A stretch of DNA of 64,000 bases from Leptotrichia hofstadii (GTDB lineage Bacteria; Fusobacteriota; Fusobacteriia; Fusobacteriales; Leptotrichiaceae), in assembly GCF_007990525.1 (NCBI RefSeq), contig NZ_AP019823.1, positions 930,001 to 994,000 on the forward strand. Direction: 5' to 3'. Of the stretch, positions 1 through 64,000 are shown one piece after another. Made by a program: the position numbers and the translations under genes. Every line of letters starts with the position of its first letter. Position 1 is the first letter of the stretch. The notes below the pieces were generated by a model, which was given only the letters and a program-made list of their open reading frames with translations, was not told the DNA's origin and did no database searches.

Positions 1-217
1 TTTTAAAATTTACATTTTTTCCATTGTAAATTATCTCACCTTCATCCTTTTGATATACTCCAGTAAGAACCTTCATTAATGTTGACTTTCCAGCACCGTT
101 TTCTCCTAGAAAAGCATTTACTTCTCCAGCATACAAATCAATGTAAGCATGATCCAGAGCTTTTACTCCTGGAAAAGTTTTTACTATATTTTTCATTTCC
201 AGTATTTTTTCAGCCAT
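1..217 (-). CDS. Sugar ABC transporter ATP-binding protein, N-terminal part (cut by window edge)
   Basis: About 72 N-terminal residues are present and the gene runs off the left edge. They begin [20 protein letters not shown] and include the Walker A motif GENGAGKST followed by LMKVLTGVY. This is the pattern of the two-domain RbsA/MglA/RhaT-type sugar importer ATPases. Its ATG follows the rhamnulokinase TAA directly, and its ribosome binding site (GGAGG) lies inside the 3' end of that gene, so the two are translationally linked. The likely substrate is the deoxy sugar used by the kinase and aldolase upstream; that is inferred from context. The family is certain, the substrate is not. Confidence 0.88.
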
Positions 218-1684
218 TTATTTTTCCTCCTTTCTTTTAGATTTATATTCTATTATTTCTACAGAATTTTTTACAATTTCTCTTCCTTCTTCTAAATTTT
301 TAACAAGTCCAAGAGCAATAAACTGTGTTATTATATTTCCAAACGCTGACGCTTCTATTGGCCCTGCCTTAATTACTCTATTTGTTTCATCTGAAATTTC
401 CTGACATAGGAATTTATCCTGTATTCCTCCTCCAATTGCTATAATCGAAGTGAATTCATTTCCAACCAGTTTTTCTAGTTCCTTTATACTCTTATTGTAC
501 TGTTTCTTTAAGCTGTTGTATGCTACTCTTAGTAAATCTTCATCTGTCTCTGGAACTTCTTGCCCAGTTTCCCTGCAATATTCTTTTATTTCCATGTCCA
601 TCTTTTCAGCGTGTAAAAATCTTTCATTTTCTAAATCGACAAATGAAATCAAGTTTGATTTCTTAGCCATATTTCCAAAATCTGAATAATCTATATCAAG
701 ATTTTTTTCATTAAATATTTTTTTCAGCTGCTGCAGTATCCACAAACCTGGTATCATTTTGAGCACTCTTGCTTTTTTTTCTATTCCGCCTTCATTTACA
801 ATATTATTTTTAAAAGCTTCTTCATTTACAACGGAAACATCTGATTCAAAGCCAATTATTGACCATGTTCCGTTTATTACATATAAAGAATTTTCTACTA
901 ACGGTGCTCCTGCTATTGCCGCCGCTGAGTCATGAGATGCAGTCAAGATTACATTCAAAGGTTTTATTCCCAGTTCCTTCTGAATAGTTTCCTTCAATGG
1001 TGCAAGGACTTGACCTCCATGTTCTATATCTCCAACAATGCTTTCAGGAATATCTAACTTTTCAAATATTTTTTTGCTCCATTTCTTATTATCAATATTT
1101 ACCATTCCGCTAGTAGAACTGATTGTATATTCCCACGATTTTTTTCCTGTAAGAAAATATGCAAATAAATTTGGCATAAATTGAAGCTGTTTTGCTCCTT
1201 TTTCAAGAACTTTTCTTTTATGTATATCATAAAATATTTGATAAACTGAATTAAAAGAATAAAACTGAACTCCTGTTTCATTAAATATTTCTTCAAGAGA
1301 AACTTTACTGTGAACTTCTTCAAAAACTTCTTCCGTTCTTGTGTCTCTATAGCATATAGGAAGCGACAATAGTTCTCCTCTTTCATCAATCCATCCGTAA
1401 TCTACTCCCCAAGTATCTACACCTAATCCCAGAACCTCAATATTTTCACTAGTAACAACACTTTCCTTTGAAAAAACTTTTTTTAATCCTTCTTTTAATT
1501 CATTGTATAAATAAGGGAAATCCCAATATTCATATTGATTTAGTTTAACAGAGCAATTTTTAAATCTGTGCATTTCCTTCAATTCTATTTTTTTTGTATC
1601 TTCATTTAAGATACCCAAAACTAATCTACCTGATGAAGCTCCGTAATCAAATGCCAGAACTGCTTTTTTTCCCAATGCAATCAC
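218..1684 (-). CDS. rhaB: Rhamnulokinase (FGGY carbohydrate kinase family)
   Basis: This 488-residue protein has the usual length of rhamnulokinases. It starts with the family signature FDYGASSGRLVLG (ATP-binding loop) and carries a central ASHDSAAAIAGAPL segment with the catalytic-base aspartate region. A C-terminal IIAIGGGIQDKFLCQ phosphate-binding block follows. It would phosphorylate L-rhamnulose (or a related ketose such as L-fuculose) to the 1-phosphate in the cytoplasm, feeding the class II aldolase encoded immediately upstream. The start codon follows the aldolase stop without a gap, so the operon reads aldolase, kinase, ABC ATPase. Transcription is presumably governed by the palindrome array upstream of the aldolase. 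Rhamnulose fits the sequence signature best, but fuculose cannot be excluded. Confidence 0.88.
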   Translation of the reverse strand: MIALGKKAVLAFDYGASSGRLVLGILNEDTKKIELKEMHRFKNCSVKLNQYEYWDFPYLYNELKEGLKKVFSKESVVTSENIEVLGLGVDTWGVDYGWIDERGELLSLPICYRDTRTEEVFEEVHSKVSLEEIFNETGVQFYSFNSVYQIFYDIHKRKVLEKGAKQLQFMPNLFAYFLTGKKSWEYTISSTSGMVNIDNKKWSKKIFEKLDIPESIVGDIEHGGQVLAPLKETIQKELGIKPLNVILTASHDSAAAIAGAPLVENSLYVINGTWSIIGFESDVSVVNEEAFKNNIVNEGGIEKKARVLKMIPGLWILQQLKKIFNEKNLDIDYSDFGNMAKKSNLISFVDLENERFLHAEKMDMEIKEYCRETGQEVPETDEDLLRVAYNSLKKQYNKSIKELEKLVGNEFTSIIAIGGGIQDKFLCQEISDETNRVIKAGPIEASAFGNIITQFIALGLVKNLEEGREIVKNSVEIIEYKSKRKEEK

Positions 1685-2338
1685 CTACTTTATAGATTTT
1701 ATTTGTCCGTATGTTTTAAATCTCTCAAGCATGCTGTTCATTTCATTGTCAGGTAATATAATAGGTTCTCCTATATTTCTCGCCTTTATATATAAATTAG
1801 AGATATACTCTACCTGAACTGTTATATTGAAAGCATTTGCTATATCCTTTCCAGCTGTTGTCAATCCATGGTTTGCCAGTATTACTGCAAGACTGCTTCC
1901 CATCGCCTTATAGGCATTTTCAGCCAGTTCCTTTGTTCCATACGAAGCATATTCAGCGCATCTTACTTTTGTTGCTCCTGTAACAGCAATCATATAATCA
2001 ATTGCTGGTAAATCTTGTCTCAAGCATGCTAATACTGTAGTGTACACTGGGTGGGTATGTATAACAGCATTTACATCTTCACGATTTCTGTATAAAATCA
2101 TGTGCATTTCCAATTCACTTGAGGGTTTCAATCCTTCGATAAGTTTTCCTTCCAAATCAACTATTGAAATCATTTCTGGAGTTAATTCTGAATAGTTTAC
2201 TCCAGTTGGGCTTATTGCAACCAACCCCTCTTCTCTGTTAAAAATACTTACATTACCAGCTGTTCCATTTGTAAGTCCTTCTGATAATAATTTAAGAGAA
2301 TATTCAATTACCTGCTCTCTTTCTTTTTCAAGAATCAT
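1685..2338 (-). CDS. Class II sugar-phosphate aldolase (L-fuculose/L-rhamnulose-1-phosphate aldolase type)
   Basis: The 217-residue protein matches the AraD/FucA class II aldolase family in length and motifs. GNVSIFNRE and AISPTGVNY are phosphate-binding loops, and the zinc ligands sit in a Glu followed by HTHPVY near residue 95. LANHGLTTAG carries the third histidine. It would split the ketose-1-phosphate made by the adjacent kinase into dihydroxyacetone phosphate and L-lactaldehyde. It is the first gene of the operon. The ATG at 2338 has a strong AAGGAGG site 5-6 bases upstream. Degenerate copies of this same start region recur three times upstream. FucA-like length favours fuculose phosphate and the neighbouring kinase favours rhamnulose phosphate, so the exact substrate is left open. 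Confidence 0.85.
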   Translation of the reverse strand: MILEKEREQVIEYSLKLLSEGLTNGTAGNVSIFNREEGLVAISPTGVNYSELTPEMISIVDLEGKLIEGLKPSSELEMHMILYRNREDVNAVIHTHPVYTTVLACLRQDLPAIDYMIAVTGATKVRCAEYASYGTKELAENAYKAMGSSLAVILANHGLTTAGKDIANAFNITVQVEYISNLYIKARNIGEPIILPDNEMNSMLERFKTYGQIKSIK

Positions 2339-2357
2339 AATTTCCTCCTTTTAATTA

Positions 2358-2371
2358 TGGGAGCGTTCCCA
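2358..2371. promoter_or_regulatory. LacI-type operator palindrome 1
   Basis: TGGGAGCGTTCCCA is a near-perfect 14-bp palindrome centred on CG, the shape typical of LacI/GalR-family operators. It lies 20 bp upstream of the aldolase start codon, within the transcribed leader. It is the best-preserved of five such sites. Which repressor binds it is unknown, as no LacI-family gene is in the window. Confidence 0.65.
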
Positions 2372-2421
2372 GTTAATTATTTTGCTCTTTTCCACGAATT
2401 ATAATCTCCTTCTTTTATTCA

Positions 2422-2435
2422 TAGGAGCGTTCCCA
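2422..2435. promoter_or_regulatory. LacI-type operator palindrome 2
   Basis: TAGGAGCGTTCCCA matches palindrome 1 at 13 of 14 positions and starts exactly 64 bp from it. Confidence 0.62.
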
Positions 2436-2485
2436 GTTCCCTGTTTTACTTCTTTTTCAAGAATCATAATCTTGTCATCTACTTA

Positions 2486-2499
2486 TAGAAACGCTCCCG
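2486..2499. promoter_or_regulatory. LacI-type operator palindrome 3
   Basis: TAGAAACGCTCCCG is a weaker version of the same palindrome. It matches the reverse complement of palindrome 1 (TGGGAACGCTCCCA) at 11 of 14 positions. It starts 64 bp from palindrome 2. Confidence 0.55.
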
Positions 2500-2550
2500 A
2501 TTACCTGTTCCCTTTCTTTTTTAAGAATCATACTTCCCTCCTTCTATTTA

Positions 2551-2564
2551 TGAGAGCGTTCTCT
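2551..2564. promoter_or_regulatory. LacI-type operator palindrome 4
   Basis: TGAGAGCGTTCTCT is another symmetric variant, 65 bp from palindrome 3. It lies just beyond the outermost duplicated start codon. Confidence 0.58.
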
Positions 2565-2619
2565 TTAAATAGCGTCTTTTATAGCTTATTATAGGTATAA
2601 TCTAATTAATTTAATTATG

Positions 2620-2633
2620 TGAGAACGTTCCTA
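2620..2633. promoter_or_regulatory. LacI-type operator palindrome 5 at the promoter
   Basis: TGAGAACGTTCCTA lies 69 bp from palindrome 4 and about 17 bp downstream of the predicted -10 box of the operon promoter. A bound repressor there would block transcription. The other four copies would be auxiliary sites. Confidence 0.62.
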
Positions 2634-2649
2634 CATATATCTTACTACT

Positions 2650-2677
2650 AATATAACCTATTTTTTAAAAAAGTCAA
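2650..2677 (-). promoter_or_regulatory. Predicted promoter of the deoxy-sugar operon
   Basis: On the minus strand TTGACT (2677-2672) is followed after 16 bp by TATATT (2655-2650), a good sigma-70-type pair. It is placed just upstream of palindrome 5 and would give a leader of about 300 nucleotides that contains the whole repeat array. Confidence 0.65.
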
Positions 2678-2748
2678 TACCCTTTCTTAATTTTTTTAAT
2701 AAAAAATGATGTTTTGATTTAATTTTTTCAACATCATTTTTATATCTA

Positions 2749-2978
2749 TTATTTATACTTGAAATTTTCTGCCTTATTCTTGTCTCCACCAATATAAGTT
2801 GCTACCTTCAGATATGGACAAAATGGCTGTTTCCGTATTTTGATCTAGATATCTTTTTCCAGCTTTTTCAACTAGACAATCTGGTATCATATTTTCTTCA
2901 GTCCATTTTTCAAAGAGCTGTTAAAGCATCAAAATTTTTCATTGCAGGAACTATGAATAAACGTGTTAAACTATCCAC
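2749..2978 (-). pseudogene. Decayed C-terminal fragment of a tannase/feruloyl esterase family protein
   Basis: Three consecutive pieces in different minus-strand frames resemble the C-terminus of the tannase/feruloyl esterase family. They are LTRLFIVPAM...NFDALTAL, then KWTEENMIPDCLVEKAGKR, then PFCPYLKVATYIGGDKNKAENF before a TAA. In intact enzymes the corresponding blocks are RLFMVPGM, FDALTAL..W, and RPLCPYP..A.Y.G. At least two frameshifts separate the pieces, and nothing recognisable of the N-terminal part remains. It is therefore a relic. It lies upstream of, and in the same orientation as, the deoxy-sugar operon. Recognition rests on remembered family motifs. Confidence 0.6.
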
Positions 2979-3074
2979 ATTTCACATATTTTTGATGAAT
3001 TTACTATTACTAATACAACAAAAAATATATATTTTGAAGTTTTAAATTTTTTAAGAAAATATTTTTTTGACTAA

Positions 3075-3102
3075 TTGACTTTTTTTTAAAATATGATATA
3101 AT
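3075..3102 (+). promoter_or_regulatory. Predicted promoter of a short RNA
   Basis: TTGACT (3075-3080), a 16-bp spacer ending in the extended element TGA, then TATAAT (3097-3102). It would start transcription near 3109, just ahead of a short terminated segment. Confidence 0.6.
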
Positions 3103-3108
3103 TAAATT

Positions 3109-3182
3109 GTTAAAAACCCTAAGGGGAATTTATGATATGTAATAAAATTGGGATAAAAAGCTAGATTTTTCTAGCTTTTTTT
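3109..3182 (+). ncRNA. Candidate small RNA, possible type I antitoxin
   Basis: A segment of about 74 nucleotides lies between a good promoter and a strong intrinsic terminator. It contains GATATGTAAT and GGG blocks (3133-3151) complementary to CCCAAATTACATATC (3211-3225). That target sits directly before the Shine-Dalgarno sequence of the tiny ORF downstream. Its CCCTAAGG near 3117 is also complementary to CCTTAGGG near 3340, beyond that ORF. The layout suggests an RNA that pairs with both ends of the downstream message. The existence of the transcript is a prediction. Confidence 0.45.
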
Positions 3183-3183
3183 G
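3154..3183 (+). terminator. Intrinsic terminator of the candidate small RNA
   Basis: AAAAAGCTAGA and its complement TCTAGCTTTTTTT form an approximately 10-bp stem with a short T loop, followed by a T run. Confidence 0.75.
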
Positions 3184-3241
3184 TTATAATTAACTTTGGG
3201 TATCCCAATGCCCAAATTACATATCAAGGAGGTTTAGAGCT

Positions 3242-3307
3242 ATGAATAGCGATGAACTTATTAGACTTCTAGTTATTATGTATATTGTTTACAGATTAAC
3301 TAGATAG
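3242..3307 (+). CDS. 21-residue hydrophobic peptide, candidate type I toxin
   Basis: A short ORF begins MNSDELIRLL and continues as a hydrophobic stretch VIMYIVY, ending RLTR before TAG. A textbook ribosome site AAGGAGG (3226-3232) lies 9 bases before the ATG. A separate extended -10 (TGTTATAAT, ending 3190) could start its message at about 3197. There a TTGGG/CCCAA hairpin would form the 5' end. Small single-helix peptides with such leaders are typical of type I toxins. The peptide matches no family I can name. The strong ribosome site and complementarity to the upstream RNA are the evidence that it is real. Confidence 0.5.
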   Translation: MNSDELIRLLVIMYIVYRLTR

Positions 3308-3365
3308 TCGAAAAATCTCGAATTTCACCTCTGCCTCTACCCTTAGGGGATTTCGATTAATAAAA

Positions 3366-4064
3366 TTAACAATTTTCTGAAGTCCAAATAAATCCTTTTC
3401 CCATCCGTATATCAGAATCTCCGAAATGATTTCCCTCATTCCAATCTAAAATACAGTTTTCAACATTTTCAGAATTTTTTAAAATTTCAATATATTCTCT
3501 TATATTGTCTCCTATTTTTGATAAAATCTGATGTTTAGTCTTCTCTTCTAAATCTCCAAGACTTAAATAAATATTATTTACTAAAGGTTTACTGTCCTTT
3601 ACAAAATCCATCCAGTTTTTATACCAAACTGATGGTGAAACTCCAGCTATTCCAGCAAAAATATCTACCTTATAACCACTCCACAGAGAAAATAATCCAG
3701 CAAGAGAATATCCGCCTAAAATATATTTCACATTCTTATCTTGAATATCCATAAATTCTACCAAACTTGGAATTAATTTTTCCTTTATAAACTTCAACGT
3801 TTTACCAGCTCCATTTCCAAAGTTACCTTTTCCACGAAGAAGTGGCATCTCCCACGGAGTCAGTTCGCTGTTCCAGTCATTTATTTTAAATGCAATAAGA
3901 CTAAAATTTTTATTTGTATTTTCAGAAATATATTTCACTTCATTATCTAAAACTTTGATATCATTTTCGTCTACAGGCTGTATCAAAACGTAGTCTGGAT
4001 TATTATTTTCTTTTATATACAAAATACACTCTTTTTCTTCTATTCTTAAATTTAATTTTTTCAT
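3366..4064 (-). CDS. Alpha/beta hydrolase, putative esterase
   Basis: This 232-residue cytoplasmic protein has no signal peptide. The nucleophile elbow GGYSLAG (G-x-S-x-G) lies near residues 117-123. A late histidine occurs in EGNHFGDS near residue 215, and an acidic residue lies between them. This order matches esterase-D/IroE-like alpha/beta hydrolases. Such enzymes cut esters of varied substrates; the substrate here cannot be read from sequence. AAAAGGAG precedes the ATG at 4064. The gene stands alone, divergent from the unknown gene at 4328. Confidence 0.72.
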   Translation of the reverse strand: MKKLNLRIEEKECILYIKENNNPDYVLIQPVDENDIKVLDNEVKYISENTNKNFSLIAFKINDWNSELTPWEMPLLRGKGNFGNGAGKTLKFIKEKLIPSLVEFMDIQDKNVKYILGGYSLAGLFSLWSGYKVDIFAGIAGVSPSVWYKNWMDFVKDSKPLVNNIYLSLGDLEEKTKHQILSKIGDNIREYIEILKNSENVENCILDWNEGNHFGDSDIRMGKGFIWTSENC

Positions 4065-4327
4065 AACAGCTCCTTTTTAATATTTTTATTTCAAATAAAT
4101 TTTGATTAATATACTTAATTATAGCATATATTTAAGAAATTTTATTTAAATTTCTCTATGATATTATTATAGTTTTTTTCTTTAAGTACATATATTTAAT
4201 TTTTTTTGAAATTGTAGTAAAATAAATTATACAGTAAAAATTTTGTTTATTTTATGACTTTAGATTTGTTATACAATAAAAAATTATGAGTATCAGATAC
4301 AAAATATTAAGATGGAGAGTTATTTTT

Positions 4328-5101
4328 ATGAATAAGGAAATTATACAAATATGTAATATTACAATAGCATTAAAATTTGCCTTAAAAACAAATACTAAAA
4401 TCGAATATTTTCCTTTTGAATATGAAAAAAGTATAGAATTTCTGTTTTCTAAAAATAAAATAGATTTTTTAGAAAAAAACTACAAGGCCGGAAATATTGA
4501 AAAATGGTTTGAATATTGTTTAAATTCAGGATTAAAAGATATAAAACTTTTATTACCTGTTTCTTCTAAAAATTTAAATATTCCCAACGATTTAAATACA
4601 AATAAGATTAAACTAATTTGCTATTTTAAGAATAATTTGATTCTTTATTTTACACCAAAATGGAAAGAAACAAGTCGTGGATGGAATGTTATTTATACTG
4701 CTAAAAAATACGAGAATTTTATCAATGGAAAACTTAAATTTTATGATAATACGGAAGATTTCAAAAATGTATTAAGTAAAATAGCAACTTTGGCTGATAA
4801 AATTAATTTTTCAAATTTTGGAAATATCTTTAGAAAAGCTTTTAGCATTTTAAATGGGGAAAGTTTTGAGAATATAAGAAATACTTTTTATGGACAAACT
4901 CTTTTCAAAATACCTGAAATAAATGCAAGACTTTTTTATTCAGCCAAAATTTCTAATGTTTTTGGCGGAATGGGTTCATGGAATGACAGCCCTCCTTATT
5001 ATTTACACGAAAAAGGGCTTGAAATTGAATACGATAAGCTTTCGGAAGAGCTTTTAACACAAATCAGGCTTGCTCTTTTGTATTCTGTAAATGAATGGTA
5101 A
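4328..5101 (+). CDS. Conserved-looking protein of unknown function
   Basis: A 257-residue protein that I do not recognise. The ATG at 4328 is preferred over an in-frame ATG at 4286, because GGAGAG lies 8-9 bases before the former and nothing before the latter. It is lysine- and asparagine-rich, with no signal peptide or membrane helix. The C-terminal third contains a distinctive NVFGGMGSWNDSPPYYLHEKG segment rich in Gly, Trp and Tyr. A possible promoter (TTGAAA 4206-4211, 16 bp, TATACA 4228-4233) lies upstream. It is a monocistronic gene between an esterase and an amidohydrolase. Confidence 0.7.
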   Translation: MNKEIIQICNITIALKFALKTNTKIEYFPFEYEKSIEFLFSKNKIDFLEKNYKAGNIEKWFEYCLNSGLKDIKLLLPVSSKNLNIPNDLNTNKIKLICYFKNNLILYFTPKWKETSRGWNVIYTAKKYENFINGKLKFYDNTEDFKNVLSKIATLADKINFSNFGNIFRKAFSILNGESFENIRNTFYGQTLFKIPEINARLFYSAKISNVFGGMGSWNDSPPYYLHEKGLEIEYDKLSEELLTQIRLALLYSVNEW

Positions 5102-5203
5102 ATCTATAATAAAAATTTACACTATAAATTTGATGCCGTAATTAGTATTACAATTTATGTAATTACATTACAATTTAAAATATTATCATTTATTTTTCAA
5201 AAA

Positions 5204-5232
5204 TTTACAAAGGCCGTATTTTTTGATATAAT
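5204..5232 (+). promoter_or_regulatory. Predicted promoter for the M20 amidohydrolase
   Basis: TTTACA (5204-5209), 17 bp, TATAAT (5227-5232) with TGA immediately before the -10. It lies 44 bp before the start codon. Confidence 0.6.
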
Positions 5233-5275
5233 AAAATTATAAAAAAACAGAGATTTAGAAAGGGATGAGGGAAAA

Positions 5276-6490
5276 ATGGAATTGCTTAAAATTAACGAGT
5301 TTTTAAAAGAAAATGTTGATAAAATTTATGATGAAATGGTAAAGATTAGACGAACTATTCACGAAAATCCTGAACTTGGGGATGAAGAAATTGAAACGAG
5401 TAAATTAATAAAGAAATTTTTGACGGAAAATGGGATTGAATTTTTTGAAATTATAAATACTGGAGTGGTTGCAACTATCTACAATGATAATAAAAATATG
5501 AAAAATAAGACAGTTGCGACTCGTGCGGATATTGATGCATTGCCAATTTTTGAAGAAAATGAAGTTGAATATAAGTCAAAAAATATTGGAAAAATGCATG
5601 CTTGCGGACACGATGCACATACAACTATTCAGCTTGGAGTAGCAAAAATTTTGGCAGATAACAAGGATAAATGGCACGGAACTGTGAGATTTTTCTTTCA
5701 GCCAGCAGAAGAAACAACTGGCGGTGCTGATAGAATGATAAAAAATGGAGCATTAAAATTTGAAAATGATACAAATCGAAAAATAGATGCCTTTTTTGCA
5801 TTGCACATGGCTCCAGAAATAGAACTTGGAAAAATTGGGATAAAGTATGGAAAAGCACACGCTTCATCAGCCAGAATACACCTTACAATAAATGGTACTT
5901 CTGCCCATGCCGCATTGCCCCACAAAGGAGTTGACGCAATCTTAATCGGAGCAAAAGTTATGGAATTCTTGCAGTCAATAGTTAGCAGAAGAATTGATCC
6001 AAGAGAAGAATCCGTAATTACAATCGGAGCATTCAATGGAGGCTTTGCTGATAACGTAGTCTGCGATAAAGTGGAAATGAAAGGAACTGCAAGAACAATG
6101 TCCGAAGAAATAAGAACATTTATAATCGAAACTCTTGAAAAAGACCTGCCTAAATTTGTAGAATCACTAGGCGGAACAGTAAATGTGGATATTAAGCGTG
6201 GCTATGCTCCTGTAATTAACAACGAAGAAATGACAAAAAGAGTAGAAAATAATATTGTCGACTTATACGGCAAAAATGCTCTGGAATTAATAAAACAGCC
6301 TAGAATGGATGTTGAAGATGTTAGTTATTTCTTAAATGAAATCCCCGGATGTTTTTTCAGACTGGGAACAAGAGTGGAAGAAAAAGGCTTAATTTATGAT
6401 TTGCATCATCCAAAATTTAATATCGATGAAGAAAGCTTGAAAATCGGAATGGGATTACAATTGAAAAATATTTTAGAATATTTGAAATAA
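5276..6490 (+). CDS. M20 family metallo-amidohydrolase (N-acyl-amino-acid / hippurate hydrolase type)
   Basis: This 404-residue protein has the family's usual length. Metal-binding motifs appear in order: RADIDALP, then MHACGHDAHT, then PAEETTGGADRM. The dimerisation-domain motif SAHAALPHKGVDAI follows, and a C-terminal HHPKFNIDEES segment carries the last metal-ligand histidine. Such enzymes hydrolyse N-acyl bonds of amino acids or related amides with two metal ions in the cytoplasm. Related proteins are variously named N-acetyldiaminopimelate deacetylase, hippurate hydrolase and IAA-amino-acid hydrolase; the substrate cannot be assigned. GGGATGAGG precedes the start. It is followed by a 535-bp gap holding a repeat element. 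Confidence 0.88.
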   Translation: MELLKINEFLKENVDKIYDEMVKIRRTIHENPELGDEEIETSKLIKKFLTENGIEFFEIINTGVVATIYNDNKNMKNKTVATRADIDALPIFEENEVEYKSKNIGKMHACGHDAHTTIQLGVAKILADNKDKWHGTVRFFFQPAEETTGGADRMIKNGALKFENDTNRKIDAFFALHMAPEIELGKIGIKYGKAHASSARIHLTINGTSAHAALPHKGVDAILIGAKVMEFLQSIVSRRIDPREESVITIGAFNGGFADNVVCDKVEMKGTARTMSEEIRTFIIETLEKDLPKFVESLGGTVNVDIKRGYAPVINNEEMTKRVENNIVDLYGKNALELIKQPRMDVEDVSYFLNEIPGCFFRLGTRVEEKGLIYDLHHPKFNIDEESLKIGMGLQLKNILEYLK

Positions 6491-6554
6491 AAAGTTTTTA
6501 TTAAAGATTTACTTATTAATGTTTATTTTCCCTATTTATATTTTATATTTTTAA

Positions 6555-6662
6555 ACTTTTTAACGTAAGGGTATCAAACGTCATGCTCTTTTTTGCAATA
6601 ATAGTTATTTTAATTTCTTCAAATTATAATTTTAGATATTGGCGAAAGTGCTATGCACTAAT
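6555..6662 (+). repeat. Module A of a dispersed intergenic repeat, copy 1
   Basis: The segment contains GGTATCAAACGTCATGCTC near 6570, GCAATAATAGTTATT near 6595 and AGTGCTATGCACTAATCCC near 6650. Diverged counterparts occur in reverse orientation at 26807-26960 (same order of blocks). A perfected hairpin version of the first block lies at 55818-55845. No ORF is present. Confidence 0.55.
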
Positions 6663-6950
6663 CCCCATTTAAATAACGAATTTATTACAAACTTTTCTAA
6701 TAAATTATATAAACCTGATGTTTTCAAGTAATTTAAGATATAATTCTTATTTTTTTAAATAGCGTTTATTATAAATTAATCCGTCGGAGCATTTTTCTGT
6801 ACTGGCAAAACTGTTTGAGCATAGCGAGTTTTTTGTCAGTGCAGAAAAATGTCGTAGACTAGCCATAGGTTGTAGGATTTGCGGCAATGAGCAATCCTAC
6901 GAAAATAAATAAAGAAAAAACATAGTAATATGAAAAAATATTTATTAATC
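6663..6950 (+). repeat. Dispersed intergenic repeat, module B, copy 1 (about 288 bp)
   Basis: This matches 31739-32022 along its length, with a nearly identical core (6771-6901 against 31844-31975). The core holds two hairpins. CATTTTTCTG (6790-6799) pairs with CAGAAAAATG (6842-6851). GTAGGATTTGC (6872-6882) pairs with GCAATCCTAC (6891-6900). Together with module A it fills the gap between the amidohydrolase and the methyltransferase. It has no coding capacity and no transposase, so it is a non-autonomous or structural repeat. Confidence 0.8.
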
Positions 6951-7025
6951 AAAATATATAAAAATTAATAAAAAATAATTTATTTGGATATTTGAAAAGA
7001 ATATTTGAAATAAAAAAGGAATGAG

Positions 7026-8456
7026 ATGAATAAAATAAAAAATAATTATAAAATTGGACAAAAACTGGAAATTGAGATAGAAAAAATAGTGTTTGGTGGA
7101 GAAGGACTCGGAAGAGTTGATGGATTTACAGTATTTGTACCGATGAGTGTGCCAGGAGATAAATTGGAAGTGGAGATTATCTCGGTGAAAAAGTCGTATG
7201 CAAGAGGGCTTATAACTAGGATAATTGAACCATCAAAGGACAGGATTGAGGATTTGTCCAAAATTAGTTTTGAGGATTTTGATGGCTGTGATTTTGGAAT
7301 GCTTAAATACGAGAAACAGCTTGAATATAAGGATAAGATGCTTGAAGAAGTGTTGACAAAGATTGCTGAAATTGATTTGAAAAAGGTAAAAATTAGCAAA
7401 ATTATTGGAAGTGATAAAAAAATTAATTATAGAAACAAGACGGCTGAGCCATTTTTCAAAAAGAATGGAATTATTCAGACAGGATTTTATTCAAGAAAAT
7501 CCCACAATGTATTTTCAGCTAAAGAAAGTCTTCTAAAGTCAGAAATTGCCAAAATAATTATTGATAAATTTTTGCAGAAAGTAAATAGTTTCGCAGGTAC
7601 AAAAAAGGAATTTAAAGTTTTTAATGAAGTGAATAATACTGGATTTTTGAAGCAGATAATGGTTAGAAATAATGAAAAAGATGAAATTATGATAGTTGTT
7701 GTCGTGAATAAAAATTCGCAGTATAATCAGCTTTCAAAAGTGCTGGAAGAAATGTATGATGAAAATAACTGCATAAAATCAATCTATATTTCTGTAAAAA
7801 CTGAGCAGAATAATGTAATTTTAGGTAAAAATGTCCATTTATTTGGAAGCCAGTATTTGGAAGAGGAAATGGAAGGATTAAAATTCAAGATTTATCCAAA
7901 TTCATTTTTCCAAATTAATAAAAAACAGGCACTAAAACTTTACGATGTTGCAATAAACTTTTTGAATGAAGAAAATAAAAATATTGATAAAATCTACGAA
8001 AAAACAGTAATTGACGCATTTTCAGGGACTGGAACAATTGCGATGATGCTTTCAAAAAATATAAAGAAGGTTATTGGAATTGAAAGTGTAGAAAGTTCAA
8101 CACTTGCCGCAAAACTGACTTCTTATGAAAACTCCATTCAAAACGTAGAATTTGTAAATGAAAAAGTTGAGAAGGAACTGCCAAAAATTTTGAAGAGAGA
8201 AGATGTCGGAGCAATAGTTTTCGATCCGCCAAGACGAGGAATTGAAGAATCGGCGTTAAAGAGTGTTGTACAGAATAAAATTGAAAAAATTGTCTATATT
8301 TCCTGCAATCCTGCCACTTTTGCACGGGATGTGAAGATTTTGGCTGAAAATGGATATTTGCTTAAAAAAATTACACCTGTGGATATGTTCCCGCAGACTG
8401 GGCATATTGAGGTAGTGGGATTATTGGAAAAAGTTGAAGCAATATTATTGAAGTAG
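7026..8456 (+). CDS. rlmD: 23S rRNA (uracil-5-)-methyltransferase, RumA/TrmA family
   Basis: This 476-residue protein begins with a TRAM RNA-binding domain (about residues 5-65). A central domain follows, then a Rossmann methyltransferase domain with DAFSGTGTIAMMLSK (SAM site), FDPPRRGIEE and the catalytic-cysteine motif VYISCNPATFARDV. It methylates a uracil C5 in 23S rRNA using SAM. In the region where E. coli RumA has its iron-sulfur cysteines only one Cys (DGCDFG) is seen, so the cluster is probably absent, as in the RlmCD type. The specificity (U1939, U747 or both) is therefore uncertain. AAAGGA precedes the ATG. The small gene downstream starts 9 bp later. Confidence 0.85.
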   Translation: MNKIKNNYKIGQKLEIEIEKIVFGGEGLGRVDGFTVFVPMSVPGDKLEVEIISVKKSYARGLITRIIEPSKDRIEDLSKISFEDFDGCDFGMLKYEKQLEYKDKMLEEVLTKIAEIDLKKVKISKIIGSDKKINYRNKTAEPFFKKNGIIQTGFYSRKSHNVFSAKESLLKSEIAKIIIDKFLQKVNSFAGTKKEFKVFNEVNNTGFLKQIMVRNNEKDEIMIVVVVNKNSQYNQLSKVLEEMYDENNCIKSIYISVKTEQNNVILGKNVHLFGSQYLEEEMEGLKFKIYPNSFFQINKKQALKLYDVAINFLNEENKNIDKIYEKTVIDAFSGTGTIAMMLSKNIKKVIGIESVESSTLAAKLTSYENSIQNVEFVNEKVEKELPKILKREDVGAIVFDPPRRGIEESALKSVVQNKIEKIVYISCNPATFARDVKILAENGYLLKKITPVDMFPQTGHIEVVGLLEKVEAILLK

Positions 8457-8465
8457 GAGGCAGAA

Positions 8466-8942
8466 ATGTTATTATCAGTAGGAATATACAAAGAAAAGAA
8501 AGAAAAAAATTTTAGAATGGTAATATTACCATCAGGAAAAAATAAAATAGGATTAACTATGTACAAAGATTATGGAATAATTTCCTATTTAGGTAAAAAT
8601 AGCAATGAAAAAATAGGACAGTTTATATTTTGGGCATTAAATGAAACTGATGAGAAAAAAATTGAAAATGAAACTGATGTAGAATGGCATAAAAAATATT
8701 TTAATTATTCGTCTAATTTAAAAATTGTTAATTTATACAATAATATTGGATTTCAATTTTTTGAAAATAAATACAGTTTGTATTTGATGAAAAAAGATGG
8801 AAGAGGTTATTCACCTTTTAAAGATGAGAATGGAAATATAGTTGAACATATATTTCTAGAAAAACCAACAAATTTGGAATTGGGAACAAAAGTAATGGAA
8901 ATGTTTGAGTTTAAAGAAAGATATGATGGAATTATAGAATAA
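8466..8942 (+). CDS. Small protein of unknown function
   Basis: A 158-residue protein without signal peptide or membrane segment, translated from an ATG with AGGAGG at ideal spacing 9 bp after the methyltransferase gene. The opening MLLSVGIYKEKKEKNF and its size resemble some immunity proteins of contact-dependent inhibition systems, but this is only an impression. No toxin gene lies next to it. It is probably cotranscribed with the methyltransferase. Confidence 0.65.
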   Translation: MLLSVGIYKEKKEKNFRMVILPSGKNKIGLTMYKDYGIISYLGKNSNEKIGQFIFWALNETDEKKIENETDVEWHKKYFNYSSNLKIVNLYNNIGFQFFENKYSLYLMKKDGRGYSPFKDENGNIVEHIFLEKPTNLELGTKVMEMFEFKERYDGIIE

Positions 8943-9050
8943 TTAGAGAAAGTACAACTTGTGTTATTAAAAGTAGTCTAAAGTTTTGAGTATAGTCCAA
9001 TTATTTATAGATTAATTAAAAATTAAACTGAGAAAAGGAAGTTGATATTT

Positions 9051-9638
9051 ATGAAAATATACACAAAATATGGTGACGAAGGTTTTACAAGGCTTGCTGG
9101 CGGGGAACGTGTGAGTAAGACTCATGTGAGAGTGGAAGCGTATGGAACGATGGATGAAGTCTGTTCACTGCTTGGAGTTATTGTGGCAGAAATTCGTGAA
9201 GATGAAAAATTAAATAGCGTGCTTGGGGAAATCCGTGAAGAATGTGAAAATATACAGCAGCAGCTTTTTGACTGTGGAAGTGATTTAGCAGTACCTGAAG
9301 GGATACGAGAATACAAGCAGCAGATTGGTGATGTAGAGTGGCTTGAGCAGAGAATGGATGAATATATTCCGTTGCTGCCTAGATTAGAATGTTTTATCAT
9401 TCCAGGAGGAAGTAAAATTTCGAGCCTGTTTCATATGATGCGTACAAGTGTGCGTAATTTGGAGCGAAAAATGATAGCCGTAATTGAAGCAGATGAAGGA
9501 ATAAATAAAATTGGACTTCAGTATATAAATAGACTTTCGGACTATTTTTTCGTAGTAGCTTGTCTTGTAAATTTGAAATTGGGATTTAGTGAAACAGTAT
9601 ATAAAAAAAGTGCTAAAATTTTTAGAAATAATAAATAA
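9051..9638 (+). CDS. PduO-type cob(I)alamin adenosyltransferase
   Basis: This 195-residue protein has the PduO signature at the N-terminus: MKIYTKYGDEGFTRLAGGER, followed by VRVEAYGTMDEVCSLLG. A C-terminal helix, RTSVRNLERKM, carries the conserved arginines. It transfers the adenosyl group of ATP to cob(I)alamin, making adenosylcobalamin. The ATG at 9051 is chosen because AAAAGGAAG lies 9 bases before it; an in-frame TTG at 9042 abuts that site and is too close. No B12-dependent enzyme or cobalamin riboswitch is visible nearby. Confidence 0.88.
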   Translation: MKIYTKYGDEGFTRLAGGERVSKTHVRVEAYGTMDEVCSLLGVIVAEIREDEKLNSVLGEIREECENIQQQLFDCGSDLAVPEGIREYKQQIGDVEWLEQRMDEYIPLLPRLECFIIPGGSKISSLFHMMRTSVRNLERKMIAVIEADEGINKIGLQYINRLSDYFFVVACLVNLKLGFSETVYKKSAKIFRNNK

Positions 9639-9721
9639 TGTATATTTAAAATTTTTTAAGATTATTTGGATATTTCTAAAAGGGCTTTTTAAAAAAATAT
9701 AAGGACAAGGAGCAGAATTAA

Positions 9722-10525
9722 ATGAAATTAGGAATTATTGGAGCAGGAAATATGGGAAGCTCTATATTGAAAGGCGTTACATCTTCAAACTTTCTTGAAA
9801 ATAAAAATGTAGCTATTTTTGATTTAGACAAGGAAAAAATTGAAGAATTATCAAAAGAGTACGGTGTAAAAAAAGCAGAAAATGAAAACGAACTTGCAAA
9901 AGAAAGCGATATTCTCATTCTTTCTGTAAAACCAAATATTGTTCCAAAAGTACTGGATAAAATAAAAGATGATTTGTCAGAAAAAACGATTGTTTTATCA
10001 ATTGCTGCTGGAATTAGCATTGATTTTATTGAAAATATTATTGGAACTGACAAAAAAGTTATTAGAACTATGCCAAACACGCCTGCTCAAGTGATGGAAG
10101 GAATGACGGCAGTTTCTTTTAATCAAAACATTCAGGAAAATGAAAAAAATATGATTTTTAAATTGCTGAATAGTTTTGGAAAAAGTATTGAAATTGAGGA
10201 AAAACTTATGCATGCCTATACAGGAATTAGCGGCTCTTTGCCAGCGTATGTTTACGTATTTATGGAGGCTCTTGCGGATGGCGGGGTACTGGAAGGAATG
10301 CCAAGGGACAAGGCTTACGAAATCATTGCCCAAACGGTTTTAGGCTCAGCTAAAATGATGCTTGAAACAAAAAAACATCCAGGGATTTTGAAAGATGAGG
10401 TAACTTCTCCAGGAGGAACTACAATTGCCGCCTTGAAAGTACTGGAAGATGGTAAATTTAGAGGAACTGTAATGGAAGCCGTTAAGGCTTGTACGGAAAA
10501 GTCAAAGGAAATGGCAGGGGATTAA
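9722..10525 (+). CDS. proC: Pyrroline-5-carboxylate reductase
   Basis: This 267-residue protein has the standard ProC length. The Rossmann motif is GIIGAGNMGSSILKG. SVKPNIVPKVL and RTMPNTPAQVMEGM are the substrate and cofactor loops. The C-terminal helical domain carries the family signature SPGGTTIAALKVLE. It reduces 1-pyrroline-5-carboxylate to proline with NAD(P)H, the last step of proline synthesis. AAGGAG precedes the ATG. A hairpin overlapping the stop codon ends the transcript. It is monocistronic. Confidence 0.95.
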   Translation: MKLGIIGAGNMGSSILKGVTSSNFLENKNVAIFDLDKEKIEELSKEYGVKKAENENELAKESDILILSVKPNIVPKVLDKIKDDLSEKTIVLSIAAGISIDFIENIIGTDKKVIRTMPNTPAQVMEGMTAVSFNQNIQENEKNMIFKLLNSFGKSIEIEEKLMHAYTGISGSLPAYVYVFMEALADGGVLEGMPRDKAYEIIAQTVLGSAKMMLETKKHPGILKDEVTSPGGTTIAALKVLEDGKFRGTVMEAVKACTEKSKEMAGD

Positions 10526-10539
10526 AATCCCCTCTTTTG
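10517..10539 (+). terminator. Terminator of proC, overlapping its stop codon
   Basis: GGGGATT (10517-10523) and AATCCCC (10526-10532) form a 7-bp stem followed by TCTTTTG. The TAA stop codon sits in the loop region. Confidence 0.7.
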
Positions 10540-10592
10540 TTATATTTATAAATATTTTAATACTAAACCCCATTTAAATAATGAATTTACTT

Positions 10593-11411
10593 TTACATAA
10601 TCTGATATTTTTCCACATATTTTAATTTATGATTTATCCAGTATTCTAACTGATTTTCAGCCTGATTTACACGGAGTTCAAGATTATGCTTTGCCATGTC
10701 AACAAATAAAGAATTATCCTTTTGATAAATAGTTAAATAATGTTTTCCTTTTTTATCCACAGCCACTATTTTTCCATTTTCAACTGAAAATGTATATTGA
10801 ATACTGTTATAATCACGATTTGGACTCCACACCAGACTTTTATCGCCAGTCATTTTTATATAGAATGCCGAATTTGTGGGAATAAACGCCAAGTTTAACC
10901 AATTCAGCCCTTTACTGTCAATTCCTCCAGAAATTCCCTTGTTCCCATAAGCAGTTATCTTATATTCTCCTGTTCCTACATTTTTTACTCCTGCAAAAAC
11001 CATTCCTAGTGATTTTAGTTCAGCTTTTTCAAAATTTACATTATCTTTGTAGTTTAGAAAAAAATCATTTGCAGAATATTTTATAATTTTAGATTGATCC
11101 GTTATTTTTCCCTTTTTATTTATTTTTATAATTTTAAAATCTTTTTTCAAAATATCAGATAAAAATTCATAAACATTGACTGCAGCATATCTTGAAGGCA
11201 TAAAAGCCAGATAGTTTCCTACATTTAGCTGAACAGGGTATTTATCACCATTTCCCGATATTATTCTGTAACTTATATAGTCAGGATTATTTGACATCCT
11301 AAATGAAAATTTCTCAAAATTGTTAAAACTTTCTTTATTTCCAGCGTTTAGTGTAAAACCTAGTAAAATTCCGATTAACAGCATAAATTTTAATAATATA
11401 TATTTTTTCAT
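10593..11411 (-). CDS. Secreted or periplasmic protein of unknown function
   Basis: This 272-residue protein has a clear N-terminal signal peptide: Lys, then a hydrophobic run LLIGILLGF, ending near NAGNK. No lipobox cysteine is seen. The rest is rich in beta-prone repeats of the type found in ricin-like or AbfB-like beta-trefoils (for example SFRMSNNPDYISYRI near the mature N-terminus), but the family is not certain. TTTAGGAG precedes the start. It lies downstream of the OmpA-like lipoprotein, separated from it by that gene's terminator. Confidence 0.72.
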   Translation of the reverse strand: MKKYILLKFMLLIGILLGFTLNAGNKESFNNFEKFSFRMSNNPDYISYRIISGNGDKYPVQLNVGNYLAFMPSRYAAVNVYEFLSDILKKDFKIIKINKKGKITDQSKIIKYSANDFFLNYKDNVNFEKAELKSLGMVFAGVKNVGTGEYKITAYGNKGISGGIDSKGLNWLNLAFIPTNSAFYIKMTGDKSLVWSPNRDYNSIQYTFSVENGKIVAVDKKGKHYLTIYQKDNSLFVDMAKHNLELRVNQAENQLEYWINHKLKYVEKYQIM

Positions 11412-11445
11412 AAAAATCTCCTAAATTTAAATTCTAAAAATTCGT

Positions 11446-11491
11446 AAAAAAGGGAGCTAGTTCAAAACTTAATTTGAAAAAACTCCCAAAA
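11446..11491 (-). terminator. Terminator of the OmpA-like gene
   Basis: Read on the minus strand, GGGAG pairs with CTCCC and TTCAAA pairs with TTTGAA in an interrupted stem, followed by a run of six T residues. Confidence 0.75.
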
Positions 11492-11496
11492 AATCT

Positions 11497-12147
11497 TTAA
11501 TTATTTTGATTTGCGATTATAGCAATTTCCACTCTTCTGTTTTGAGCCCTTCCAGCTTCTGTTGCGTTACTTGCAATTGGCTGTTTGCTTCCAAAACCAC
11601 GTGAAGTTATTCTTGAACTTGAAATACCTTGTGACTCAAGGTAAGATTCTACTGAACTTGCACGGTTTATAGACAATGGGTTGTTAATTGCGTCATTTCC
11701 TGTTGTATCTGTGTGTCCTGATACTACGATTGTTGAGTCAGGGTAAGTTTTTAATACAGTTGCTACTGAATCCAACGTATTTTTAAATTGTGGCTTAATT
11801 ACGTAGCTATTTAAATCAAAAGTAATATTTTCAGGTGCTGTCAATTTGATTTCACCTTCTCCAGTTCTTTTTACATCCACTCCTGTTCCTTTTAATTTAT
11901 TTCTTAATTCTTTTTCCTGTCTGTCAAAAATATTTCCAATAGCCGCTCCAACTGCAGCTCCTCCAGCTGTACCAATTAATGTACCTTTTGTATCTTTTCC
12001 TATAGCCTGTCCAATCACAGCTCCCGCAGCCGCTCCAATTCCTGCACCAACTCCAGTTTTGCTAACTTTTCTCGTTCCATCAGTAGCAGTTGTACAAGAA
12101 ACTACTGTTAATAATGATAACAGAATAATTGCTAATACTTTTTTCAT
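11497..12147 (-). CDS. OmpA-family lipoprotein with glycine-zipper segment
   Basis: This 216-residue protein has a lipoprotein signal ending LLTVVSC, so the mature protein would be lipid-anchored at Cys19. Residues of about 30-75 form a glycine-zipper region (GVGAGIGAAAGAVIG, then GGAAVGAAIGNIF). The C-terminal half is an OmpA/MotB peptidoglycan-binding domain with VVSGHTDTTG, NRASSVESYL and GRAQNRRVEIAI. The conserved Asp and Arg for diaminopimelate binding are present. It would tie the outer membrane to the cell wall, similar to the YiaD/Pal architecture. AAGGAGGAG precedes the start. It is monocistronic with its own terminator. Confidence 0.9.
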   Translation of the reverse strand: MKKVLAIILLSLLTVVSCTTATDGTRKVSKTGVGAGIGAAAGAVIGQAIGKDTKGTLIGTAGGAAVGAAIGNIFDRQEKELRNKLKGTGVDVKRTGEGEIKLTAPENITFDLNSYVIKPQFKNTLDSVATVLKTYPDSTIVVSGHTDTTGNDAINNPLSINRASSVESYLESQGISSSRITSRGFGSKQPIASNATEAGRAQNRRVEIAIIANQNN

Positions 12148-12330
12148 ATTGACTCCTCCTTAATAAGAAAATATTTATTTTCAATATATTGTACTATATT
12201 ATTCTATTATTTAAGTTTATTTTCACTTTGAAAATATTTTATCTTGAGGAATTAAATGTTTTAGTAAAAAAAATTGATAAATTTAAATTTCGAGTTATAA
12301 TAATAATGAAATTTGAAACAATGTAAAGAA

Positions 12331-13509
12331 ATGATGAAAATGACTGAAAAATTCAACAAATTATTTGAAACAGTAAAATTTCCTAATGGAGCAACTATAA
12401 ACAGTAGATTTGTAATGTCGCCAATGGTTGTTAATGGTTCAAGCTATGAAGGGAATGTAGGTGATGATATAAAATATTTTGAAAGACGTGCTGATTCCGC
12501 CTCGCTTCTTATTACAGGTGCGACAAGTGTTACTCCAGATGGAAATACTTTTGGTTATGGGCTGGGATTATATGATGACAGCCAGGTGGAAGGCTGGAAA
12601 AAATTAGCGATGGCTATGAAATCTAAAGGAAATAGAGCTTTAGTTCAAATTTATCATCCTGGTTACCAGGCAAGATGCACTTACAAGGACAAAGGTGTAG
12701 TTTATGCTCCAAGCAGCATAAATTTGCCTTTTATTCCATATCCAATAACAGCGATGTCAAAAGAGCAGGTAGAAGAAACCATTGAACGATTTGTACAGGC
12801 AACAAGAAGAGCCATTGAAGCAGGTTTTGATGGAGTAGAAATTCACGGAGCTATTCATTACCTTATACAGCAATTTTTTTCAAAGACTTCTGATACAAGA
12901 ATAGATGAATATGGAGGACGAATTGAAAACAGGGCAAAATTTGCTCTTGAAATTGTAAAAAGAGTAAAACAATACGTTAAAGAAAATGCTAAAAATGATT
13001 TCATAGTTGGGTACAGGTTTTCACCTGAAGAAATTCACGGCGAAGAAATTAGTTATTTACTTGACGACAGTTTGTATTTAATCAATGAAGTAGTAAGATT
13101 AGGAGTAGATTACATTCACACATCCCTTTGGGGAAATCGTGCCTATGCCAGCAAAGCCTATTTAGGAGAATGTAAAGGGCAATCAATCAACAAAGTTATA
13201 AAATCCATTATAGATGGACGTGCAGTACTAATTGGAGCAGGAGATATTACAAGTGCCGATAAAATGCTCGAAGCAAGTAAATATGTAGATTTATTGGCAG
13301 TAGCATCATTAATATTGACTGATCCTGATGCCAAAAATAAAATCCTTTCTGGAAAAGAAAATGGAATAACTTTAGACGTAGAAAATCGAATCGAAGACTT
13401 AGCACTTCCAAAAAACTTTCCGCCAATGGTAGTGGCAATGGAAGGAAATGGCTCTGTACCGCAAAAAACAATTGATTTGTTAAGAGGAGATTATCAAGGG
13501 AAAAAATAA
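12331..13509 (+). CDS. NADH:flavin oxidoreductase / Old Yellow Enzyme family
   Basis: About 392 residues forming a single FMN-binding TIM barrel of the OYE/2-enoate-reductase group: FVMSPMVVNGSS, then QIYHPGYQA. The active-site motif GFDGVEIHGAIHYLIQQF has H and Y where OYE proteins have HxxN or HxxH. GGRIENRAKFALE is the FMN-phosphate region, followed by IGAGDIT. There is no C-terminal iron-sulfur/FAD half as in full FadH. It reduces activated double bonds with NAD(P)H. The start is uncertain: ATGs at 12331, 12334 and 12340 are possible and the ribosome site (AAAGAA) is weak. Confidence 0.85.
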   Translation: MMKMTEKFNKLFETVKFPNGATINSRFVMSPMVVNGSSYEGNVGDDIKYFERRADSASLLITGATSVTPDGNTFGYGLGLYDDSQVEGWKKLAMAMKSKGNRALVQIYHPGYQARCTYKDKGVVYAPSSINLPFIPYPITAMSKEQVEETIERFVQATRRAIEAGFDGVEIHGAIHYLIQQFFSKTSDTRIDEYGGRIENRAKFALEIVKRVKQYVKENAKNDFIVGYRFSPEEIHGEEISYLLDDSLYLINEVVRLGVDYIHTSLWGNRAYASKAYLGECKGQSINKVIKSIIDGRAVLIGAGDITSADKMLEASKYVDLLAVASLILTDPDAKNKILSGKENGITLDVENRIEDLALPKNFPPMVVAMEGNGSVPQKTIDLLRGDYQGKK

Positions 13510-13535
13510 ACAATTCTAATTTTTAAAAGAAATGA

Positions 13536-13561
13536 GGCTGTCTAATTTAGGCAGCCTTTTT
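13536..13561 (+). terminator. Terminator of the flavin oxidoreductase gene
   Basis: GGCTGTC (13536-13542) and GGCAGCC (13550-13556) form a 7-bp stem (one G-T pair) followed by a T run. Confidence 0.8.
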
Positions 13562-13632
13562 GAAAATACTTGTTATTTTTTATTTCTTTTTTGATTTTAC
13601 AAATAATCAGTATCAAACATAGAATAGATTTT

Positions 13633-14088
13633 TTAATAAACACTGTTGTAATCTGATACAAAAGTATTATAATTAAAACCATATGAAAGGACATCAGTAT
13701 AATTAGTAATATTTTGTACAGATGTCAAAAAGTTAGAAGTATAAGTTTTTATATCAGGATTAAAAGGATCATAAACATATGCTTGAAGATTATTAGTTTT
13801 AGAATTATATTTTAAATAATTATAACTTATTCCATATGCTAATCTTTGACTAAAATCAACATTTGTATTAAGAGTACCTCCTTTTTGCACAACTGTTACA
13901 TTTCTAACAATTTTTTCTTTAGAACTTGTAGTAATTCGGCATAATCCAGCTTTAAAAGTATAATCAGAATGGTTTGATTCCGAAACATTTCCTATTTTCA
14001 AACAATACATTGAACCGCCTTTACTAGTAAAATTTGAAAAACTAATACTGCTTAGTAATAAAAATATACCAAATAAAATCTTTTTCAA
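13633..14088 (-). CDS. Small secreted protein of unknown function
   Basis: This 151-residue protein has a signal peptide (KKILFGIFLLLSSISFS). The mature part is rich in Asn, Ser, Thr and Tyr and has two cysteines. The start is a TTG at 14088 with AAAGGAG eight bases upstream; no ATG serves. Its amino-acid style matches the small secreted protein at 19002-19250, hinting at surface or extracellular roles, but no family is recognised. Confidence 0.65.
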   Translation of the reverse strand: MKKILFGIFLLLSSISFSNFTSKGGSMYCLKIGNVSESNHSDYTFKAGLCRITTSSKEKIVRNVTVVQKGGTLNTNVDFSQRLAYGISYNYLKYNSKTNNLQAYVYDPFNPDIKTYTSNFLTSVQNITNYTDVLSYGFNYNTFVSDYNSVY

Positions 14089-14307
14089 TTCTATTTCTCC
14101 TTTCTTTAATAATTTATTATTTTTCTTTGAGTTTTATTATATCATATAATTTCTATAAAGTCATATACAATATATATATATATATATTATTGATATATTT
14201 TGTGAATGATTAAGTTTTGAAATATATAAGAAAAACACCTTTATTTAATGAACTTAAAGCAAGTAATATATAAAATAGCAAAAAAGATAAATCTAATTTT
14301 TAAATAA

Positions 14308-14343
14308 AAAACAGGAACAAATTTTTCTCTGTACCTGTTTTAA
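14308..14343 (-). terminator. Terminator of the autotransporter gene
   Basis: AAACAGGTAC and GTTCCTGTTT pair on the minus strand and are followed by a T-rich run. The hairpin is nearly symmetric and may also act on the plus strand. Confidence 0.7.
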
Positions 14344-14361
14344 AATCAAATATAAAATAAA

Positions 14362-17300
14362 TTAGAATGAAACACCAAGTCCGACACCAACGTGTGAATT
14401 CTTATCCTTCGTATCATATCCACCATTTACTGTGAAATTAAAGTTTCCTGCTTCAAATCCTACTTTTACGTCGCTCTTGAAGTTTCCACGTCTTTCGTAT
14501 TTTGCACCTTTTAAGTTGATTTTAGTGCTTGTATTCGCAAATTTAGCTTCGTTTGCCTTGCTTTCAACTTTTCCTAGTTCATGTTCATAGCCAAGTCCTA
14601 AAGATGCCTTGAATTTAGTGTTTTCTGTAATTGGAGCGGAATATCCAACTTCAACTCCTGCAGATGGTTTTACAGAATAGTAATTGCTTCCTTTAACTTC
14701 CATATTTAAAGTTCCGTCTTTTTCCTTAATTTTTGAAAATTTACCATAGCCAAGTTTTAGACCAGCGTAAGGTTTAACTGTAACATTTTCTCCAACTTGG
14801 AAAGTTTTTCCTAATTCGTTCTTGATTGCAAATCCGTAAGCATTGTAGTTAGCCTTGTTTTCATAAACATTATTTCCAATTACAAATCTTCTCTTCATAT
14901 CGTTTTTAGAAACAAATCCATCTCCGCTTAAAGTCCACTCAAGATTATTCAAGTCAAATGTCTTGTAAGCACCTAATTTAAACATTGTTACATTTTCTTT
15001 TGATTTTCCACTGTCTTTAAATTTGAAGTTGTTAATAACTGTTCCAGCATAAATTCCTTGTTTTGCATCAGCATTGTTGAATAAATATGAAATTCCGTAA
15101 GCTGAGCTGTTTGAATCTGCTAATTCTGGCGTTCTTGCCTCATATTTATCCCTGTTAAAGAAAGTAGAAACATGATGTCCAGATTTATCAGCATTTTCTT
15201 TTTGTAAAGCAGAAAGTTTGCTGTCTAAAATATCATCAGTCTGTGCAATTCTCTGCTGAACATTGATATATTGATTTCCGTTAATTTCACGGTAAGTTCT
15301 TGTCAACGCCTTTCTATCGCTCAATGTATTTAAGTAGTTGAATACTTGCTTATCTTTTGAATCTGCACTAGTTCCAGTATATTTCTCATCCAGTCCATCA
15401 GCTACTTCTGTAGAAGTTTCACTATCTGCAAATTTCGCATAGGATTGTTTTTTCAAAGTAACTTTTTCCACTTTGTTATTTTTAATTTCTGAATCAGCTT
15501 CCCATACTAAAGAACCTGTTTTTACATTCCAGTTCGCAATATTACTTGCCTCAATAGATTTATTAAATGGATCAAGCACATCATTTCCAACAGTTACTTC
15601 AGTAGCGTTAGTTTTTTCAGTAGCTTCTGCACCGATTAATAAATCTGCACTTTGTAATCCTAAGTTTGAAAGACCTTCTATTGGTTTTGTTTTTCCTAAT
15701 GTGTCTACGTAAACTCCTAAATCCCCATTAATTGGTTTTGTTTTATTTGAGAGAACTTTAATAGTTCTTGTGTTGTCTACACGGTCTCTTACGGCACCGC
15801 CACTAACTTCAATATCTCCATAATTCTTAATTATTCCACCAGCGATAACTATTCCCGCACCATCAGCAGAATCAATATGAATCGTTCCATTATTTGTAAA
15901 TTCTGAATTTTTTCCAACGACTACACCAATTGCATCTTTTGGAGTTCCAACAGTTGTTATCGTACCGCTGTTTGTACCTTTAGAACCATTTGCTAAGTAC
16001 ATTCCGATACCGCCATCCTTAGTGATGCTGATAGTTCCTTTGTTTTCTAAAGTATTTCCGTTGATTCCTGCCATACCGATTGAATCTTTACCGATTTCTA
16101 TAATTCCGTTGTTTATCATTTTTGCATTTGGATTATCGCTGTACATTCCCATGCTTGGGTTGTTTCTGTCAGATGAATCACCTATTCTAATTTTTCCAGT
16201 AGAACCAAAATATTTTTGATTTTCTACATTATAGGCACCATCTCCGCCAGCATAGATTCCGATTGACTTATCTCCGTAAAGATTGATTTCTCCAACGCTT
16301 CCAATTACATCTTGTGGAGTATCTGAAGCTGCAGGATCTTTCTTCTGGTTACGGACATTTGACCACATTCCGATTACATTTGTTGCTGTACTTTCAATTT
16401 TTCCGTTGCTTAAATTTGTAATAAATCCTTTGTTATCAAAGTAAGGCTTGTCCATATACATTCCTGTAGAATTTTCTCCGAGCAGAATATCTCCGTCGTT
16501 TCTTGCAGAATTGTGCGGAATAGGAGCAGAAGGTCCAAGCAGTCCATAGTCAAATTCAGATTCTGCACTCCAGTAAACCGCAACAGAGTTTTTATCAACA
16601 GAAATTTTTCCACGGTTATCAAAGTTTGACGCAGTACCGTATGCTCCGATTGAGTTGCTACCTTTCATATCGATAGTACCACGGTTATAGTTCATATCGT
16701 TTGGAACAAATTCATATTCAAATCCATACAATCCTTTAATTCCAATTTGATTGTCTTTTGTTCCAGTAATTGTTTTACCAGAATTAATAGTGAAAGTAGA
16801 ATTTGTAACATCTACTTTATTATACAAGTCGTTAGGATCGTCCAAGTTTACATCCTTGTCTACAAAAAGTCTGGAATTATCAAATTTAACTAATTTATAG
16901 CCAGTACCATTAATTGTTGGTCTTTGATTCGCAGGAATTTTTGAAAGAAGATCTGAAACATTAGTTTTAGATAATTCTACCTCAACACCTTTAAGTACGA
17001 ACAAATATGAATTAGGCTCCATATTGAATGTCAATTTATCAGCATTGTTTATAAGTTTTGTAAAATAATGCTTAACGGCTTCCTGAGGATCTGTAAAAAA
17101 GTGTGTGTTTCCACTGTAAACGCTATTTCCTTCAAAAAATGCCATTGCTCCTCCACCTGCTTTTACATCCATTGTTGTTGGAACAGCTATAGTAAGCGGT
17201 TTTGTAGCTGAACGGCTCAGGTAAAATCCAACTTCCCTGTCTTTAACTTCATAATGATTCCTGCTGGCAGTTTTAGGTGCGTCCAGTTTTTCTCCAGCAA

Positions 17301-17604
17301 TGTTATATGCAAAAATGTCTAATTCTGAATTAGGAATTGCACCGAGATTTACCTTTTGGAATCTCGCATCAGTGCTTACTGTTGGAGCGCCGGGAGTTGA
17401 CGGATTAGCAGGATTAGCAGGGTTTGATGGCGTAACGGACCCGTTATTTCCACCGTTTCCAGGAGCAGACGGATTGGCGGGGGCAGCAGGGGTATTTTTG
17501 TTTTTGCCAATAAGCCTGTTTCTTATGCTTCCTACATCATTTGCACAGCTTACAATTGCTAGAAGCGATATTACAAATAGCATTAATTTTTTGGTTTTTT
17601 TCAT
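14362..17604 (-). CDS. Autotransporter (type Va) with lipoprotein-type signal
   Basis: About 1080 residues. The N-terminus MKKTKKLMLFVISLLAIVSC ends in a lipobox-like LAIVSC. A Pro/Gly/Asn-rich low-complexity linker follows (about residues 35-75). The long passenger has short beta-helix repeats of the type NxGxIxxxxxSIGMY (GSNSIGAYG, GENSTGMYM, GKDSIGMAG). The last ~280 residues form a 12-strand barrel domain ending VGVGLGVSF with terminal Phe. It would be exported to the outer membrane and expose the passenger as an adhesin or similar. The ATG at 17604 is preferred over 17613 because AAGGAG has correct spacing only to it. It is transcribed alone from a consensus promoter. Confidence 0.88.
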   Translation of the reverse strand: MKKTKKLMLFVISLLAIVSCANDVGSIRNRLIGKNKNTPAAPANPSAPGNGGNNGSVTPSNPANPANPSTPGAPTVSTDARFQKVNLGAIPNSELDIFAYNIAGEKLDAPKTASRNHYEVKDREVGFYLSRSATKPLTIAVPTTMDVKAGGGAMAFFEGNSVYSGNTHFFTDPQEAVKHYFTKLINNADKLTFNMEPNSYLFVLKGVEVELSKTNVSDLLSKIPANQRPTINGTGYKLVKFDNSRLFVDKDVNLDDPNDLYNKVDVTNSTFTINSGKTITGTKDNQIGIKGLYGFEYEFVPNDMNYNRGTIDMKGSNSIGAYGTASNFDNRGKISVDKNSVAVYWSAESEFDYGLLGPSAPIPHNSARNDGDILLGENSTGMYMDKPYFDNKGFITNLSNGKIESTATNVIGMWSNVRNQKKDPAASDTPQDVIGSVGEINLYGDKSIGIYAGGDGAYNVENQKYFGSTGKIRIGDSSDRNNPSMGMYSDNPNAKMINNGIIEIGKDSIGMAGINGNTLENKGTISITKDGGIGMYLANGSKGTNSGTITTVGTPKDAIGVVVGKNSEFTNNGTIHIDSADGAGIVIAGGIIKNYGDIEVSGGAVRDRVDNTRTIKVLSNKTKPINGDLGVYVDTLGKTKPIEGLSNLGLQSADLLIGAEATEKTNATEVTVGNDVLDPFNKSIEASNIANWNVKTGSLVWEADSEIKNNKVEKVTLKKQSYAKFADSETSTEVADGLDEKYTGTSADSKDKQVFNYLNTLSDRKALTRTYREINGNQYINVQQRIAQTDDILDSKLSALQKENADKSGHHVSTFFNRDKYEARTPELADSNSSAYGISYLFNNADAKQGIYAGTVINNFKFKDSGKSKENVTMFKLGAYKTFDLNNLEWTLSGDGFVSKNDMKRRFVIGNNVYENKANYNAYGFAIKNELGKTFQVGENVTVKPYAGLKLGYGKFSKIKEKDGTLNMEVKGSNYYSVKPSAGVEVGYSAPITENTKFKASLGLGYEHELGKVESKANEAKFANTSTKINLKGAKYERRGNFKSDVKVGFEAGNFNFTVNGGYDTKDKNSHVGVGLGVSF

Positions 17605-17647
17605 AAGAACCATCTCCTTAAAAAATAAAATTTTTTCATATTTTAAC

Positions 17648-17751
17648 AGTAATACAATTTCTGTTATTTATCTACAAAATTATTATAACTCATAAACTAT
17701 AAAAAGTCAACACTTAATTATATACTTTTTTAAAGTAATACAATTTCTGTT
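17648..17751. repeat. 18-bp direct repeats flanking the autotransporter promoter
   Basis: AGTAATACAATTTCTGTT occurs perfectly at 17648-17665 and again at 17734-17751, 86 bp apart. One copy lies downstream and one upstream of the -10/-35 elements (17682-17710). The placement suggests paired regulator-binding sites or a recombination footprint. Confidence 0.75.
17682..17710 (-). promoter_or_regulatory. Predicted promoter of the autotransporter gene
   Basis: On the minus strand TTGACT (17710-17705), exactly 17 bp, then TATAAT (17687-17682). It lies about 78 bp before the chosen start codon. Confidence 0.75.
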
Positions 17752-17847
17752 TTTTTTTAGAAATTTAGAAGTTGTTAAAACTTCCTGAAATTCAGCAAAT
17801 AAAAAAAGCTCCCTTACTTTGAATAAAACAGCTAATTTTTGTATTTA

Positions 17848-18690
17848 TTAATTTAAGATTTTAACTTCAGAAACAGAAATTAAAACAGGTGTAAAATGAT
17901 GCCCTGTATGAGAATGGTAAAACGAACCTGTAACTTGAATACGTTTACCGTAAGCATTACGTGATTTTAAATAGTTTATGTGTTCTTCTGAAGGAGCCAT
18001 TTGAATTATGCTTTGGTTGGTTTCTGTTTCATTAAATTCGTCCCCTCCATTTGCTACGACTGTAATTGGCGAGCTTAATTTTAAAACATACGGTTTTTGA
18101 ATGCCCGTTTCTGTTTCAAATTCCTTAATTCCAAAAGTTCCGACAATTGTAACAGGCTCATCATATTTGTATGTAGATTTATTAGGATTTTCAGAAATAT
18201 GCTTTTGTTTATTTTCAGCATTTTTATCAGAAATCAAATCACTTTCCAAAATCAGTTTCCATTCGCCATTTACATTTTCAAAAACAAGATAGGAAGGATA
18301 GTCCTTTGTACCTTTTTTGGTCGTAACTTCCTTGACAAATTCAGCTTTTGCCTGCTTATTGGAAATTTGCGTAACAGTAATATCTCCTTTTATTTTTTGT
18401 CCATAAACAGAATTGTTTGCAAAAAATTTCTTTTGATCTGAAATATAGTATGCTTTAGTAACAGAGGACTGATAATATTCAATTTTATCTCCTAAAATTT
18501 TTTCTAAGGTATCAAAGTCAGCATTACTTGAGGCTTCGTTCCAGACATTAACCATTTTTTTAATTTGTTCTTCGCTTGTTTATTCCGTTTGTATAGGTTT
18601 TTCGATGGCAGATGAGGAAATGTTATTTTCTTTTTTTTCACATGAGAATAAAGATAGAAGTACTGCTAGTAATAATAAAATTTTTTTCAT
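17848..18690 (-). pseudogene. Lipoprotein gene interrupted by an in-frame TAA
   Basis: An ATG at 18690 with GAAAGGAGC upstream opens a lipoprotein signal (KKILLLLAVLLSLFSC, then EKKENN). After 36 codons there is an in-frame TAA at 18582-18580, and the same frame then runs on without a break to 17848. The distal part (TSEEQIKKMVNVWNEASSNA onward, about 240 codons) looks like a complete NTF2-like domain (about residues 40-130) plus a C-terminal beta domain. Its first internal ATG (18555) has no ribosome site. The simplest reading is a nonsense mutation separating signal from body. Read-through, a sequencing error or a genuine internal start are alternatives. Confidence 0.75.
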
Positions 18691-19001
18691 CCATTGCTCC
18701 TTTCACGATTAAATTTTATTGAAATCAATAATCTTAAAGTTGTTAAATAGTTAAAAAATTTTTAGTTTATAAAATTATTAGTATTTCTTCTATTATATTC
18801 ATTATACTATGATTTTTATAAATGTCAAATTTTAGCTTTACTTAATTTTAAAGGAAGTAATAAAGTTCTTTGGCAAATCCTTTTATGACGTTCAAAAATA
18901 AAAAACACTCAGAGAATAGCTTTTAAGACTATTTCTCCAAGTGCCTTTTAATTTTATTTCTTACAAGAGTTTTCTATAACATTATTTTATAAATTTTTTA
19001 T
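18691..19001. other. Intergenic stretch with one terminator
   Basis: About 310 bp with no convincing ORF. It holds the leader of the broken lipoprotein gene (ribosome site 18694-18700) and, at 18897-18950, a terminator for the gene at 19002. The rest is AT-rich and featureless. Confidence 0.6.
18897..18950 (-). terminator. Terminator of the small secreted protein gene at 19002
   Basis: On the minus strand CACTTGGAGAAATAG pairs with CTATTCTCTGAGTG (two mismatched positions), followed by a run of T residues. Confidence 0.75.
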
Positions 19002-19250
19002 TTAGTCAACAAATTCTGCATCTTCTAAATATAAATTGTTATAACCATTTCCATAAAATTCAACTGTATAAGTATAACCTTCTTCAAGTCTATCAAAAAT
19101 ACCATCTGTAAATGTAAAGTATTTACCAGAATCTAAACTTCTACATGTTGAAGAGTTATAATTAACATCTGTAACCCTACAACTTACAACATATCTTGAA
19201 AATCCTAACATTCCACATACTAAAAAGATTCCTAAAATTAATTTTTTCAT
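19002..19250 (-). CDS. Small secreted protein of unknown function
   Basis: This 82-residue protein has a signal peptide (KKLILGIFLVCGMLGFS) and a mature part of about 64 residues. It has two cysteines spaced 15 apart (SCRV... STCRS) that could form a disulfide in the periplasm or outside the cell. AAGGAGTGA precedes the ATG. It is monocistronic with a strong terminator. No family is recognised; composition resembles the protein at 13633-14088. Confidence 0.7.
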   Translation of the reverse strand: MKKLILGIFLVCGMLGFSRYVVSCRVTDVNYNSSTCRSLDSGKYFTFTDGIFDRLEEGYTYTVEFYGNGYNNLYLEDAEFVD

Positions 19251-19808
19251 CTTAAATCACTCCTTGTTTTTTATATTAAATTTTTTTAAATTTAGTAAGC
19301 AATATAATTACTTTTTAATAGAATAATACTTCTAAAGTTTAATTGTAACAGTTTAATTTTACAATTATTCTTTTTGAAATTTTGTGTTCTATAATTTTAT
19401 GGTAAATTGCTTTCCTCATTTTTACAATCTAATTATACAACAAAAAAATTAATATGTCAACTATTTTTTTAAAAAAATTATGTTTTTATTTATAGTAAAC
19501 TAATAACTGTTGTTTTTAGAAGTTGTTTACAGAATAAAAAAACATAAATTTTAAAATGCACTAAGACTTTTTTTAATTAAATATTAGGTAAAAAGTATAA
19601 TTTGGTATAGTGTTGGAGTTTAGTTTAAGATACACTCGGTTCATTTAAAATGGAACTGCTAAAAATTATATAAATTTAAGGTTTGAGTAAAATAGTCATA
19701 GCTTTTGAGTTCGGTTTTAAAGAAGTTTTACTATGTAAGTAATTTTTTCAATTTGCTTTTTTATAATTTTGAGTATATAATATAAAATAAAAAAAAGTAG
19801 GAGAAAAA
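19251..19808. other. Intergenic stretch, promoter only
   Basis: About 557 bp of AT-rich DNA between divergent genes. Apart from the dus promoter at 19753-19781 and the leader of the gene at 19002, I see no ORF, hairpin or repeat in it. Confidence 0.5.
19753..19781 (+). promoter_or_regulatory. Predicted promoter of the dihydrouridine synthase gene
   Basis: TTGCTT (19753-19758), 17 bp, TATAAT (19776-19781), 27 bp before the start codon. Confidence 0.6.
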
Positions 19809-20786
19809 ATGAAAATATATACTGCCCCAATGGCTGGTACTACAGATTATTCTTTTAGAAAAATACTTGAAAAATTTGATCCAGATTTTTTGTTCACAGA
19901 AATGGTAAATGCTAATTTATTAAATCGTGAGGATGACACTACAATAAATGAACTTTTAAAATGTGACTATAAACAGCGAACTGGAACACAAATTTTTGGC
20001 GGAGATAAAGAAGAATTGATTTCAGGAATTTTAAAGCTGAAAAATTTGGGATTTAGAAAAATTAATATAAATATGGGATGTCCACAGCCTAAAATTATAA
20101 AAAATGGGGCAGGTTCAGCACTTCTTGAAAACGCTGACTTAGTTGATCAGGTTCTTTTGGAAACGCAAAATATTGGTGCTGAAATTTCGATAAAAATACG
20201 TGTTGGCTATAAAGATTTTGACAATCCTGAAATATTTTTGAATTTGGCAAATAAGCATAATCTTGATTTTATATGTGTGCATGGACGGACTCAAAAGCAA
20301 ATGTATTCTGGAACTGCCAACTGGGAAATTGTTGAAAAACTAAGTAAAATGCCAAGAAATGTTGAGTTTTTTGGAAACGGCGATTTATTTGAGCCTTCTG
20401 AAATACAGCAAAAAATAGCCTCCTGCAACCTTGACGGTATAATACTTTCACGAGGAATAATTGGAAATCCTTGGTTAATTTCACAAGCAAGGGAATTTCT
20501 ACAGACTGGAAAAGTAAACACTATTCAAACTTTTGATGAAACAAAATCACTTGTTTTGGAACATTTGCAAAATATCGTGAAAAATAAAGGGGAAATGAAG
20601 GCTGTGCTTGAAATAAATAAATTTCTACGTCCATATTTTCAAAAATTTTGGGATAAAAATTTGAATAGAAATAGGGAAATTGCAGTAATTGAAAACTTTT
20701 ATGATGAAAATTTAAAAAGTAAAATTGATAAAATTATTTTGGAAAAAGAAATTGTTCAAAAAATAAAGATGATTGAAATGTTGTAA
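19809..20786 (+). CDS. tRNA-dihydrouridine synthase
   Basis: This 325-residue protein has the Dus layout. An FMN-binding TIM barrel opens with YTAPMAGTTDYSFR and carries the catalytic-cysteine motif NMGCPQPKIIKNGAGSALL. Substrate and FMN loops are IKIRVGY, VHGRTQKQMYSG and GNGDLFEP, with LSRGIIGNPWLI closing the barrel. A helical C-terminal domain follows. It reduces specific uridines of tRNA to dihydrouridine with NAD(P)H. Length and motifs suit DusB-like bacterial enzymes, but the position specificity is not certain. A hairpin terminator that overlaps the next promoter follows. Confidence 0.92.
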   Translation: MKIYTAPMAGTTDYSFRKILEKFDPDFLFTEMVNANLLNREDDTTINELLKCDYKQRTGTQIFGGDKEELISGILKLKNLGFRKININMGCPQPKIIKNGAGSALLENADLVDQVLLETQNIGAEISIKIRVGYKDFDNPEIFLNLANKHNLDFICVHGRTQKQMYSGTANWEIVEKLSKMPRNVEFFGNGDLFEPSEIQQKIASCNLDGIILSRGIIGNPWLISQAREFLQTGKVNTIQTFDETKSLVLEHLQNIVKNKGEMKAVLEINKFLRPYFQKFWDKNLNRNREIAVIENFYDENLKSKIDKIILEKEIVQKIKMIEML

Positions 20787-20811
20787 ATAAAGTTTTAAAT
20801 AAGTTTTTTTA

Positions 20812-20840
20812 TTGAAATTCTTAATAAAAAAGGGTATAAT
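20812..20840 (+). promoter_or_regulatory. Predicted promoter of the yhcH-puuD cluster
   Basis: TTGAAA (20812-20817), 17 bp, TATAAT (20835-20840). The -10 overlaps the first bases of the terminator hairpin that follows. Confidence 0.7.
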
Positions 20841-20869
20841 CACAGTTGAGAATTAACTGTGATTTTTTT
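20839..20869 (+). terminator. Terminator of dus, or operator, overlapping the next promoter
   Basis: ATCACAGTT (20839-20847) and AACTGTGAT (20855-20863) form a perfect 9-bp inverted repeat with a 7-base spacer, followed by seven T residues. Transcripts arriving from dus would terminate here. Transcripts starting at about 20847 would lack the left arm and escape. The palindrome could also bind a regulator. Confidence 0.65.
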
Positions 20870-20885
20870 AAAGGAGAGTGCAAAA

Positions 20886-21377
20886 ATGATTTTTACAAAT
20901 GTGAATGATGAAGTACAAAACCAAAATTTGGCAAAGGATATTCAATTTTGTATTGAATATGCGAAAAAAAACGAGAACAAAATTTTATCACTTGTACATG
21001 GAAGTTATGATGTGGAATACAATGATATTAAGATGAATGTTGGAAAATATTTTACAAAAGGGGAAAATGAGAAATTCTGGGAAAGTCATAAAAAATATCT
21101 AGATGTACAAATTATGATTAATGGAACTGAAAGAGTTGCAATTGGTAATATTCAAAATATGAATGAAAAAAGTTTTGATTTTGAAAAAGATTTAGTAATT
21201 CTAAAAGGAGAAAAAGCATTTGATGTAATTATGAAAAAGGGAGATGTGCTTGTACTTTTTCCAAATGATGTTCACAAGCCTGAACTTAATGTTTCTGAAA
21301 ATGATGATTCTGGGAATATAAGAAAAATTGTTACAAAAGTTGTTTTTAAAATTGAAATCAATAAAATGAATATTTAA
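20886..21377 (+). CDS. YhcH/YjgK/YiaL family protein
   Basis: This 163-residue single-domain cupin-like protein of the DUF386 family has the usual length. Family motifs are FWESHKKYLDVQIMINGTE (metal-binding His) and VLFPNDVHKPELN (second His site). Relatives accompany sialic acid, ulosonate or anhydro-sugar catabolism and may act as sugar isomerases or anomerases. The ATG at 20886 with AAAGGAG is preferred over an upstream GTG at 20859, which lies inside the hairpin. It is the first gene of a cluster of peptide-cutting enzymes, which suggests a link to cell-wall sugar and peptide turnover. Confidence 0.82.
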   Translation: MIFTNVNDEVQNQNLAKDIQFCIEYAKKNENKILSLVHGSYDVEYNDIKMNVGKYFTKGENEKFWESHKKYLDVQIMINGTERVAIGNIQNMNEKSFDFEKDLVILKGEKAFDVIMKKGDVLVLFPNDVHKPELNVSENDDSGNIRKIVTKVVFKIEINKMNI

Positions 21378-21423
21378 AACAAAACTTTATAACTAAAGAA
21401 AATAATAAAAAAGGAGTTTAAAG

Positions 21424-22386
21424 ATGTATTTTCCAGAGCCATTGAAACAAGGAGATAAAGTGTTTTTAGTTTGCACTTCTTCACCTATTTTTTCAGAAGA
21501 TATTGAAAAATGTAAAGAAACTGTGAAAAACTTAGGTTTTGAGCCAGTCTTAGGGGAAAGCCTTTTTGAGAATATTGGAGGATATATGGCGGGAACGCCT
21601 GAAATTAGGGCAAAAGATTTACACAAGGCTTTTTCTGATGATGAAATTAAAGGAATTTTTTGTGTGAAGGGCGGATTTAGTGCTTCACAACTTTTGAATA
21701 AGCTGGACTATGAATTGATAAAGAAAAATCCTAAAGTTTTTGTGGGTTATAGTGATGTTACAAATTTGAGTATTGCTTTTAATCAGAAGTGTAATTTGGG
21801 AGTTTTTCACGGTCCTATGGTAAAATCGAATATGTTTAATGATTTTAATGAGTTTACAAAAAAATCTTTTTTTAATGCTTTGGATAAGAAAAAAGGTGAA
21901 AAATGGTTATTTAAAAATCCAATAGATGAAAAAACTGGAACAGAAAAAGAAACTTCACTTCTGTATAAAAAAGATTTTGAAAATAAAAAAATAAACGGCA
22001 AATTAACTGGCGGAAATCTTTCAATAATTGTTACAACTTTAGGAACAGATTATGAAATTGATACAAAAGGAAAAATATTTTTTATTGAGGAAATTGAAGA
22101 GGAAATCAGCAGAATTGACAGAATGATGACACATTTGAAATATGCTGGAAAATTTGAAGACTGTAATGCGGTTTTGTTAGGTAATTTTGCGGGCTGTGAA
22201 AATACTTATGGGGAAAATTATGAGTTAATGGACTTTTTAAAAGATTTTTTCAAGGATTATGAAAAGCCTGTAATTTATGGACTTGAAAGTGGACATGAAA
22301 AGCCTGACTTGGTAACAATGCCGATGGGAGCAAAATGTACTTTGAAGATTAATGAAAATATAAATGAAATTTATTTTGAAAAATAG
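21424..22386 (+). CDS. LD-carboxypeptidase, peptidase family S66 (LdcA/MccF type)
   Basis: This 320-residue protein has the S66 layout. The N-terminal domain starts with LKQGDKVFLVCTSSP. IFCVKGGFSASQLLNKLDY and the nucleophile elbow VFVGYSDVTNL (catalytic Ser) follow. The C-terminal domain carries GGNLSIIVTTLGT, the catalytic Glu in FIEEIEEEISRIDRM, and a late His in SGHEKPDLVTMPMG. It removes the terminal D-alanine from murein tetrapeptides (LdcA) or cleaves related peptide amides (MccF). It is cytoplasmic with no signal. It sits second in the yhcH cluster, followed by a dipeptidase. Confidence 0.88.
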   Translation: MYFPEPLKQGDKVFLVCTSSPIFSEDIEKCKETVKNLGFEPVLGESLFENIGGYMAGTPEIRAKDLHKAFSDDEIKGIFCVKGGFSASQLLNKLDYELIKKNPKVFVGYSDVTNLSIAFNQKCNLGVFHGPMVKSNMFNDFNEFTKKSFFNALDKKKGEKWLFKNPIDEKTGTEKETSLLYKKDFENKKINGKLTGGNLSIIVTTLGTDYEIDTKGKIFFIEEIEEEISRIDRMMTHLKYAGKFEDCNAVLLGNFAGCENTYGENYELMDFLKDFFKDYEKPVIYGLESGHEKPDLVTMPMGAKCTLKINENINEIYFEK

Positions 22387-22437
22387 AAGTACAGAAAATA
22401 GTATAAATAAATTTACATAGAAAGAAGGAAAAAATCA

Positions 22438-23421
22438 ATGTTTTTTGATATGCATGCAGATGTGTGGACAGATAATTTTTGGGAATATCAGAAGGGAAAT
22501 AAAGATGTTATTAGAAATAAATATAAAGAAAAATTCTTAAAAGGAGGTCTTTCTGGAGGAATTTTTGTTATTTATTTGAATGTAAATGAAGTGGAGAATG
22601 CTGAAGAATATTTTTTTGCAGATTTGCGAGCAATGACTGAGGAATTGTATCATGCAAGAGATTTGATAAAGGTTATAAAAGAGCCATCTGATTTTAAAAT
22701 TTTTGAAAATTGGAAAACTACTAAGGAAGAAGATAAAAAGTTTGGGGTTATGCTTGGGATAGAAGGGCTTCCAGGGATTGGAGATAAACTTGACTATATT
22801 TATTTATTAAATCAGCTTAGTGTGCGACATATTGGAATGACTTGGAATGAAACAAACGCTTTTGCAACAGGGCAGAGCGGAGATAAAAACAGGGGATTGA
22901 CTTCACTTGGAATTGATGCTGTGAGAATAATCAATGAATTGGGAATCCTGCTTGATGTTTCCCATGCCAACGATAAAACATTCTGGGATATTGCCAAACA
23001 TTCTAAAAAGCCTTTTTTTGCTTCACATTCTAATGCCAGAAGCCTTTGTCCGTCAATGAGAAATTTGACTGATGATCAAATTTTATGTATTGGTGAGCGA
23101 GGAGGAATGGTCGGAATGAACAGTTACCACAATTTTGTCAGTCAAAATGAAAATGAGAAAAATCTAGAAATGCTTTTAAATCATTTAGAGTATGTAGCTG
23201 AAAAAATTGGACTGGATAAAGTCGGATTTGGACTTGACTTTGCGGAATACTATACTCCAGAAGGAGAAGAGGCTGATGGACTTCTTGGTCTTCACGATGT
23301 TACAGAGTTAGGAAATGTTAAGAACGCCTTGAAAAAAAGAGGATATTCCGAAAATGAGATTGAGATGGTAACGTATAAAAACTTTATTGACTTTTTTGGA
23401 AGAGTGAGAAATTCCAAATAA
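22438..23421 (+). CDS. Dipeptidase, peptidase family M19 (renal/membrane dipeptidase type)
   Basis: This 327-residue protein shows M19 metal-site motifs: FDMHADVWTD (H-x-D), GIEGLPGI (bridging Glu), LDVSHANDKTFWDIAK and FASHSNARSLCPSMRNLTD (two His ligands), then GFGLDFAEYY. It hydrolyses dipeptides, including L-D or D-D forms, with two zinc ions in the cytoplasm. It is 50 bp after the LD-carboxypeptidase and probably cotranscribed. Together they could degrade murein peptides to amino acids. The specificity is inferred. Confidence 0.9.
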   Translation: MFFDMHADVWTDNFWEYQKGNKDVIRNKYKEKFLKGGLSGGIFVIYLNVNEVENAEEYFFADLRAMTEELYHARDLIKVIKEPSDFKIFENWKTTKEEDKKFGVMLGIEGLPGIGDKLDYIYLLNQLSVRHIGMTWNETNAFATGQSGDKNRGLTSLGIDAVRIINELGILLDVSHANDKTFWDIAKHSKKPFFASHSNARSLCPSMRNLTDDQILCIGERGGMVGMNSYHNFVSQNENEKNLEMLLNHLEYVAEKIGLDKVGFGLDFAEYYTPEGEEADGLLGLHDVTELGNVKNALKKRGYSENEIEMVTYKNFIDFFGRVRNSK

Positions 23422-23461
23422 AAAATAATAGTAAAATTGAGAAAAGAAAGGAACTTAATAA

Positions 23462-24190
23462 ATGAACAATAAAAGAAAACCAATTATAGGAATTACTACT
23501 TCGCTGGAATTAAACCCCAAAAGACTGAATGATCATAAGACAATAGTTTCTGTGGATTACAGCAAGGCGATTATAAACGCTGGAGGAATACCGTTTATTT
23601 TGCCAATAACAGAAAATATGGAAGTTATAAGGGAACAAATTCAGCATTTAGATGGTCTTTTGCTTTCTGGAGGAGGAGATCCTGATCCGATTTTATATGG
23701 AGAGGACTGTCTGCAGGAAGTTGGGAGCATTACGCCAGAGCGGGATAAATTTGAGCTTACAATTTTGGATGAGTTTATGAAAACTGGAAAGCCTATTTTG
23801 GGGATTTGCCGTGGATTGCAAATTGCAAATATCTATTTTGGCGGAAGTTTGTATCAAGATGTAAAATATATAGACACAACTGTCAATCACATGCAAAAGT
23901 GGCTTCCTGACTTGCCTACACACGATATAAATATTGAAAAAGACAATATTTTATTTGAAATTTTTGGTGAAAAAACAAGAATTAATTCTTATCATCATCA
24001 AATGATAAAAGATTTGGGAAATGATTTGACTGCTATTGCAAAAGCAAATGATGGGATAATAGAAGCTTTTCAAAATAAAAATCATAAATTCTTTTACGCA
24101 GTACAATGGCATCCTGAAATGATGGCAGTTCGTGGCAATGAGAAAATGCAAGAGATTTTTGATAAATTTATTGAAAGTTGTGGGAAATAA
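23462..24190 (+). CDS. Gamma-glutamyl-gamma-aminobutyrate hydrolase family protein (PuuD-like class I amidotransferase)
   Basis: This 242-residue protein has the class I glutamine amidotransferase fold of peptidase family C26. The catalytic Cys lies in ILGICRGLQIANIYFGG, and the His/Glu pair in AVQWHPEMMA. The conserved LLSGGGDPDPILYGE loop is typical of PuuD-like proteins. It cleaves gamma-glutamyl amide bonds. As the last gene of the YhcH/S66/M19 cluster it may split the D-Glu gamma-linkage of murein peptides rather than polyamine intermediates; no other puu genes are present. That role is inference. Confidence 0.87.
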   Translation: MNNKRKPIIGITTSLELNPKRLNDHKTIVSVDYSKAIINAGGIPFILPITENMEVIREQIQHLDGLLLSGGGDPDPILYGEDCLQEVGSITPERDKFELTILDEFMKTGKPILGICRGLQIANIYFGGSLYQDVKYIDTTVNHMQKWLPDLPTHDINIEKDNILFEIFGEKTRINSYHHQMIKDLGNDLTAIAKANDGIIEAFQNKNHKFFYAVQWHPEMMAVRGNEKMQEIFDKFIESCGK

Positions 24191-24225
24191 AAAATATTTT
24201 AAAATTATATAATGGAATTCTAATC

Positions 24226-24241
24226 AAAAAAAAAAAAAAAA
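24226..24241. repeat. Run of 16 A residues
   Basis: A homopolymeric A16 tract lies 34 bp upstream of a TATAAT (24275-24280) that could serve the small lipoprotein gene. Such tracts change length by slippage and can modulate promoter strength. Confidence 0.8.
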
Positions 24242-24319
24242 CGATAATGAAAGCATATTATAAAAAATATCTAGTATAATTTCAACAACTAAAATATTTT
24301 AAAGGAAGTGTAAAAAGGT

Positions 24320-24514
24320 ATGAAAAACTTGATTAAAATTTTAACAGTAATTTTGCTGGGATTAAGTTTGACTGGATGTGAATTGTTTGATCCAAGAGAG
24401 TAGCAAAAAGCTACAGAGTATCGAAGAGAAAGAGGTATACACTGTTATGAACGCCGTAATGGAAATGTTCGTTGTGAGGATAAAGATGGAAATGACGTAA
24501 CGTATGGAATGTAA
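24320..24514 (+). pseudogene. Tiny lipoprotein gene interrupted by an in-frame TAG
   Basis: With AAAGGAAG upstream, an ATG at 24320 opens a lipoprotein signal (KNLIKILTVILLGLSLTGC) and eight more codons. It then meets TAG at 24401-24403. The same frame continues for 36 codons (QKATEYRRERGIHCYERRNG and on, ending TYGM) to a TAA. The downstream part, with two Cys and many charged residues, looks like a natural continuation giving a 64-residue lipoprotein. CAG or a similar codon changed to TAG would explain it. Alternatively the real product is only the 27-residue peptide. Confidence 0.6.
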
Positions 24515-24590
24515 AAAAATATTGAAAGGAATGTTATTAAGAAATATATGTGCAGGACAGAGGAATAGTATTATTAGCATAATATATTTA

Positions 24591-24634
24591 AAAAAAAGTG
24601 AAAAACTAAAATTAATTAGTAATTCACTTTTTTT
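24591..24634. terminator. Bidirectional terminator between the lipoprotein remnant and asnA
   Basis: AAAAAAAGTGAA (24591-24602) and TTCACTTTTTTT (24623-24634) form a 12-bp stem, with CTAA and TTAG pairing further inside. It serves asnA on the minus strand and can stop plus-strand transcripts. Confidence 0.8.
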
Positions 24635-24652
24635 CATTTCAGATTTTTTATT

Positions 24653-25669
24653 TTAGTACCATAAAAGATTAATTCCATTTTCTTTACATTCTTTTACGAT
24701 TTCAGGAGTCCAAACTGAAGCCTGAACTTCCCCAATGTGAGCTTTTTGTAATAAAAACATGCAAATTCTTGACTGTCCGATTCCTCCACCGATTGTCAAT
24801 GGCAATTCATCATTTAAAAGCATTTTATGAAAATCAAGATTTTTTCGTTCTTCTAAGTTCAATTCCTTCAATTGACGTTCTAACGCCTCTTTATCTACAC
24901 GGATTCCCATTGATGATAATTCTAACGAACTGTCAAGAATTGGATTCCACATAATCAAATCTCCATTTAGTTCCCAATCATCATAGTCTGGAGCACGTCC
25001 ATCGTGTTTTTCTCCTGATTCCAGCACTTTTCCAATTTGCATAATGAAAATTGCACCTTTTTCTTTTGCAAACTTGTCTTCTCTTTCATTTGGAGTCAAT
25101 TCAGGATATAAATTTTCCAGTTCTTGTGAAGTAATGAATGTTACTTCCTTTGGTAAAAATTTTTCAAATTTATTGAATTTGTCTGTCAATTCTTTTTCTG
25201 CATTTAAAAAGACTTGATATATTTTTTTTACAGTGTCCTTTAGAAAGTCCAAATTTCGATCTTCTTTTGAAATAACTTTTTCCCAGTCCCACTGATCCAC
25301 ATAAATTGAATGAGTGTTATCCAGATCTTCATCTCTTCTAATGGCATTCATATCTGTATAAATACCTTTTCCAGCCTCTACACCATATTGCTTCAGTGCT
25401 ATTCTTTTCCATTTTGCAAGTGAATGCACAATTTCCAATGTTGTGTCTGGCATTTCCAGCATTTCAAAAGAAACAGGACGTTCAACGCCATTTAAGTTAT
25501 CGTTAATTCCTGCTGACTTTCTAACGAACATAGGTGCAGAAATTCTTGTTAAGTCCAATGCTTTCGCAAGCTCTCTCTCAAAACAGTCTTTTGCCACTTT
25601 TATAGCAATTTCTGTTTCCATAATCCCGTATTTTGGATCATAATTTTTTGGAATTATAATACTTGACAT
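24653..25669 (-). CDS. asnA: Aspartate--ammonia ligase (asparagine synthetase A)
   Basis: This 338-residue protein matches AsnA in length and in blocks typical of this class II aaRS-like fold: YDPKYGIMETEIAIKVAKD, LTRISAPMFVRKSAGINDNL, DMNAIRRDEDLDNTHSIYVDQWDWE and LTIGGGIGQSRICMFLL. It makes asparagine from aspartate, ammonia and ATP in the cytoplasm. The ATG at 25669 is chosen because GAAGGAGAG lies just upstream; an in-frame GTG at 25687 would include that site as codons. No T-box or other leader structure is evident. Monocistronic. Confidence 0.95.
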   Translation of the reverse strand: MSSIIIPKNYDPKYGIMETEIAIKVAKDCFERELAKALDLTRISAPMFVRKSAGINDNLNGVERPVSFEMLEMPDTTLEIVHSLAKWKRIALKQYGVEAGKGIYTDMNAIRRDEDLDNTHSIYVDQWDWEKVISKEDRNLDFLKDTVKKIYQVFLNAEKELTDKFNKFEKFLPKEVTFITSQELENLYPELTPNEREDKFAKEKGAIFIMQIGKVLESGEKHDGRAPDYDDWELNGDLIMWNPILDSSLELSSMGIRVDKEALERQLKELNLEERKNLDFHKMLLNDELPLTIGGGIGQSRICMFLLQKAHIGEVQASVWTPEIVKECKENGINLLWY

Positions 25670-25879
25670 ATACTCTCCTTCTTTCACAGTTTTTTTATTC
25701 TACCTGTAAATGTTATCAAAATTCTTATTTATTGTCAAATTTTTTCTTTTTCTTAAAAAGAATATTTATAAATACTCAGATAAAAGATTTTTTTAACTTA
25801 AATTGCAATATTAATTGTGCCAATTTTTTCTAAAACAACACCTCTTATCTTAAAGTTGAGAATGAAAATACTGTTTTAT

Positions 25880-26629
25880 CTATTTTCTGAATGTAATACA
25901 ATAAAATCTGTTATTCCATAAAAAGTCTGTCTTCTTTTCTTTTACACTTTCAGGTATGCATTCCTGAATTTCACTTAAATCAAAATCTGTATTCCTGTAG
26001 TAATTTTTTGTAAAAATACTTTTCTTATATTGAGTTCCAATAAAATCTGCGGTTTCATCTGCTATCATTATTTTTGAACCAGGTTTTGATACACGGATCA
26101 TTTCTTTTATAGCTAGAGCCTTATCAGTAAAAAAATTAATTCCTCCTACATGAAAAACAATATCAAAAACATTGTCCTTAAAAGGTAAATCTTCTGCACA
26201 GCAATTTACTAGTGCGAGATTTGTTTTTTTTCTCCAAATTGAATGACATTTTTTTAACATACCACGGGAAATGTCTATACCTGTAAAATCTAAAGATTTT
26301 AAATCAACATTCTGTGGAATAAAATTTAAATCCTTTCCAGTACCGATGGAAACGTACAAAACAGAAATACCATTTTTCCATTCCAGATGTTCCATAAGAT
26401 TTTTTCTCATTTCAGAAATTGTATTCCCATATCTGAGCAGTCCTATCCATTTTTCACCAAAATCATACCAGAATGATAATTTATCATACATATTCATATA
26501 TTTTTTATTATCTCCTAAAAGATAATTCCTGTTTACATATGAAAAAATTTTTTCTTCTCCTTTTAAGCTTTCAATATTGATATTTTCTTTCAATTTTTTC
26601 AGAAATTTTTCCTCATTGGTTCTTATCAT
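25880..26629 (-). CDS. Class I SAM-dependent methyltransferase
   Basis: This 249-residue protein has a Rossmann methyltransferase domain in the middle. Motif I is LYVSIGTGKDLNFIP (E/DxGxGxG degenerate as SIGTGKD). FTGIDISRGMLKKC is the acidic loop, CAEDLPFKDNVFDIVFHVGG motif II and MIRVSKPGSKIMIADE motif III. It resembles UbiE/MenG-like enzymes of the Methyltransf_11 group. The substrate is unknown. AAAGGAGAG precedes the ATG. It stands alone. Confidence 0.82.
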   Translation of the reverse strand: MIRTNEEKFLKKLKENINIESLKGEEKIFSYVNRNYLLGDNKKYMNMYDKLSFWYDFGEKWIGLLRYGNTISEMRKNLMEHLEWKNGISVLYVSIGTGKDLNFIPQNVDLKSLDFTGIDISRGMLKKCHSIWRKKTNLALVNCCAEDLPFKDNVFDIVFHVGGINFFTDKALAIKEMIRVSKPGSKIMIADETADFIGTQYKKSIFTKNYYRNTDFDLSEIQECIPESVKEKKTDFLWNNRFYCITFRK

Positions 26630-27053
26630 AGTGCTCTCCTTTAATTTTTTATTGTATAAATTAAATATATTTATAGTGAATTTTTTTTTAAATTAAGTAG
26701 ATGATTACTATATAAATAAAAAAATAGATATTATTTTTAAATTTTGTTTTAAAACATTATGATTATATTATTTTTATTCTAAATTACAATATTAAATGAT
26801 CAAACGAGCTGGGATTAGTGCATAACACTATCACCTAAACATTTAACTCATAAACATGTAAAGCATATAGGAATAACTGTTATTGCGATGTGAAAGGGAC
26901 GATAACTGATACTCTTTATGCTTAAAAAAAGGAAAAATCTAAAATAAAGTTACCCTTTTATTAATTTAACTGAATAATTAGATATAAATTGAAATTGTTT
27001 TAGTTTGTCAAATAAATATTAGGCTGTTTGTAATAAAAAAACTATTTAAGAAT
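26630..27053. other. Intergenic stretch holding a diverged, inverted repeat copy
   Basis: About 424 bp without a gene. Besides the repeat copy at 26807-26960 it is AT-rich and shows no ORF or clear terminator. Confidence 0.5.
26807..26960 (-). repeat. Dispersed intergenic repeat, module A, diverged copy (inverted)
   Basis: Read on the minus strand the blocks GAGTATCAGTTATCGTC, GCAATAACAGTTATT and GATAGTGTTATGCACTAATCCC follow one another as in 6567-6668. On the plus strand an imperfect long hairpin joins AAGCATA (near 26877) with TATGCTT (near 26920). Divergence is substantial, so the relation rests on the order of three short blocks. Confidence 0.5.
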
Positions 27054-27836
27054 TTAGTGAGAAATCTTTTTTATATTATTTACAATATTTTCTATATCAT
27101 TCATTAATAAAGATTGATTTTCTTCTGAATACATATGTGAAAAAAGAGAATTTAGATTTTCTTCAAAGTTTTCAGGCAAGATTTTGCATTGTTTTTTGCA
27201 AAGTTGAATTAAACGTTTTTCACCAGGGTGTGTTATCTCGTTTATTGCGAATAATAAGTCAAAATATGAAGCTAGAAATTCTGTTATTCTGTGATTTATA
27301 CTGACAAAATCTTTTCTTGAAATTGCTTTTTTTATTTGGTTTGGGTATGCTGGCATTGAAGAGTCTATTAATTCCAGCTGTCTTTTTATAATATTTTCTT
27401 TTAGCTGTTTTGGGTAATTTATGGTATATTTGTTTTTGTATTTTTCAAGAGTCCCGTTTTTATCATATAAAATTTTGCAAGTAATTAGATTGTGCCACAT
27501 GCAAGTTGTGTAAGAATTGCTTGGGTGATATTCAGCAACAACCCTTTCGATACCTTTCATAAAATCTTTCATGTCTCGGTAAAGAATGTCTATTTCGATT
27601 CCGTTATTTAGGACACAATTATCTTCGTATTCCCAAAAGCTGTTTCCAATTTCCATATAACTGCAGAATTTTTTTAGAATATTTTTTCTTTTTTCTTCGC
27701 TAATTGGGGAATTTACGTAAAGATACACATCGTAATCTGATTTTTCATCATAGTTTTCTCCCGCTCGTGAGCCTCCTAATGCAATTGCTTCAACTTCTTC
27801 CAATAAAGACAGTTCTTTAAATAATTGTTCTACCAT
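27054..27836 (-). CDS. Nucleotidyltransferase-domain protein
   Basis: This 260-residue protein opens with a minimal nucleotidyltransferase signature: ALGGSRAGENYDEKSDYDVY (GS-x10-DxD), and a third acidic residue lies in GIEIDILYRD. A helical C-terminal half follows. Proteins of this sort add a nucleotide to small molecules or proteins; some are antibiotic adenylyltransferases or MNT-type antitoxins. The all-helical tail and lack of a HEPN partner make a MNT/HEPN pair unlikely here. CTAGGAGG precedes the ATG. It is divergent from the LysR gene. Confidence 0.8.
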   Translation of the reverse strand: MVEQLFKELSLLEEVEAIALGGSRAGENYDEKSDYDVYLYVNSPISEEKRKNILKKFCSYMEIGNSFWEYEDNCVLNNGIEIDILYRDMKDFMKGIERVVAEYHPSNSYTTCMWHNLITCKILYDKNGTLEKYKNKYTINYPKQLKENIIKRQLELIDSSMPAYPNQIKKAISRKDFVSINHRITEFLASYFDLLFAINEITHPGEKRLIQLCKKQCKILPENFEENLNSLFSHMYSEENQSLLMNDIENIVNNIKKISH

Positions 27837-28237
27837 TTTTCCTCCTAGTTTTACAAATTTAATTATGTTAATGTTTGTATTCTATCATTAAATATTAGAT
27901 TTTTCTATAATTTTTTGATAGATAGAAATAATTAAAAGGTGTTTTGAAATTATTATTTTGTTTAAAATTGAAACTTTAACAAGTTTTATTATTTTAATTT
28001 AAGATATTTACAACAAAACGGAAATAATTTGATTGTCAAAATAAATAATGATATAATATTTATGCATTTTAAAACAAGTGTTTAAAGTTTTGAATAAAAT
28101 ATTTCCAAAAAAATCTAATCATTAAGCAAAGTAATTTTTAAATGAATTCTTTCATTCTTCGATGTTATATTTACTAGACAAAAATATATGTATGAGTTAT
28201 AATAATACAAAGAATATATGATTGGAGAGAAATAAGT
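27837..28237. other. Divergent intergenic region with two predicted plus-strand promoters
   Basis: About 400 bp. On the plus strand TTGATT (28029-28034), 17 bp, TATAAT (28052-28057) lies far upstream and TAGACA-17-TATAAT lies close to the LysR gene. No ORF or repeat is visible. Confidence 0.5.
28175..28203 (+). promoter_or_regulatory. Predicted promoter of the LysR-type regulator gene
   Basis: TAGACA (28175-28180), 17 bp, TATAAT (28198-28203), 34 bp before the GTG start. Confidence 0.6.
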
Positions 28238-29131
28238 GTGGATGTACATCATTTAAAAATTTTCTTTGAGGCGTGCAAGGAAAAGAGTTTTACGAGAGCT
28301 GCAAAAAATTTATTTATAAGTCAATCTGCGGTATCAATACAAATAAAAAAACTGGAAACAAAACTTGGAATCCAGCTTATTGAAAGAAATTCTAAAAATT
28401 TTAGGTTGACTTTTGCGGGAAAAGAGCTTTATCGAATGTCAAAGGATGTTTTTGACAAGATTTTGCGAGTGGAAAAGGAAATGGAAAAAATTTCGCATTA
28501 TGGCAAAGGGAAAATTTGCATAGGGGCAACTCATAATATTGGAGAGCCTGTACTGCCAAGAATTATGGTGGAATTTAAGAAACATAATCCTGAAATTGAA
28601 TTTGATTTGTATATCAAAAATCGTGAATCCCTTGTAAAACATCTGAAAGAAGGAACAGTTGACATTGCTTTAATGGAGGAATATTTCATTGAAGATAAGG
28701 AAATAAAAGTTATTGAAACTGAGGAATATCCTTTTGTCGTTGTGGCAGGGAAAAAAATATCAGATTACAATGAATTAAAGGAAATGCAGCTGTTAAAGCG
28801 GGATACTGTATTGACAAGCAAATACTTGGATTTATTTGAAAAAATAATAGGATTTAATTTTGAAAACAGAATTGTCATAAATGGAAGTATTGAAACGATG
28901 AAAAACCTTATAAAAAGTGGGCTTGGTTTTGCCGTTCTGCCGTATTACAGCGTTTATGAGGAAATCGAAAAAGGCACATTAAAAGTAATTCATAACTTTG
29001 AAAAATCTGAAGATAAGTTTCAAATTGCCTATATCCGTGAAAATGGAGAAAAACCTGGAATTTCCAAATTTGTGAAATTTGTTAAGGATTACAAAATTAC
29101 ACCAGCGTTATTTTCAGTAAAAAATAAATAG
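28238..29131 (+). CDS. LysR-family transcriptional regulator
   Basis: This 297-residue protein has the LysR length. The N-terminal winged helix-turn-helix reads LKIFFEACKEKSFTRAAKN followed by LFISQSAVSIQIKKLE. A periplasmic-binding-protein-like effector domain follows (KGKICIGATHNIGEPVLP, then MKNLIKSGLGFAVLPYY). The start is GTG at 28238 with TTGGAGAG upstream. It precedes gmhA by 44 bp in the same direction. The target and effector are unknown; the CysB/CysL-like look of the C-domain is only suggestive. Confidence 0.9.
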   Translation: MDVHHLKIFFEACKEKSFTRAAKNLFISQSAVSIQIKKLETKLGIQLIERNSKNFRLTFAGKELYRMSKDVFDKILRVEKEMEKISHYGKGKICIGATHNIGEPVLPRIMVEFKKHNPEIEFDLYIKNRESLVKHLKEGTVDIALMEEYFIEDKEIKVIETEEYPFVVVAGKKISDYNELKEMQLLKRDTVLTSKYLDLFEKIIGFNFENRIVINGSIETMKNLIKSGLGFAVLPYYSVYEEIEKGTLKVIHNFEKSEDKFQIAYIRENGEKPGISKFVKFVKDYKITPALFSVKNK

Positions 29132-29175
29132 TAATTTAAACAGATAATTTATAAATAAATTTTAGGAGGAAAATT

Positions 29176-29760
29176 ATGTTAAAAGAAAATATCAGAAATT
29201 CGTATTTAACAGCTTTTGAAACTGTGAAGGCATTTGTGGAAAATGAGGAAAATATTGAAAAAACAGAAAAAATTGCACAGGAGCTGGCACAAGCGTACAA
29301 AAATGGTAAAAAATCGCTTATTGCAGGAAATGGTGGAAGTAACTGTGATGCAATGCACTTTGCTGAAGAATTTACAGGAAGATTTAGAAAAGACAGAAAA
29401 GCATTGCCGTCTATAAGTATTAGCGATTCTTCACATATTACATGCGTTGGAAACGACTATGGATTTGACTTTATTTTTGCAAAAGGAGTGGAAGCGTTTG
29501 GACAGGAAGGTGATTTTTTCTTTGGAATTTCAACTTCGGGAAATTCTAAAAATATAATTGAAGCTGTTAAATCAGCTAAGGAAAGAAATTTAAAAACAGT
29601 GGCATTACTTGGAAAAGATGGTGGAAAATTGAAGGGAGCATGTGACTATGAATTTATAATTCCTGGAGAAACATCAGACAGGATTCAGGAAGTTCACATG
29701 ATGATTTTACATATTATAATTGAAGGTGTAGAAAGAATTTTATTTCCTGAAAATTACTAG
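29176..29760 (+). CDS. gmhA: Phosphoheptose isomerase (sedoheptulose 7-phosphate isomerase)
   Basis: This 194-residue SIS-domain protein has the GmhA length. Motifs are SLIAGNGGSNCDAMHFAEEFTG (substrate loop, His and Glu), ITCVGNDYGFDFIFAKG, FFGISTSGNSKNI and DRIQEVHMMILHIII (metal-binding Gln/His). It converts sedoheptulose 7-phosphate to D-glycero-D-manno-heptose 7-phosphate, the first step of LPS inner-core heptose synthesis, which supports a Gram-negative envelope. AGGAGG precedes the ATG. The MATE transporter gene follows after 35 bp. Confidence 0.93.
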   Translation: MLKENIRNSYLTAFETVKAFVENEENIEKTEKIAQELAQAYKNGKKSLIAGNGGSNCDAMHFAEEFTGRFRKDRKALPSISISDSSHITCVGNDYGFDFIFAKGVEAFGQEGDFFFGISTSGNSKNIIEAVKSAKERNLKTVALLGKDGGKLKGACDYEFIIPGETSDRIQEVHMMILHIIIEGVERILFPENY

Positions 29761-29795
29761 AAATAACAATGCTTTTTGTAAATTCAAGGAGGAAG

Positions 29796-31166
29796 ATGAA
29801 AAAAAGTGTAAATATAGAAAAAACTAGAAATTGGGAATATTTGAAATTAGCATTTGGATTTACATTATCAACGCTGACAGTTCCTTTGCTAAATTCTGTT
29901 GACACAGCAGCTGTAGGAAATCTTTCAAATCCAGTCTTTATAGGTGGGGTAACACTTGGAGGAACGATTTTTAATACAATTTATTGGCTTTTTGGATTTT
30001 TACGTGTCAGCACATCGGGATATTCTGCAAAAGCTTTTGGAGAAAGTAACAGAAGGGAAGAAATTACAGTTCTAGTACGTCCAGTGTTAATTTCCGTTTT
30101 ATTGGGAATTTTCTTTGTTTTGTTTCAAAAACCTATTTTATGGGGATTTACACATTTTTTTGATGCTGGCAGGGAAATTACGGAATATATAGCAGTCTAT
30201 TTTAATATTTTGATATGGGGAGCACCGTTCGTGCTCCTAAATTATACATTTTTAGGCTGGATAATGGGACGTAAGGAAATAAAAAAATGCCTGGTTTTGC
30301 AGCTTATGACAAATTTTGTAAATATTGCTCTGGACATATATTTTGTAAAAGTTCTGAAAATGGATGTTGCAGGAGTGGCGGCCGCTACTTTGATTTCTCA
30401 AATAACAACAACTCTTTTATCAGTTTTTATAATTTTAAAGACTTTTTCATTAAAGGAAATTTTACATAATATAAATTTAAAAGAAATTTTTGACAAAGCT
30501 GAAGTAAAAAAGGTTGGAGCGGTAAATTTGGATTTGGTATTAAGAACAGTGTGCCTTTTGGTAACAACAAATTTATTTTTGGAAAAAGCTGCACACAATG
30601 GAAAAATTATATTGGCTGCAAATTCCATATTATTTCAGGTTCAGTATCTGATGTCATACATTTTTGACGGCTTTGCCAACGCTTCAAGCGTATTTTCGGG
30701 TATAGCAGTCGGAGAGAAGGATTTTAGAAAACTAAAATGGGTAATGAGAAAGTCAATTCATCTTTGTATCATAATCTCAGCATTTTTAAGTACAGCATTT
30801 ATTTTAGGTGGTGAAAAACTGCTATTATTTTACACAAAGAATACAGAAGTTATAAACACTGCAAATCAGTATAAAATGTGGATAGCTGCATTTCCAATAG
30901 TTGTAAGCTTTGGATTAGTAATTTATGGAAATTTTACAGGTGCTACAGAAACAGCATATATAAGAAATTCAATGCTGCAATCGTTAGTAATTTTTCTAAT
31001 AGTGTATTTTACAGTAATACCAGCATATCAAAATCATGGATTATGGTTATCTTTCATAGTTTTTTCATTTGCAAGGTCGTTATTTTTAATGAGATATGTT
31101 AAAAAATTTTTGGAAAAATATAAATTGGAATTGAATGTAAAAACATCAATAAATAGTGGTATTTAG
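29796..31166 (+). CDS. MATE-family efflux transporter (DinF-like)
   Basis: About 456 residues with twelve hydrophobic segments in two related halves. The N-terminus (LKLAFGFTLSTLTVPLLNSVDTAAVG) carries the conserved Asp of helix 1, the pattern of the DinF branch. It would export cationic or toxic compounds using a Na+ or H+ gradient at the inner membrane. The ATG at 29796 with CAAGGAGG is preferred over an in-frame ATG at 29769. It follows gmhA by 35 bp; no functional tie is obvious. Confidence 0.88.
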   Translation: MKKSVNIEKTRNWEYLKLAFGFTLSTLTVPLLNSVDTAAVGNLSNPVFIGGVTLGGTIFNTIYWLFGFLRVSTSGYSAKAFGESNRREEITVLVRPVLISVLLGIFFVLFQKPILWGFTHFFDAGREITEYIAVYFNILIWGAPFVLLNYTFLGWIMGRKEIKKCLVLQLMTNFVNIALDIYFVKVLKMDVAGVAAATLISQITTTLLSVFIILKTFSLKEILHNINLKEIFDKAEVKKVGAVNLDLVLRTVCLLVTTNLFLEKAAHNGKIILAANSILFQVQYLMSYIFDGFANASSVFSGIAVGEKDFRKLKWVMRKSIHLCIIISAFLSTAFILGGEKLLLFYTKNTEVINTANQYKMWIAAFPIVVSFGLVIYGNFTGATETAYIRNSMLQSLVIFLIVYFTVIPAYQNHGLWLSFIVFSFARSLFLMRYVKKFLEKYKLELNVKTSINSGI

Positions 31167-31316
31167 CTAGTTTTTACAATTATATGCTAAAGAGATTTTC
31201 ATATAAGGAATTTTATTATGATTTCATTTTGAATAAATAGCTTTTTATAAGGAATTTAACAGTTTTATGTGGTATATTACTGTTGAAACAAAATTTAAAG
31301 AAAAGGAATGATGAAG

Positions 31317-31652
31317 ATGAAATTATTGAAAAAATCAATGCTAGTATTGTCTGTAATGACATTAATTGGAGGAATGAGTTTTGCCGCAACAGCTAAGAAA
31401 AGACCTGCTGCAAGAAAGGTAGCTTCAGAATCATATACTTGCGGTTCTGAAAGAATAACAGTTTCTTATCCAGCAACAAATACTGCCAGAGTAGTTACTA
31501 AAGCAGGAAATGTTTACAACCTTAAGGTAGCAACATCAGGTAGTGGATCAAGATATGTTTCTAAAAATGGAAATGTAGAATTCTTCAAAGGCGGAAAAGA
31601 TGCTATTTATAGAGGACCTAATGGTATTGAAAAATCTTGCACAAGAAGATAA
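31317..31652 (+). CDS. Secreted MliC-like lysozyme inhibitor domain protein
   Basis: About 111 residues: a signal peptide (KKSMLVLSVMTLIGGMSFAA), a basic linker, and one domain. That domain begins SYTCGSERITVSYPATNTA, continues with VYNLKVATSGSGSRYVSKNG, FFKGGKDAIYRGP, and ends with a Cys. This order (YxCxxg, later SGSRY, then GxxA and a final Cys) is that of MliC/PliC inhibitors of C-type lysozyme, where the Ser of the SGxRY block enters the lysozyme active site. No lipobox is seen, so it would be periplasmic or secreted (PliC-like). Three in-frame ATGs (31308, 31311, 31317) compete; spacing from AAAGGA favours 31317. Confidence 0.72.
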   Translation: MKLLKKSMLVLSVMTLIGGMSFAATAKKRPAARKVASESYTCGSERITVSYPATNTARVVTKAGNVYNLKVATSGSGSRYVSKNGNVEFFKGGKDAIYRGPNGIEKSCTRR

Positions 31653-31677
31653 CAAAATTTATTCTTAATTAATTGAA

Positions 31678-31723
31678 AAACATAGCTGACAGATTAGAAG
31701 AAAGTCTGAAGGCTATGTTTTTT
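31678..31723 (+). terminator. Terminator of the MliC-like gene
   Basis: AAACATAGC (31678-31686) and GCTATGTTT (31712-31720) form a 9-bp stem with an inner CAGA/TCTG pair, followed by T residues. Confidence 0.82.
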
Positions 31724-31738
31724 ATGTTTCATACTGTT

Positions 31739-32022
31739 CCCCATTTAAATAACGAATTTATTACAAATTTTTCTAATCAAGGGATAAAACTTAATATTTT
31801 CAAATGATTAAAACATAATTTTTACTTTTTAAACAGATTCTAGTATAAATTAATCCGTCGGAGCATTTTTCTGTGCTGGCAAAACTGTCTGAGCATAGCG
31901 AGTTTTTTGGCAGTTCAGAAAAATGTCGTAGACTAGCCATAGGTTGTAGGATTTGCGGCAATGAGCAATCCTACGGAAATAAAAAAGAAAAAACATAGTA
32001 ATATGAAAAAATATTTATTAAT
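31739..32022 (+). repeat. Dispersed intergenic repeat, module B, copy 2 (about 284 bp)
   Basis: Second full copy of the element at 6663-6950, in the same orientation. The core 31844-31975 differs from copy 1 at only a few positions. In the outer hairpin, two differences fall between and beside paired arms and leave the arms intact. The 500-bp gap between the MliC-like gene and the cation exporter is otherwise empty. Confidence 0.8.
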
Positions 32023-32152
32023 AAAATATCCAAAAAATAATTTAGTTGAATGATTATAAATTAATTATCAAACAACTCTATTATAAAAATTTATTCCTAT
32101 TTTTAAAAGGGGTTTAGTATTAGTTTGATTTCAGGCAATATTAAAAGAAGAA

Positions 32153-33073
32153 CTAAAGATGTGGATTTATTTCAGGATTTTCAATCTGAACTGTTACATG
32201 CTCTATTCCGTATTCATTTTTTAGAAGTTTTACCACATCATTTACAATTTCATAATCATTTACACCGTTGTACTCATCTAGTAAAATATGGAATGAAATA
32301 CTTATATTTTCTTCAGAAATATTCCATAAATGGAATTCATGAATATCTTTTATTTTATCAATTGTCAGAATTTTAGCATGAATTTCGTCAATGTCTAAAT
32401 CACTGGGAACAGCTTCCATTAAAATAAAAAACGCCTCTTTTGCAATTTTTAATCCGCCAGTAAAAATAACAATGCTTATAATCACACTTATTATTATATC
32501 AAAAATAACAAGGTTAGTTAATTTCAAAATAATCGCCGCAATTATGACTCCGACAGAATTTAACGTATCGCCTAAAAAATGCCACAAAGCGCTTTTTACA
32601 TTAAGATTATTTTCTTTTTTCAAACTTTTCATAAGCACAAACATAAGTATTATATTAACCAAAAGTCCGATTACTGCAATTGTAAACATTGTAAAAAAAT
32701 CAACATGCTCTGGATTGAAAAGCCGTTTTACAGCTTCAATAACTATTCCGACTGAAATTATCATAAGAGCCAGTCCATTTATGAATGCAGAAATTATCTC
32801 AATTCTTAAAAATCCGTAAGTAAAATTCTTGTTTGGCTTTTTGGCTGAATAAAATACTGCTACAATGCTGAATAAAAGTGCAACGACATCTGAAAACATG
32901 TGAAATGAATCTGAAATAAGCGCAAGTGAGCCGCTAAATATTCCGCCAAATAATTCAACTAAAGCAAAAAATAATGTCAGTAAAATTGAAGTTATCAAAG
33001 TTTTCTTTGATTGAGCCTGATATTTATAATGCTTTATATGATGATACTTAAAATCAATTTTTTCTTTATTCAT
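32153..33073 (-). CDS. Cation diffusion facilitator (CDF) metal exporter
   Basis: This 306-residue protein has six predicted membrane helices and a cytoplasmic C-terminal domain. The transport-site residues are in ALISDSFHMFSD (helix 2, HxxxD) and WHFLGDTLNSVG (helix 5, HxxxD). This HxxxD/HxxxD set is characteristic of zinc or zinc/cadmium exporters of the CzcD/ZitB group. The C-terminal domain (HEFHLWNIS... HVTVQIE) is the usual metal-sensing ferredoxin-like fold. It exports divalent cations by proton antiport at the inner membrane. No metal regulator lies nearby. Confidence 0.9.
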   Translation of the reverse strand: MNKEKIDFKYHHIKHYKYQAQSKKTLITSILLTLFFALVELFGGIFSGSLALISDSFHMFSDVVALLFSIVAVFYSAKKPNKNFTYGFLRIEIISAFINGLALMIISVGIVIEAVKRLFNPEHVDFFTMFTIAVIGLLVNIILMFVLMKSLKKENNLNVKSALWHFLGDTLNSVGVIIAAIILKLTNLVIFDIIISVIISIVIFTGGLKIAKEAFFILMEAVPSDLDIDEIHAKILTIDKIKDIHEFHLWNISEENISISFHILLDEYNGVNDYEIVNDVVKLLKNEYGIEHVTVQIENPEINPHL

Positions 33074-33205
33074 CTTATCTTTCCTTCTTTCCTCTAAAAA
33101 TATTTAATTTATTTTTATTATATAATAGGAGTTTTTTTATTTCAACAACATAATTTTATTTTATAGTAAAACTGTTTTGAAATCTTAAAATTATTTTTAA
33201 TATTG

Positions 33206-33234
33206 TTGCAGATTGCAATTTTGTATGGTAAACT
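33206..33234 (+). promoter_or_regulatory. Predicted promoter of the TPR/DUF4037/DUF4125 operon
   Basis: TTGCAG (33206-33211), 17 bp, TAAACT (33229-33234) with a TGG extension. The leader would be about 95 nt. Confidence 0.45.
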
Positions 33235-33334
33235 TTTGTTAGAAATAATAAATTTAAAATTGAAATGTATTCAAATTATATTTTTGCAATACCAAAGTTA
33301 AGCAATAAATTCTAAGATAAAGGAGAAATATAAA

Positions 33335-34165
33335 ATGTCAAATATATTTGAAAAAAAAGTCAGAATAAACGAATTGACAAACTTGAGAAAAGAACTTATG
33401 CAGCAGGGGAATGTTGTGGAAGAGGTTAAAGTATTAAAGGAATTAGCAGAACTTACAGAAGATGTTTTTGGTGAGGAAAGTGATGAAAATATTAAAATTT
33501 TGAATGAAGTTGGGGGGACTCTTAAATATGTTGGGGAGTTTGACACGGCGAAAGATGCTTTGCTGAAGGCACAAGGCTTTATTGAGAAAAAATATGGCAA
33601 GGACAGTATTCCGTATGCGACTTGCAGCCTGAACCTAGCTGAAGTTTACAGGTTTATGAAAAAATATGATGAAACTGAAGATATGTACCTTAATACCATG
33701 AAAATTTATGAAAGTAATAATTTGCAGAATGACTATGTTTATGCAAGCGTATGTAATAATTTGGCTTTATTTTATCAGGAACTTGAAAGATATGAGGAAG
33801 CGATTGAATTGCAGGAAAAAAGTCTGGAAGTATTGGAAAAAGTTGGAGAAAATCCTATCCAGTATGCAATTACGCTAAGTAACCTTGTACAGCCTTATTT
33901 GAAAGTGAAAAACAAGGAAAAAGCTGAAGAATACTTGCAAAAATCACTGGAACTAATCGAAAAGGAAGCTGGAAAAGCTCATAACTTGTATGCAGCAGTC
34001 CTTAACAATATGGCGACTTTTTATTTTGCAGAAAATGAATACGAAAAAGCATTGGAATTATTTGAGGAAAGTGCTGAAATTTGTGAAAAGACGTTTGGTA
34101 AAGAAAGTAATAACTACAAAAATATTTTGGAAAATATTGAAATTGTGAAGGAAAAAATGGTTTAA
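33335..34165 (+). CDS. Tetratricopeptide-repeat protein
   Basis: This 276-residue protein is built almost wholly of about six TPR units of the 42-residue (kinesin-light-chain-like) kind. Examples are YATCSLNLAEVYRFMKKYDE, VYASVCNNLALFYQELERYE and NLYAAVLNNMATFYFAENEY. There is no enzyme domain, signal peptide or membrane segment, so it is a cytoplasmic scaffold or sensor. AAAGGAG precedes the ATG. The DUF4037 gene starts 22 bp later, so the two are surely cotranscribed. TPR proteins often accompany or are fused to DUF4037/DUF4125 proteins; their joint task is unknown. Confidence 0.88.
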   Translation: MSNIFEKKVRINELTNLRKELMQQGNVVEEVKVLKELAELTEDVFGEESDENIKILNEVGGTLKYVGEFDTAKDALLKAQGFIEKKYGKDSIPYATCSLNLAEVYRFMKKYDETEDMYLNTMKIYESNNLQNDYVYASVCNNLALFYQELERYEEAIELQEKSLEVLEKVGENPIQYAITLSNLVQPYLKVKNKEKAEEYLQKSLELIEKEAGKAHNLYAAVLNNMATFYFAENEYEKALELFEESAEICEKTFGKESNNYKNILENIEIVKEKMV

Positions 34166-34187
34166 ATTTTTGGAATAAGGAGAAAAA

Positions 34188-35141
34188 ATGGATTCAAATA
34201 AAATAAAAGGACTGGAACTTTCAAAAAGATATTTTGAAGAAATTTATCTTCCAGTTATAAAAAGTGAATTTCCAGAAGTTTTTGAAAAAATGGCGGCTGG
34301 ACTTGCGGGAGAAGGTTCAGAATGTTTTGGGTTTGATGATGAAATTTCGCAGGATCACGATTTTGGGCCGTCCTGCTGTATTTGGCTGAGTCCAGAAGAT
34401 TATGAAAAATATGGACTAAATTTGCAGAAAAGGCTTAATGAATTGCCAAAGGAGTTTTTGGGCTTTAGAGCATTAAATGCGAGCGAGTTTGGAGATGGAC
34501 GGCGTGGTGTCCTTAATATGGATGACTGGTTTTTCAAGTTTTTGGGAGATGTGAAGGCACCTGAGAATTTGTATGATTGGCGGTTAATCCCAGAAGAATT
34601 GCTAGCAACGGCGGTTAATGGAGAAATTTTTATGGATAATTCAGGACAATTTACAAAGATTAGAAATGATTTGGAAAAATATTTTCCAGAAGATATACGG
34701 CTTAATAAAATTGCCACAAGATGTATGAAAATGGCACAATCTGGGCAGTATAACTATTTACGATGTATGAAAAGAAATGAAATTGTGGCAGCAAGGCTGG
34801 CGGAAACTGAGTTTATAAATGAAGCGATACATATAATTTTTTTATTGAATAAAAAATATAAACTTTTTTACAAATGGATGCCAAGAGCTTTAAAAAATTT
34901 GAAAATTTTGGGAGAAAAAACGTATTTTTTAATTGAAGAGCTAGTAAAATTACCAGTTAGTGCGGTTAATAGAAAATTTCAAATTATTGAAGAAATAAGT
35001 GCCGATGTAATTTTGGAAATGAAAAATCAAAATATTGTTCCAAGACAATTAACAAGCGACTTTTTACAGGATTATGGGCCTTTTGTGCAAAATAAAATTG
35101 AAGATGAGAAATTAAGAAACTGGAATCCTGCGATGGATTAA
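34188..35141 (+). CDS. DUF4037 family protein, nucleotidyltransferase-like
   Basis: This 317-residue protein has an N-terminal nucleotidyltransferase-type motif, GEGSECFGFDDEISQDHDFG, that is, a GS pair, 11 residues, then DHD. A helical C-terminal domain (about residues 170-310) matches what I recall of DUF4037. If active it would transfer a nucleotide to an unknown target. AAGGAG precedes the ATG. It is second in a four-gene operon between the TPR protein and DUF4125. The window holds another nucleotidyltransferase at 27054, but the two differ clearly in motif spacing and length. Confidence 0.78.
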   Translation: MDSNKIKGLELSKRYFEEIYLPVIKSEFPEVFEKMAAGLAGEGSECFGFDDEISQDHDFGPSCCIWLSPEDYEKYGLNLQKRLNELPKEFLGFRALNASEFGDGRRGVLNMDDWFFKFLGDVKAPENLYDWRLIPEELLATAVNGEIFMDNSGQFTKIRNDLEKYFPEDIRLNKIATRCMKMAQSGQYNYLRCMKRNEIVAARLAETEFINEAIHIIFLLNKKYKLFYKWMPRALKNLKILGEKTYFLIEELVKLPVSAVNRKFQIIEEISADVILEMKNQNIVPRQLTSDFLQDYGPFVQNKIEDEKLRNWNPAMD

Positions 35142-35208
35142 AATAGAAAATTTAAAAAACAATCAACAAAATTAAAGAATATTGGATTTTAAAATAGGAG
35201 AATTGAAA

Positions 35209-35832
35209 ATGGAAAGAGAAATTAGCAAAAAAGAAAGTTTTATTAGACAAATTTTAAAAAGGGAATGGGAATTTTTTCAAAATGTGCATCATACGGAAGG
35301 AAGAGCAGAATGTCAGGATAATCCTCAGGAATTTGAGATTATGAGAAGAAGCCAATGGGAAACATTGCCTGATGAAATTCTGGAAAGTTATCTGGAAGAC
35401 TTGATTTTGGCAAAACATCGTGGTGAAAACATTGTTCAGGACAAATATGCCAGAATGATGAAATACAGTTCTCCAAAAGAATACGAAATTATTAAGGAGT
35501 ATTTGCCTAAAATTTCACAAGAAAAGGAAGAATTGGTACAAAAAATAGTAGAAATTTATTTGCATTGGGAAGAAGAAATAATAAAAAAATATCCAAAAGT
35601 TACTTCAAAAGGGCGTCCTTTATACTCAAAATACGACACACCAAACTATACTTCAATTGAAACTTACTTGAAGGGAGAATTATCATCATATTCAGTAAAA
35701 ACATTGAAATTATATTATGAGTATATTCAGAGCTGTGTTACAAATAACATAAACTTAGCAGAAAATAATTTGGAAAATATTGTACTAGAAAAAGGATATA
35801 GCTCTATCGAGGAAGCAGAGAAAAGTTTGTAA
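35209..35832 (+). CDS. DUF4125 family protein
   Basis: This 207-residue protein is acidic and mostly helical. Its blocks are LKREWEFFQNVHHTEGRAEC, QDNPQEFEIMRRSQWETLP, EDLILAKHRGENIVQDKYAR and a C-terminal YYEYIQSCVTNNINLAENN. They match my memory of DUF4125, which is often beside DUF4037. No known function. The ATG at 35209 with TAGGAG is chosen over an in-frame TTG at 35182. Conserved His, Cys, Glu and Arg residues near the N-terminus could form an active site; that is speculation. Confidence 0.72.
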   Translation: MEREISKKESFIRQILKREWEFFQNVHHTEGRAECQDNPQEFEIMRRSQWETLPDEILESYLEDLILAKHRGENIVQDKYARMMKYSSPKEYEIIKEYLPKISQEKEELVQKIVEIYLHWEEEIIKKYPKVTSKGRPLYSKYDTPNYTSIETYLKGELSSYSVKTLKLYYEYIQSCVTNNINLAENNLENIVLEKGYSSIEEAEKSL

Positions 35833-35856
35833 ATTTATAAGTTGGAGGGAAGATAA

Positions 35857-36228
35857 ATGGCAAAAGTGAAGGAATTAATAGAACGTGGATTAGAATTATT
35901 TTCAAAAAATAGTGTAGGCAGACTAGAAAAGTTTTTTGAATCAGCAAAACAAGAAAATCTAGATATAAGTTCAATTGATAAAAAATATATGAAATTTAAA
36001 AGAACTAAAAAGAAAAAACGATTTACAACAATTTTTAATTATTTTACTTTCGGGTTTTCAGCAATAGGAAGAATGGCACACATGGCTTATGATGCCGAAA
36101 GAAAGGAAGAATTTAAAAATGAAAGAATGAAATTGCAAGGGGAAATAAAAGATGTGTTAGCGAATGAAAATATAGATGATAACTCTAGGGAGCTATTACA
36201 AATAATGGATTTCTATTTATATGATTAA
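35857..36228 (+). CDS. Small protein of unknown function ending the TPR/DUF4037/DUF4125 operon
   Basis: This 123-residue protein is highly charged, with a very basic patch (FKRTKKKKRF) near residue 50 next to a short semi-hydrophobic stretch (IFNYFTFGFSAIGRMAHMAY). That could associate with membrane or nucleic acid. It begins 24 bp after the DUF4125 gene with TTGGAGGGAAG before the ATG, so it belongs to the operon. A terminator follows at 36352. No family recognised. Confidence 0.68.
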   Translation: MAKVKELIERGLELFSKNSVGRLEKFFESAKQENLDISSIDKKYMKFKRTKKKKRFTTIFNYFTFGFSAIGRMAHMAYDAERKEEFKNERMKLQGEIKDVLANENIDDNSRELLQIMDFYLYD

Positions 36229-36351
36229 AACTACGAATCAGGTATACTGTCAAATCAAGTGAAACAAAAAGTAAAAATTAATTTTTAAAGTTTTTATGTT
36301 AAGATTAGAGTGTAAATAAAACAAAATTTAAATGACTAAAAAACTACGAAA

Positions 36352-36382
36352 AAATTCCTCTTCATTGAATGGGGATTTTTTT
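36352..36382 (+). terminator. Terminator of the TPR/DUF4037/DUF4125 operon
   Basis: ATTCCTCTTCA (36354-36364) pairs with TGAATGGGGAT (36366-36376), including G-T pairs, and is followed by about seven T residues. Confidence 0.7.
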
Positions 36383-36480
36383 ATTTGTAAAAAATATTTG
36401 ATTTTTTGAGAAAATGATGTATAATAATATTAATTAAAAATTAAATTTTGTATAAAAATAGTTTTTTAAAAGGGGGAAAA

Positions 36481-37026
36481 ATGAGAATAAAGGGGAATAA
36501 TGATGGGTTTACACTCATTGAGGTTTTGTTATACATTTCAATTATGGCGATTTTGTTTATGGTAGTTTCTGTGAATTTACAGAAACAGAGGCAGAATCAG
36601 GAGTTTGCAATTCAGAAGAGGAATATTAGCCAGTTTATTAGAAAAATTCAGCAGTATGCACAGCACAACAGGAAGGAATATGTGCTGGATTTTAAAATAT
36701 CTGAAAAAACAGCTTATTTTCTGGACGAAAAAAATGGGAAAAAGGATATTGTTGATAAAATGGAGATTTCCAAAAACTTATCTTATATGACAAATAATTC
36801 TAATAAAAATGCTGATTTTAGAAGACGTACCACAAATGAAGGGAATTTTGAAAAAGGATTTTCCGTTTATTTGCTGGATAAAAAGGGAGAAAAAATTTAT
36901 TACAGGATTTCTACAAACACAATAAATGCGGCAAAATATCCGATTATAAGTATTTACAGGGCTAAAAAGCCGATTAATCTTTCGGATGATTATTCAAAGG
37001 CTAATTTGTGGGAGGAGGAAATTTAG
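36481..37026 (+). CDS. Type IV prepilin-like protein
   Basis: This 181-residue protein has a type III (prepilin) signal. A short leader ends in Gly before FTLIEVLLYISIMAILFMVV, with the conserved Glu at mature position 5 and a following hydrophobic helix. The rest resembles pseudopilins of the GspH/FimT or ComG kind. It would be processed by a prepilin peptidase and join a pilus or pseudopilus. AAGGGGG precedes the ATG at 36481, preferred over 36448. Its stop codon abuts the comEC start, tying it to DNA uptake. Confidence 0.82.
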   Translation: MRIKGNNDGFTLIEVLLYISIMAILFMVVSVNLQKQRQNQEFAIQKRNISQFIRKIQQYAQHNRKEYVLDFKISEKTAYFLDEKNGKKDIVDKMEISKNLSYMTNNSNKNADFRRRTTNEGNFEKGFSVYLLDKKGEKIYYRISTNTINAAKYPIISIYRAKKPINLSDDYSKANLWEEEI

Positions 37027-38640
37027 ATGAAAAATGGGGGAAATTTTGAAAATAATGAGATAATTGAGGAAAGAAATAAAAAAATAGATTTTGAGAATAT
37101 AAAATTTCGTAAAATCGTGAAAAAATCTAATAAAAATGAAAATATAAAAAATTCTGGAAATACAAAAGTGAGTAAAAATAATGACAATAGTCAAACTCAA
37201 GAAAACGTAAATAAATTTGAAAATAAGGAATTTGACAAATATATTTTGGAAATGCAGAAATTCAGAGAAAAAGAAGCTAGAAAAAAATATATAAAATCTG
37301 AACTTTCACGCAGGAAACAAAATTTAGTAAAATTTTTTAATATGGAAATAGGAATTGAAGAAGTAAAAAGAACTTGGCAATTTGGAATTTTAATTTTGGC
37401 AGGAATTTTTTTGTTTGTGTTTTATCTGAATTTTGTTACTTTTAAGGGGGAACTTTCTGGAGAAAAGACATTTTATGTGAAGATTGATGGAAATCGTGGA
37501 AGTGTCCTGAAAGTTAATAATAAATATTTGAAAAGTCAGGCGAGCATTGAGAATAAGAAGGGGCTTGAATACGGATTTTACCTTATGCGGTACAAAATTA
37601 AAAAAGCTGTAAATAAAAATGGCAATATTAAGATTGAAGGGAAACTGCTGGGATATAAAGAATCACGATTAAATGGAGTCCGTAAATATATTTTGGAGAT
37701 TTTTGATAATTTGTTTATAACTGAAGAAAATTTGTATGCTTTTTCACGCGCTGCAGTTTTGGGAGAAAAGGCGGAGGTTTCTAAGGATATGAAGGATAAG
37801 TTTAAATATACAGGACTGGCTCATTTGATTGTAATTTCTGGGACTCATATAAGTCTGGTTGTGATTGGGATTGTGAAAATTTTGGATGGGCTGTCGCTAG
37901 GGTACAGGTTTAAGTATTTAATGGCACTTGCGGCACTTACTTTTTACTGTGCATTAATTGGATTCTCGCCAGGAATTTTGCGTGCCTATATTATGGGAGC
38001 AATGATGATTTTGGCAAGGATTTTATTTGAGCAGGAAGATAGTAAAAAATCTTTGTTAATATCGTTTATTGTTATAATTGTGCTAAATCCATATTCACTT
38101 TTTGATATTTCGATGCAGCTTTCATATGCAGCTGTTATAGCAATAATTTTTGTCAATCCTGAATTTAAGAAATTTTATGAAAAAAAGATTTTGGATAAAA
38201 TAAAAAACGAAGTATTGAAAAATACTGTAGATTTGATATTTTTAAGTTTAACAATACAAATTACGAGCATTCCTTTATTTTTGTATTATTTTGAAAAACT
38301 GCCATTATTTTCATTTTTACTAAACATTGTGGGAATACCGATTGGAACAGTTGTTATACAATGTTTATTTTTTGCAGTGCTTTTAAATATTTTTAAATTG
38401 TCTTTATTTAACAGTCTGATTGTTTTTGTTACAGAAATTATTTTTAAAGCTTTTGAAGGATTTATTTACGCTGGGAGCAAAATTCCGCTTTTACAGATTA
38501 GTATCAATGGAAAAGTACCGTTATGGACGATTTTTGCATATTATGGAATGTTATTTTTTATAATATTTTTTGTAATGCCCTTGTTTACTGCAAAAATTGA
38601 TATATACTCAAGTTCTTTTAATACTGAAACAATAAAATAA
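37027..38640 (+). CDS. comEC: ComEC/Rec2-family competence channel protein
   Basis: This 537-residue protein has a charged Asn/Lys-rich cytoplasmic N-terminus (about 110 residues). A first membrane helix and an OB-like extracellular segment follow (about 150-205), then a Competence domain with many helices. Family motifs are TGLAHLIVISGTHISLVVIG and GFSPGILRAYIMGAMM. It forms the inner-membrane channel for single-stranded DNA in transformation. The metallo-beta-lactamase-like C-terminal domain of longer ComEC proteins is absent, as in some other bacteria. It begins directly after the prepilin-like gene, so translation is coupled. Confidence 0.88.
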   Translation: MKNGGNFENNEIIEERNKKIDFENIKFRKIVKKSNKNENIKNSGNTKVSKNNDNSQTQENVNKFENKEFDKYILEMQKFREKEARKKYIKSELSRRKQNLVKFFNMEIGIEEVKRTWQFGILILAGIFLFVFYLNFVTFKGELSGEKTFYVKIDGNRGSVLKVNNKYLKSQASIENKKGLEYGFYLMRYKIKKAVNKNGNIKIEGKLLGYKESRLNGVRKYILEIFDNLFITEENLYAFSRAAVLGEKAEVSKDMKDKFKYTGLAHLIVISGTHISLVVIGIVKILDGLSLGYRFKYLMALAALTFYCALIGFSPGILRAYIMGAMMILARILFEQEDSKKSLLISFIVIIVLNPYSLFDISMQLSYAAVIAIIFVNPEFKKFYEKKILDKIKNEVLKNTVDLIFLSLTIQITSIPLFLYYFEKLPLFSFLLNIVGIPIGTVVIQCLFFAVLLNIFKLSLFNSLIVFVTEIIFKAFEGFIYAGSKIPLLQISINGKVPLWTIFAYYGMLFFIIFFVMPLFTAKIDIYSSSFNTETIK

Positions 38641-38773
38641 TTATAGAAATAGATTTAAGAATGTTATTAGCAGTATAAATGAAAATTATGATAATAAACA
38701 TATTTTATAAGTTCCTGTTTCGTGGTATAATGATATGATAAAAAAATAATAAAATTTGAAAGGAAGATAGAAT

Positions 38774-39109
38774 ATGAGTTTACCAAATTGTCCAAAATGC
38801 GGATCAGTATATGTTTATGAGGATGGAAATATGCTAGTTTGTCCAGAATGCTTTTATGAATGGACTGAAAATGGGGAAGAAAGCAGTGATGAAAACGTTG
38901 TAAAAGATTCAAACGGAAATATTTTACAGGATGGAGACAGCGTTACAATTATTAAGGATTTGAAAGTAAAAGGTGCATCGTCAGACTTGAAGAGAGGAAC
39001 AAAAGTTAAAAATATAAGATTAATTGATGATGGGATTCATAACATTGAGTGTAAAATAGACGGTTTTGGTGCAATGAAACTGAAATCGGAATTTGTTAAA
39101 AAAATATAA
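38774..39109 (+). CDS. yjdM: YjdM (PhnA) zinc-ribbon protein
   Basis: This 111-residue protein has an N-terminal zinc ribbon, [20 protein letters not shown] followed by PECFYEW (CxxC...CxxC). The C-terminal domain shows [20 protein letters not shown] and [18 protein letters not shown], typical of the family formerly called PhnA. Despite the name, a role in phosphonate use is not established; the biochemical function is unclear. AAAGGAAG precedes the ATG. The era gene starts 20 bp later. Confidence 0.92.
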
Positions 39110-39129
39110 AAAATAGAATTGGAGAAAGA

Positions 39130-40014
39130 ATGAAATCAGGATTTATAACAATTGTTGGGCGTCCAAATGTTGGGAAGTCCACGCTTATGAATAAGCTTGT
39201 GAAAGAAAAAGTTGCGATTGTGTCGGATAAGGCTGGAACGACTAGGGATCAGATAAAAGGGATTGTAAATATTGGAGAAAATCAGTTTATATTTGTTGAT
39301 ACGCCAGGGATTCATAAACCTAAACATTTTCTTGGGGAACACATGACAAATGTGGCGTTAGAGGCACTTGAAAATGTGGATTTGATAATGTTTATGCTGG
39401 ATGGGACACAGGAAATTTCAACTGGGGATATGTTTGTTAATGAAAATGTGCGAAGTGTAAAGACACCAATTGTACTTGTTATTAACAAAATTGATAAAAT
39501 GTCGGATGAGGAAATTGAGGAAAAGAAAAAGGAAATTCGTGAAAAATTGGGAGAATTTGATGAGATAATAACTCTTACGGCGGAATATGCGATTGGAATT
39601 CATAAAATATTTGAAGTTGCCGAGAAATATTTGTCAAATGATGTATGGTTTTATCCAGAAGATTACTATACAGATTTACCAGTAAATAAAATTGTTGTGG
39701 AAACAGTCAGAGAAAAAATTTTACATCATACAAAAGATGAAATTCCGCATAGTGTAGCTGTGGAGATTATTAATGTGGAAACAAAGACTACAATTAGAAA
39801 ATATGATATAAATATTTATGTTGAAAGAGATAGCCAGAAAGGTATTGTTATTGGGAAAGATGGGGCTATGCTAAAAAAAATTGGGATAGAGGCTAGACGT
39901 GAAATTGAGCATTTAATTGATTTGAAGGTTAATTTGAAATTGTGGGTAAAAGTTAAGAAGAAATGGAGAAAGAATAAGAAATTTCTTGATGAAATGGGTT
40001 ATAAAATAAAATAA
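39130..40014 (+). CDS. era: GTPase Era
   Basis: This 294-residue protein has standard Era length. The G domain carries GRPNVGKST (G1), TTRDQ (G2), DTPGIHKP (G3) and NKIDK (G4). The C-terminal KH domain includes IVIGKDGAMLKKIGIEARRE, followed by LWVKVKKKWR. It binds the 3' end of 16S rRNA and assists 30S assembly. GGAGAAAG precedes the ATG. It follows yjdM closely and precedes uvrB by 175 bp. Confidence 0.96.
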   Translation: MKSGFITIVGRPNVGKSTLMNKLVKEKVAIVSDKAGTTRDQIKGIVNIGENQFIFVDTPGIHKPKHFLGEHMTNVALEALENVDLIMFMLDGTQEISTGDMFVNENVRSVKTPIVLVINKIDKMSDEEIEEKKKEIREKLGEFDEIITLTAEYAIGIHKIFEVAEKYLSNDVWFYPEDYYTDLPVNKIVVETVREKILHHTKDEIPHSVAVEIINVETKTTIRKYDINIYVERDSQKGIVIGKDGAMLKKIGIEARREIEHLIDLKVNLKLWVKVKKKWRKNKKFLDEMGYKIK

Positions 40015-40189
40015 CGGTTATTTTAGATTCTATTTGATTAATAACAATTTCTTTTAATTTTTATAAAAATTTTGCTTGGAAATACATATTTATGGGAGAA
40101 AGTAAAAATATGAGTTTAGATTTTGGCAATTAAGTTTAATATTTTAATAATAAAAGAGAATTTTGAAAAAAAGAAAGAGGAAAATAGAG

Positions 40190-42163
40190 ATGGATTTTAA
40201 AATACATTCAAAATTTAAGCCTACTGGAGATCAGCCTCAGGCTATTAAAAAGATTGTGGAAAACTTGGAAGATGGTATTACAGATCAGATTTTGCTTGGG
40301 GTTACGGGATCAGGAAAGACATTTACAGTTGCGAATGTTATTGAGAAAATAAATCGTCCAGCTTTGATAATGGCACCGAACAAAACGCTTGCAGCACAGC
40401 TTTATAATGAATATAAGCAGTTTTTTCCTGAAAATGCTGTTGAATATTTTGTATCTTATTACGATTATTACCAGCCTGAAGCATATATTATGCAGACTGA
40501 CACGTATATCGAAAAGGACTCTTCAATTAATGATGAAATCGATAAATTACGGCACGCGGCGACAGCGGCACTTTTGAATAGAAGAGATGTTATTATTGTG
40601 GCTTCGGTTTCGGCAATTTATGGATTGGGGTCGCCAGAGGCTTATAAAAAGAGATCGATTCCGATTGATGTGGAAACTGGGTTTGAGAGAAATGAGCTTA
40701 TAAAAAGGCTGATTTCACTTAGATACGAGAGAAATGACATTGCATTTGAGCGTGGAAAATTCCGTGTGAAAGGGGATATTCTTGATTTGCATCCATCTTA
40801 TCAGGATACAGGATACCGTTTTGAATTTTTTGGAGATGATTTGGAAAGCATTTCAGAGATTAATACGCTTACTGGACAGAAAATTAGAAATATAAAAAGA
40901 ATCACAATAATGCCTGCGACTCACTATTTGACAAATGAAGATACAAAAGTGATGTTTGAGGCAATAAAAAAGGAAATGGAAGAAAGAGTGCATTTTTTCC
41001 AGAAAGAGGGAAAACTGCTGGAAGCACAGAGAATTGAGCAAAGAACAAAATATGATTTGGAAATGATTGAGGAAATTGGGTATTGTAAAGGTGTGGAAAA
41101 CTATTCTAGATATTTGACAGGAAAGAGTGAAGGGGAAGCGCCTGATACGTTAATTGACTATTTTCCAGAGGATTTGGTTGTATTTCTGGATGAGTCGCAC
41201 ATTTCAGTTCCACAGATAAATGGAATGTATAAGGGAGATAGAGCAAGAAAGCAGTCTTTAATTGACAATGGATTTAGGCTTCCAAGTGCTTATGATAACC
41301 GTCCGTTAAAATTTGAGGAATTTTTTGGAAAAATCCCGCAAGTTGTGTATATTTCAGCCACTCCAAGCGATTATGAGCTGGAACATTCAAATGGTGAAGT
41401 TGTAGAGCAGCTTGTCCGTCCAACAGGAATTGTAGAGCCAAGTATCGACATTCGTGAAACAAAAAATCAAATTGATGACTTGATGGATGAAATAAAAACA
41501 AGAACAGCAAGAAAAGAACGGATTTTAGTTACAACCTTGACAAAAAAAATGGCAGAAGAACTGACAGATTACTATTTGGAATATGGAATAAAAGTAAAAT
41601 ATATGCACTCTGACATTGATACGCTAGAAAGAACAGAAATAATAAGAGGTTTGAGAAAAGGTGAATTTGATGTTCTGGTTGGAATAAACTTGCTGCGGGA
41701 AGGGCTGGATATTCCAGAAGTTTCATTAGTGGCAATTTTGGAAGCAGACAAGGAAGGGTATTTACGTTCGAGAAGATCTTTAATTCAGACAATGGGACGT
41801 GCCGCAAGAAACGTGGAAGGACATGTTATCCTGTATGCTGACAGAATAACAGGCTCCATGCAGGAAGCCATTGATGAGGTAAACAGACGGCGTGAAGTTC
41901 AGGAAAAATACAACTTGGAAAACAATATTAATCCAAAATCAATCGTAAGAGAAATTGCAGAGTCAATCGTAGACTATGAAATTGAAAAAGAAAATGAAGC
42001 GAACAAAGCAATCAAGCAGTATAAGAGCGAAAAAGACGTGGAAAAGGAAATTAAGAAACTTGATAAGCAAATTAAAAAACTGGCTGAAGAGCTTAATTTT
42101 GAGGAAGCTATTAAATTGAGGGATAAAATGAATGAATTGAAAAAGTTGTTAATTGAACTGTAA
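40190..42163 (+). CDS. uvrB: Excinuclease ABC subunit B
   Basis: This 657-residue protein has UvrB length. Walker A is LGVTGSGKTFT, the beta-hairpin is YYDYYQPEAYI, and the DEAD-like motif is VFLDESHISVPQ. QTMGRAARNVEG is helicase motif VI, and the C-terminal UVR motif is EELNFEEAIKLRDKM. With UvrA it verifies DNA damage and then positions UvrC for incision. The ATG at 40190 (MDFKIHSKF) fits the family N-terminus; an upstream TTG at 40163 would add nine basic residues. AGAGG lies 11 bases before the ATG. Confidence 0.96.
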   Translation: MDFKIHSKFKPTGDQPQAIKKIVENLEDGITDQILLGVTGSGKTFTVANVIEKINRPALIMAPNKTLAAQLYNEYKQFFPENAVEYFVSYYDYYQPEAYIMQTDTYIEKDSSINDEIDKLRHAATAALLNRRDVIIVASVSAIYGLGSPEAYKKRSIPIDVETGFERNELIKRLISLRYERNDIAFERGKFRVKGDILDLHPSYQDTGYRFEFFGDDLESISEINTLTGQKIRNIKRITIMPATHYLTNEDTKVMFEAIKKEMEERVHFFQKEGKLLEAQRIEQRTKYDLEMIEEIGYCKGVENYSRYLTGKSEGEAPDTLIDYFPEDLVVFLDESHISVPQINGMYKGDRARKQSLIDNGFRLPSAYDNRPLKFEEFFGKIPQVVYISATPSDYELEHSNGEVVEQLVRPTGIVEPSIDIRETKNQIDDLMDEIKTRTARKERILVTTLTKKMAEELTDYYLEYGIKVKYMHSDIDTLERTEIIRGLRKGEFDVLVGINLLREGLDIPEVSLVAILEADKEGYLRSRRSLIQTMGRAARNVEGHVILYADRITGSMQEAIDEVNRRREVQEKYNLENNINPKSIVREIAESIVDYEIEKENEANKAIKQYKSEKDVEKEIKKLDKQIKKLAEELNFEEAIKLRDKMNELKKLLIEL

Positions 42164-42190
42164 ATTATAAAAAATTAATTAAAAAAATGA

Positions 42191-42219
42191 TTGACAATTG
42201 AAAAATTCTATACTATAAT
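42191..42219 (+). promoter_or_regulatory. Consensus promoter of the Abi_2-associated RNA
   Basis: TTGACA (42191-42196), exactly 17 bp, TATAAT (42214-42219): both hexamers are perfect. Transcription should begin at about 42225-42226, starting the short RNA upstream of the Abi_2 gene. Confidence 0.85.
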
Positions 42220-42224
42220 ATGCA

Positions 42225-42295
42225 TAGAAAATAACTTGGTCAGATGTAATTTTATTACAGGACTATCTAATCCACTATGCGTAGTGGATTTTTTT
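42225..42295 (+). ncRNA. Short structured RNA upstream of an AbiD/AbiF-type gene
   Basis: The RNA is about 70 nt, bounded by a perfect promoter and a strong terminator. Inside, GGTC (42238-42241) can pair with GACT (42261-42264, one G-U). TGTAAT (42245-42250) pairs with ATTACA (42254-42259). The terminator helix follows. The ribosome site of the Abi_2 gene begins right after the T tract. Structured RNAs ending in an intrinsic terminator directly upstream of abiF genes have been described (abiF RNA motif). This layout fits, although I cannot run the covariance model. Confidence 0.7.
42270..42295 (+). terminator. Terminator ending the Abi_2-associated RNA
   Basis: ATCCACTA (42270-42277), loop TGCG, TAGTGGAT (42282-42289), then seven T residues (42289-42295). 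A perfect 8-bp stem. Confidence 0.88.
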
Positions 42296-42306
42296 GTGGA
42301 GGGGAA

Positions 42307-43308
42307 ATGGGAGACATTGTGTATGATAAACCTTTTAAAACTTATAAAGAGCAAATAGAAATATTAAAAAATAAATATAAACTAAATATAAAAAATGAAA
42401 ATTTTGCTTTAGAACTTTTAAGTACGATTTCATATTATGATTTGATTAATGGTTCTAAAGAATCTTTTTTTGAGAAAGATTCTGAAATATTTGAAGAAAA
42501 CACAGATATTATAGATTTGTTTCTTTTCAAAATATTAGATAAAAATATTCAAAATACATTGTTTAAGTATAGTGTCTATGTAGAAAATATATTTAAAACA
42601 AAAATGGCATATCTTATATCAAGGAAATACGGAATTTCAATTGAACAGTATTTAAATGAAAAAAACTACTATTTGCCTATTAATTTTCAAAGAAGAGAAA
42701 AAAGAAATCAAACCTTAGAAGCAATTTTGGCAGTAGCAACAGATAATAAGTATAAAAATGATCCTACAGAATATTATAAAAAATATCATAATCATATTCC
42801 AGCTTGGATATTATTTAAAAATGTTAATTTTACAGACATTATTGATTTATATTCCTTTTTAAAATTAGAAGATAAACTGGAGATAGCAAAAGAATATTGT
42901 AATAATGCGAGTCAACTCAAAGATGAAGAATTAGTAGAACTATTAAAAAATTCAATTACTATCGTAAGAAAGTTTAGAAATAGAATTGCCCATAATTTAA
43001 AAGTAATAACCTATAGAGCTAAAGGTAACAATTTGAAATTGAAGAATATTAAAAATTTTCTTCCAAATCAATTTATAGGAAAAAATGATTATAAAAATAA
43101 AATAGGAATTAATGACTTGTTTTCTATGATTTCCTCAATAACTTTTTTGTTAAAAAATGAGACATTGATATTTCAGATGTTTAGTGAATTAAAGGCTGAT
43201 TTTAATTTAATATCCTTACAGAAAATGGTAAAAAAATATAAAAAAGTAACAAATTTTCCTCAAAATATTGAAAAAAGATTTGATATAATTTTAGGAAAAG
43301 AAAAATAA
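42307..43308 (+). CDS. AbiD/AbiF-type abortive-infection protein (Abi_2 family, HEPN RNase)
   Basis: This 333-residue protein has the Abi_2 layout: DKPFKTYKEQIEILKNK at the N-terminus, then ISYYDLINGSK. A helical body contains WILFKNVNFTDIIDLY and a HEPN-type RNase motif RNRIAHN (Arg224 to His229). AbiD/AbiF proteins block phage growth, and HEPN domains cleave RNA. The ATG at 42307 with GGAGGGG is chosen; the in-frame ATG at 42277 lies inside the terminator stem. A dedicated promoter, small RNA and terminator precede it. Expression would need read-through, so the RNA may control dose or activity. sppA begins 18 bp downstream. Confidence 0.85.
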   Translation: MGDIVYDKPFKTYKEQIEILKNKYKLNIKNENFALELLSTISYYDLINGSKESFFEKDSEIFEENTDIIDLFLFKILDKNIQNTLFKYSVYVENIFKTKMAYLISRKYGISIEQYLNEKNYYLPINFQRREKRNQTLEAILAVATDNKYKNDPTEYYKKYHNHIPAWILFKNVNFTDIIDLYSFLKLEDKLEIAKEYCNNASQLKDEELVELLKNSITIVRKFRNRIAHNLKVITYRAKGNNLKLKNIKNFLPNQFIGKNDYKNKIGINDLFSMISSITFLLKNETLIFQMFSELKADFNLISLQKMVKKYKKVTNFPQNIEKRFDIILGKEK

Positions 43309-43326
43309 TAGCAAGAAGGAGTTGAG

Positions 43327-44976
43327 ATGATGTTTATTTTGAAAATGCTATTAGAAATAGTAATAATGCTTATTTTGTGTGTAATTTTAAATTTAATTTT
43401 TGTGAAGAAGATTCTTAGAGTAAAAAATAAGAAGAAAATACCTTTAAAAAAGGTAAAAGCCGTTGTGTTTGATGTCAAGAAATTGAAAGAAGATGTGGCT
43501 ATGCCGGCATTAAAGGGGAAAGAGAAATTATCGTATTATCAAATATTGCAAGGATTAAATAATCTTGCGGAAGATAAGAATATAAAAAAAGTGATTGTTG
43601 ATGTAGATAAGTTAAATTTGACACTTTCACAGTTGGAAGAGATTTCTAAAATTTTTGACAAGATTAGGAAAAATAAGGAAGTAGTGGCAATAGGAACGCT
43701 TTTTGAGGAAGGTCGATATAGACAGGCTTTACTTGCTGATAAAATTTTTGTGTTTGACACAAGGCAGTCAACTCTTATTTTTAGGGGATATTTTCATAAA
43801 GAATTTTATTTAAAGTCGTTTCTGGAAAAGTTTGGGATAAAGATGAATGTGCTTCATATTGGTGATTATAAGGTGGCTGGAGAAAAATATAGCCATAACC
43901 AAATGTCAGAAGAGAAAAAGGAATCAATTAAAAATATAAAGGATAAAGTTTTTGAAGATTTTGTGGAACTGGTAAAAAGTAAAAGAGGCGTTGATATTGA
44001 AAATGAGATATTGAGTGGAAATCTAATTTTTGCTGGGGCGAAAAAGGCTTTGGAATATAAATTGATTGACGGTGTTGCTGATTATGATGAAATTGGGATA
44101 AATTACAAGGAAGACACCGTTTCGATTGAAGATTACATAGGAATGTTGAAAGAAAAAAAAGAAAAAGCAAAAGATACGATTGCAGTAGTGAATCTTGAAG
44201 GTGTTATTGATGTGAAAAATCCTAACAAAAATATTACTTATGAAAATGTATGTGAAAAATTGGAAGAATTAAAAGAAATAAAGAATTTGAAAGGGTTGGT
44301 GTTAAGAATAAATTCACCTGGTGGAAGTGCTTTAGTTTCTGAAAAAATATATAAGAAATTAAAAAAATTGACTGTGCCAATATATGTTTCAATGGGAGAT
44401 GTCTGTGCAAGCGGTGGTTATTACATTGCCACAACTGGAAAAAAATTATTTGCGAATAACTTCACTTTGACAGGCTCAATCGGTGTTGTTATGATGTATC
44501 CTGAAGTTGCAGGAACAGTGAAAAAGTTAGACATTAATTTGGAAGGATTTGGAAAAGGTGCTGGCTTTGATATGCTGAATCCGTTTGAAAAACTAGGAGA
44601 AGATTCAAAAGAGAAATTAATCCAGAATATGAATGAAGTTTATGGCGAGTTTAAGGAACATGTAATGGTAGCCAGAGGAATGAGTGATGAGGAACTTGAA
44701 AAAATTGCACAGGGAAGAGTATGGCTTGGAAGTGAAGCCAAAAATATCAATTTAGTTGATGAAATTGGAACTCTTGAAGATTGTATAAAATCAATGGCAA
44801 ATGATTTGAAACTGGATAAATATAAAGTGCAGATAGTGGAGTTAACACAAACTTTAAAAGAAACTCTGTCAGATATAAAAATGCCGTTTGTATCTGAGGA
44901 AATTAGGGAAAAGGTTGAATTTTTGCAAGGAAATATGAATCAGGTTTTGTATTATGAGAGTGATTTTGAACTGTAG
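43327..44976 (+). CDS. sppA: Signal peptide peptidase SppA, 67K (double-domain) type
   Basis: This 549-residue protein has an N-terminal membrane anchor followed by two tandem ClpP-like S49 domains. The catalytic Lys lies in the first domain (HIGDYKVAGEKYS). The nucleophile Ser lies in the second (GDVCASGGYYIATTG, after LRINSPGGSALVSE). This split active site is that of the long E. coli-type SppA. It degrades leftover signal peptides in the cytoplasmic membrane. GAAGGAG precedes tandem ATGs (43327 and 43330). It lies just after the Abi_2 gene, but is an ordinary chromosomal gene. Confidence 0.92.
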   Translation: MMFILKMLLEIVIMLILCVILNLIFVKKILRVKNKKKIPLKKVKAVVFDVKKLKEDVAMPALKGKEKLSYYQILQGLNNLAEDKNIKKVIVDVDKLNLTLSQLEEISKIFDKIRKNKEVVAIGTLFEEGRYRQALLADKIFVFDTRQSTLIFRGYFHKEFYLKSFLEKFGIKMNVLHIGDYKVAGEKYSHNQMSEEKKESIKNIKDKVFEDFVELVKSKRGVDIENEILSGNLIFAGAKKALEYKLIDGVADYDEIGINYKEDTVSIEDYIGMLKEKKEKAKDTIAVVNLEGVIDVKNPNKNITYENVCEKLEELKEIKNLKGLVLRINSPGGSALVSEKIYKKLKKLTVPIYVSMGDVCASGGYYIATTGKKLFANNFTLTGSIGVVMMYPEVAGTVKKLDINLEGFGKGAGFDMLNPFEKLGEDSKEKLIQNMNEVYGEFKEHVMVARGMSDEELEKIAQGRVWLGSEAKNINLVDEIGTLEDCIKSMANDLKLDKYKVQIVELTQTLKETLSDIKMPFVSEEIREKVEFLQGNMNQVLYYESDFEL

Positions 44977-45369
44977 GAAGTCTTTTAATTTTCAAAGAAA
45001 CGAATCTGTTCAGTAATTGTATAAATTTTTAAATATAATGAAAAAAATATTATTCGGAAGTAATTAAATTCCTTTGTTAAAGATAAAGTATATTGAATCA
45101 TTAAACAAGTATAATGGATCAGAAATGCAAATTTTTAATAGGAATTTTGTGAAGTCTAGATATTTTTTATATTTTTATTATAAATTTAGCTAAAATATCT
45201 AAAAAAGACTATATTTTTGATTACGCTAAACTTTATGGATTAAAAAACGAAAAAAAATATAAAATTTTCAATTATAAAAATATAATTTTAGCATTAACTT
45301 GAAAAAACTTTATTTTTTTAGAAATATAAGGTATAATATGATAAATATTTGGAAAATAGGAGTTTTTTT
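44977..45369. other. Intergenic stretch with a possible coding remnant
   Basis: About 390 bp before the Fic gene. In one plus-strand frame, 45186-45303 reads LAKISKKDYIFDYAKLYGLK and on to a TGA, with no start or ribosome site. It may be the tail of a lost gene. The rest is AT-rich and featureless apart from the Fic gene's own leader. Confidence 0.35.
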
Positions 45370-46578
45370 ATGAATAATTATTTGGAATTGTCAAAATTAT
45401 ACTATCAAAAAGCTAATATTGAAGAAGAATTGAATAAAAGACTTGAACATCCATGTGTTTATAAAACATCTTTATATATTTCGCCAATTTTACGGGGAGA
45501 AAGAGTTTCAAAGGAAGTAGAATTATTTTTTTTACCAATAAAAAATGTATTAATGTTACAAGATGAAATAATCCAAAATAGTAGAGATATTTTAAATTTG
45601 TCTAACGAACTGCCTGAAGTGGCTTTAAATTATTGTGTAAGAGAAATTATGGTTAATGAAATAATAAAAAGTAATGGGATTGAAGGAGTTCATACAACAA
45701 AAAAAGATGTGTATGATAGCATAAATTCCAATAAAAAATATAGATTTTCAGGAATTGTAAAAAAATATAAGCAAATAACAGAAAATAAGATTCAAAAAAT
45801 TAATTCTGCAGAAGAAATACGAAAAATATACGATGAAGTTTTTAGTGAAGAAATTGTAATTAATTCAGAGAACAAATTAGATGGGAAATTATTTAGAAAA
45901 GGTATTGTTCATGTCACAACGGGAATGAAAAATGTTCATTTAGGCGATACAACGGAAGAACTAATATTAGAGCATATTGAAAAATTGATAGAATTTATGA
46001 ATAGAAAAGATATAAATTTTTTATTAAAAGCCTGTATTACTCATTATTATTTTGAATACATTCATCCATTTTATGATGGAAATGGACGATTTGGAAGACT
46101 AATTTTCTCAATGTACCTGGCAAGAAAATTAGATGTATTTACGGGATTGTCATTGTCTTACTCAATTTTTTCTAAAAAGGAAAAATATTCAAAGTTATTT
46201 CTGAATACTTCAAATTCTAAAAATTTTGGTGAAATAACATTTTTTCTCATAGGCATGTTGGAACTAATAAAAAAAGGACAAGAAAGTATAATGAAAATGC
46301 TGGAAGATAAAATAGAAAAATTGAATTTTTCGAGAAATTATTTGAATAATCTCAATTTAAGCGATTTGGAGAAAGATATAATGTTTGTATATATTCAAAA
46401 TCATATTTTTTCTAATTCTGATTTAGAAGATAAAGAATTATGTAAAATAATAAATATGAGCAGACCTACACTAAAAAATAATATAGAACAATTAATAAAA
46501 AAAGAATACTTGACAAAAATTTCTAAAAAACCAATAACACATGTTTTAAGTGACAAATTACAGAAAGTTATTGACTAA
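45370..46578 (+). CDS. Fic-family protein (class II, with N-terminal inhibitory motif)
   Basis: About 402 residues. The Fic active-site motif HPFYDGNGRFGR (residues 232-243) is complete, including His, Asn and both Arg, so AMP transfer is expected. Upstream, SNGIEG (residues 101-106) matches the (S/T)xxxE(G/N) inhibitory helix of class II Fic proteins, whose Glu blocks ATP positioning. The last ~70 residues look like a winged helix (LCKIINMSRPTLKNNIEQLI). Such Fic proteins modify cellular targets by AMPylation. TAGGAG precedes the ATG at 45370, preferred over an upstream TTG. Confidence 0.88.
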   Translation: MNNYLELSKLYYQKANIEEELNKRLEHPCVYKTSLYISPILRGERVSKEVELFFLPIKNVLMLQDEIIQNSRDILNLSNELPEVALNYCVREIMVNEIIKSNGIEGVHTTKKDVYDSINSNKKYRFSGIVKKYKQITENKIQKINSAEEIRKIYDEVFSEEIVINSENKLDGKLFRKGIVHVTTGMKNVHLGDTTEELILEHIEKLIEFMNRKDINFLLKACITHYYFEYIHPFYDGNGRFGRLIFSMYLARKLDVFTGLSLSYSIFSKKEKYSKLFLNTSNSKNFGEITFFLIGMLELIKKGQESIMKMLEDKIEKLNFSRNYLNNLNLSDLEKDIMFVYIQNHIFSNSDLEDKELCKIINMSRPTLKNNIEQLIKKEYLTKISKKPITHVLSDKLQKVID

Positions 46579-46652
46579 AAAAACCAGTAAATATTGATTA
46601 AATTAATAAAGTTTAGATTTTAAAAATTAAAATTGAAAGAGGAGATAAAAAA

Positions 46653-47006
46653 ATGAACAAAGTATATTGCTATCCAAGATGCACAACTTGTAAAAAGGCT
46701 ATGAAATGGCTTGAGGAAAATGGGATTGATTATGAATATAAGCACATTGTGGAAGAAACACCGTCGAAGGAAGATATTAAGAAATACTATGAGAAAAGTG
46801 GATTGCCTTTAAAAAGATTTTTTAATACAAGCGGAAATGTTTATAAAGAACTGAACTTAAAGGAAAAATTGGCAGAGATGTCAGAAGATGAACAGTTTGA
46901 GTTACTTGCAAGCAATGGAATGGTATTAAAAAGACCACTTTTGGTAGGGAAGGATTTTGTGCTGGTTGGATTTAAGGAAGCTGAGTGGGTTGAAAAATTG
47001 AAATAA
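46653..47006 (+). CDS. ArsC/Spx-family thioredoxin-fold protein
   Basis: This 117-residue protein has YCYPRCTTCKKAMKWLEENG with a CxxC at residues 10-13. GLPLKRFFNTSGNVYKELNL and LKRPLLVGKDFVLVGFKE carry the conserved Arg-Pro of the ArsC fold. The CxxC suits YffB/Spx/MgsR-like members rather than a canonical arsenate reductase. It could be a thiol oxidoreductase or an RNA-polymerase-binding regulator; which one cannot be told. GAGGAG precedes the ATG. The next ORF starts 15 bp downstream. Confidence 0.88.
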   Translation: MNKVYCYPRCTTCKKAMKWLEENGIDYEYKHIVEETPSKEDIKKYYEKSGLPLKRFFNTSGNVYKELNLKEKLAEMSEDEQFELLASNGMVLKRPLLVGKDFVLVGFKEAEWVEKLK

Positions 47007-47021
47007 TTTAAAAAATTGGAA

Positions 47022-47339
47022 ATGATAAAAAAACTTCCACTAACAGGAGAGCATTATGAATTAGGATATGGAAATATTATTAAAAAGGATACATGGTTAT
47101 TTATGAATGAAAAAGGTAATTTAAAAGAGGCTCCTTTTGAAGGCTTAGGAGATCTAGACTCGGTAGAAGAGTATAGGACGGTTGGTATAGGAAAAACTAC
47201 TGAAGATGAGGCTAAAAAAAGTCCAGGACCAAGATTAGATGGTAAAGGAAAATATAATTTGGATGGCGATATCACAGAAAATATGCTGAGAATAGAACAT
47301 AAATTAAGATTGAGAGGTATATATCACAATGAATATTAA
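47022..47339 (+). CDS. Small protein of unknown function, overlapping the next gene
   Basis: About 105 residues. It has no signal peptide. The sequence has short blocks such as PLTGEHYELGYGNIIKKDTW, then GKTTEDEAKKSPGPRLDGKG and NMLRIEHKLRLRGIYHNEY. The ribosome site is weak (TTGGAA); an in-frame TTG at 47016 is an alternative. Its last 11 bp overlap the start of a secreted protein gene in another frame, so the two are probably translated together. It could be a detached C-terminal fragment of a larger polymorphic toxin, but that is a guess. Confidence 0.5.
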   Translation: MIKKLPLTGEHYELGYGNIIKKDTWLFMNEKGNLKEAPFEGLGDLDSVEEYRTVGIGKTTEDEAKKSPGPRLDGKGKYNLDGDITENMLRIEHKLRLRGIYHNEY

Positions 47340-48081
47340 ATTGATTAAATTAATAATATTATTAATATTTTTTTCTGTAAATACAGGCTATTCTTCTACA
47401 GGAGAAATAAAAGAAATAGATGAAAATGATCCAAATGTATTAAAATTTTTAAATAAAAGAAATATAACTGCTGGAGATACCTGGAATAATACTGGAATAT
47501 TCGAATATTCATTACATTCTACCGGACCAACAAAATATAAATTTTTGATGTATTTTAAGACTTTAAAAAAAGTTGATTATTCTAGATTAATACAAAGTCA
47601 TGGACAAAATTTTTCTATTTTAAAAAGTATAACCTTCGATAGTTTGACAGATGCAAATTTTTTGGATACTCTTTATTCTAATATACCACTAAAGCTAAAA
47701 AATAAAAAAAGATTCTTGTTTGGAAAAGTATCCTCAGTAGGATATGCTGAAGAAAATTTAATGAGAGTACTTAAACTTGAATTGTATTTTATAAATCCTG
47801 ATAACACATTGGAGACCAAAGTATTTTTTAAAACGGGAAACTTAGAAGGTTTATTAAACAAACATGACGATGAACAGGAAAAATTAAAGGAGGGGTTTGA
47901 TTATTCTTCAAATAGCCCAAAAGACATGATAACAATAATAACTGAAAATAACGTAGTGCATAAAGTCAGCGAAGATTTAGAAGGAACAGAAAAAGAGTTA
48001 TATGATTTTGTTATGAAACTTTTTAAGGATGAAATACCAAGGGAATATTTTGAATACAGGGATAAAGGTTATATTAAATAA
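47329..48081 (+). CDS. Exported protein of unknown function
   Basis: This 250-residue protein has a signal peptide (KLIKLIILLIFFSVNTGYSS). The mature part has mixed alpha/beta character and no cysteine, with segments FEYSLHSTGPTKYKFLMYFK and KKRFLFGKVSSVGYAEENLM. It is probably periplasmic. It overlaps the preceding small ORF by 11 bp, suggesting coupled translation and possibly a matched pair. No family is recognised. Confidence 0.68.
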   Translation: MNIKLIKLIILLIFFSVNTGYSSTGEIKEIDENDPNVLKFLNKRNITAGDTWNNTGIFEYSLHSTGPTKYKFLMYFKTLKKVDYSRLIQSHGQNFSILKSITFDSLTDANFLDTLYSNIPLKLKNKKRFLFGKVSSVGYAEENLMRVLKLELYFINPDNTLETKVFFKTGNLEGLLNKHDDEQEKLKEGFDYSSNSPKDMITIITENNVVHKVSEDLEGTEKELYDFVMKLFKDEIPREYFEYRDKGYIK

Positions 48082-48426
48082 CACTAAATCAATCTGATAA
48101 CCTATAGCTTGAAATTTATAATTAAATATTGAATAAATGTAGTAATTTGAGAGTTATAATTTTTAAGTTTGAAATATTTAGATTAAAAAAAGAATTTTAG
48201 GAAAAGAATATTATTTTAAAAATTTAAAAAAAATTGAAAAAAATTTTGTAATTGTATTGAAAATTAATGGAAAATGTGATAAACTTAATAAGTTATTGAA
48301 TAAAAGGATATTCCGCTTTTATTGTTGCTACCAGTTTTGTAAAGGATTTATAAGCAAGAAAAGTTTTTGAATCGGTAAGATTGGTATAGATAGAAAGAAT
48401 GTCTTAGAAAGAAGGGAGTGAATTTC
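48082..48426 (+). promoter_or_regulatory. Promoter and structured leader of rplS
   Basis: No ORF. A promoter is predicted at TTGAAA (48257-48262), 17 bp, TAAACT (48280-48285), giving a leader of about 130 nt. Within it CTTTT (48316-48320) and TTGCT (48325-48329) can pair with AAAAG (48359-48363) and AGCAA (48353-48357). The same CTTTT can instead pair with AAAAG at 48302-48306. Two exclusive folds are possible, as in ribosomal-protein leaders, but this was judged by eye only. Confidence 0.45.
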
Positions 48427-48777
48427 TTGAAAGAGAAATTAATCGAATTAGTAGAAAAAAATTACTTAAAGGCTGATGTGCCTCAATTTAAAGCAGGGGA
48501 TACAGTTGCAGTTCACTACAAAGTAAAAGAGGGAAACAAAGAAAGAATACAGGTTTTTGAAGGTGTAGTTATCAGAGTTTCTGGTGGAAGTGTTGCTAAA
48601 AACTTCACAGTTAGAAAAGTATCTTCAGGAATCGGTGTAGAAAGAATCATTCCTTTAAATTCTCCATTAGTAGAAAAAATCGAAGTTAAGAGAATTGGTA
48701 AAGTAAGAAGATCTAAATTATACTACTTGAGAAACTTATCAGGAAAAGCTGCTAGAATTAAAGAAATTAGAAAGTAG
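48427..48777 (+). CDS. rplS: 50S ribosomal protein L19, TTG start
   Basis: About 116 residues, the usual L19 length. Motifs include [57 protein letters not shown] and [20 protein letters not shown]. It stabilises the 30S-50S interface. Start choice: GAAGGGAG (48411-48418) sits 8 bases before a TTG at 48427, giving the family-like N-terminus [14 protein letters not shown]. The upstream in-frame GTG (48418) overlaps the ribosome site itself. A strong terminator follows, so it is transcribed alone. Confidence 0.95.
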
Positions 48778-48783
48778 CTTCAA

Positions 48784-48812
48784 GGCTAGCAAAATGCTAG
48801 CTTTTTATTTTT
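48784..48812 (+). terminator. Terminator of rplS
   Basis: GCTAGC (48785-48790) and GCTAGC (48796-48801) form a 6-bp stem with loop AAAAT, followed by TTTTTATTTTTT. Confidence 0.82.
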
Positions 48813-49028
48813 TATGCAAACTAAAAATTTAATATTTTAATAAAAAAATAAACTTTACTGTATTAAATCTATTTTAGGCAAATAAAAATTTTAGAAAAAA
48901 TAAAGTTTAATTATGTATAATTCAGTAATTGCTGCTTTAAAAGTGAACTTGAATGTTATAATTTTTATTGTTTCAGTCTTAAAGAGAGTTTTAAAATTTA
49001 AAAATTACAAATTAGGAGAGGGAAAATT

Positions 49029-50711
49029 ATGAATATGTTATTATGGGGAGCATTTTATATTGTTGCATCGCTATTTCTATTATTTTTCTTTTTTAAAGAA
49101 AAGCAGGTTATCCATTGGATAAGAGTGAAAGAGGATGAAATATTGCAAAAAGTCTCACTTGAGAAAAATCAAAAAAATGCTATGATTGGGAATTTATTAA
49201 CAGTTGTAGCGTTGATTGTATCGGCAGTATTTTTTGTAATTGTGGATAAAACTGAAGATCCAAATATTTGGATCAAGGTTTGGGGAATTTATGGAGTTTT
49301 TGGATTAAATGTTGCATTTTATATACTTAGAATGCAGCATGAATGGATTTTTTTATTGGATTTAATTATGTTATTTTTAGGGAAATTGATGTTTAATATT
49401 TTGGATACAAATTTTTATATTTATTTGATAATAAATGTTGTAATTTCGTTGATTCTTATTTATTTATTTAAAGATTTATCGAAGGAAAAAGTTACAGAAC
49501 ACTCGATTTTAAAAGAAGCCACACATGATAATAAGAAATTGGAAAAAATATTGACAGAATCGAGAGTAAAACAAGAAAGTACAGAAGAAATATTTAAAAA
49601 GATATTTCCAAATGACAATCTTTCAGTAGATGACAGAATTGCAAAGGAAGAAAGAAAAAGAAGCACATTTGGAAAAGCATTAACAAGAATTGATAATGCG
49701 TTGATTGCTGTTATTCTGGTGGCTGTTATCCAATTGTTCTATATTGGTAATTATGTTATTCCGACAGGTTCGATGGAGCCTACGATTTTAGTGAAAGATA
49801 GAGTTTTTACAAATATGGTGAAATATCATTTTTCAAATCCTAAAATTGGACAAATAATTGCGTTTAAAGAGCCGATGACTGATAAAGTGATGTATACAAA
49901 AAGAATAGTTGGAGAGCCAGGAACAACGCTTCAAATTGAAAAAGGTAAAATGAGTATTAATGAATTTGAAATTGCCAATGTTGATAATAAGCCAAGTTAT
50001 CCAGTTTATTCTAATGACAATCAACAATATAGGGAAGATTTGAAAAAATATAATCAGGAAGTGGATAAGTTTAATTCAAATAAAGTTCAGACTGTTGGTG
50101 GAGCTATATTGATAAACGATAAAAAATCAGAAGTTTTGGACAAAGTAACGCCACAAAAAGTATATTTGCCAGAAGGACTTCTTATGAATAACAAAATTTA
50201 TATTCCTAAAAAAGGAGATAAAGTAAAACTAGATAAAATTGTTGCAATTGACAAAATATTTGGAGAAATGAAAGACAAAGACCATACTTTAATTGGACAA
50301 GTAGACTGGGAAAGCTACTATGATGGAAAAGGATTTAAAAATTTGACTGGTAAAGAGTTTTTAGATTTAATAAAAACTGATAAGAACTTTAAAGATATAA
50401 TTGGAAATGATGATGAATTTAACTCAAATCCTAGAGATACACTGACAAATAGATATTATACATTTACATTGAAAGTGGAAGGCAGAGATGAGATGGTTAT
50501 GCCAATTATGGACTTTAAATATGATGATAAATTGTTTACAAGATTGCTGAATGGCGAAACCATAACACTTGATAAAAATTATTATATGGCTATGGGAGAT
50601 AACACTTCAAACAGTAAGGACACAAGATATTTTGGACTTGTGGCAGAACCTAGAATTAAAGGTGAATTACTTGTAAGATGGTGGCCGTTGACTAGAATTG
50701 GGCTATTATAA
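49029..50711 (+). CDS. lepB: Signal peptidase I, unusually long
   Basis: This 560-residue protein is far longer than the usual 180-350. Residues 1-150 contain about five hydrophobic helices, and 150-225 a charged linker. The S26 domain starts with a further helix. It carries catalytic Ser in IPTGSMEPTI, catalytic Lys in MYTKRIVGEPG, and box E MGDNTSNSKDTRYFG. Between Lys and box E there is a Lys/Asn-rich insertion of about 220 residues, facing the periplasm. It removes signal peptides from exported proteins such as the many in this window. AGGAGAGGG precedes the ATG. Confidence 0.92.
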   Translation: MNMLLWGAFYIVASLFLLFFFFKEKQVIHWIRVKEDEILQKVSLEKNQKNAMIGNLLTVVALIVSAVFFVIVDKTEDPNIWIKVWGIYGVFGLNVAFYILRMQHEWIFLLDLIMLFLGKLMFNILDTNFYIYLIINVVISLILIYLFKDLSKEKVTEHSILKEATHDNKKLEKILTESRVKQESTEEIFKKIFPNDNLSVDDRIAKEERKRSTFGKALTRIDNALIAVILVAVIQLFYIGNYVIPTGSMEPTILVKDRVFTNMVKYHFSNPKIGQIIAFKEPMTDKVMYTKRIVGEPGTTLQIEKGKMSINEFEIANVDNKPSYPVYSNDNQQYREDLKKYNQEVDKFNSNKVQTVGGAILINDKKSEVLDKVTPQKVYLPEGLLMNNKIYIPKKGDKVKLDKIVAIDKIFGEMKDKDHTLIGQVDWESYYDGKGFKNLTGKEFLDLIKTDKNFKDIIGNDDEFNSNPRDTLTNRYYTFTLKVEGRDEMVMPIMDFKYDDKLFTRLLNGETITLDKNYYMAMGDNTSNSKDTRYFGLVAEPRIKGELLVRWWPLTRIGLL

Positions 50712-50780
50712 TTTGAGAGTATTTACAAATGTGTTCGTTTTTAATATTATAAATAAGAGTTTGATAAAGGTAAAGAAAAA

Positions 50781-51347
50781 ATGGAGAATAAAATGGAAAA
50801 TATTGTCAGTGAATTGGTTAAAATTCATAATGGAAACTTTAAAAATAAAGTTGGGGATAAATATTTTTCTGAAATGATGTTAAGTGAGCAGTATGAGATA
50901 TACTGCTTATTTAATTATACGAAAGAAAATATTTTTGTGGAGAAATTAAAAAAAGAAGATAAAAATAAAATTTTAGAAAAAAATCAAAAAGAAAAAACGG
51001 ATTTGGATAAAAATGAAAAATTTGAGAAAAATGTGTTGGGATATGTCGCATTTTATGGTACAATAGGAAGCATAGATATTTTTGAAATTGCAATAAAAAA
51101 AGAATATCAGGGGCAATGTTTTGGTGAAAAATTATTAATTGAAAGCATGGGAAATTTACTTAAAAATAATAAAAATTCAGAAATTAAAAATATACATTTT
51201 TCAGAAAATAAGTTTTTGCTGGAAGTTAACGAAAATAATATAAAAGCACTAAAACTTTATAAAAAAATTGGATTTGAACAAATTTCTGTAAGAAAAAATT
51301 ATTATGGAAATAATGAGGATGCAATAATAATGATGAAAATCATTTAG
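50781..51347 (+). CDS. GNAT-family acetyltransferase, RimI-like
   Basis: This 188-residue protein has the GNAT acetyl-CoA loop in a variant form (IKKEYQGQCFGEKLLIESM, Q-x-x-G-x-G/x) and the C-terminal LEVNENNIKALKLYKKIGFE typical of RimI. It would acetylate the N-terminus of a protein such as ribosomal S18. A Lys/Glu-rich insertion of about 30 residues lies in the first half. Two starts are possible: ATG 50781 (AAAGG upstream) or ATG 50793 (GGAG seven bases before). It sits between lepB and the helicase gene in the same direction. Confidence 0.85.
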   Translation: MENKMENIVSELVKIHNGNFKNKVGDKYFSEMMLSEQYEIYCLFNYTKENIFVEKLKKEDKNKILEKNQKEKTDLDKNEKFEKNVLGYVAFYGTIGSIDIFEIAIKKEYQGQCFGEKLLIESMGNLLKNNKNSEIKNIHFSENKFLLEVNENNIKALKLYKKIGFEQISVRKNYYGNNEDAIIMMKII

Positions 51348-51377
51348 TTTGAGCATAAATAAAAGTAAGGGAGAGAA

Positions 51378-54300
51378 ATGGGACAGAATAGTATTTCATT
51401 AGAATTAAAAAAACAGATAACACCGAGTATTTTTATAATTGGAGAGGAATATTATAATAAAAATTTGGGGAATATAACAGCACTTTTTGCCGATGGGAAT
51501 TTTATGACGGTAGAAGGTGAATACAAGGAAAATAGCCTTTGCAAGACATCGATTACGGTGGAGCAGAAAAAAGGAGAATTTGTTGAAGCAGACTGTGATT
51601 GCATGTTTTTTAAGAACAATAAGAAAAATTGCTGTAAACACGTTGTAACATTGGGAATGATGGCGGACCATTCAGAAAAAATTTCAAAAGTTATTGGAAC
51701 TGACGATATTGAAATGATGTTTGAAGATGACTTTGAGGAAGATAATAAAAAATTAGCTAAAATTAAAGAAAAAGAGCAAAAAGCTAAAGCTGAAAAAGTT
51801 GCTAAGCAAAATTTAGAAAATGATAAAAAAAATAAATTACGACAAAGCCAAAAATTAAAAGCCGAGAATATAAATATAAAAAAATTAGATAAATCAAATA
51901 AAACCTCTGAAAGAATAGAAAATATTAAAAATGAAGAATTGAAGAATTTTGATAAAAAAAGTAAAAGTGTGGAAGTCAAATTTGAAACTATTGAAGGGGA
52001 TACTGAAAATACTTTAAAAGATAATAGTATAAAAGTCGAAATAGATTTCCAGAATACGCAAAAAACTAAAAATAATGAAGAAATAGTGGAAAATCTTGAA
52101 AGTGTTTCTGCAAAAATCAATGAAATTTATAATTTACATTTGGAAAATCAAAATATTGAATCGGAAGAACAGCAGGAAATGCGACTTGAAGTTGAAATTG
52201 ACGAGGGAAGTTACAGTGACTATAAATATGGATATGACTATAACCAGGAAAATAATGCACGGGGATATATTTTAAGACTAAAAACAGGGCTAAAGAAAAC
52301 TTACTATGTGAAAGATATTTTAAAATTTATCGAATCGGTTGTAAAAGACAGAGAATATGAAGTAACTTCTAAAATTACTTATAATCCAAAAACTTATTTT
52401 TTCAATGATATAAATAAAAAAATAATCCATGCAATTTACGAATACAGTAAAGAAATTCAAAGCGTAATTGACAGCGGAATTAAGGATAAAAAAGGGCTAA
52501 AAGTGTATGAAATGCTCTTAAATAGACTGCTTATAGCTATGGAAAAAGGAAAAAGCCTAGTTCTTTTGGGAGAGCAAAAGCAGATAATGAATTCGTATGA
52601 ACCGTTATTTGTATTGGAAAATGAAAAAATTACAATGAGAAATATCGAAAGAATTTCTGAAAATAGTCCATTTTACACTTTTTCAAACGACACAACGAAA
52701 GTTTTTAAAATGGATAAAAATGAAATAAAATTTTTTGAAAAATTTGATTTTTTAGATACGGAACTGTTTAATCAGCTTTCCAGTGATGAAAATCAGAAGT
52801 TAAAGGCAGTTTTGGGATATGAAAATATTAATGTTGCCGAATATGCTGATGAGGATGGAAATATTGACATTTTTGTTACAGAAACTGATGAAAAGGAACT
52901 TGTAAAAATTAACTTGTCAAATACTGTTTGTGCGTTGGAAAAAAATGGGAAATATTTTATTCCCAGAAAAAATGCACAATTATGTGAGGAATTGAAAAAA
53001 CTTGTGAAAAGTTATTCTTTTATGTATTTGGAGTCGATGGAAGGCAGTTACAATGTAAATTATGAAGGGCTGGGTAAGATTTCCGAATATATTGATAAAA
53101 ACTATCCGGATAAGGTAAAAATTCATCTGGATAACAAAATAAAAAATGCCCGAAATATAGATGTTCATGTTGGAATAAAAAAGGTGGAAAATAATTTTTT
53201 GAATGTTAGCTTTGACATTGAGGGGATAAAAACTGAAGATGTGGAAATTGTGATGGAGGCAATTAAAAATGAGCAGAAATATATAACGCTTTCAAGTGGG
53301 GAACTTGTAAAAATTGCCAATAAAAGCATTGAAGAACTGGTTGGAATTACAGATTCTATTTCTAATCTGAAAGTTGGAGAAAATAAAATTTCTAAAATAA
53401 AAGCTTTACAGCTTGCTCAAATTTCAAAAAATATTCAGGAAGAACTTGTAAAAATGGATGAATTTAAGGATTTGTTCCATAAAATAAAAAATCGGCAGGA
53501 AATAGAGCCGCATAATATAAATGTACAATTATTTCCGTATCAGAAATTAGGTTTTAATTGGCTGAAAAATATGTATGATATTGGATTTGGAGGAGTTCTG
53601 GCTGATGATATGGGGCTTGGTAAGACTTTACAGACAATTTCGCTGTTAAATGAGATTTATCAGGAAAACAGAGATTTTTCGGCTTTGATTATTGTACCGA
53701 GTTCACTGCTATATAACTGGAAGGAAGAAATTATCAAGTTTACAGGGATAAGTCCAACTCTAATTGAAGGAACGGCAGTTCAAAGAAAGGAAATTATATC
53801 CAAAAAATCAAGAGGATTTATGATAACAACTTATCAGGCTTTGAGAAATGATATAGAAGAGTACAAAAGCAGAGATTTTGATGTAGTAGTGCTGGATGAG
53901 GCTCAAAATATAAAAACAACAACTTCTCAAATAAAAAAAGCTGTTATGAAAATCAACAGCAAAGTAAATTTTGCATTGACAGGAACGCCAGTAGAAAATA
54001 ATATTTTAGAACTATGGTCAATTTTTGATTTTGTAATACCGGGATATTTAGATAATTTGACAAAATTTAAAAAAACCTATAAAGAAGCAATTGTAAATCC
54101 AAATTCTTCCAAAATACACAACTTGCGTGAAATTATCGCTCCATTCTTGTTAAGAAGAACAAAAAAAGAAGTACTTACAGAATTGCCAGATAAAATTGAA
54201 TCAAATATGGTTGTAACATTGAGCAATGAGCAAAAACAGCTATATATGTCGTACATAAAGAAAGCTAAAAGTGAAATGAAGAAATTTAACGAAAATGAAA

Positions 54301-54905
54301 ACAATCGGATGAAAATACTGGCTATATTGACAAAATTGCGTCAAATATGTAATTCTCCAACTTTATTTAAAGAAGATTATAAAGGCGAGGTAGCCAAACT
54401 GGAAGTATTGCGTGACTTAATGCCAGATATAATTGAAAATGGGCATAGACTATTAATATTTTCTCAATTTGTGGGAACTTTGAAGGAAATTGAAAAAGAA
54501 CTTGAAAATATGGGGATTGAGTATTTTTATATTGATGGAAGTGTGAAATCTAAGGAAAGAGTTGATATTTGTAACAAATTTAACGCTGGAGAGCGACAAG
54601 TGGTTCTAATTTCGTTAAAAGCAGGTGGAACTGGACTAAACCTCGTTGGAGCTGATGTTGTGATTCATTATGATCCGTGGTGGAATATCGCTGTGGAAAA
54701 TCAAGCTAGTGACAGGGCATATAGAATCGGACAGAAAAAAAGCGTGCAAGTTATAAAACTTGTGACAGAAGGTACAATTGAGGAAAAAATTATAAAAATA
54801 CAGGAAAGTAAACGTAAGTTAAGTGAGAATCTGCTAGAAAATAAAGACGGGGAAAAAGTCTTGTTTGAGATGAGTGATAAGGAATTAATGGAATTACTTA
54901 GTTAA
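51378..54905 (+). CDS. SNF2-family helicase with N-terminal SWIM zinc finger
   Basis: This 1175-residue protein starts with a SWIM-type zinc finger (DCDCMFFKNNKKNCCKHVVTL, CxC...CxH, about residues 73-95). A long Lys/Glu-rich coil follows (about 125-240), then a helical SNF2-associated region. The ATPase occupies roughly 710-1175: VLADDMGLGKTLQTISLL (motif I), VVLDEAQNIKT (II), FALTGTPVENN (III), and ISLKAGGTGLNLVGADVVI with QASDRAYRIGQ (V-VI). It is an ATP-driven translocase that remodels protein-DNA complexes; the target is unknown. AAGGGAGAG precedes the ATG. Confidence 0.92.
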   Translation: MGQNSISLELKKQITPSIFIIGEEYYNKNLGNITALFADGNFMTVEGEYKENSLCKTSITVEQKKGEFVEADCDCMFFKNNKKNCCKHVVTLGMMADHSEKISKVIGTDDIEMMFEDDFEEDNKKLAKIKEKEQKAKAEKVAKQNLENDKKNKLRQSQKLKAENINIKKLDKSNKTSERIENIKNEELKNFDKKSKSVEVKFETIEGDTENTLKDNSIKVEIDFQNTQKTKNNEEIVENLESVSAKINEIYNLHLENQNIESEEQQEMRLEVEIDEGSYSDYKYGYDYNQENNARGYILRLKTGLKKTYYVKDILKFIESVVKDREYEVTSKITYNPKTYFFNDINKKIIHAIYEYSKEIQSVIDSGIKDKKGLKVYEMLLNRLLIAMEKGKSLVLLGEQKQIMNSYEPLFVLENEKITMRNIERISENSPFYTFSNDTTKVFKMDKNEIKFFEKFDFLDTELFNQLSSDENQKLKAVLGYENINVAEYADEDGNIDIFVTETDEKELVKINLSNTVCALEKNGKYFIPRKNAQLCEELKKLVKSYSFMYLESMEGSYNVNYEGLGKISEYIDKNYPDKVKIHLDNKIKNARNIDVHVGIKKVENNFLNVSFDIEGIKTEDVEIVMEAIKNEQKYITLSSGELVKIANKSIEELVGITDSISNLKVGENKISKIKALQLAQISKNIQEELVKMDEFKDLFHKIKNRQEIEPHNINVQLFPYQKLGFNWLKNMYDIGFGGVLADDMGLGKTLQTISLLNEIYQENRDFSALIIVPSSLLYNWKEEIIKFTGISPTLIEGTAVQRKEIISKKSRGFMITTYQALRNDIEEYKSRDFDVVVLDEAQNIKTTTSQIKKAVMKINSKVNFALTGTPVENNILELWSIFDFVIPGYLDNLTKFKKTYKEAIVNPNSSKIHNLREIIAPFLLRRTKKEVLTELPDKIESNMVVTLSNEQKQLYMSYIKKAKSEMKKFNENENNRMKILAILTKLRQICNSPTLFKEDYKGEVAKLEVLRDLMPDIIENGHRLLIFSQFVGTLKEIEKELENMGIEYFYIDGSVKSKERVDICNKFNAGERQVVLISLKAGGTGLNLVGADVVIHYDPWWNIAVENQASDRAYRIGQKKSVQVIKLVTEGTIEEKIIKIQESKRKLSENLLENKDGEKVLFEMSDKELMELLS

Positions 54906-55000
54906 AGTTGAAAATTTTAATTATTAATAAATTTTAGTTGCATTTTTCAAATTCATTTGGTATAATAATTTTAGAAAATAAATATGGAGGTGGCATTATA

Positions 55001-55225
55001 ATGCTAGATAAAATTAAATCAATAGTAGTAGATCAATTAGGAGTAGACGAAGATCAAGTAACTGAAGATGCATCTTTTGTTGATGATTTAGGAGCAGATT
55101 CGTTAGATACAGTTGAATTAATCATGGCTTTTGAAGAAGAATTTGACATTGAAATTCCTGATGAAGATGCACAAAAAATTAAAACAGTTAAAGATGTAAT
55201 TGAATACATCGAATCTAAACAATAG
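55001..55225 (+). CDS. acpP: Acyl carrier protein
   Basis: This 74-residue acidic protein has the phosphopantetheine site [20 protein letters not shown] (Ser modified). It carries growing acyl chains in fatty acid synthesis. The ATG at 55001 with GGAGGTGG is the clear start; the open frame extends upstream only by chance. It has its own terminator, and the fabF gene lies about 710 bp downstream beyond a repeat-rich gap. Confidence 0.97.
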
Positions 55226-55236
55226 ATAAAACTTTT

Positions 55237-55258
55237 GGGGGAGTATTCCCCCTTTTTT
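55237..55258 (+). terminator. Terminator of acpP
   Basis: GGGGGA (55237-55242), loop GTAT, TCCCCC (55247-55252), then six T residues. A G-C-rich stem that stands out in this AT-rich DNA. Confidence 0.88.
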
Positions 55259-55938
55259 ATTGAAAAAAAAATGAAAAAATGTTAAAATAATCTTATTGTA
55301 AAAAAGTTATTATTTAAAATAATAAAATAAATAAGTAGTTGTTTGTAATTTTTATAAAAACAAGATTACTATTAATAAATACTTTTTTTATAATATTTAT
55401 GTTTTTTCTTTTTTTTAAGCAAAGGGGAACAGTCGCTATCCCCTTTGCAAACCCAGCTTGTCTAAGTATTTTTTGAAAACAAAATCGAAACTCGCTATGT
55501 AAAACTACGCTCACTTTCGCAAATTACAGAGTGAATTTAATTCTATCAAATGAATTTATTATAGAAGTTATGGCGAAAAAAACACATAAATGTGTTTAGT
55601 CGATTTTATTTCCAAAAAATCACGACATTTTTAGTTTAATTAAAACAGTTAATTTAACTAAAACAAACAATAAGCAAAATTTCGTTAGAAGAAAAATAGC
55701 TGTTTGAGCTTTTGCAGTAAATTTTAAATTGGATAAAGTTATTTAAATTAAAAATAATCTATATTCAAAAGCGAGTTCTATTTTTCTTTTATAAGAAATT
55801 TTGCGTAAAGCGGGAGTGCAGAGGTATGGCGTTTGATACCTCTGCTTAAAATAAATAATATAAGGGAAAAATTAAAATATTATCTCAATAAATTAAATAT
55901 ATTTAAAATAAAAAAAATAAAAGATGAGAGGTGTATTA
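55259..55938. repeat. Long intergenic region with nested inverted repeats
   Basis: About 680 bp with no ORF. It contains a hairpin GCAAAGGGG/CCCCTTTGC (55419-55427 with 55440-55448). A long-range inverted repeat joins GCAAAATTTC (55674) and AGAAAAATAG (55690-55699) with CTATTTTTCT (55778-55787) and GAAATTTTGC (55795-55804). A hairpin GCAGAGGTAT/ATACCTCTGC lies at 55818-55827 and 55836-55845. The last resembles module A of the dispersed repeat family at 6568. The words TGTTTGAGC and GCGAGTT also occur in module B. No T run follows the hairpins, so they are not ordinary terminators. Confidence 0.7.
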
Positions 55939-57171
55939 ATGAGAAGAGTAGTTATTACAGGAATAGGACTGGTAACACCATTAGGAACTGGAAAAAATAA
56001 GGCTTGGAAAAATTTGCTGGCTGGAGAATGTGGAATTGACAAGATTACGCAGTTTGACACTTCGGAGCATTCAGTGCATATTGCGGCAGAAGTGAAGGAT
56101 TTTGTGCCTGAAAATTACATTGAAAAAAAAGAATTGAAAAAAATAGCCAGATTTTCACAATTTGCGATTGCGGCTTCTAAAGAAGCGTTGGAAGATGCGA
56201 AATTGGAAATTACTGAAGAAAATGCGGATAGAATAGGAGTAATTATTGGTTCAGGAATAGGTGGGCTGGATGTAATTGAGCAGGAAGTGGAAAAACTTGT
56301 TACAAGAGGGCCTAAGAGAGTATCGCCATTTTATATTCCAGCGGCAATTTTGAATATGGCTTCTGGAAATACTTCAATTTATATAGGCGCAAAAGGACCT
56401 AATAAGACTGTTGTTACAGCTTGTGCTTCAGGAACAAATTCAATTGGAGATGCTTTTCAGGCAATCTTGTTAGGAAAGGCTGACGCAATGGTAGCTGGAG
56501 GAACAGAAGCAACAGTAACTCCATCAGGAATAGCGGGATTTGCAAACTTGAAAGCATTGTCAACTAATCCAGATCCAAAAACTGCATCACGTCCATTTAC
56601 AGCTGATAGAGATGGATTTGTACTTGGGGAAGGTGCTGGAGTGCTAGTGCTGGAAGAGTTGGAACACGCTAAAAAACGTGGGGCAAAAATTTATGCAGAA
56701 GTTGTTGGATATGGGGAAACAGGAGATGCTTTTCACATGACAGCGCCATCTGACGGTGGAGAAGGTGCCGCAAGAGCTTTTAAAATGGCTTTAGAGCAAG
56801 GAAATATCAAACCCGAAGAAGTTGGATACATTAATGCGCACGGAACATCTACACCTGCTAATGATAAAAATGAAACTCAGGCAATAAAAACAGCATTTGG
56901 AGAACATGCATACAAACTTTCTGTAAGTTCTACAAAAGGTGCGACTGGGCATTTATTAGGTGGAGCAGGAGGAATTGAAGCGGCGTTCTTGGCGCTTGCA
57001 ATTTCAGAAGGAATTATGCCTCCAACTATAAATTATGAGAATCCAGATCCATTATGTGATTTGGATTATGTACCGAATAAGCCTGTGGAAAGAGATATTG
57101 AAGTAGGAATGTCAAGCTCGCTGGGATTTGGTGGACATAATGCGGTTCTAGCATTTAGAAAATATAAATAA
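55939..57171 (+). CDS. fabF: 3-oxoacyl-ACP synthase II
   Basis: This 410-residue protein has the full KAS II triad: Cys in [14 protein letters not shown], His in [14 protein letters not shown] and His in [15 protein letters not shown]. It condenses malonyl-ACP with acyl-ACP, elongating fatty acids. The ATG at 55939 ([16 protein letters not shown]) has GAGAGG about seven bases upstream. An in-frame ATG at 55924 would place that site inside the coding sequence. rnc follows after about 100 bp, giving the common acpP-fabF-rnc order. Confidence 0.97.
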
Positions 57172-57268
57172 TAAAAATATTTTGAAATAACTAGGGGGAG
57201 AATAAACATTGATTTTCCCCTTAATTAAAGCGTAAAAAATAAATAATAAAAATGAAGGAGGTGAAAAC

Positions 57269-57982
57269 ATGGAAACGGGTGCAAATAGGGATGCTAAGGA
57301 ATTGATGCAGAAAATAGGATATGAATTTAAAAATGAGGAATATTTAGAAGAGGCGTTGACACATAGATCGTATTCTAATGAAACGGAAAAAGATAGAAGA
57401 TTTAACAATGAAAAACTGGAATTTCTAGGAGATGCAGTTCTAAATCTTATAACAACAGAATATATTTATGAACTTTATGAAAAAAAGACGGAAGGTGAAC
57501 TTGCAAAACTAAAAAGCCAAATTATAAGTGAACCTGTATTTTCTACTATTGCAAGCGATATTGAACTAGGAGAATATTTGTATTTGAGCAATGGCGAAAT
57601 TATGTCTGGCGGTAGAAATAGAAGGTCTATTTTAGGTGATGCCTTTGAGGCTTTGATTGGTGCGATTTTTAAAGATTCAGATTATTATACTGCGAAAAAT
57701 GTGGCATTGAAATTACTGCTTGGAAAAATAAATAAACTTGAAGAAATAGAAGGAACTGGTGATTATAAGACGGTTTTACAGGAATTTGTTCAAGGAAAAT
57801 ATAGGAAAATGCCAGAATATAAGCTGCTTAGTACAAAAGGTCCTGACCACGATAAAGTTTTTGAAATTTCTGTAAGCTGGAATGATAAAAGTTACGGAGT
57901 AGGAACAGGGAAAAGTAAAAAGGAAGCTGAAAAACATGCGGCAAAAGAGGCATTAGCAAAATTAAAAAAACAAAAGCAGTAA
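57269..57982 (+). CDS. rnc: Ribonuclease III
   Basis: This 237-residue protein has the RNase III signature NEKLEFLGDAVLNLITTEYI, the second acidic cluster LGDAFEALIGAIF, and a C-terminal double-stranded RNA-binding domain (YKTVLQEFVQGKYRKMPEYK, ending KKEAEKHAAKEALAKL). It processes rRNA precursors and structured RNAs. GAAGGAGGTG precedes the ATG. coaD begins 15 bp after its stop. Confidence 0.97.
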   Translation: METGANRDAKELMQKIGYEFKNEEYLEEALTHRSYSNETEKDRRFNNEKLEFLGDAVLNLITTEYIYELYEKKTEGELAKLKSQIISEPVFSTIASDIELGEYLYLSNGEIMSGGRNRRSILGDAFEALIGAIFKDSDYYTAKNVALKLLLGKINKLEEIEGTGDYKTVLQEFVQGKYRKMPEYKLLSTKGPDHDKVFEISVSWNDKSYGVGTGKSKKEAEKHAAKEALAKLKKQKQ

Positions 57983-57997
57983 AAATAGGAGAACAAT

Positions 57998-58501
57998 ATG
58001 GAAAAAGTGGCGTTATATCCAGGGAGTTTTGATCCAATAACGAAGGGACATATTGATATTATAAAACGTTCTTCACATTTATTTGATAAGTTAATAATAG
58101 GAATTTTTAAAAATTCTACAAAATCAAAAGCCTGGTTTTCAGATGAAGAAAAAGTTGAGATGATAGAAGAAATCTTGAAAAAAGAAGATGTTGATGCTGA
58201 AATAAAGATTTTTAACGGATTGCTAGTTGATTTTATGTATGAAGAAAAGGTAAATATTTTAATAAGAGGGCTTCGTGCTTTATCGGATTATGAATACGAG
58301 TTACAATTTACGCTTACAAATAAAACACTTTCAAAAAGTGAATTTGAAACAGTGTTTTTAACGGCTTCAAGGGAATATTTATACTTGAGTTCAAGTCTTG
58401 TGAAGGAAGTCGCATTAAATAAAGGTGATTTACATTTTTTTGTTACAGAAAATGTAGAAAAGCGTTTAATTAAAAAAGTTGAAGAATTACAAAAAGACTA
58501 A
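57998..58501 (+). CDS. coaD: Phosphopantetheine adenylyltransferase
   Basis: This 167-residue protein is the usual CoaD size. The nucleotidyltransferase motif is ALYPGSFDPITKGHIDII (TxGH), the substrate loop ILIRGLRALSDYEYELQ, and the ATP loop EYLYLSSSLVKEVA. It makes dephospho-CoA from phosphopantetheine and ATP, supplying the prosthetic group of AcpP. AGGAGAAC precedes the ATG and it follows rnc by 15 bp. Confidence 0.97.
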   Translation: MEKVALYPGSFDPITKGHIDIIKRSSHLFDKLIIGIFKNSTKSKAWFSDEEKVEMIEEILKKEDVDAEIKIFNGLLVDFMYEEKVNILIRGLRALSDYEYELQFTLTNKTLSKSEFETVFLTASREYLYLSSSLVKEVALNKGDLHFFVTENVEKRLIKKVEELQKD

Positions 58502-58619
58502 ATAATTTTAAATACCTTGCTAAATTACTAAATTTCACAGTTAATAAAAAGGAAAAAAACATAATTTTGTTAAAAAAATTTGGTAATATGAATAAGAAAC
58601 GATAAAAGAGGAACTTAAA

Positions 58620-59984
58620 ATGGCTGTAAAAAAAACAAAGGTAAAATATATATGCTCAGAATGTGGTTATAGTTCATTAAAATGGCTTGGAAAATGTCCT
58701 AACTGCGATTCATGGGGAACTTTTGAAGAAGAAATTGATATAAAGAGTACTTTTAGAAATGTAGAATCAGGAGATGTTTCAATTAGTAAGATAACGGATA
58801 TTGAAATTGAAAAGGAATTTCGAATGGTAACTCCATTTGAAGAATTTGACAGGGTTTTAGGAGGCGGACTTATAAAAGGGGAAGTTGTACTGATTACGGG
58901 AAGTCCTGGAATCGGAAAATCAACTTTTTTGCTTCAATTATCGCAGGAATATGCAAAAATTGGAAATGTATTCTATGTTTCTGGGGAAGAATCGCCACGA
59001 CAAATAAAGCAGCGTGCAGAACGTGTCAATGTAAAAAGTGAAAATTTGTATATTTTGAATGACACAAACATTGAAAAAATCGAAAGTGTAATTTTGAAAG
59101 ATAAGCCTAAAGTCGTGGTAATTGATTCAATTCAGACACTTTATTCAGAAAATGTTAATTCCATTCCTGGAAGTGTAACTCAAATTCGTGAAACAACTTT
59201 AAAAATCATTGAAATTGCTAAAAAAAATGAAATTGCATTTTATATTGTGGGACATGTTACAAAGGATGGGAAACTAGCGGGACCAAAACTATTGGAACAT
59301 ATGGTAGATGCAGTATTGCAAATTGAAGGGGAAGAAAATAATTACTACAGGATTATCCGTTCTATAAAAAATCGTTATGGATCCACAAATGAAATTTCAA
59401 TTTTTGATATGAAAGAAAATGGAATTAGTGAAGTGAAAAATCCATCTGAATTTTTTATAAGCGATAGAGATGAAAAAAATATTGGAAGTATTATTGTACC
59501 AATTTTTGAAGGAAGCCGTGTATTTTTATTTGAAGTGCAGTCGTTACTAGGAACACCAAATTTTGGGATGCCTAGAAGAACAGTTGAAGGATATGATAAA
59601 AATCGTGTCGAAATATTAAGTGCAGTTTTATCTCGTTCATTAAAGGTGGATGTAAACTCTAAAGATATTTATATTAATATTCCAGGTGGAATTGACTTGA
59701 ATGACAGGAGTTCTGATTTAGCTGTAGTTTTCTCGCTTTTATCTTCAATAAAAGGCATACCGATAAGTCAAAAAATAGCTGCTATTGGAGAGCTTGGATT
59801 ACGGGGCGAAGTGAGAAAAGTTTCATTTATCAAAAATAGAGTAAATGAACTGGAAAAACTCGGATTTGCAGGAGTGTACTTACCAAAGAGCCATCAGGCT
59901 GATTTTGAAAAAGAAAAAACAAAAACAAAAATAAAGCTTAACTATATAAGCAATATAAGTGAACTTGTCGAGAGGATAAGGTAA
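58620..59984 (+). CDS. radA: DNA repair protein RadA (Sms)
   Basis: This 454-residue protein has an N-terminal zinc ribbon (YICSECGYSS, KCPNCDSWG). A RecA-like ATPase follows with Walker A ITGSPGIGKSTFLL, then the RadA-specific KNRYG motif (in SIKNRYGSTNE; KNRFG elsewhere). A C-terminal Lon-like domain ends with AAIGELGLRGEVRKV. It aids branch migration in recombination and DNA uptake. AGAGGAAC precedes the ATG. disA follows after 33 bp, a pairing well known from Firmicutes. Confidence 0.96.
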   Translation: MAVKKTKVKYICSECGYSSLKWLGKCPNCDSWGTFEEEIDIKSTFRNVESGDVSISKITDIEIEKEFRMVTPFEEFDRVLGGGLIKGEVVLITGSPGIGKSTFLLQLSQEYAKIGNVFYVSGEESPRQIKQRAERVNVKSENLYILNDTNIEKIESVILKDKPKVVVIDSIQTLYSENVNSIPGSVTQIRETTLKIIEIAKKNEIAFYIVGHVTKDGKLAGPKLLEHMVDAVLQIEGEENNYYRIIRSIKNRYGSTNEISIFDMKENGISEVKNPSEFFISDRDEKNIGSIIVPIFEGSRVFLFEVQSLLGTPNFGMPRRTVEGYDKNRVEILSAVLSRSLKVDVNSKDIYINIPGGIDLNDRSSDLAVVFSLLSSIKGIPISQKIAAIGELGLRGEVRKVSFIKNRVNELEKLGFAGVYLPKSHQADFEKEKTKTKIKLNYISNISELVERIR

Positions 59985-60017
59985 GCCAATAGAGCAAAAA
60001 GGCGAAAGGATAAGAAA

Positions 60018-61091
60018 ATGTTAAAAAAGGTAGTGAATAAGAAGAAAATATTGGAACACATATTTGAGAGAATAGCACCAGGAACAGCTTTGAGAGAAGC
60101 GGTAGACAAAATTCAGGAAGCAAAGCTTGGGGCATTAATTGTATTGGGAAATCCAAATAATTTGAAAGATGTGATGGGTGGTGGATTTGAGCTAAATACA
60201 GTATACTCACCACAAAAAGTTTATGAACTGTCCAAAATGGATGGTGGGATTATTTTGTCAGAGGATATAAAAACAATTTATGGAGCAAATATCCAATTAC
60301 AGCCGAATTATTCCATAGAAACAGATGAAAGTGGAACAAGACATCAGGCAGCACACAGAATCGCTCAGCAAAAAGGAAATTTAGTTGTAGCAGTTTCTGA
60401 GAGAAGAAATAAAATAACGGTATATTATGGTAAATTCAGATATTTACTAAATGAAATTGGAGATTTACTGACAAAATCTTCACAAGCAATAACAGCCCTT
60501 GAAAAATATTCTCTTGCGATTGAAAAAAATCATGTGAATTTGTCAATTCTTGAGTTTGACAACATGGTAACACTTTATGATATTGTAGAATGTGTGAGAA
60601 TGTATGGGCTGCTTTTCAGAATGTCGGAAGAATTGATTGAATATATGGCAGAGCTTGGAAGCGAAGGACGGCTTATAAAAATTCAGTATGAAGAAATAAT
60701 GTTAAATAAAAACGAAAGTTTTGATGCTCTTATAAAAGACTATAAAATAAGCGAGGAAACAGCGGAAAAAATTGGTTTAAGAGTGAAATCCTTAACGAAA
60801 GAGGAATTGCTGGATGATGAAAAAATCGTGTGTTTACTTGGATTTGATACAAATATTATAAATTTTGATGAAAAGATAGAGCCACGTGGTTATGGACTTT
60901 TGAGCAATATAACAAAAATAAGCAAAAAGGATAGAGAAATTCTTGTAAAGGAATTTTCAAACGTTCATTCAATCTTGATGTCAACAGCTTCAGATATTGC
61001 TAAAATAAAAGGAGTTAGTAAATATAAGGCTGAACACATTAATAAATCACTAAAACGTATAAAAAATAGAACTGTAATTGACAGGGAATAA
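60018..61091 (+). CDS. disA: DNA integrity scanning protein DisA (diadenylate cyclase)
   Basis: This 357-residue protein has DisA length. The N-terminal DAC domain has the sites as MDGGIILSEDIKTIYGANIQ and ESGTRHQAAHRIAQQ, then a helical linker. The C-terminal helix-hairpin-helix domain binds branched DNA (IAKIKGVSKYKAEHINKSL). It makes c-di-AMP and reports on recombination intermediates. The usual DGA and RHR motifs are here DGG and RHQ, which might affect catalysis. The gene follows radA by 33 bp. Confidence 0.93.
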   Translation: MLKKVVNKKKILEHIFERIAPGTALREAVDKIQEAKLGALIVLGNPNNLKDVMGGGFELNTVYSPQKVYELSKMDGGIILSEDIKTIYGANIQLQPNYSIETDESGTRHQAAHRIAQQKGNLVVAVSERRNKITVYYGKFRYLLNEIGDLLTKSSQAITALEKYSLAIEKNHVNLSILEFDNMVTLYDIVECVRMYGLLFRMSEELIEYMAELGSEGRLIKIQYEEIMLNKNESFDALIKDYKISEETAEKIGLRVKSLTKEELLDDEKIVCLLGFDTNIINFDEKIEPRGYGLLSNITKISKKDREILVKEFSNVHSILMSTASDIAKIKGVSKYKAEHINKSLKRIKNRTVIDRE

Positions 61092-61151
61092 AATATTAAT
61101 CGAAATTAAGAAAAATTATAAAAATAGAAAAAATTAAGAAAGTAGGTAAAA

Positions 61152-62060
61152 ATGAAAGATAAAAGAGTGACTGTTGGAGGACAGGCTGTTGTGGAAGGGG
61201 TTATGATGAGAGGGCCTAAAGCGATTGCAACAGCTGTTCGTAAGCAGGATGGAAGTATTGTTTATAAAAAAATAACACTTACTGAGAAAAATAATAAATG
61301 GTTAAAAGTACCTTTTGTTAGGGGAGTTATAGCACTTTATGATGCAATGGTAGTTGGGACGAAAGAACTTATTTTTGCATCAAATCAGGCTGGACTGGAA
61401 GAGGAGAAATTGACAGATAAACAGGTTGGGTTTACTGTTATGACATCGGTTTTATTAGGAATTGCCGTATTTATGTGGCTGCCATCTGCTGTTGGAGGTT
61501 TTTTCTTTAAAGATAATGTTTTAAAAGCCAATATTGTTGAGGCTGTGATAAAATTAATTCTTTTCTTGGGGTATATTTATGGAATTTCGTTTTTGAAGGA
61601 TATACAACGAGTTTTTGAATATCATGGGGCAGAACATAAAAGTATTATGAATTACGAAATGGAAAAGGAATTAACACCAAAAAATGCAAAAGAATGTACA
61701 AGATTTCATCCAAGATGTGGTACAAGCTTTCTTTTACTTGTAATGTTTATAAGTATTTTAGTATTTTCAACAGTTGATTTATTTTTTAAAGTTCCAACTG
61801 GACATTTTACAATGCTTCTTTATAAATTAGTAACAAGAATACTGTTTGTACCATTTGTTGCTGGACTTTCTTATGAAATACAGCGTTGGACAAGTTATCA
61901 TTTGGATAATGTTTTTGCAAAAATAATAGCTGTTCCAGGAATGTGGCTACAAAAAATTACTACAAGTGAACCTGATGAAAGCCAGCTGGAAGTGGCGATT
62001 GTGGCTTTGAATGTGGCGTTGGGGAATGAAGTAACGAATGCGACGGAAGTTTTTGAATAG
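61152..62060 (+). CDS. DUF1385 (YqhQ-like) membrane protein
   Basis: This 302-residue protein opens with the family signature VTVGGQAVVEGVMMRGPKAIA. Several hydrophobic segments follow between residues 85 and 250, with a conserved YHGAEHKSIMNYE and RFHPRCGTSFLLLV motif. DUF1385 proteins are polytopic membrane proteins often near ribosomal or disA genes; the function is unknown. The conserved His, Glu and Cys motif suggests a metal-dependent site (inference). AGTAGGT precedes the ATG. A terminator follows at 62087. Confidence 0.88.
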   Translation: MKDKRVTVGGQAVVEGVMMRGPKAIATAVRKQDGSIVYKKITLTEKNNKWLKVPFVRGVIALYDAMVVGTKELIFASNQAGLEEEKLTDKQVGFTVMTSVLLGIAVFMWLPSAVGGFFFKDNVLKANIVEAVIKLILFLGYIYGISFLKDIQRVFEYHGAEHKSIMNYEMEKELTPKNAKECTRFHPRCGTSFLLLVMFISILVFSTVDLFFKVPTGHFTMLLYKLVTRILFVPFVAGLSYEIQRWTSYHLDNVFAKIIAVPGMWLQKITTSEPDESQLEVAIVALNVALGNEVTNATEVFE

Positions 62061-62086
62061 AAATTTGGATAAAATTATTTTGGATA

Positions 62087-62109
62087 AGGCTGGATTTTCC
62101 AGTCTTTTT
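62087..62109 (+). terminator. Terminator after the DUF1385 gene
   Basis: AGGCTGGA (62087-62094), loop TTT, TCCAGTCT (62098-62105), then TTTT. An 8-bp stem with one G-T pair, probably ending the radA-disA-DUF1385 operon. Confidence 0.8.
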
Positions 62110-62299
62110 GTATACATTAAATTTACTTGTTAATTTTATAAATATAAAATTAGAAAGAAAGAGTTGCGAGAAGTTAATAATAACAGTATTCGTATAGAAG
62201 GAATCAGAAATTGAGAAAGTTTGAAGTTAAAGAATACCATATTAATAAGAGTTTATAAACTTTATAAATTCTGTAAAAATAAATTTTAAGGAGATAACA

Positions 62300-62629
62300 T
62301 TGAACAGAAAAACAATCGCAAGTTTAACTATCTTGATTGCTTCATTAAATGTTAAGGCTGCTAAACTTGTGTTTACTTCAGAGAAAACACCAACATATAA
62401 TAAAATAGATGAAAAATTTATAAAATATGTAAAATACAAAAATCAGGCTGTAGAATATAGCGATGGAATAGGAATAACAGATGGAACATTGGATTTTGAA
62501 AATCTTGAAATATACGCAGGATTAGAGTGTTGTTTTACAATTTATTTTATATTTATTAATGTGTTAGCAAGGGCATTCAAAAGGATGCCCTTTATAAATA
62601 TTATATTGAAGGTAATATTATTTTTTTAA
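62300..62629 (+). CDS. Truncated exported ORF that runs through a terminator
   Basis: A TTG at 62300 with AAGGAGAT eight bases upstream opens a signal peptide (RKTIASLTILIASLNVKA). About 55 mature residues of normal composition follow (TSEKTPTYNKIDEKFIKYVK, later ITDGTLDFENLEIYAGLE). The frame then changes character, becoming a hydrophobic Phe/Ile/Leu run encoded by a T-rich stretch and a terminator hairpin. It appears to be the 5' end of a larger outer-membrane or secreted protein whose 3' part was deleted. It overlaps the convergent gene by 12 bp. It may be non-functional. Confidence 0.45.
   Translation: MNRKTIASLTILIASLNVKAAKLVFTSEKTPTYNKIDEKFIKYVKYKNQAVEYSDGIGITDGTLDFENLEIYAGLECCFTIYFIFINVLARAFKRMPFINIILKVILFF
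62569..62596 (+). terminator. Hairpin terminator inside the truncated ORF
   Basis: AAGGGCAT (62569-62576), loop TCAAAAGG, ATGCCCTT (62585-62592), then TATAAAT. The T tract is short. It also lies downstream of the convergent lipoprotein gene. Confidence 0.6.
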
Positions 62630-63349
62630 TTTATCAACTTCTTCAATCAGCCTATCTGAATTTATATAGGAATCATCTTTTTTATCACTGTCTTCAATAG
62701 CCCCAAGATAAGTTTCCACGTCTTCTTCTCCTAGAATGCCATCAAGCAGTTGATATAAGATTTCTCTTCTTCTGTTTGCAGGTATTTTTTCATATCCTTT
62801 CATATAAACTGAAATGTTTAATATTTTCTCTTTTTTACTGTCTATTTTAAAATAAAGGTCGTCAGAAGACATATCTATTCCGCTTGACATTCTTATCCTA
62901 ACTTTCTTCATTCGCTGTTTAAAAGGTTTTACAATCCATTTTTCCATTTTTGGTGCATTTGCGGCTAATTTTCTCACAGCGGGAAATAAGTCAACAAGAC
63001 CATTTGCTGTTATTATTAATTCTCGTTTTCCATTTTTTGGAACAGCTGATATTTCAACTCCCAAAGCTTCATTTATAACACTTAATCTTATATGAATCTG
63101 TCGCCAGATTTTCTGTTGCTCATCCTTTGAAAGTTTATCGAAATTATAAATTTTATCTTCATTTTCCTTGAAATAATCCCAAAAGAATTTACTCTTGCTT
63201 TCAAAAGCTTCTATTTTTACATCTTCATTTTTAGTTATTTCCTGCTGATTTTCAGTAACATTTTTTTGTTCAATTCTTTCTTTATCGTTTTTATCTTTTT
63301 GACAACTTAATATTGTTAAAGCGAGTAAAATTAAAATATTTTTTTTCAT
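62618..63349 (-). CDS. Lipoprotein of unknown function
   Basis: This 243-residue protein has a lipoprotein signal (KKNILILLALTILSC) followed by a charged linker (about residues 17-55). A globular domain follows with FFWDYFKENEDKIYNFDKLS, HIRLSVINEALGVEIS and KRELIITANGLVDLFPAVRK. This is reminiscent of DUF695-like domains, though I am not sure. The ATG at 63349 with AAAAGGAG is preferred over 63370. It would be membrane-anchored, facing the periplasm or surface. Confidence 0.75.
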   Translation of the reverse strand: MKKNILILLALTILSCQKDKNDKERIEQKNVTENQQEITKNEDVKIEAFESKSKFFWDYFKENEDKIYNFDKLSKDEQQKIWRQIHIRLSVINEALGVEISAVPKNGKRELIITANGLVDLFPAVRKLAANAPKMEKWIVKPFKQRMKKVRIRMSSGIDMSSDDLYFKIDSKKEKILNISVYMKGYEKIPANRRREILYQLLDGILGEEDVETYLGAIEDSDKKDDSYINSDRLIEEVDKLKK

Positions 63350-63609
63350 AAAAAATTCTCCTTTTTTCATAGTAAGATTAATTTAAAATCTATGATTATA
63401 TATTCTAAATTTTGGATTTGATACCTTTTAAAAAAGTTCAAATTATAATTATTTTATCGTAAAATTATTTTAAAATCAAGTTTATCTCAATTATATGCAA
63501 ATTTTTCAAAAATTAGAATAAAAAAATTAAATAAATATATTTGACTTTTAGAAAAAATATAAATATAATGTGATTAATAATAAATAAAAAAGAGAGGAAT
63601 TGAGGGGAT

Positions 63610-64000
63610 ATGATTAAAAAGGGAAAAAATGAGAAAGTGGAAAAAAAGAAAAATTTGCCAGTTGGAATTGACAATTTTGAAGTGATGATACAAAATAATT
63701 ACTATTATTTTGATAAAACTGGGCTAATTAAAGAAATTCTGGAAAGTGGAACGACAAGAATTTTGTTTACAAGACCACGCCGGTTTGGGAAATCCCTAAA
63801 TATGTCGATGCTGAAATATTTTTTTGATGTGAAGAATAAAGATGAAAATAAGAAACTTTTCGAAAATTTAGAAATTTCTAAAAGTGAATATTTTGATAGA
63901 CAAGGACAGAATCCAGTTATTTTTATCAGTTTTAAGGATTTTGAGGAAAAAAACTGGGAAAATGGTTTTAACAGTATAAAAGAGGAAATAAAATCCTTGT
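63610..64000 (+). CDS. AAA-ATPase-like protein, N-terminal part (cut by window edge)
   Basis: The first 130 residues of a gene that runs off the right edge. After a Lys-rich start come GIDNFEVMIQNNYYYFDKTG, then LFTRPRRFGKSLNMSMLKYF (a Walker A-like GKS) and later NPVIFISFKDF. This is the opening pattern of the predicted AAA-ATPase-like family that usually ends in a PD-(D/E)XK nuclease-like domain. It is found in many copies in Fusobacteria and Bacteroidetes; its role is unknown. GAGGGGA lies very near the ATG at 63610. Confidence 0.85.
   Translation, partial: MIKKGKNEKVEKKKNLPVGIDNFEVMIQNNYYYFDKTGLIKEILESGTTRILFTRPRRFGKSLNMSMLKYFFDVKNKDENKKLFENLEISKSEYFDRQGQNPVIFISFKDFEEKNWENGFNSIKEEIKSL

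Follow-up and report, generated by a model that had tools for sequence, protein, structure and literature searches.

Five predicted operators and copies of the fucA start in the control region of an L-fucose operon of Leptotrichia hofstadii

The control region of the L-fucose operon of Leptotrichia hofstadii contains five CG-centred palindromes, located between a sigma-70-like promoter and the first gene, fucA (positions 2310-2640 of the window, i.e. of the whole 64,000-nt stretch of DNA analysed here). We propose that these five sites are bound by the operon's own LacI-family repressor, which would act at the promoter-proximal operator O1 as a block to transcription and at the four others, O2 to O5, as a series of roadblocks to RNA polymerase. 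Judging from the sequence, this explanation, taken as a whole, is probably the correct one.

The fuc operon and its operator array

The genes of the operon and its control region lie on the minus strand. Within the window we find fucA, encoding an L-fuculose-phosphate aldolase of 217 aa (1685..2338; NCBIfam NF005302, 305 bits, cut-off 264), a rhamnulokinase-like FGGY sugar kinase, presumed to be the L-fuculokinase (218..1684; TIGR02627, 435 bits, under the cut-off of 528), and the start of a gene for a sugar ABC transporter ATPase (2..217). The operon continues past the window with genes for a permease and a binding protein, with fucI and with fucU, followed by a hairpin with a T run and then by a lacI-family gene. 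FucI passes its family cut-off (1078 bits, cut-off 775) and FucU fails to reach its own (128 bits vs 141); the roles of the kinase and of FucU, both under their family cut-offs, are thus suggested by operon context. Since FucA and FucI score above the NCBIfam cut-offs, the sugar is L-fucose and not rhamnose, and the operon is an L-fucose catabolic operon.

Read along the minus strand, the control region consists of the promoter, O1 and then four units, in each of which an operator is followed by copies of the ribosome site and of the initial fucA codons. The promoter, read from the sequence as TTGACT-16 bp-TATATT (2650..2677), has the same boxes and the same spacing in all four species compared below. 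Predicted operator O1 (AGGAACGTTCTC, 2621..2632) starts 17 bp past the -10 box, at about +10 to +22, and is invariant (12 of 12 positions) in these four species. It is followed by the predicted operators O2 (GAGAACGCTCTC, 2552..2563), O3 (GGGAGCGTTTCT, 2487..2498), O4 (GGGAACGCTCCT, 2423..2434) and O5 (GGGAACGCTCCC, 2359..2370), which form the heads of units U2, U3, U4 and U5, respectively; O5 adjoins the fucA ribosome site. All five palindromes were found at the start-to-start steps of 64, 64, 65 and 69 bp given in the original prediction, and in L. hofstadii each of the five is an even palindrome with a CG centre, as in LacI/GalR-controlled operons. The general pattern RRRARCGYTYYY has six matches in the 64-kb window, five of them inside the array; shuffled sequence yielded a mean of 1.13 matches, and none of 100 shuffles reached six. 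Upstream of the promoter (2750-2830, minus strand), there is an apparent end of a coding frame (...NKAENFKYK, then a stop) that is kept in relatives.

Repeat units and their history in the genus

Four species were compared: L. hofstadii, the source of the window (G000), G009, G011 (oral taxon 879) and L. hongkongensis (G007). In L. hofstadii, an unguided repeat finder reported a 71-nt repeat that occurs four times at distances of 64, 65 and 64 bp, with 61-83% identity to the reference copy, and an independent tandem-repeat search returned a period-64 repeat at the array. According to the unit alignment, U2 (2501..2565) comprises its operator, an intact SD (AGAAGGAGG), an ATG and fucA-like codons. 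U3 (2437..2500) has its operator and ATG, with the SD gone; U4 (2373..2436) has its operator, an SD-like AGAAGGAG and an ATA in place of the ATG; and U5 (2308..2372) consists of its operator, the SD and the genuine fucA start. The duplicated unit measures 64-65 bp in L. hofstadii, 63-65 bp being given for the array units. The copies of the fucA start expected in every intervening unit are therefore real, but decayed only in U3 and U4, as U2 retains both SD and ATG. Similarly, serial duplication of an operator-plus-start segment, as originally proposed, is borne out for the four downstream units by their alignment and orthologues, but not for O1, which sits in unrelated sequence outside any duplicated unit; the 69-bp step between O1 and O2 does not correspond to a repeat unit.

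The original prediction also envisaged one or two translated leader peptides. The reading frames are not conserved. A possible leader ORF in U2 (MILKKEREQVIGSVSISR, then a stop; 2475..2531) is maintained neither in sequence nor in length, with 18 codons in L. hofstadii and G009 and a different, frame-shifted stretch of 9 codons in G011. In G009, the U3 frame ends after five codons, and U4 has no start codon. Start codons and leader ORFs generated by the duplications are presumably decaying by-products.

In a repeat survey of a 464-kb sample of this genome, no large tandem repeat other than the array was located at the start of a gene. A smaller one, a 32-bp tandem duplication of the SD/start-codon region that precedes another gene and carries no operator, was seen at 45322-45387 on the plus strand. 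At L150:17239-17426 there are CRISPR-like direct repeats that recur about every 74 bp.

G009 and G011 possess five operators in the same places as L. hofstadii; L. hongkongensis shares the promoter, and its O1 is identical in sequence, but only one unit follows. Counting units in relatives, as had been suggested, thus gives five operators in three species and two in L. hongkongensis, i.e. a number that varies between species. The units can be aligned, present their elements in the same order and are fewer in a relative, as would be expected of a tandem duplication. In a tree of the units, U2, U3 and U4 cluster by position across the three species, which indicates that the duplications precede the species split; formation of the array by tandem duplication before the three array-bearing species diverged is well supported by these comparisons.

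The species tree based on uvrB and radA groups L. hongkongensis with G011 and L. hofstadii with G009 (support of 1.0 each), and a tree of fucA, kinase and ABC genes with an outgroup again pairs L. hongkongensis with G011 (95%). The fucA-only tree, in which L. hongkongensis falls outside (65%), is ambiguous. As the uvrB+radA tree and the longer operon tree agree, the array would most parsimoniously have collapsed in L. hongkongensis, a scenario that is favoured, not proven. The identity of the fuc operon (98.1% between L. hofstadii and G009, 96.0% between L. hofstadii and G011) exceeds that of uvrB+radA (94.9% and 93.5%, respectively), which may reflect interspecies recombination or operon transfer.

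In a Sebaldella metagenome bin (L046), the fuc operon has two CG-centred sites: the first directly follows the -10 box, and the second lies in the leader. Two sites therefore look like the original design, with O1 immediately past the transcription start and O2 immediately before the fucA ribosome site. This layout was then expanded through serial tandem duplication of the 64-65 bp segment comprising O2, the SD and the first codons. The Sebaldella operon shares the gene order fucA-kinase-ABC-binding protein-fucI and has a LacI regulator with 51% identity, but its two sites are 164 bp apart and built from another half-site, and its regulator gene lies upstream instead of downstream.

The linked LacI-family gene and the action of the array

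A lacI-family gene adjoins fucU, 8 kb downstream of the array (G000:C1:923104-924117); the genome has two LacI-family genes in all. The encoded regulator combines a LacI-type HTH domain (PF00356, 69.5 bits, cut-off 27) with a periplasmic-binding-like sugar domain (PF13377, 105 bits, cut-off 26.5). Orthologues with 97-99% identity occur in only four of the 13 genus genomes compared, exactly those with the fuc operon, and the best match in the genomes without it has at most 38% identity. The search for a LacI-family gene that the original prediction had called for thus led to a dedicated one that is linked to the operon and, among the 13 genomes, confined to those bearing it. CG-centred even palindromes are the typical motif of this family, according to a LacI regulon survey (PMC4052901). 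No palindrome of the array type was found in front of the regulator gene, so that the regulator seems not to be autoregulated.

The proposed search for the same palindrome elsewhere was also carried out. Allowing one mismatch, the pattern gave 30 sites vs 27 in a reversed control, and the six non-array near-matches that were examined all lie inside open reading frames. A near-match count close to that of the control, together with the coding location of these six, argues for a local regulon within the part of the weak matches inspected. In other genomes, most weak matches cover only the promoter stretch near TTGACTTTTTTAAAA. A global regulator of the CcpA/cre type was considered and set aside, because the HTH and hinge encoded by the genome's second LacI-family gene are divergent and the palindrome was not found at other promoters. 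Searching a plasmid collection with the region gave no match, and our literature search found no paper combining Leptotrichia, fucose and LacI.

How might five such sites work together? As long as fucose or an inducer derived from it is absent, repressor dimers would occupy O1, preventing initiation or promoter escape, and dimers on O2-O5, within the 5' leader, would each be a roadblock to any RNA polymerase passing O1. The effects of serial roadblocks would multiply, so that basal expression would fall and the induction curve would steepen with no looping or contact between dimers. O1 would then be the essential site, and O2-O5 would be redundant with one another. Roadblocking of elongating RNA polymerase has been shown experimentally for LacI and CcpA (PMC4132739), with one downstream operator in contrast to the four in series proposed here.

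The roadblock explanation has to be weighed against the divergence of the leader operators. Between L. hofstadii and G011, 11 of 48 positions in O2-O5 differ vs 29 of 211 other unit positions; by this measure the operators are not more conserved than the spacer. Moreover, G011 has an O2 without the CG centre and an O5 with two half-site mismatches, and one species out of four manages without the array. Because O2-O5 change no more slowly than the spacers, a serious rival is that the extra units are near-neutral debris of slippage or unequal crossing-over: O1 and perhaps one leader operator would matter, while the extras are tolerated and decay. A divergence of O2-O5 at least as fast as that of the spacers, the loss of SD or start in U3 and U4, the degraded operators of G011 and the units missing from L. 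hongkongensis all fit such a history, and the operator-free duplication at 45322-45387 suggests that start duplications of this kind arise without operators. On the other hand, both lineages have retained the array since a split of about 6.5-8% divergence (uvrB+radA), and no further array of such size was found at a gene start in the sampled 464 kb. In addition, operator changes tend to preserve the half-site RRGARC: we counted four mismatches vs a simulated mean of 8.3 (P=0.007, with a consensus derived partly from the same sites), but with a mostly-transition spectrum the value becomes P=0.10, so that this tendency is suggestive only. Near-neutral debris is thus a quite conceivable account, though not the one we would expect to hold. 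For the extra sites, both the roadblock array and the debris reading are live.

According to the original prediction, dimers on O1-O5 would touch across 64-bp loops and thereby repress cooperatively. The steps of 64-65 bp indeed amount to 6.1-6.2 helical turns, but O1 and O2 are separated by 6.5-6.7 turns in the four species (6.57 in L. hofstadii), about half a turn off, and the helical phase drifts across the array, so that the sites do not share one face of the helix; besides, 63-65 bp is merely the length of the duplicated unit. The repressor, too, speaks against loops: it ends at residue 337, can be aligned over its full length with the CcpA, PurR and RbsR types, and its alignment with E. 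coli LacI stops at residue 305, leaving no tail that matches the tetramer helix. We consider phased looping improbable. Even more doubtful, to the point of being very improbable, is control at the RNA level, with the operators serving as complementary leader-RNA segments (for attenuation or to mask the RBS) or with fucA translation controlled by the U2 peptide: the predicted fold of the leader RNA is stronger than that of shuffled sequence (z about -1.8 to -3.1), and in each of the four species O1 RNA is expected to pair with an operator further downstream, but palindromes pair mutually by construction, the partner of O1 varies with the species (O3, O3, O4, O2), the leader had no match in Rfam (a riboswitch or attenuator was therefore rejected), and the leader ORFs are not conserved.

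Comparison with known systems and further observations

In the lac operon of E. coli (O1/O2/O3), the main operator is located past the transcription start and is accompanied by auxiliary operators, some of them in transcribed DNA. The fuc array resembles it in having a main operator past the start and auxiliaries within transcribed DNA. It differs in that LacI is a looping tetramer, whereas the fuc regulator is without the tetramer tail, and in that all auxiliary sites lie in tandem in the 5' leader.

LacI-family operons with several sites are already known. Ravcheev et al. (2014, PMC4052901), in their survey of LacI regulons, give multiple sites for about 20% of operons, with three-site groups at 116 operons and four-site groups at 5. 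The regulons described there have in common with the fuc operon CG-centred even palindromes upstream of sugar operons and a linked LacI-family gene. However, the five sites of the fuc array outnumber any group listed there (maximum of four adjacent sites), their spacing is 64 bp compared with peaks at 13, 22 and 32 bp, and an origin by copying of a translation start is not described in the section of the survey consulted. What is new here is a set of five sites at even intervals that arose through copying of a translation start.

The four species share the promoter, O1 and a 97-99% identical repressor but have either two or five operators; they form a natural series in which the influence of operator number on leakage and steepness is measurable. 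The array would further provide a stepwise record of regulatory DNA emerging from copies of a gene's own start, with an apparent loss in a sister species. It is a speculative and rather unlikely idea that copying of operator plus start serves as fast, reversible tuning, with the number of 64-bp units (four or one in sister species) setting basal expression and steepness; if true, unit copy number would be the regulatory counterpart of variable-number tandem repeats.

Finally, the plus strand of the window may encode a type I toxin-antitoxin pair at 3070-3360. It would consist of a short RNA with a terminator (3113-3182), plus another transcript that carries an SD and an ORF for a hydrophobic peptide of 21 aa (MNSDELIRLLVIMYIVYRLTR). 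This candidate pair had no Pfam match, and the Rfam family STnc40 stayed under its gathering score. The two transcripts share three complementary segments (3133-3143/3216-3226, 3147-3155/3201-3209 and 3112-3125/3340-3353).
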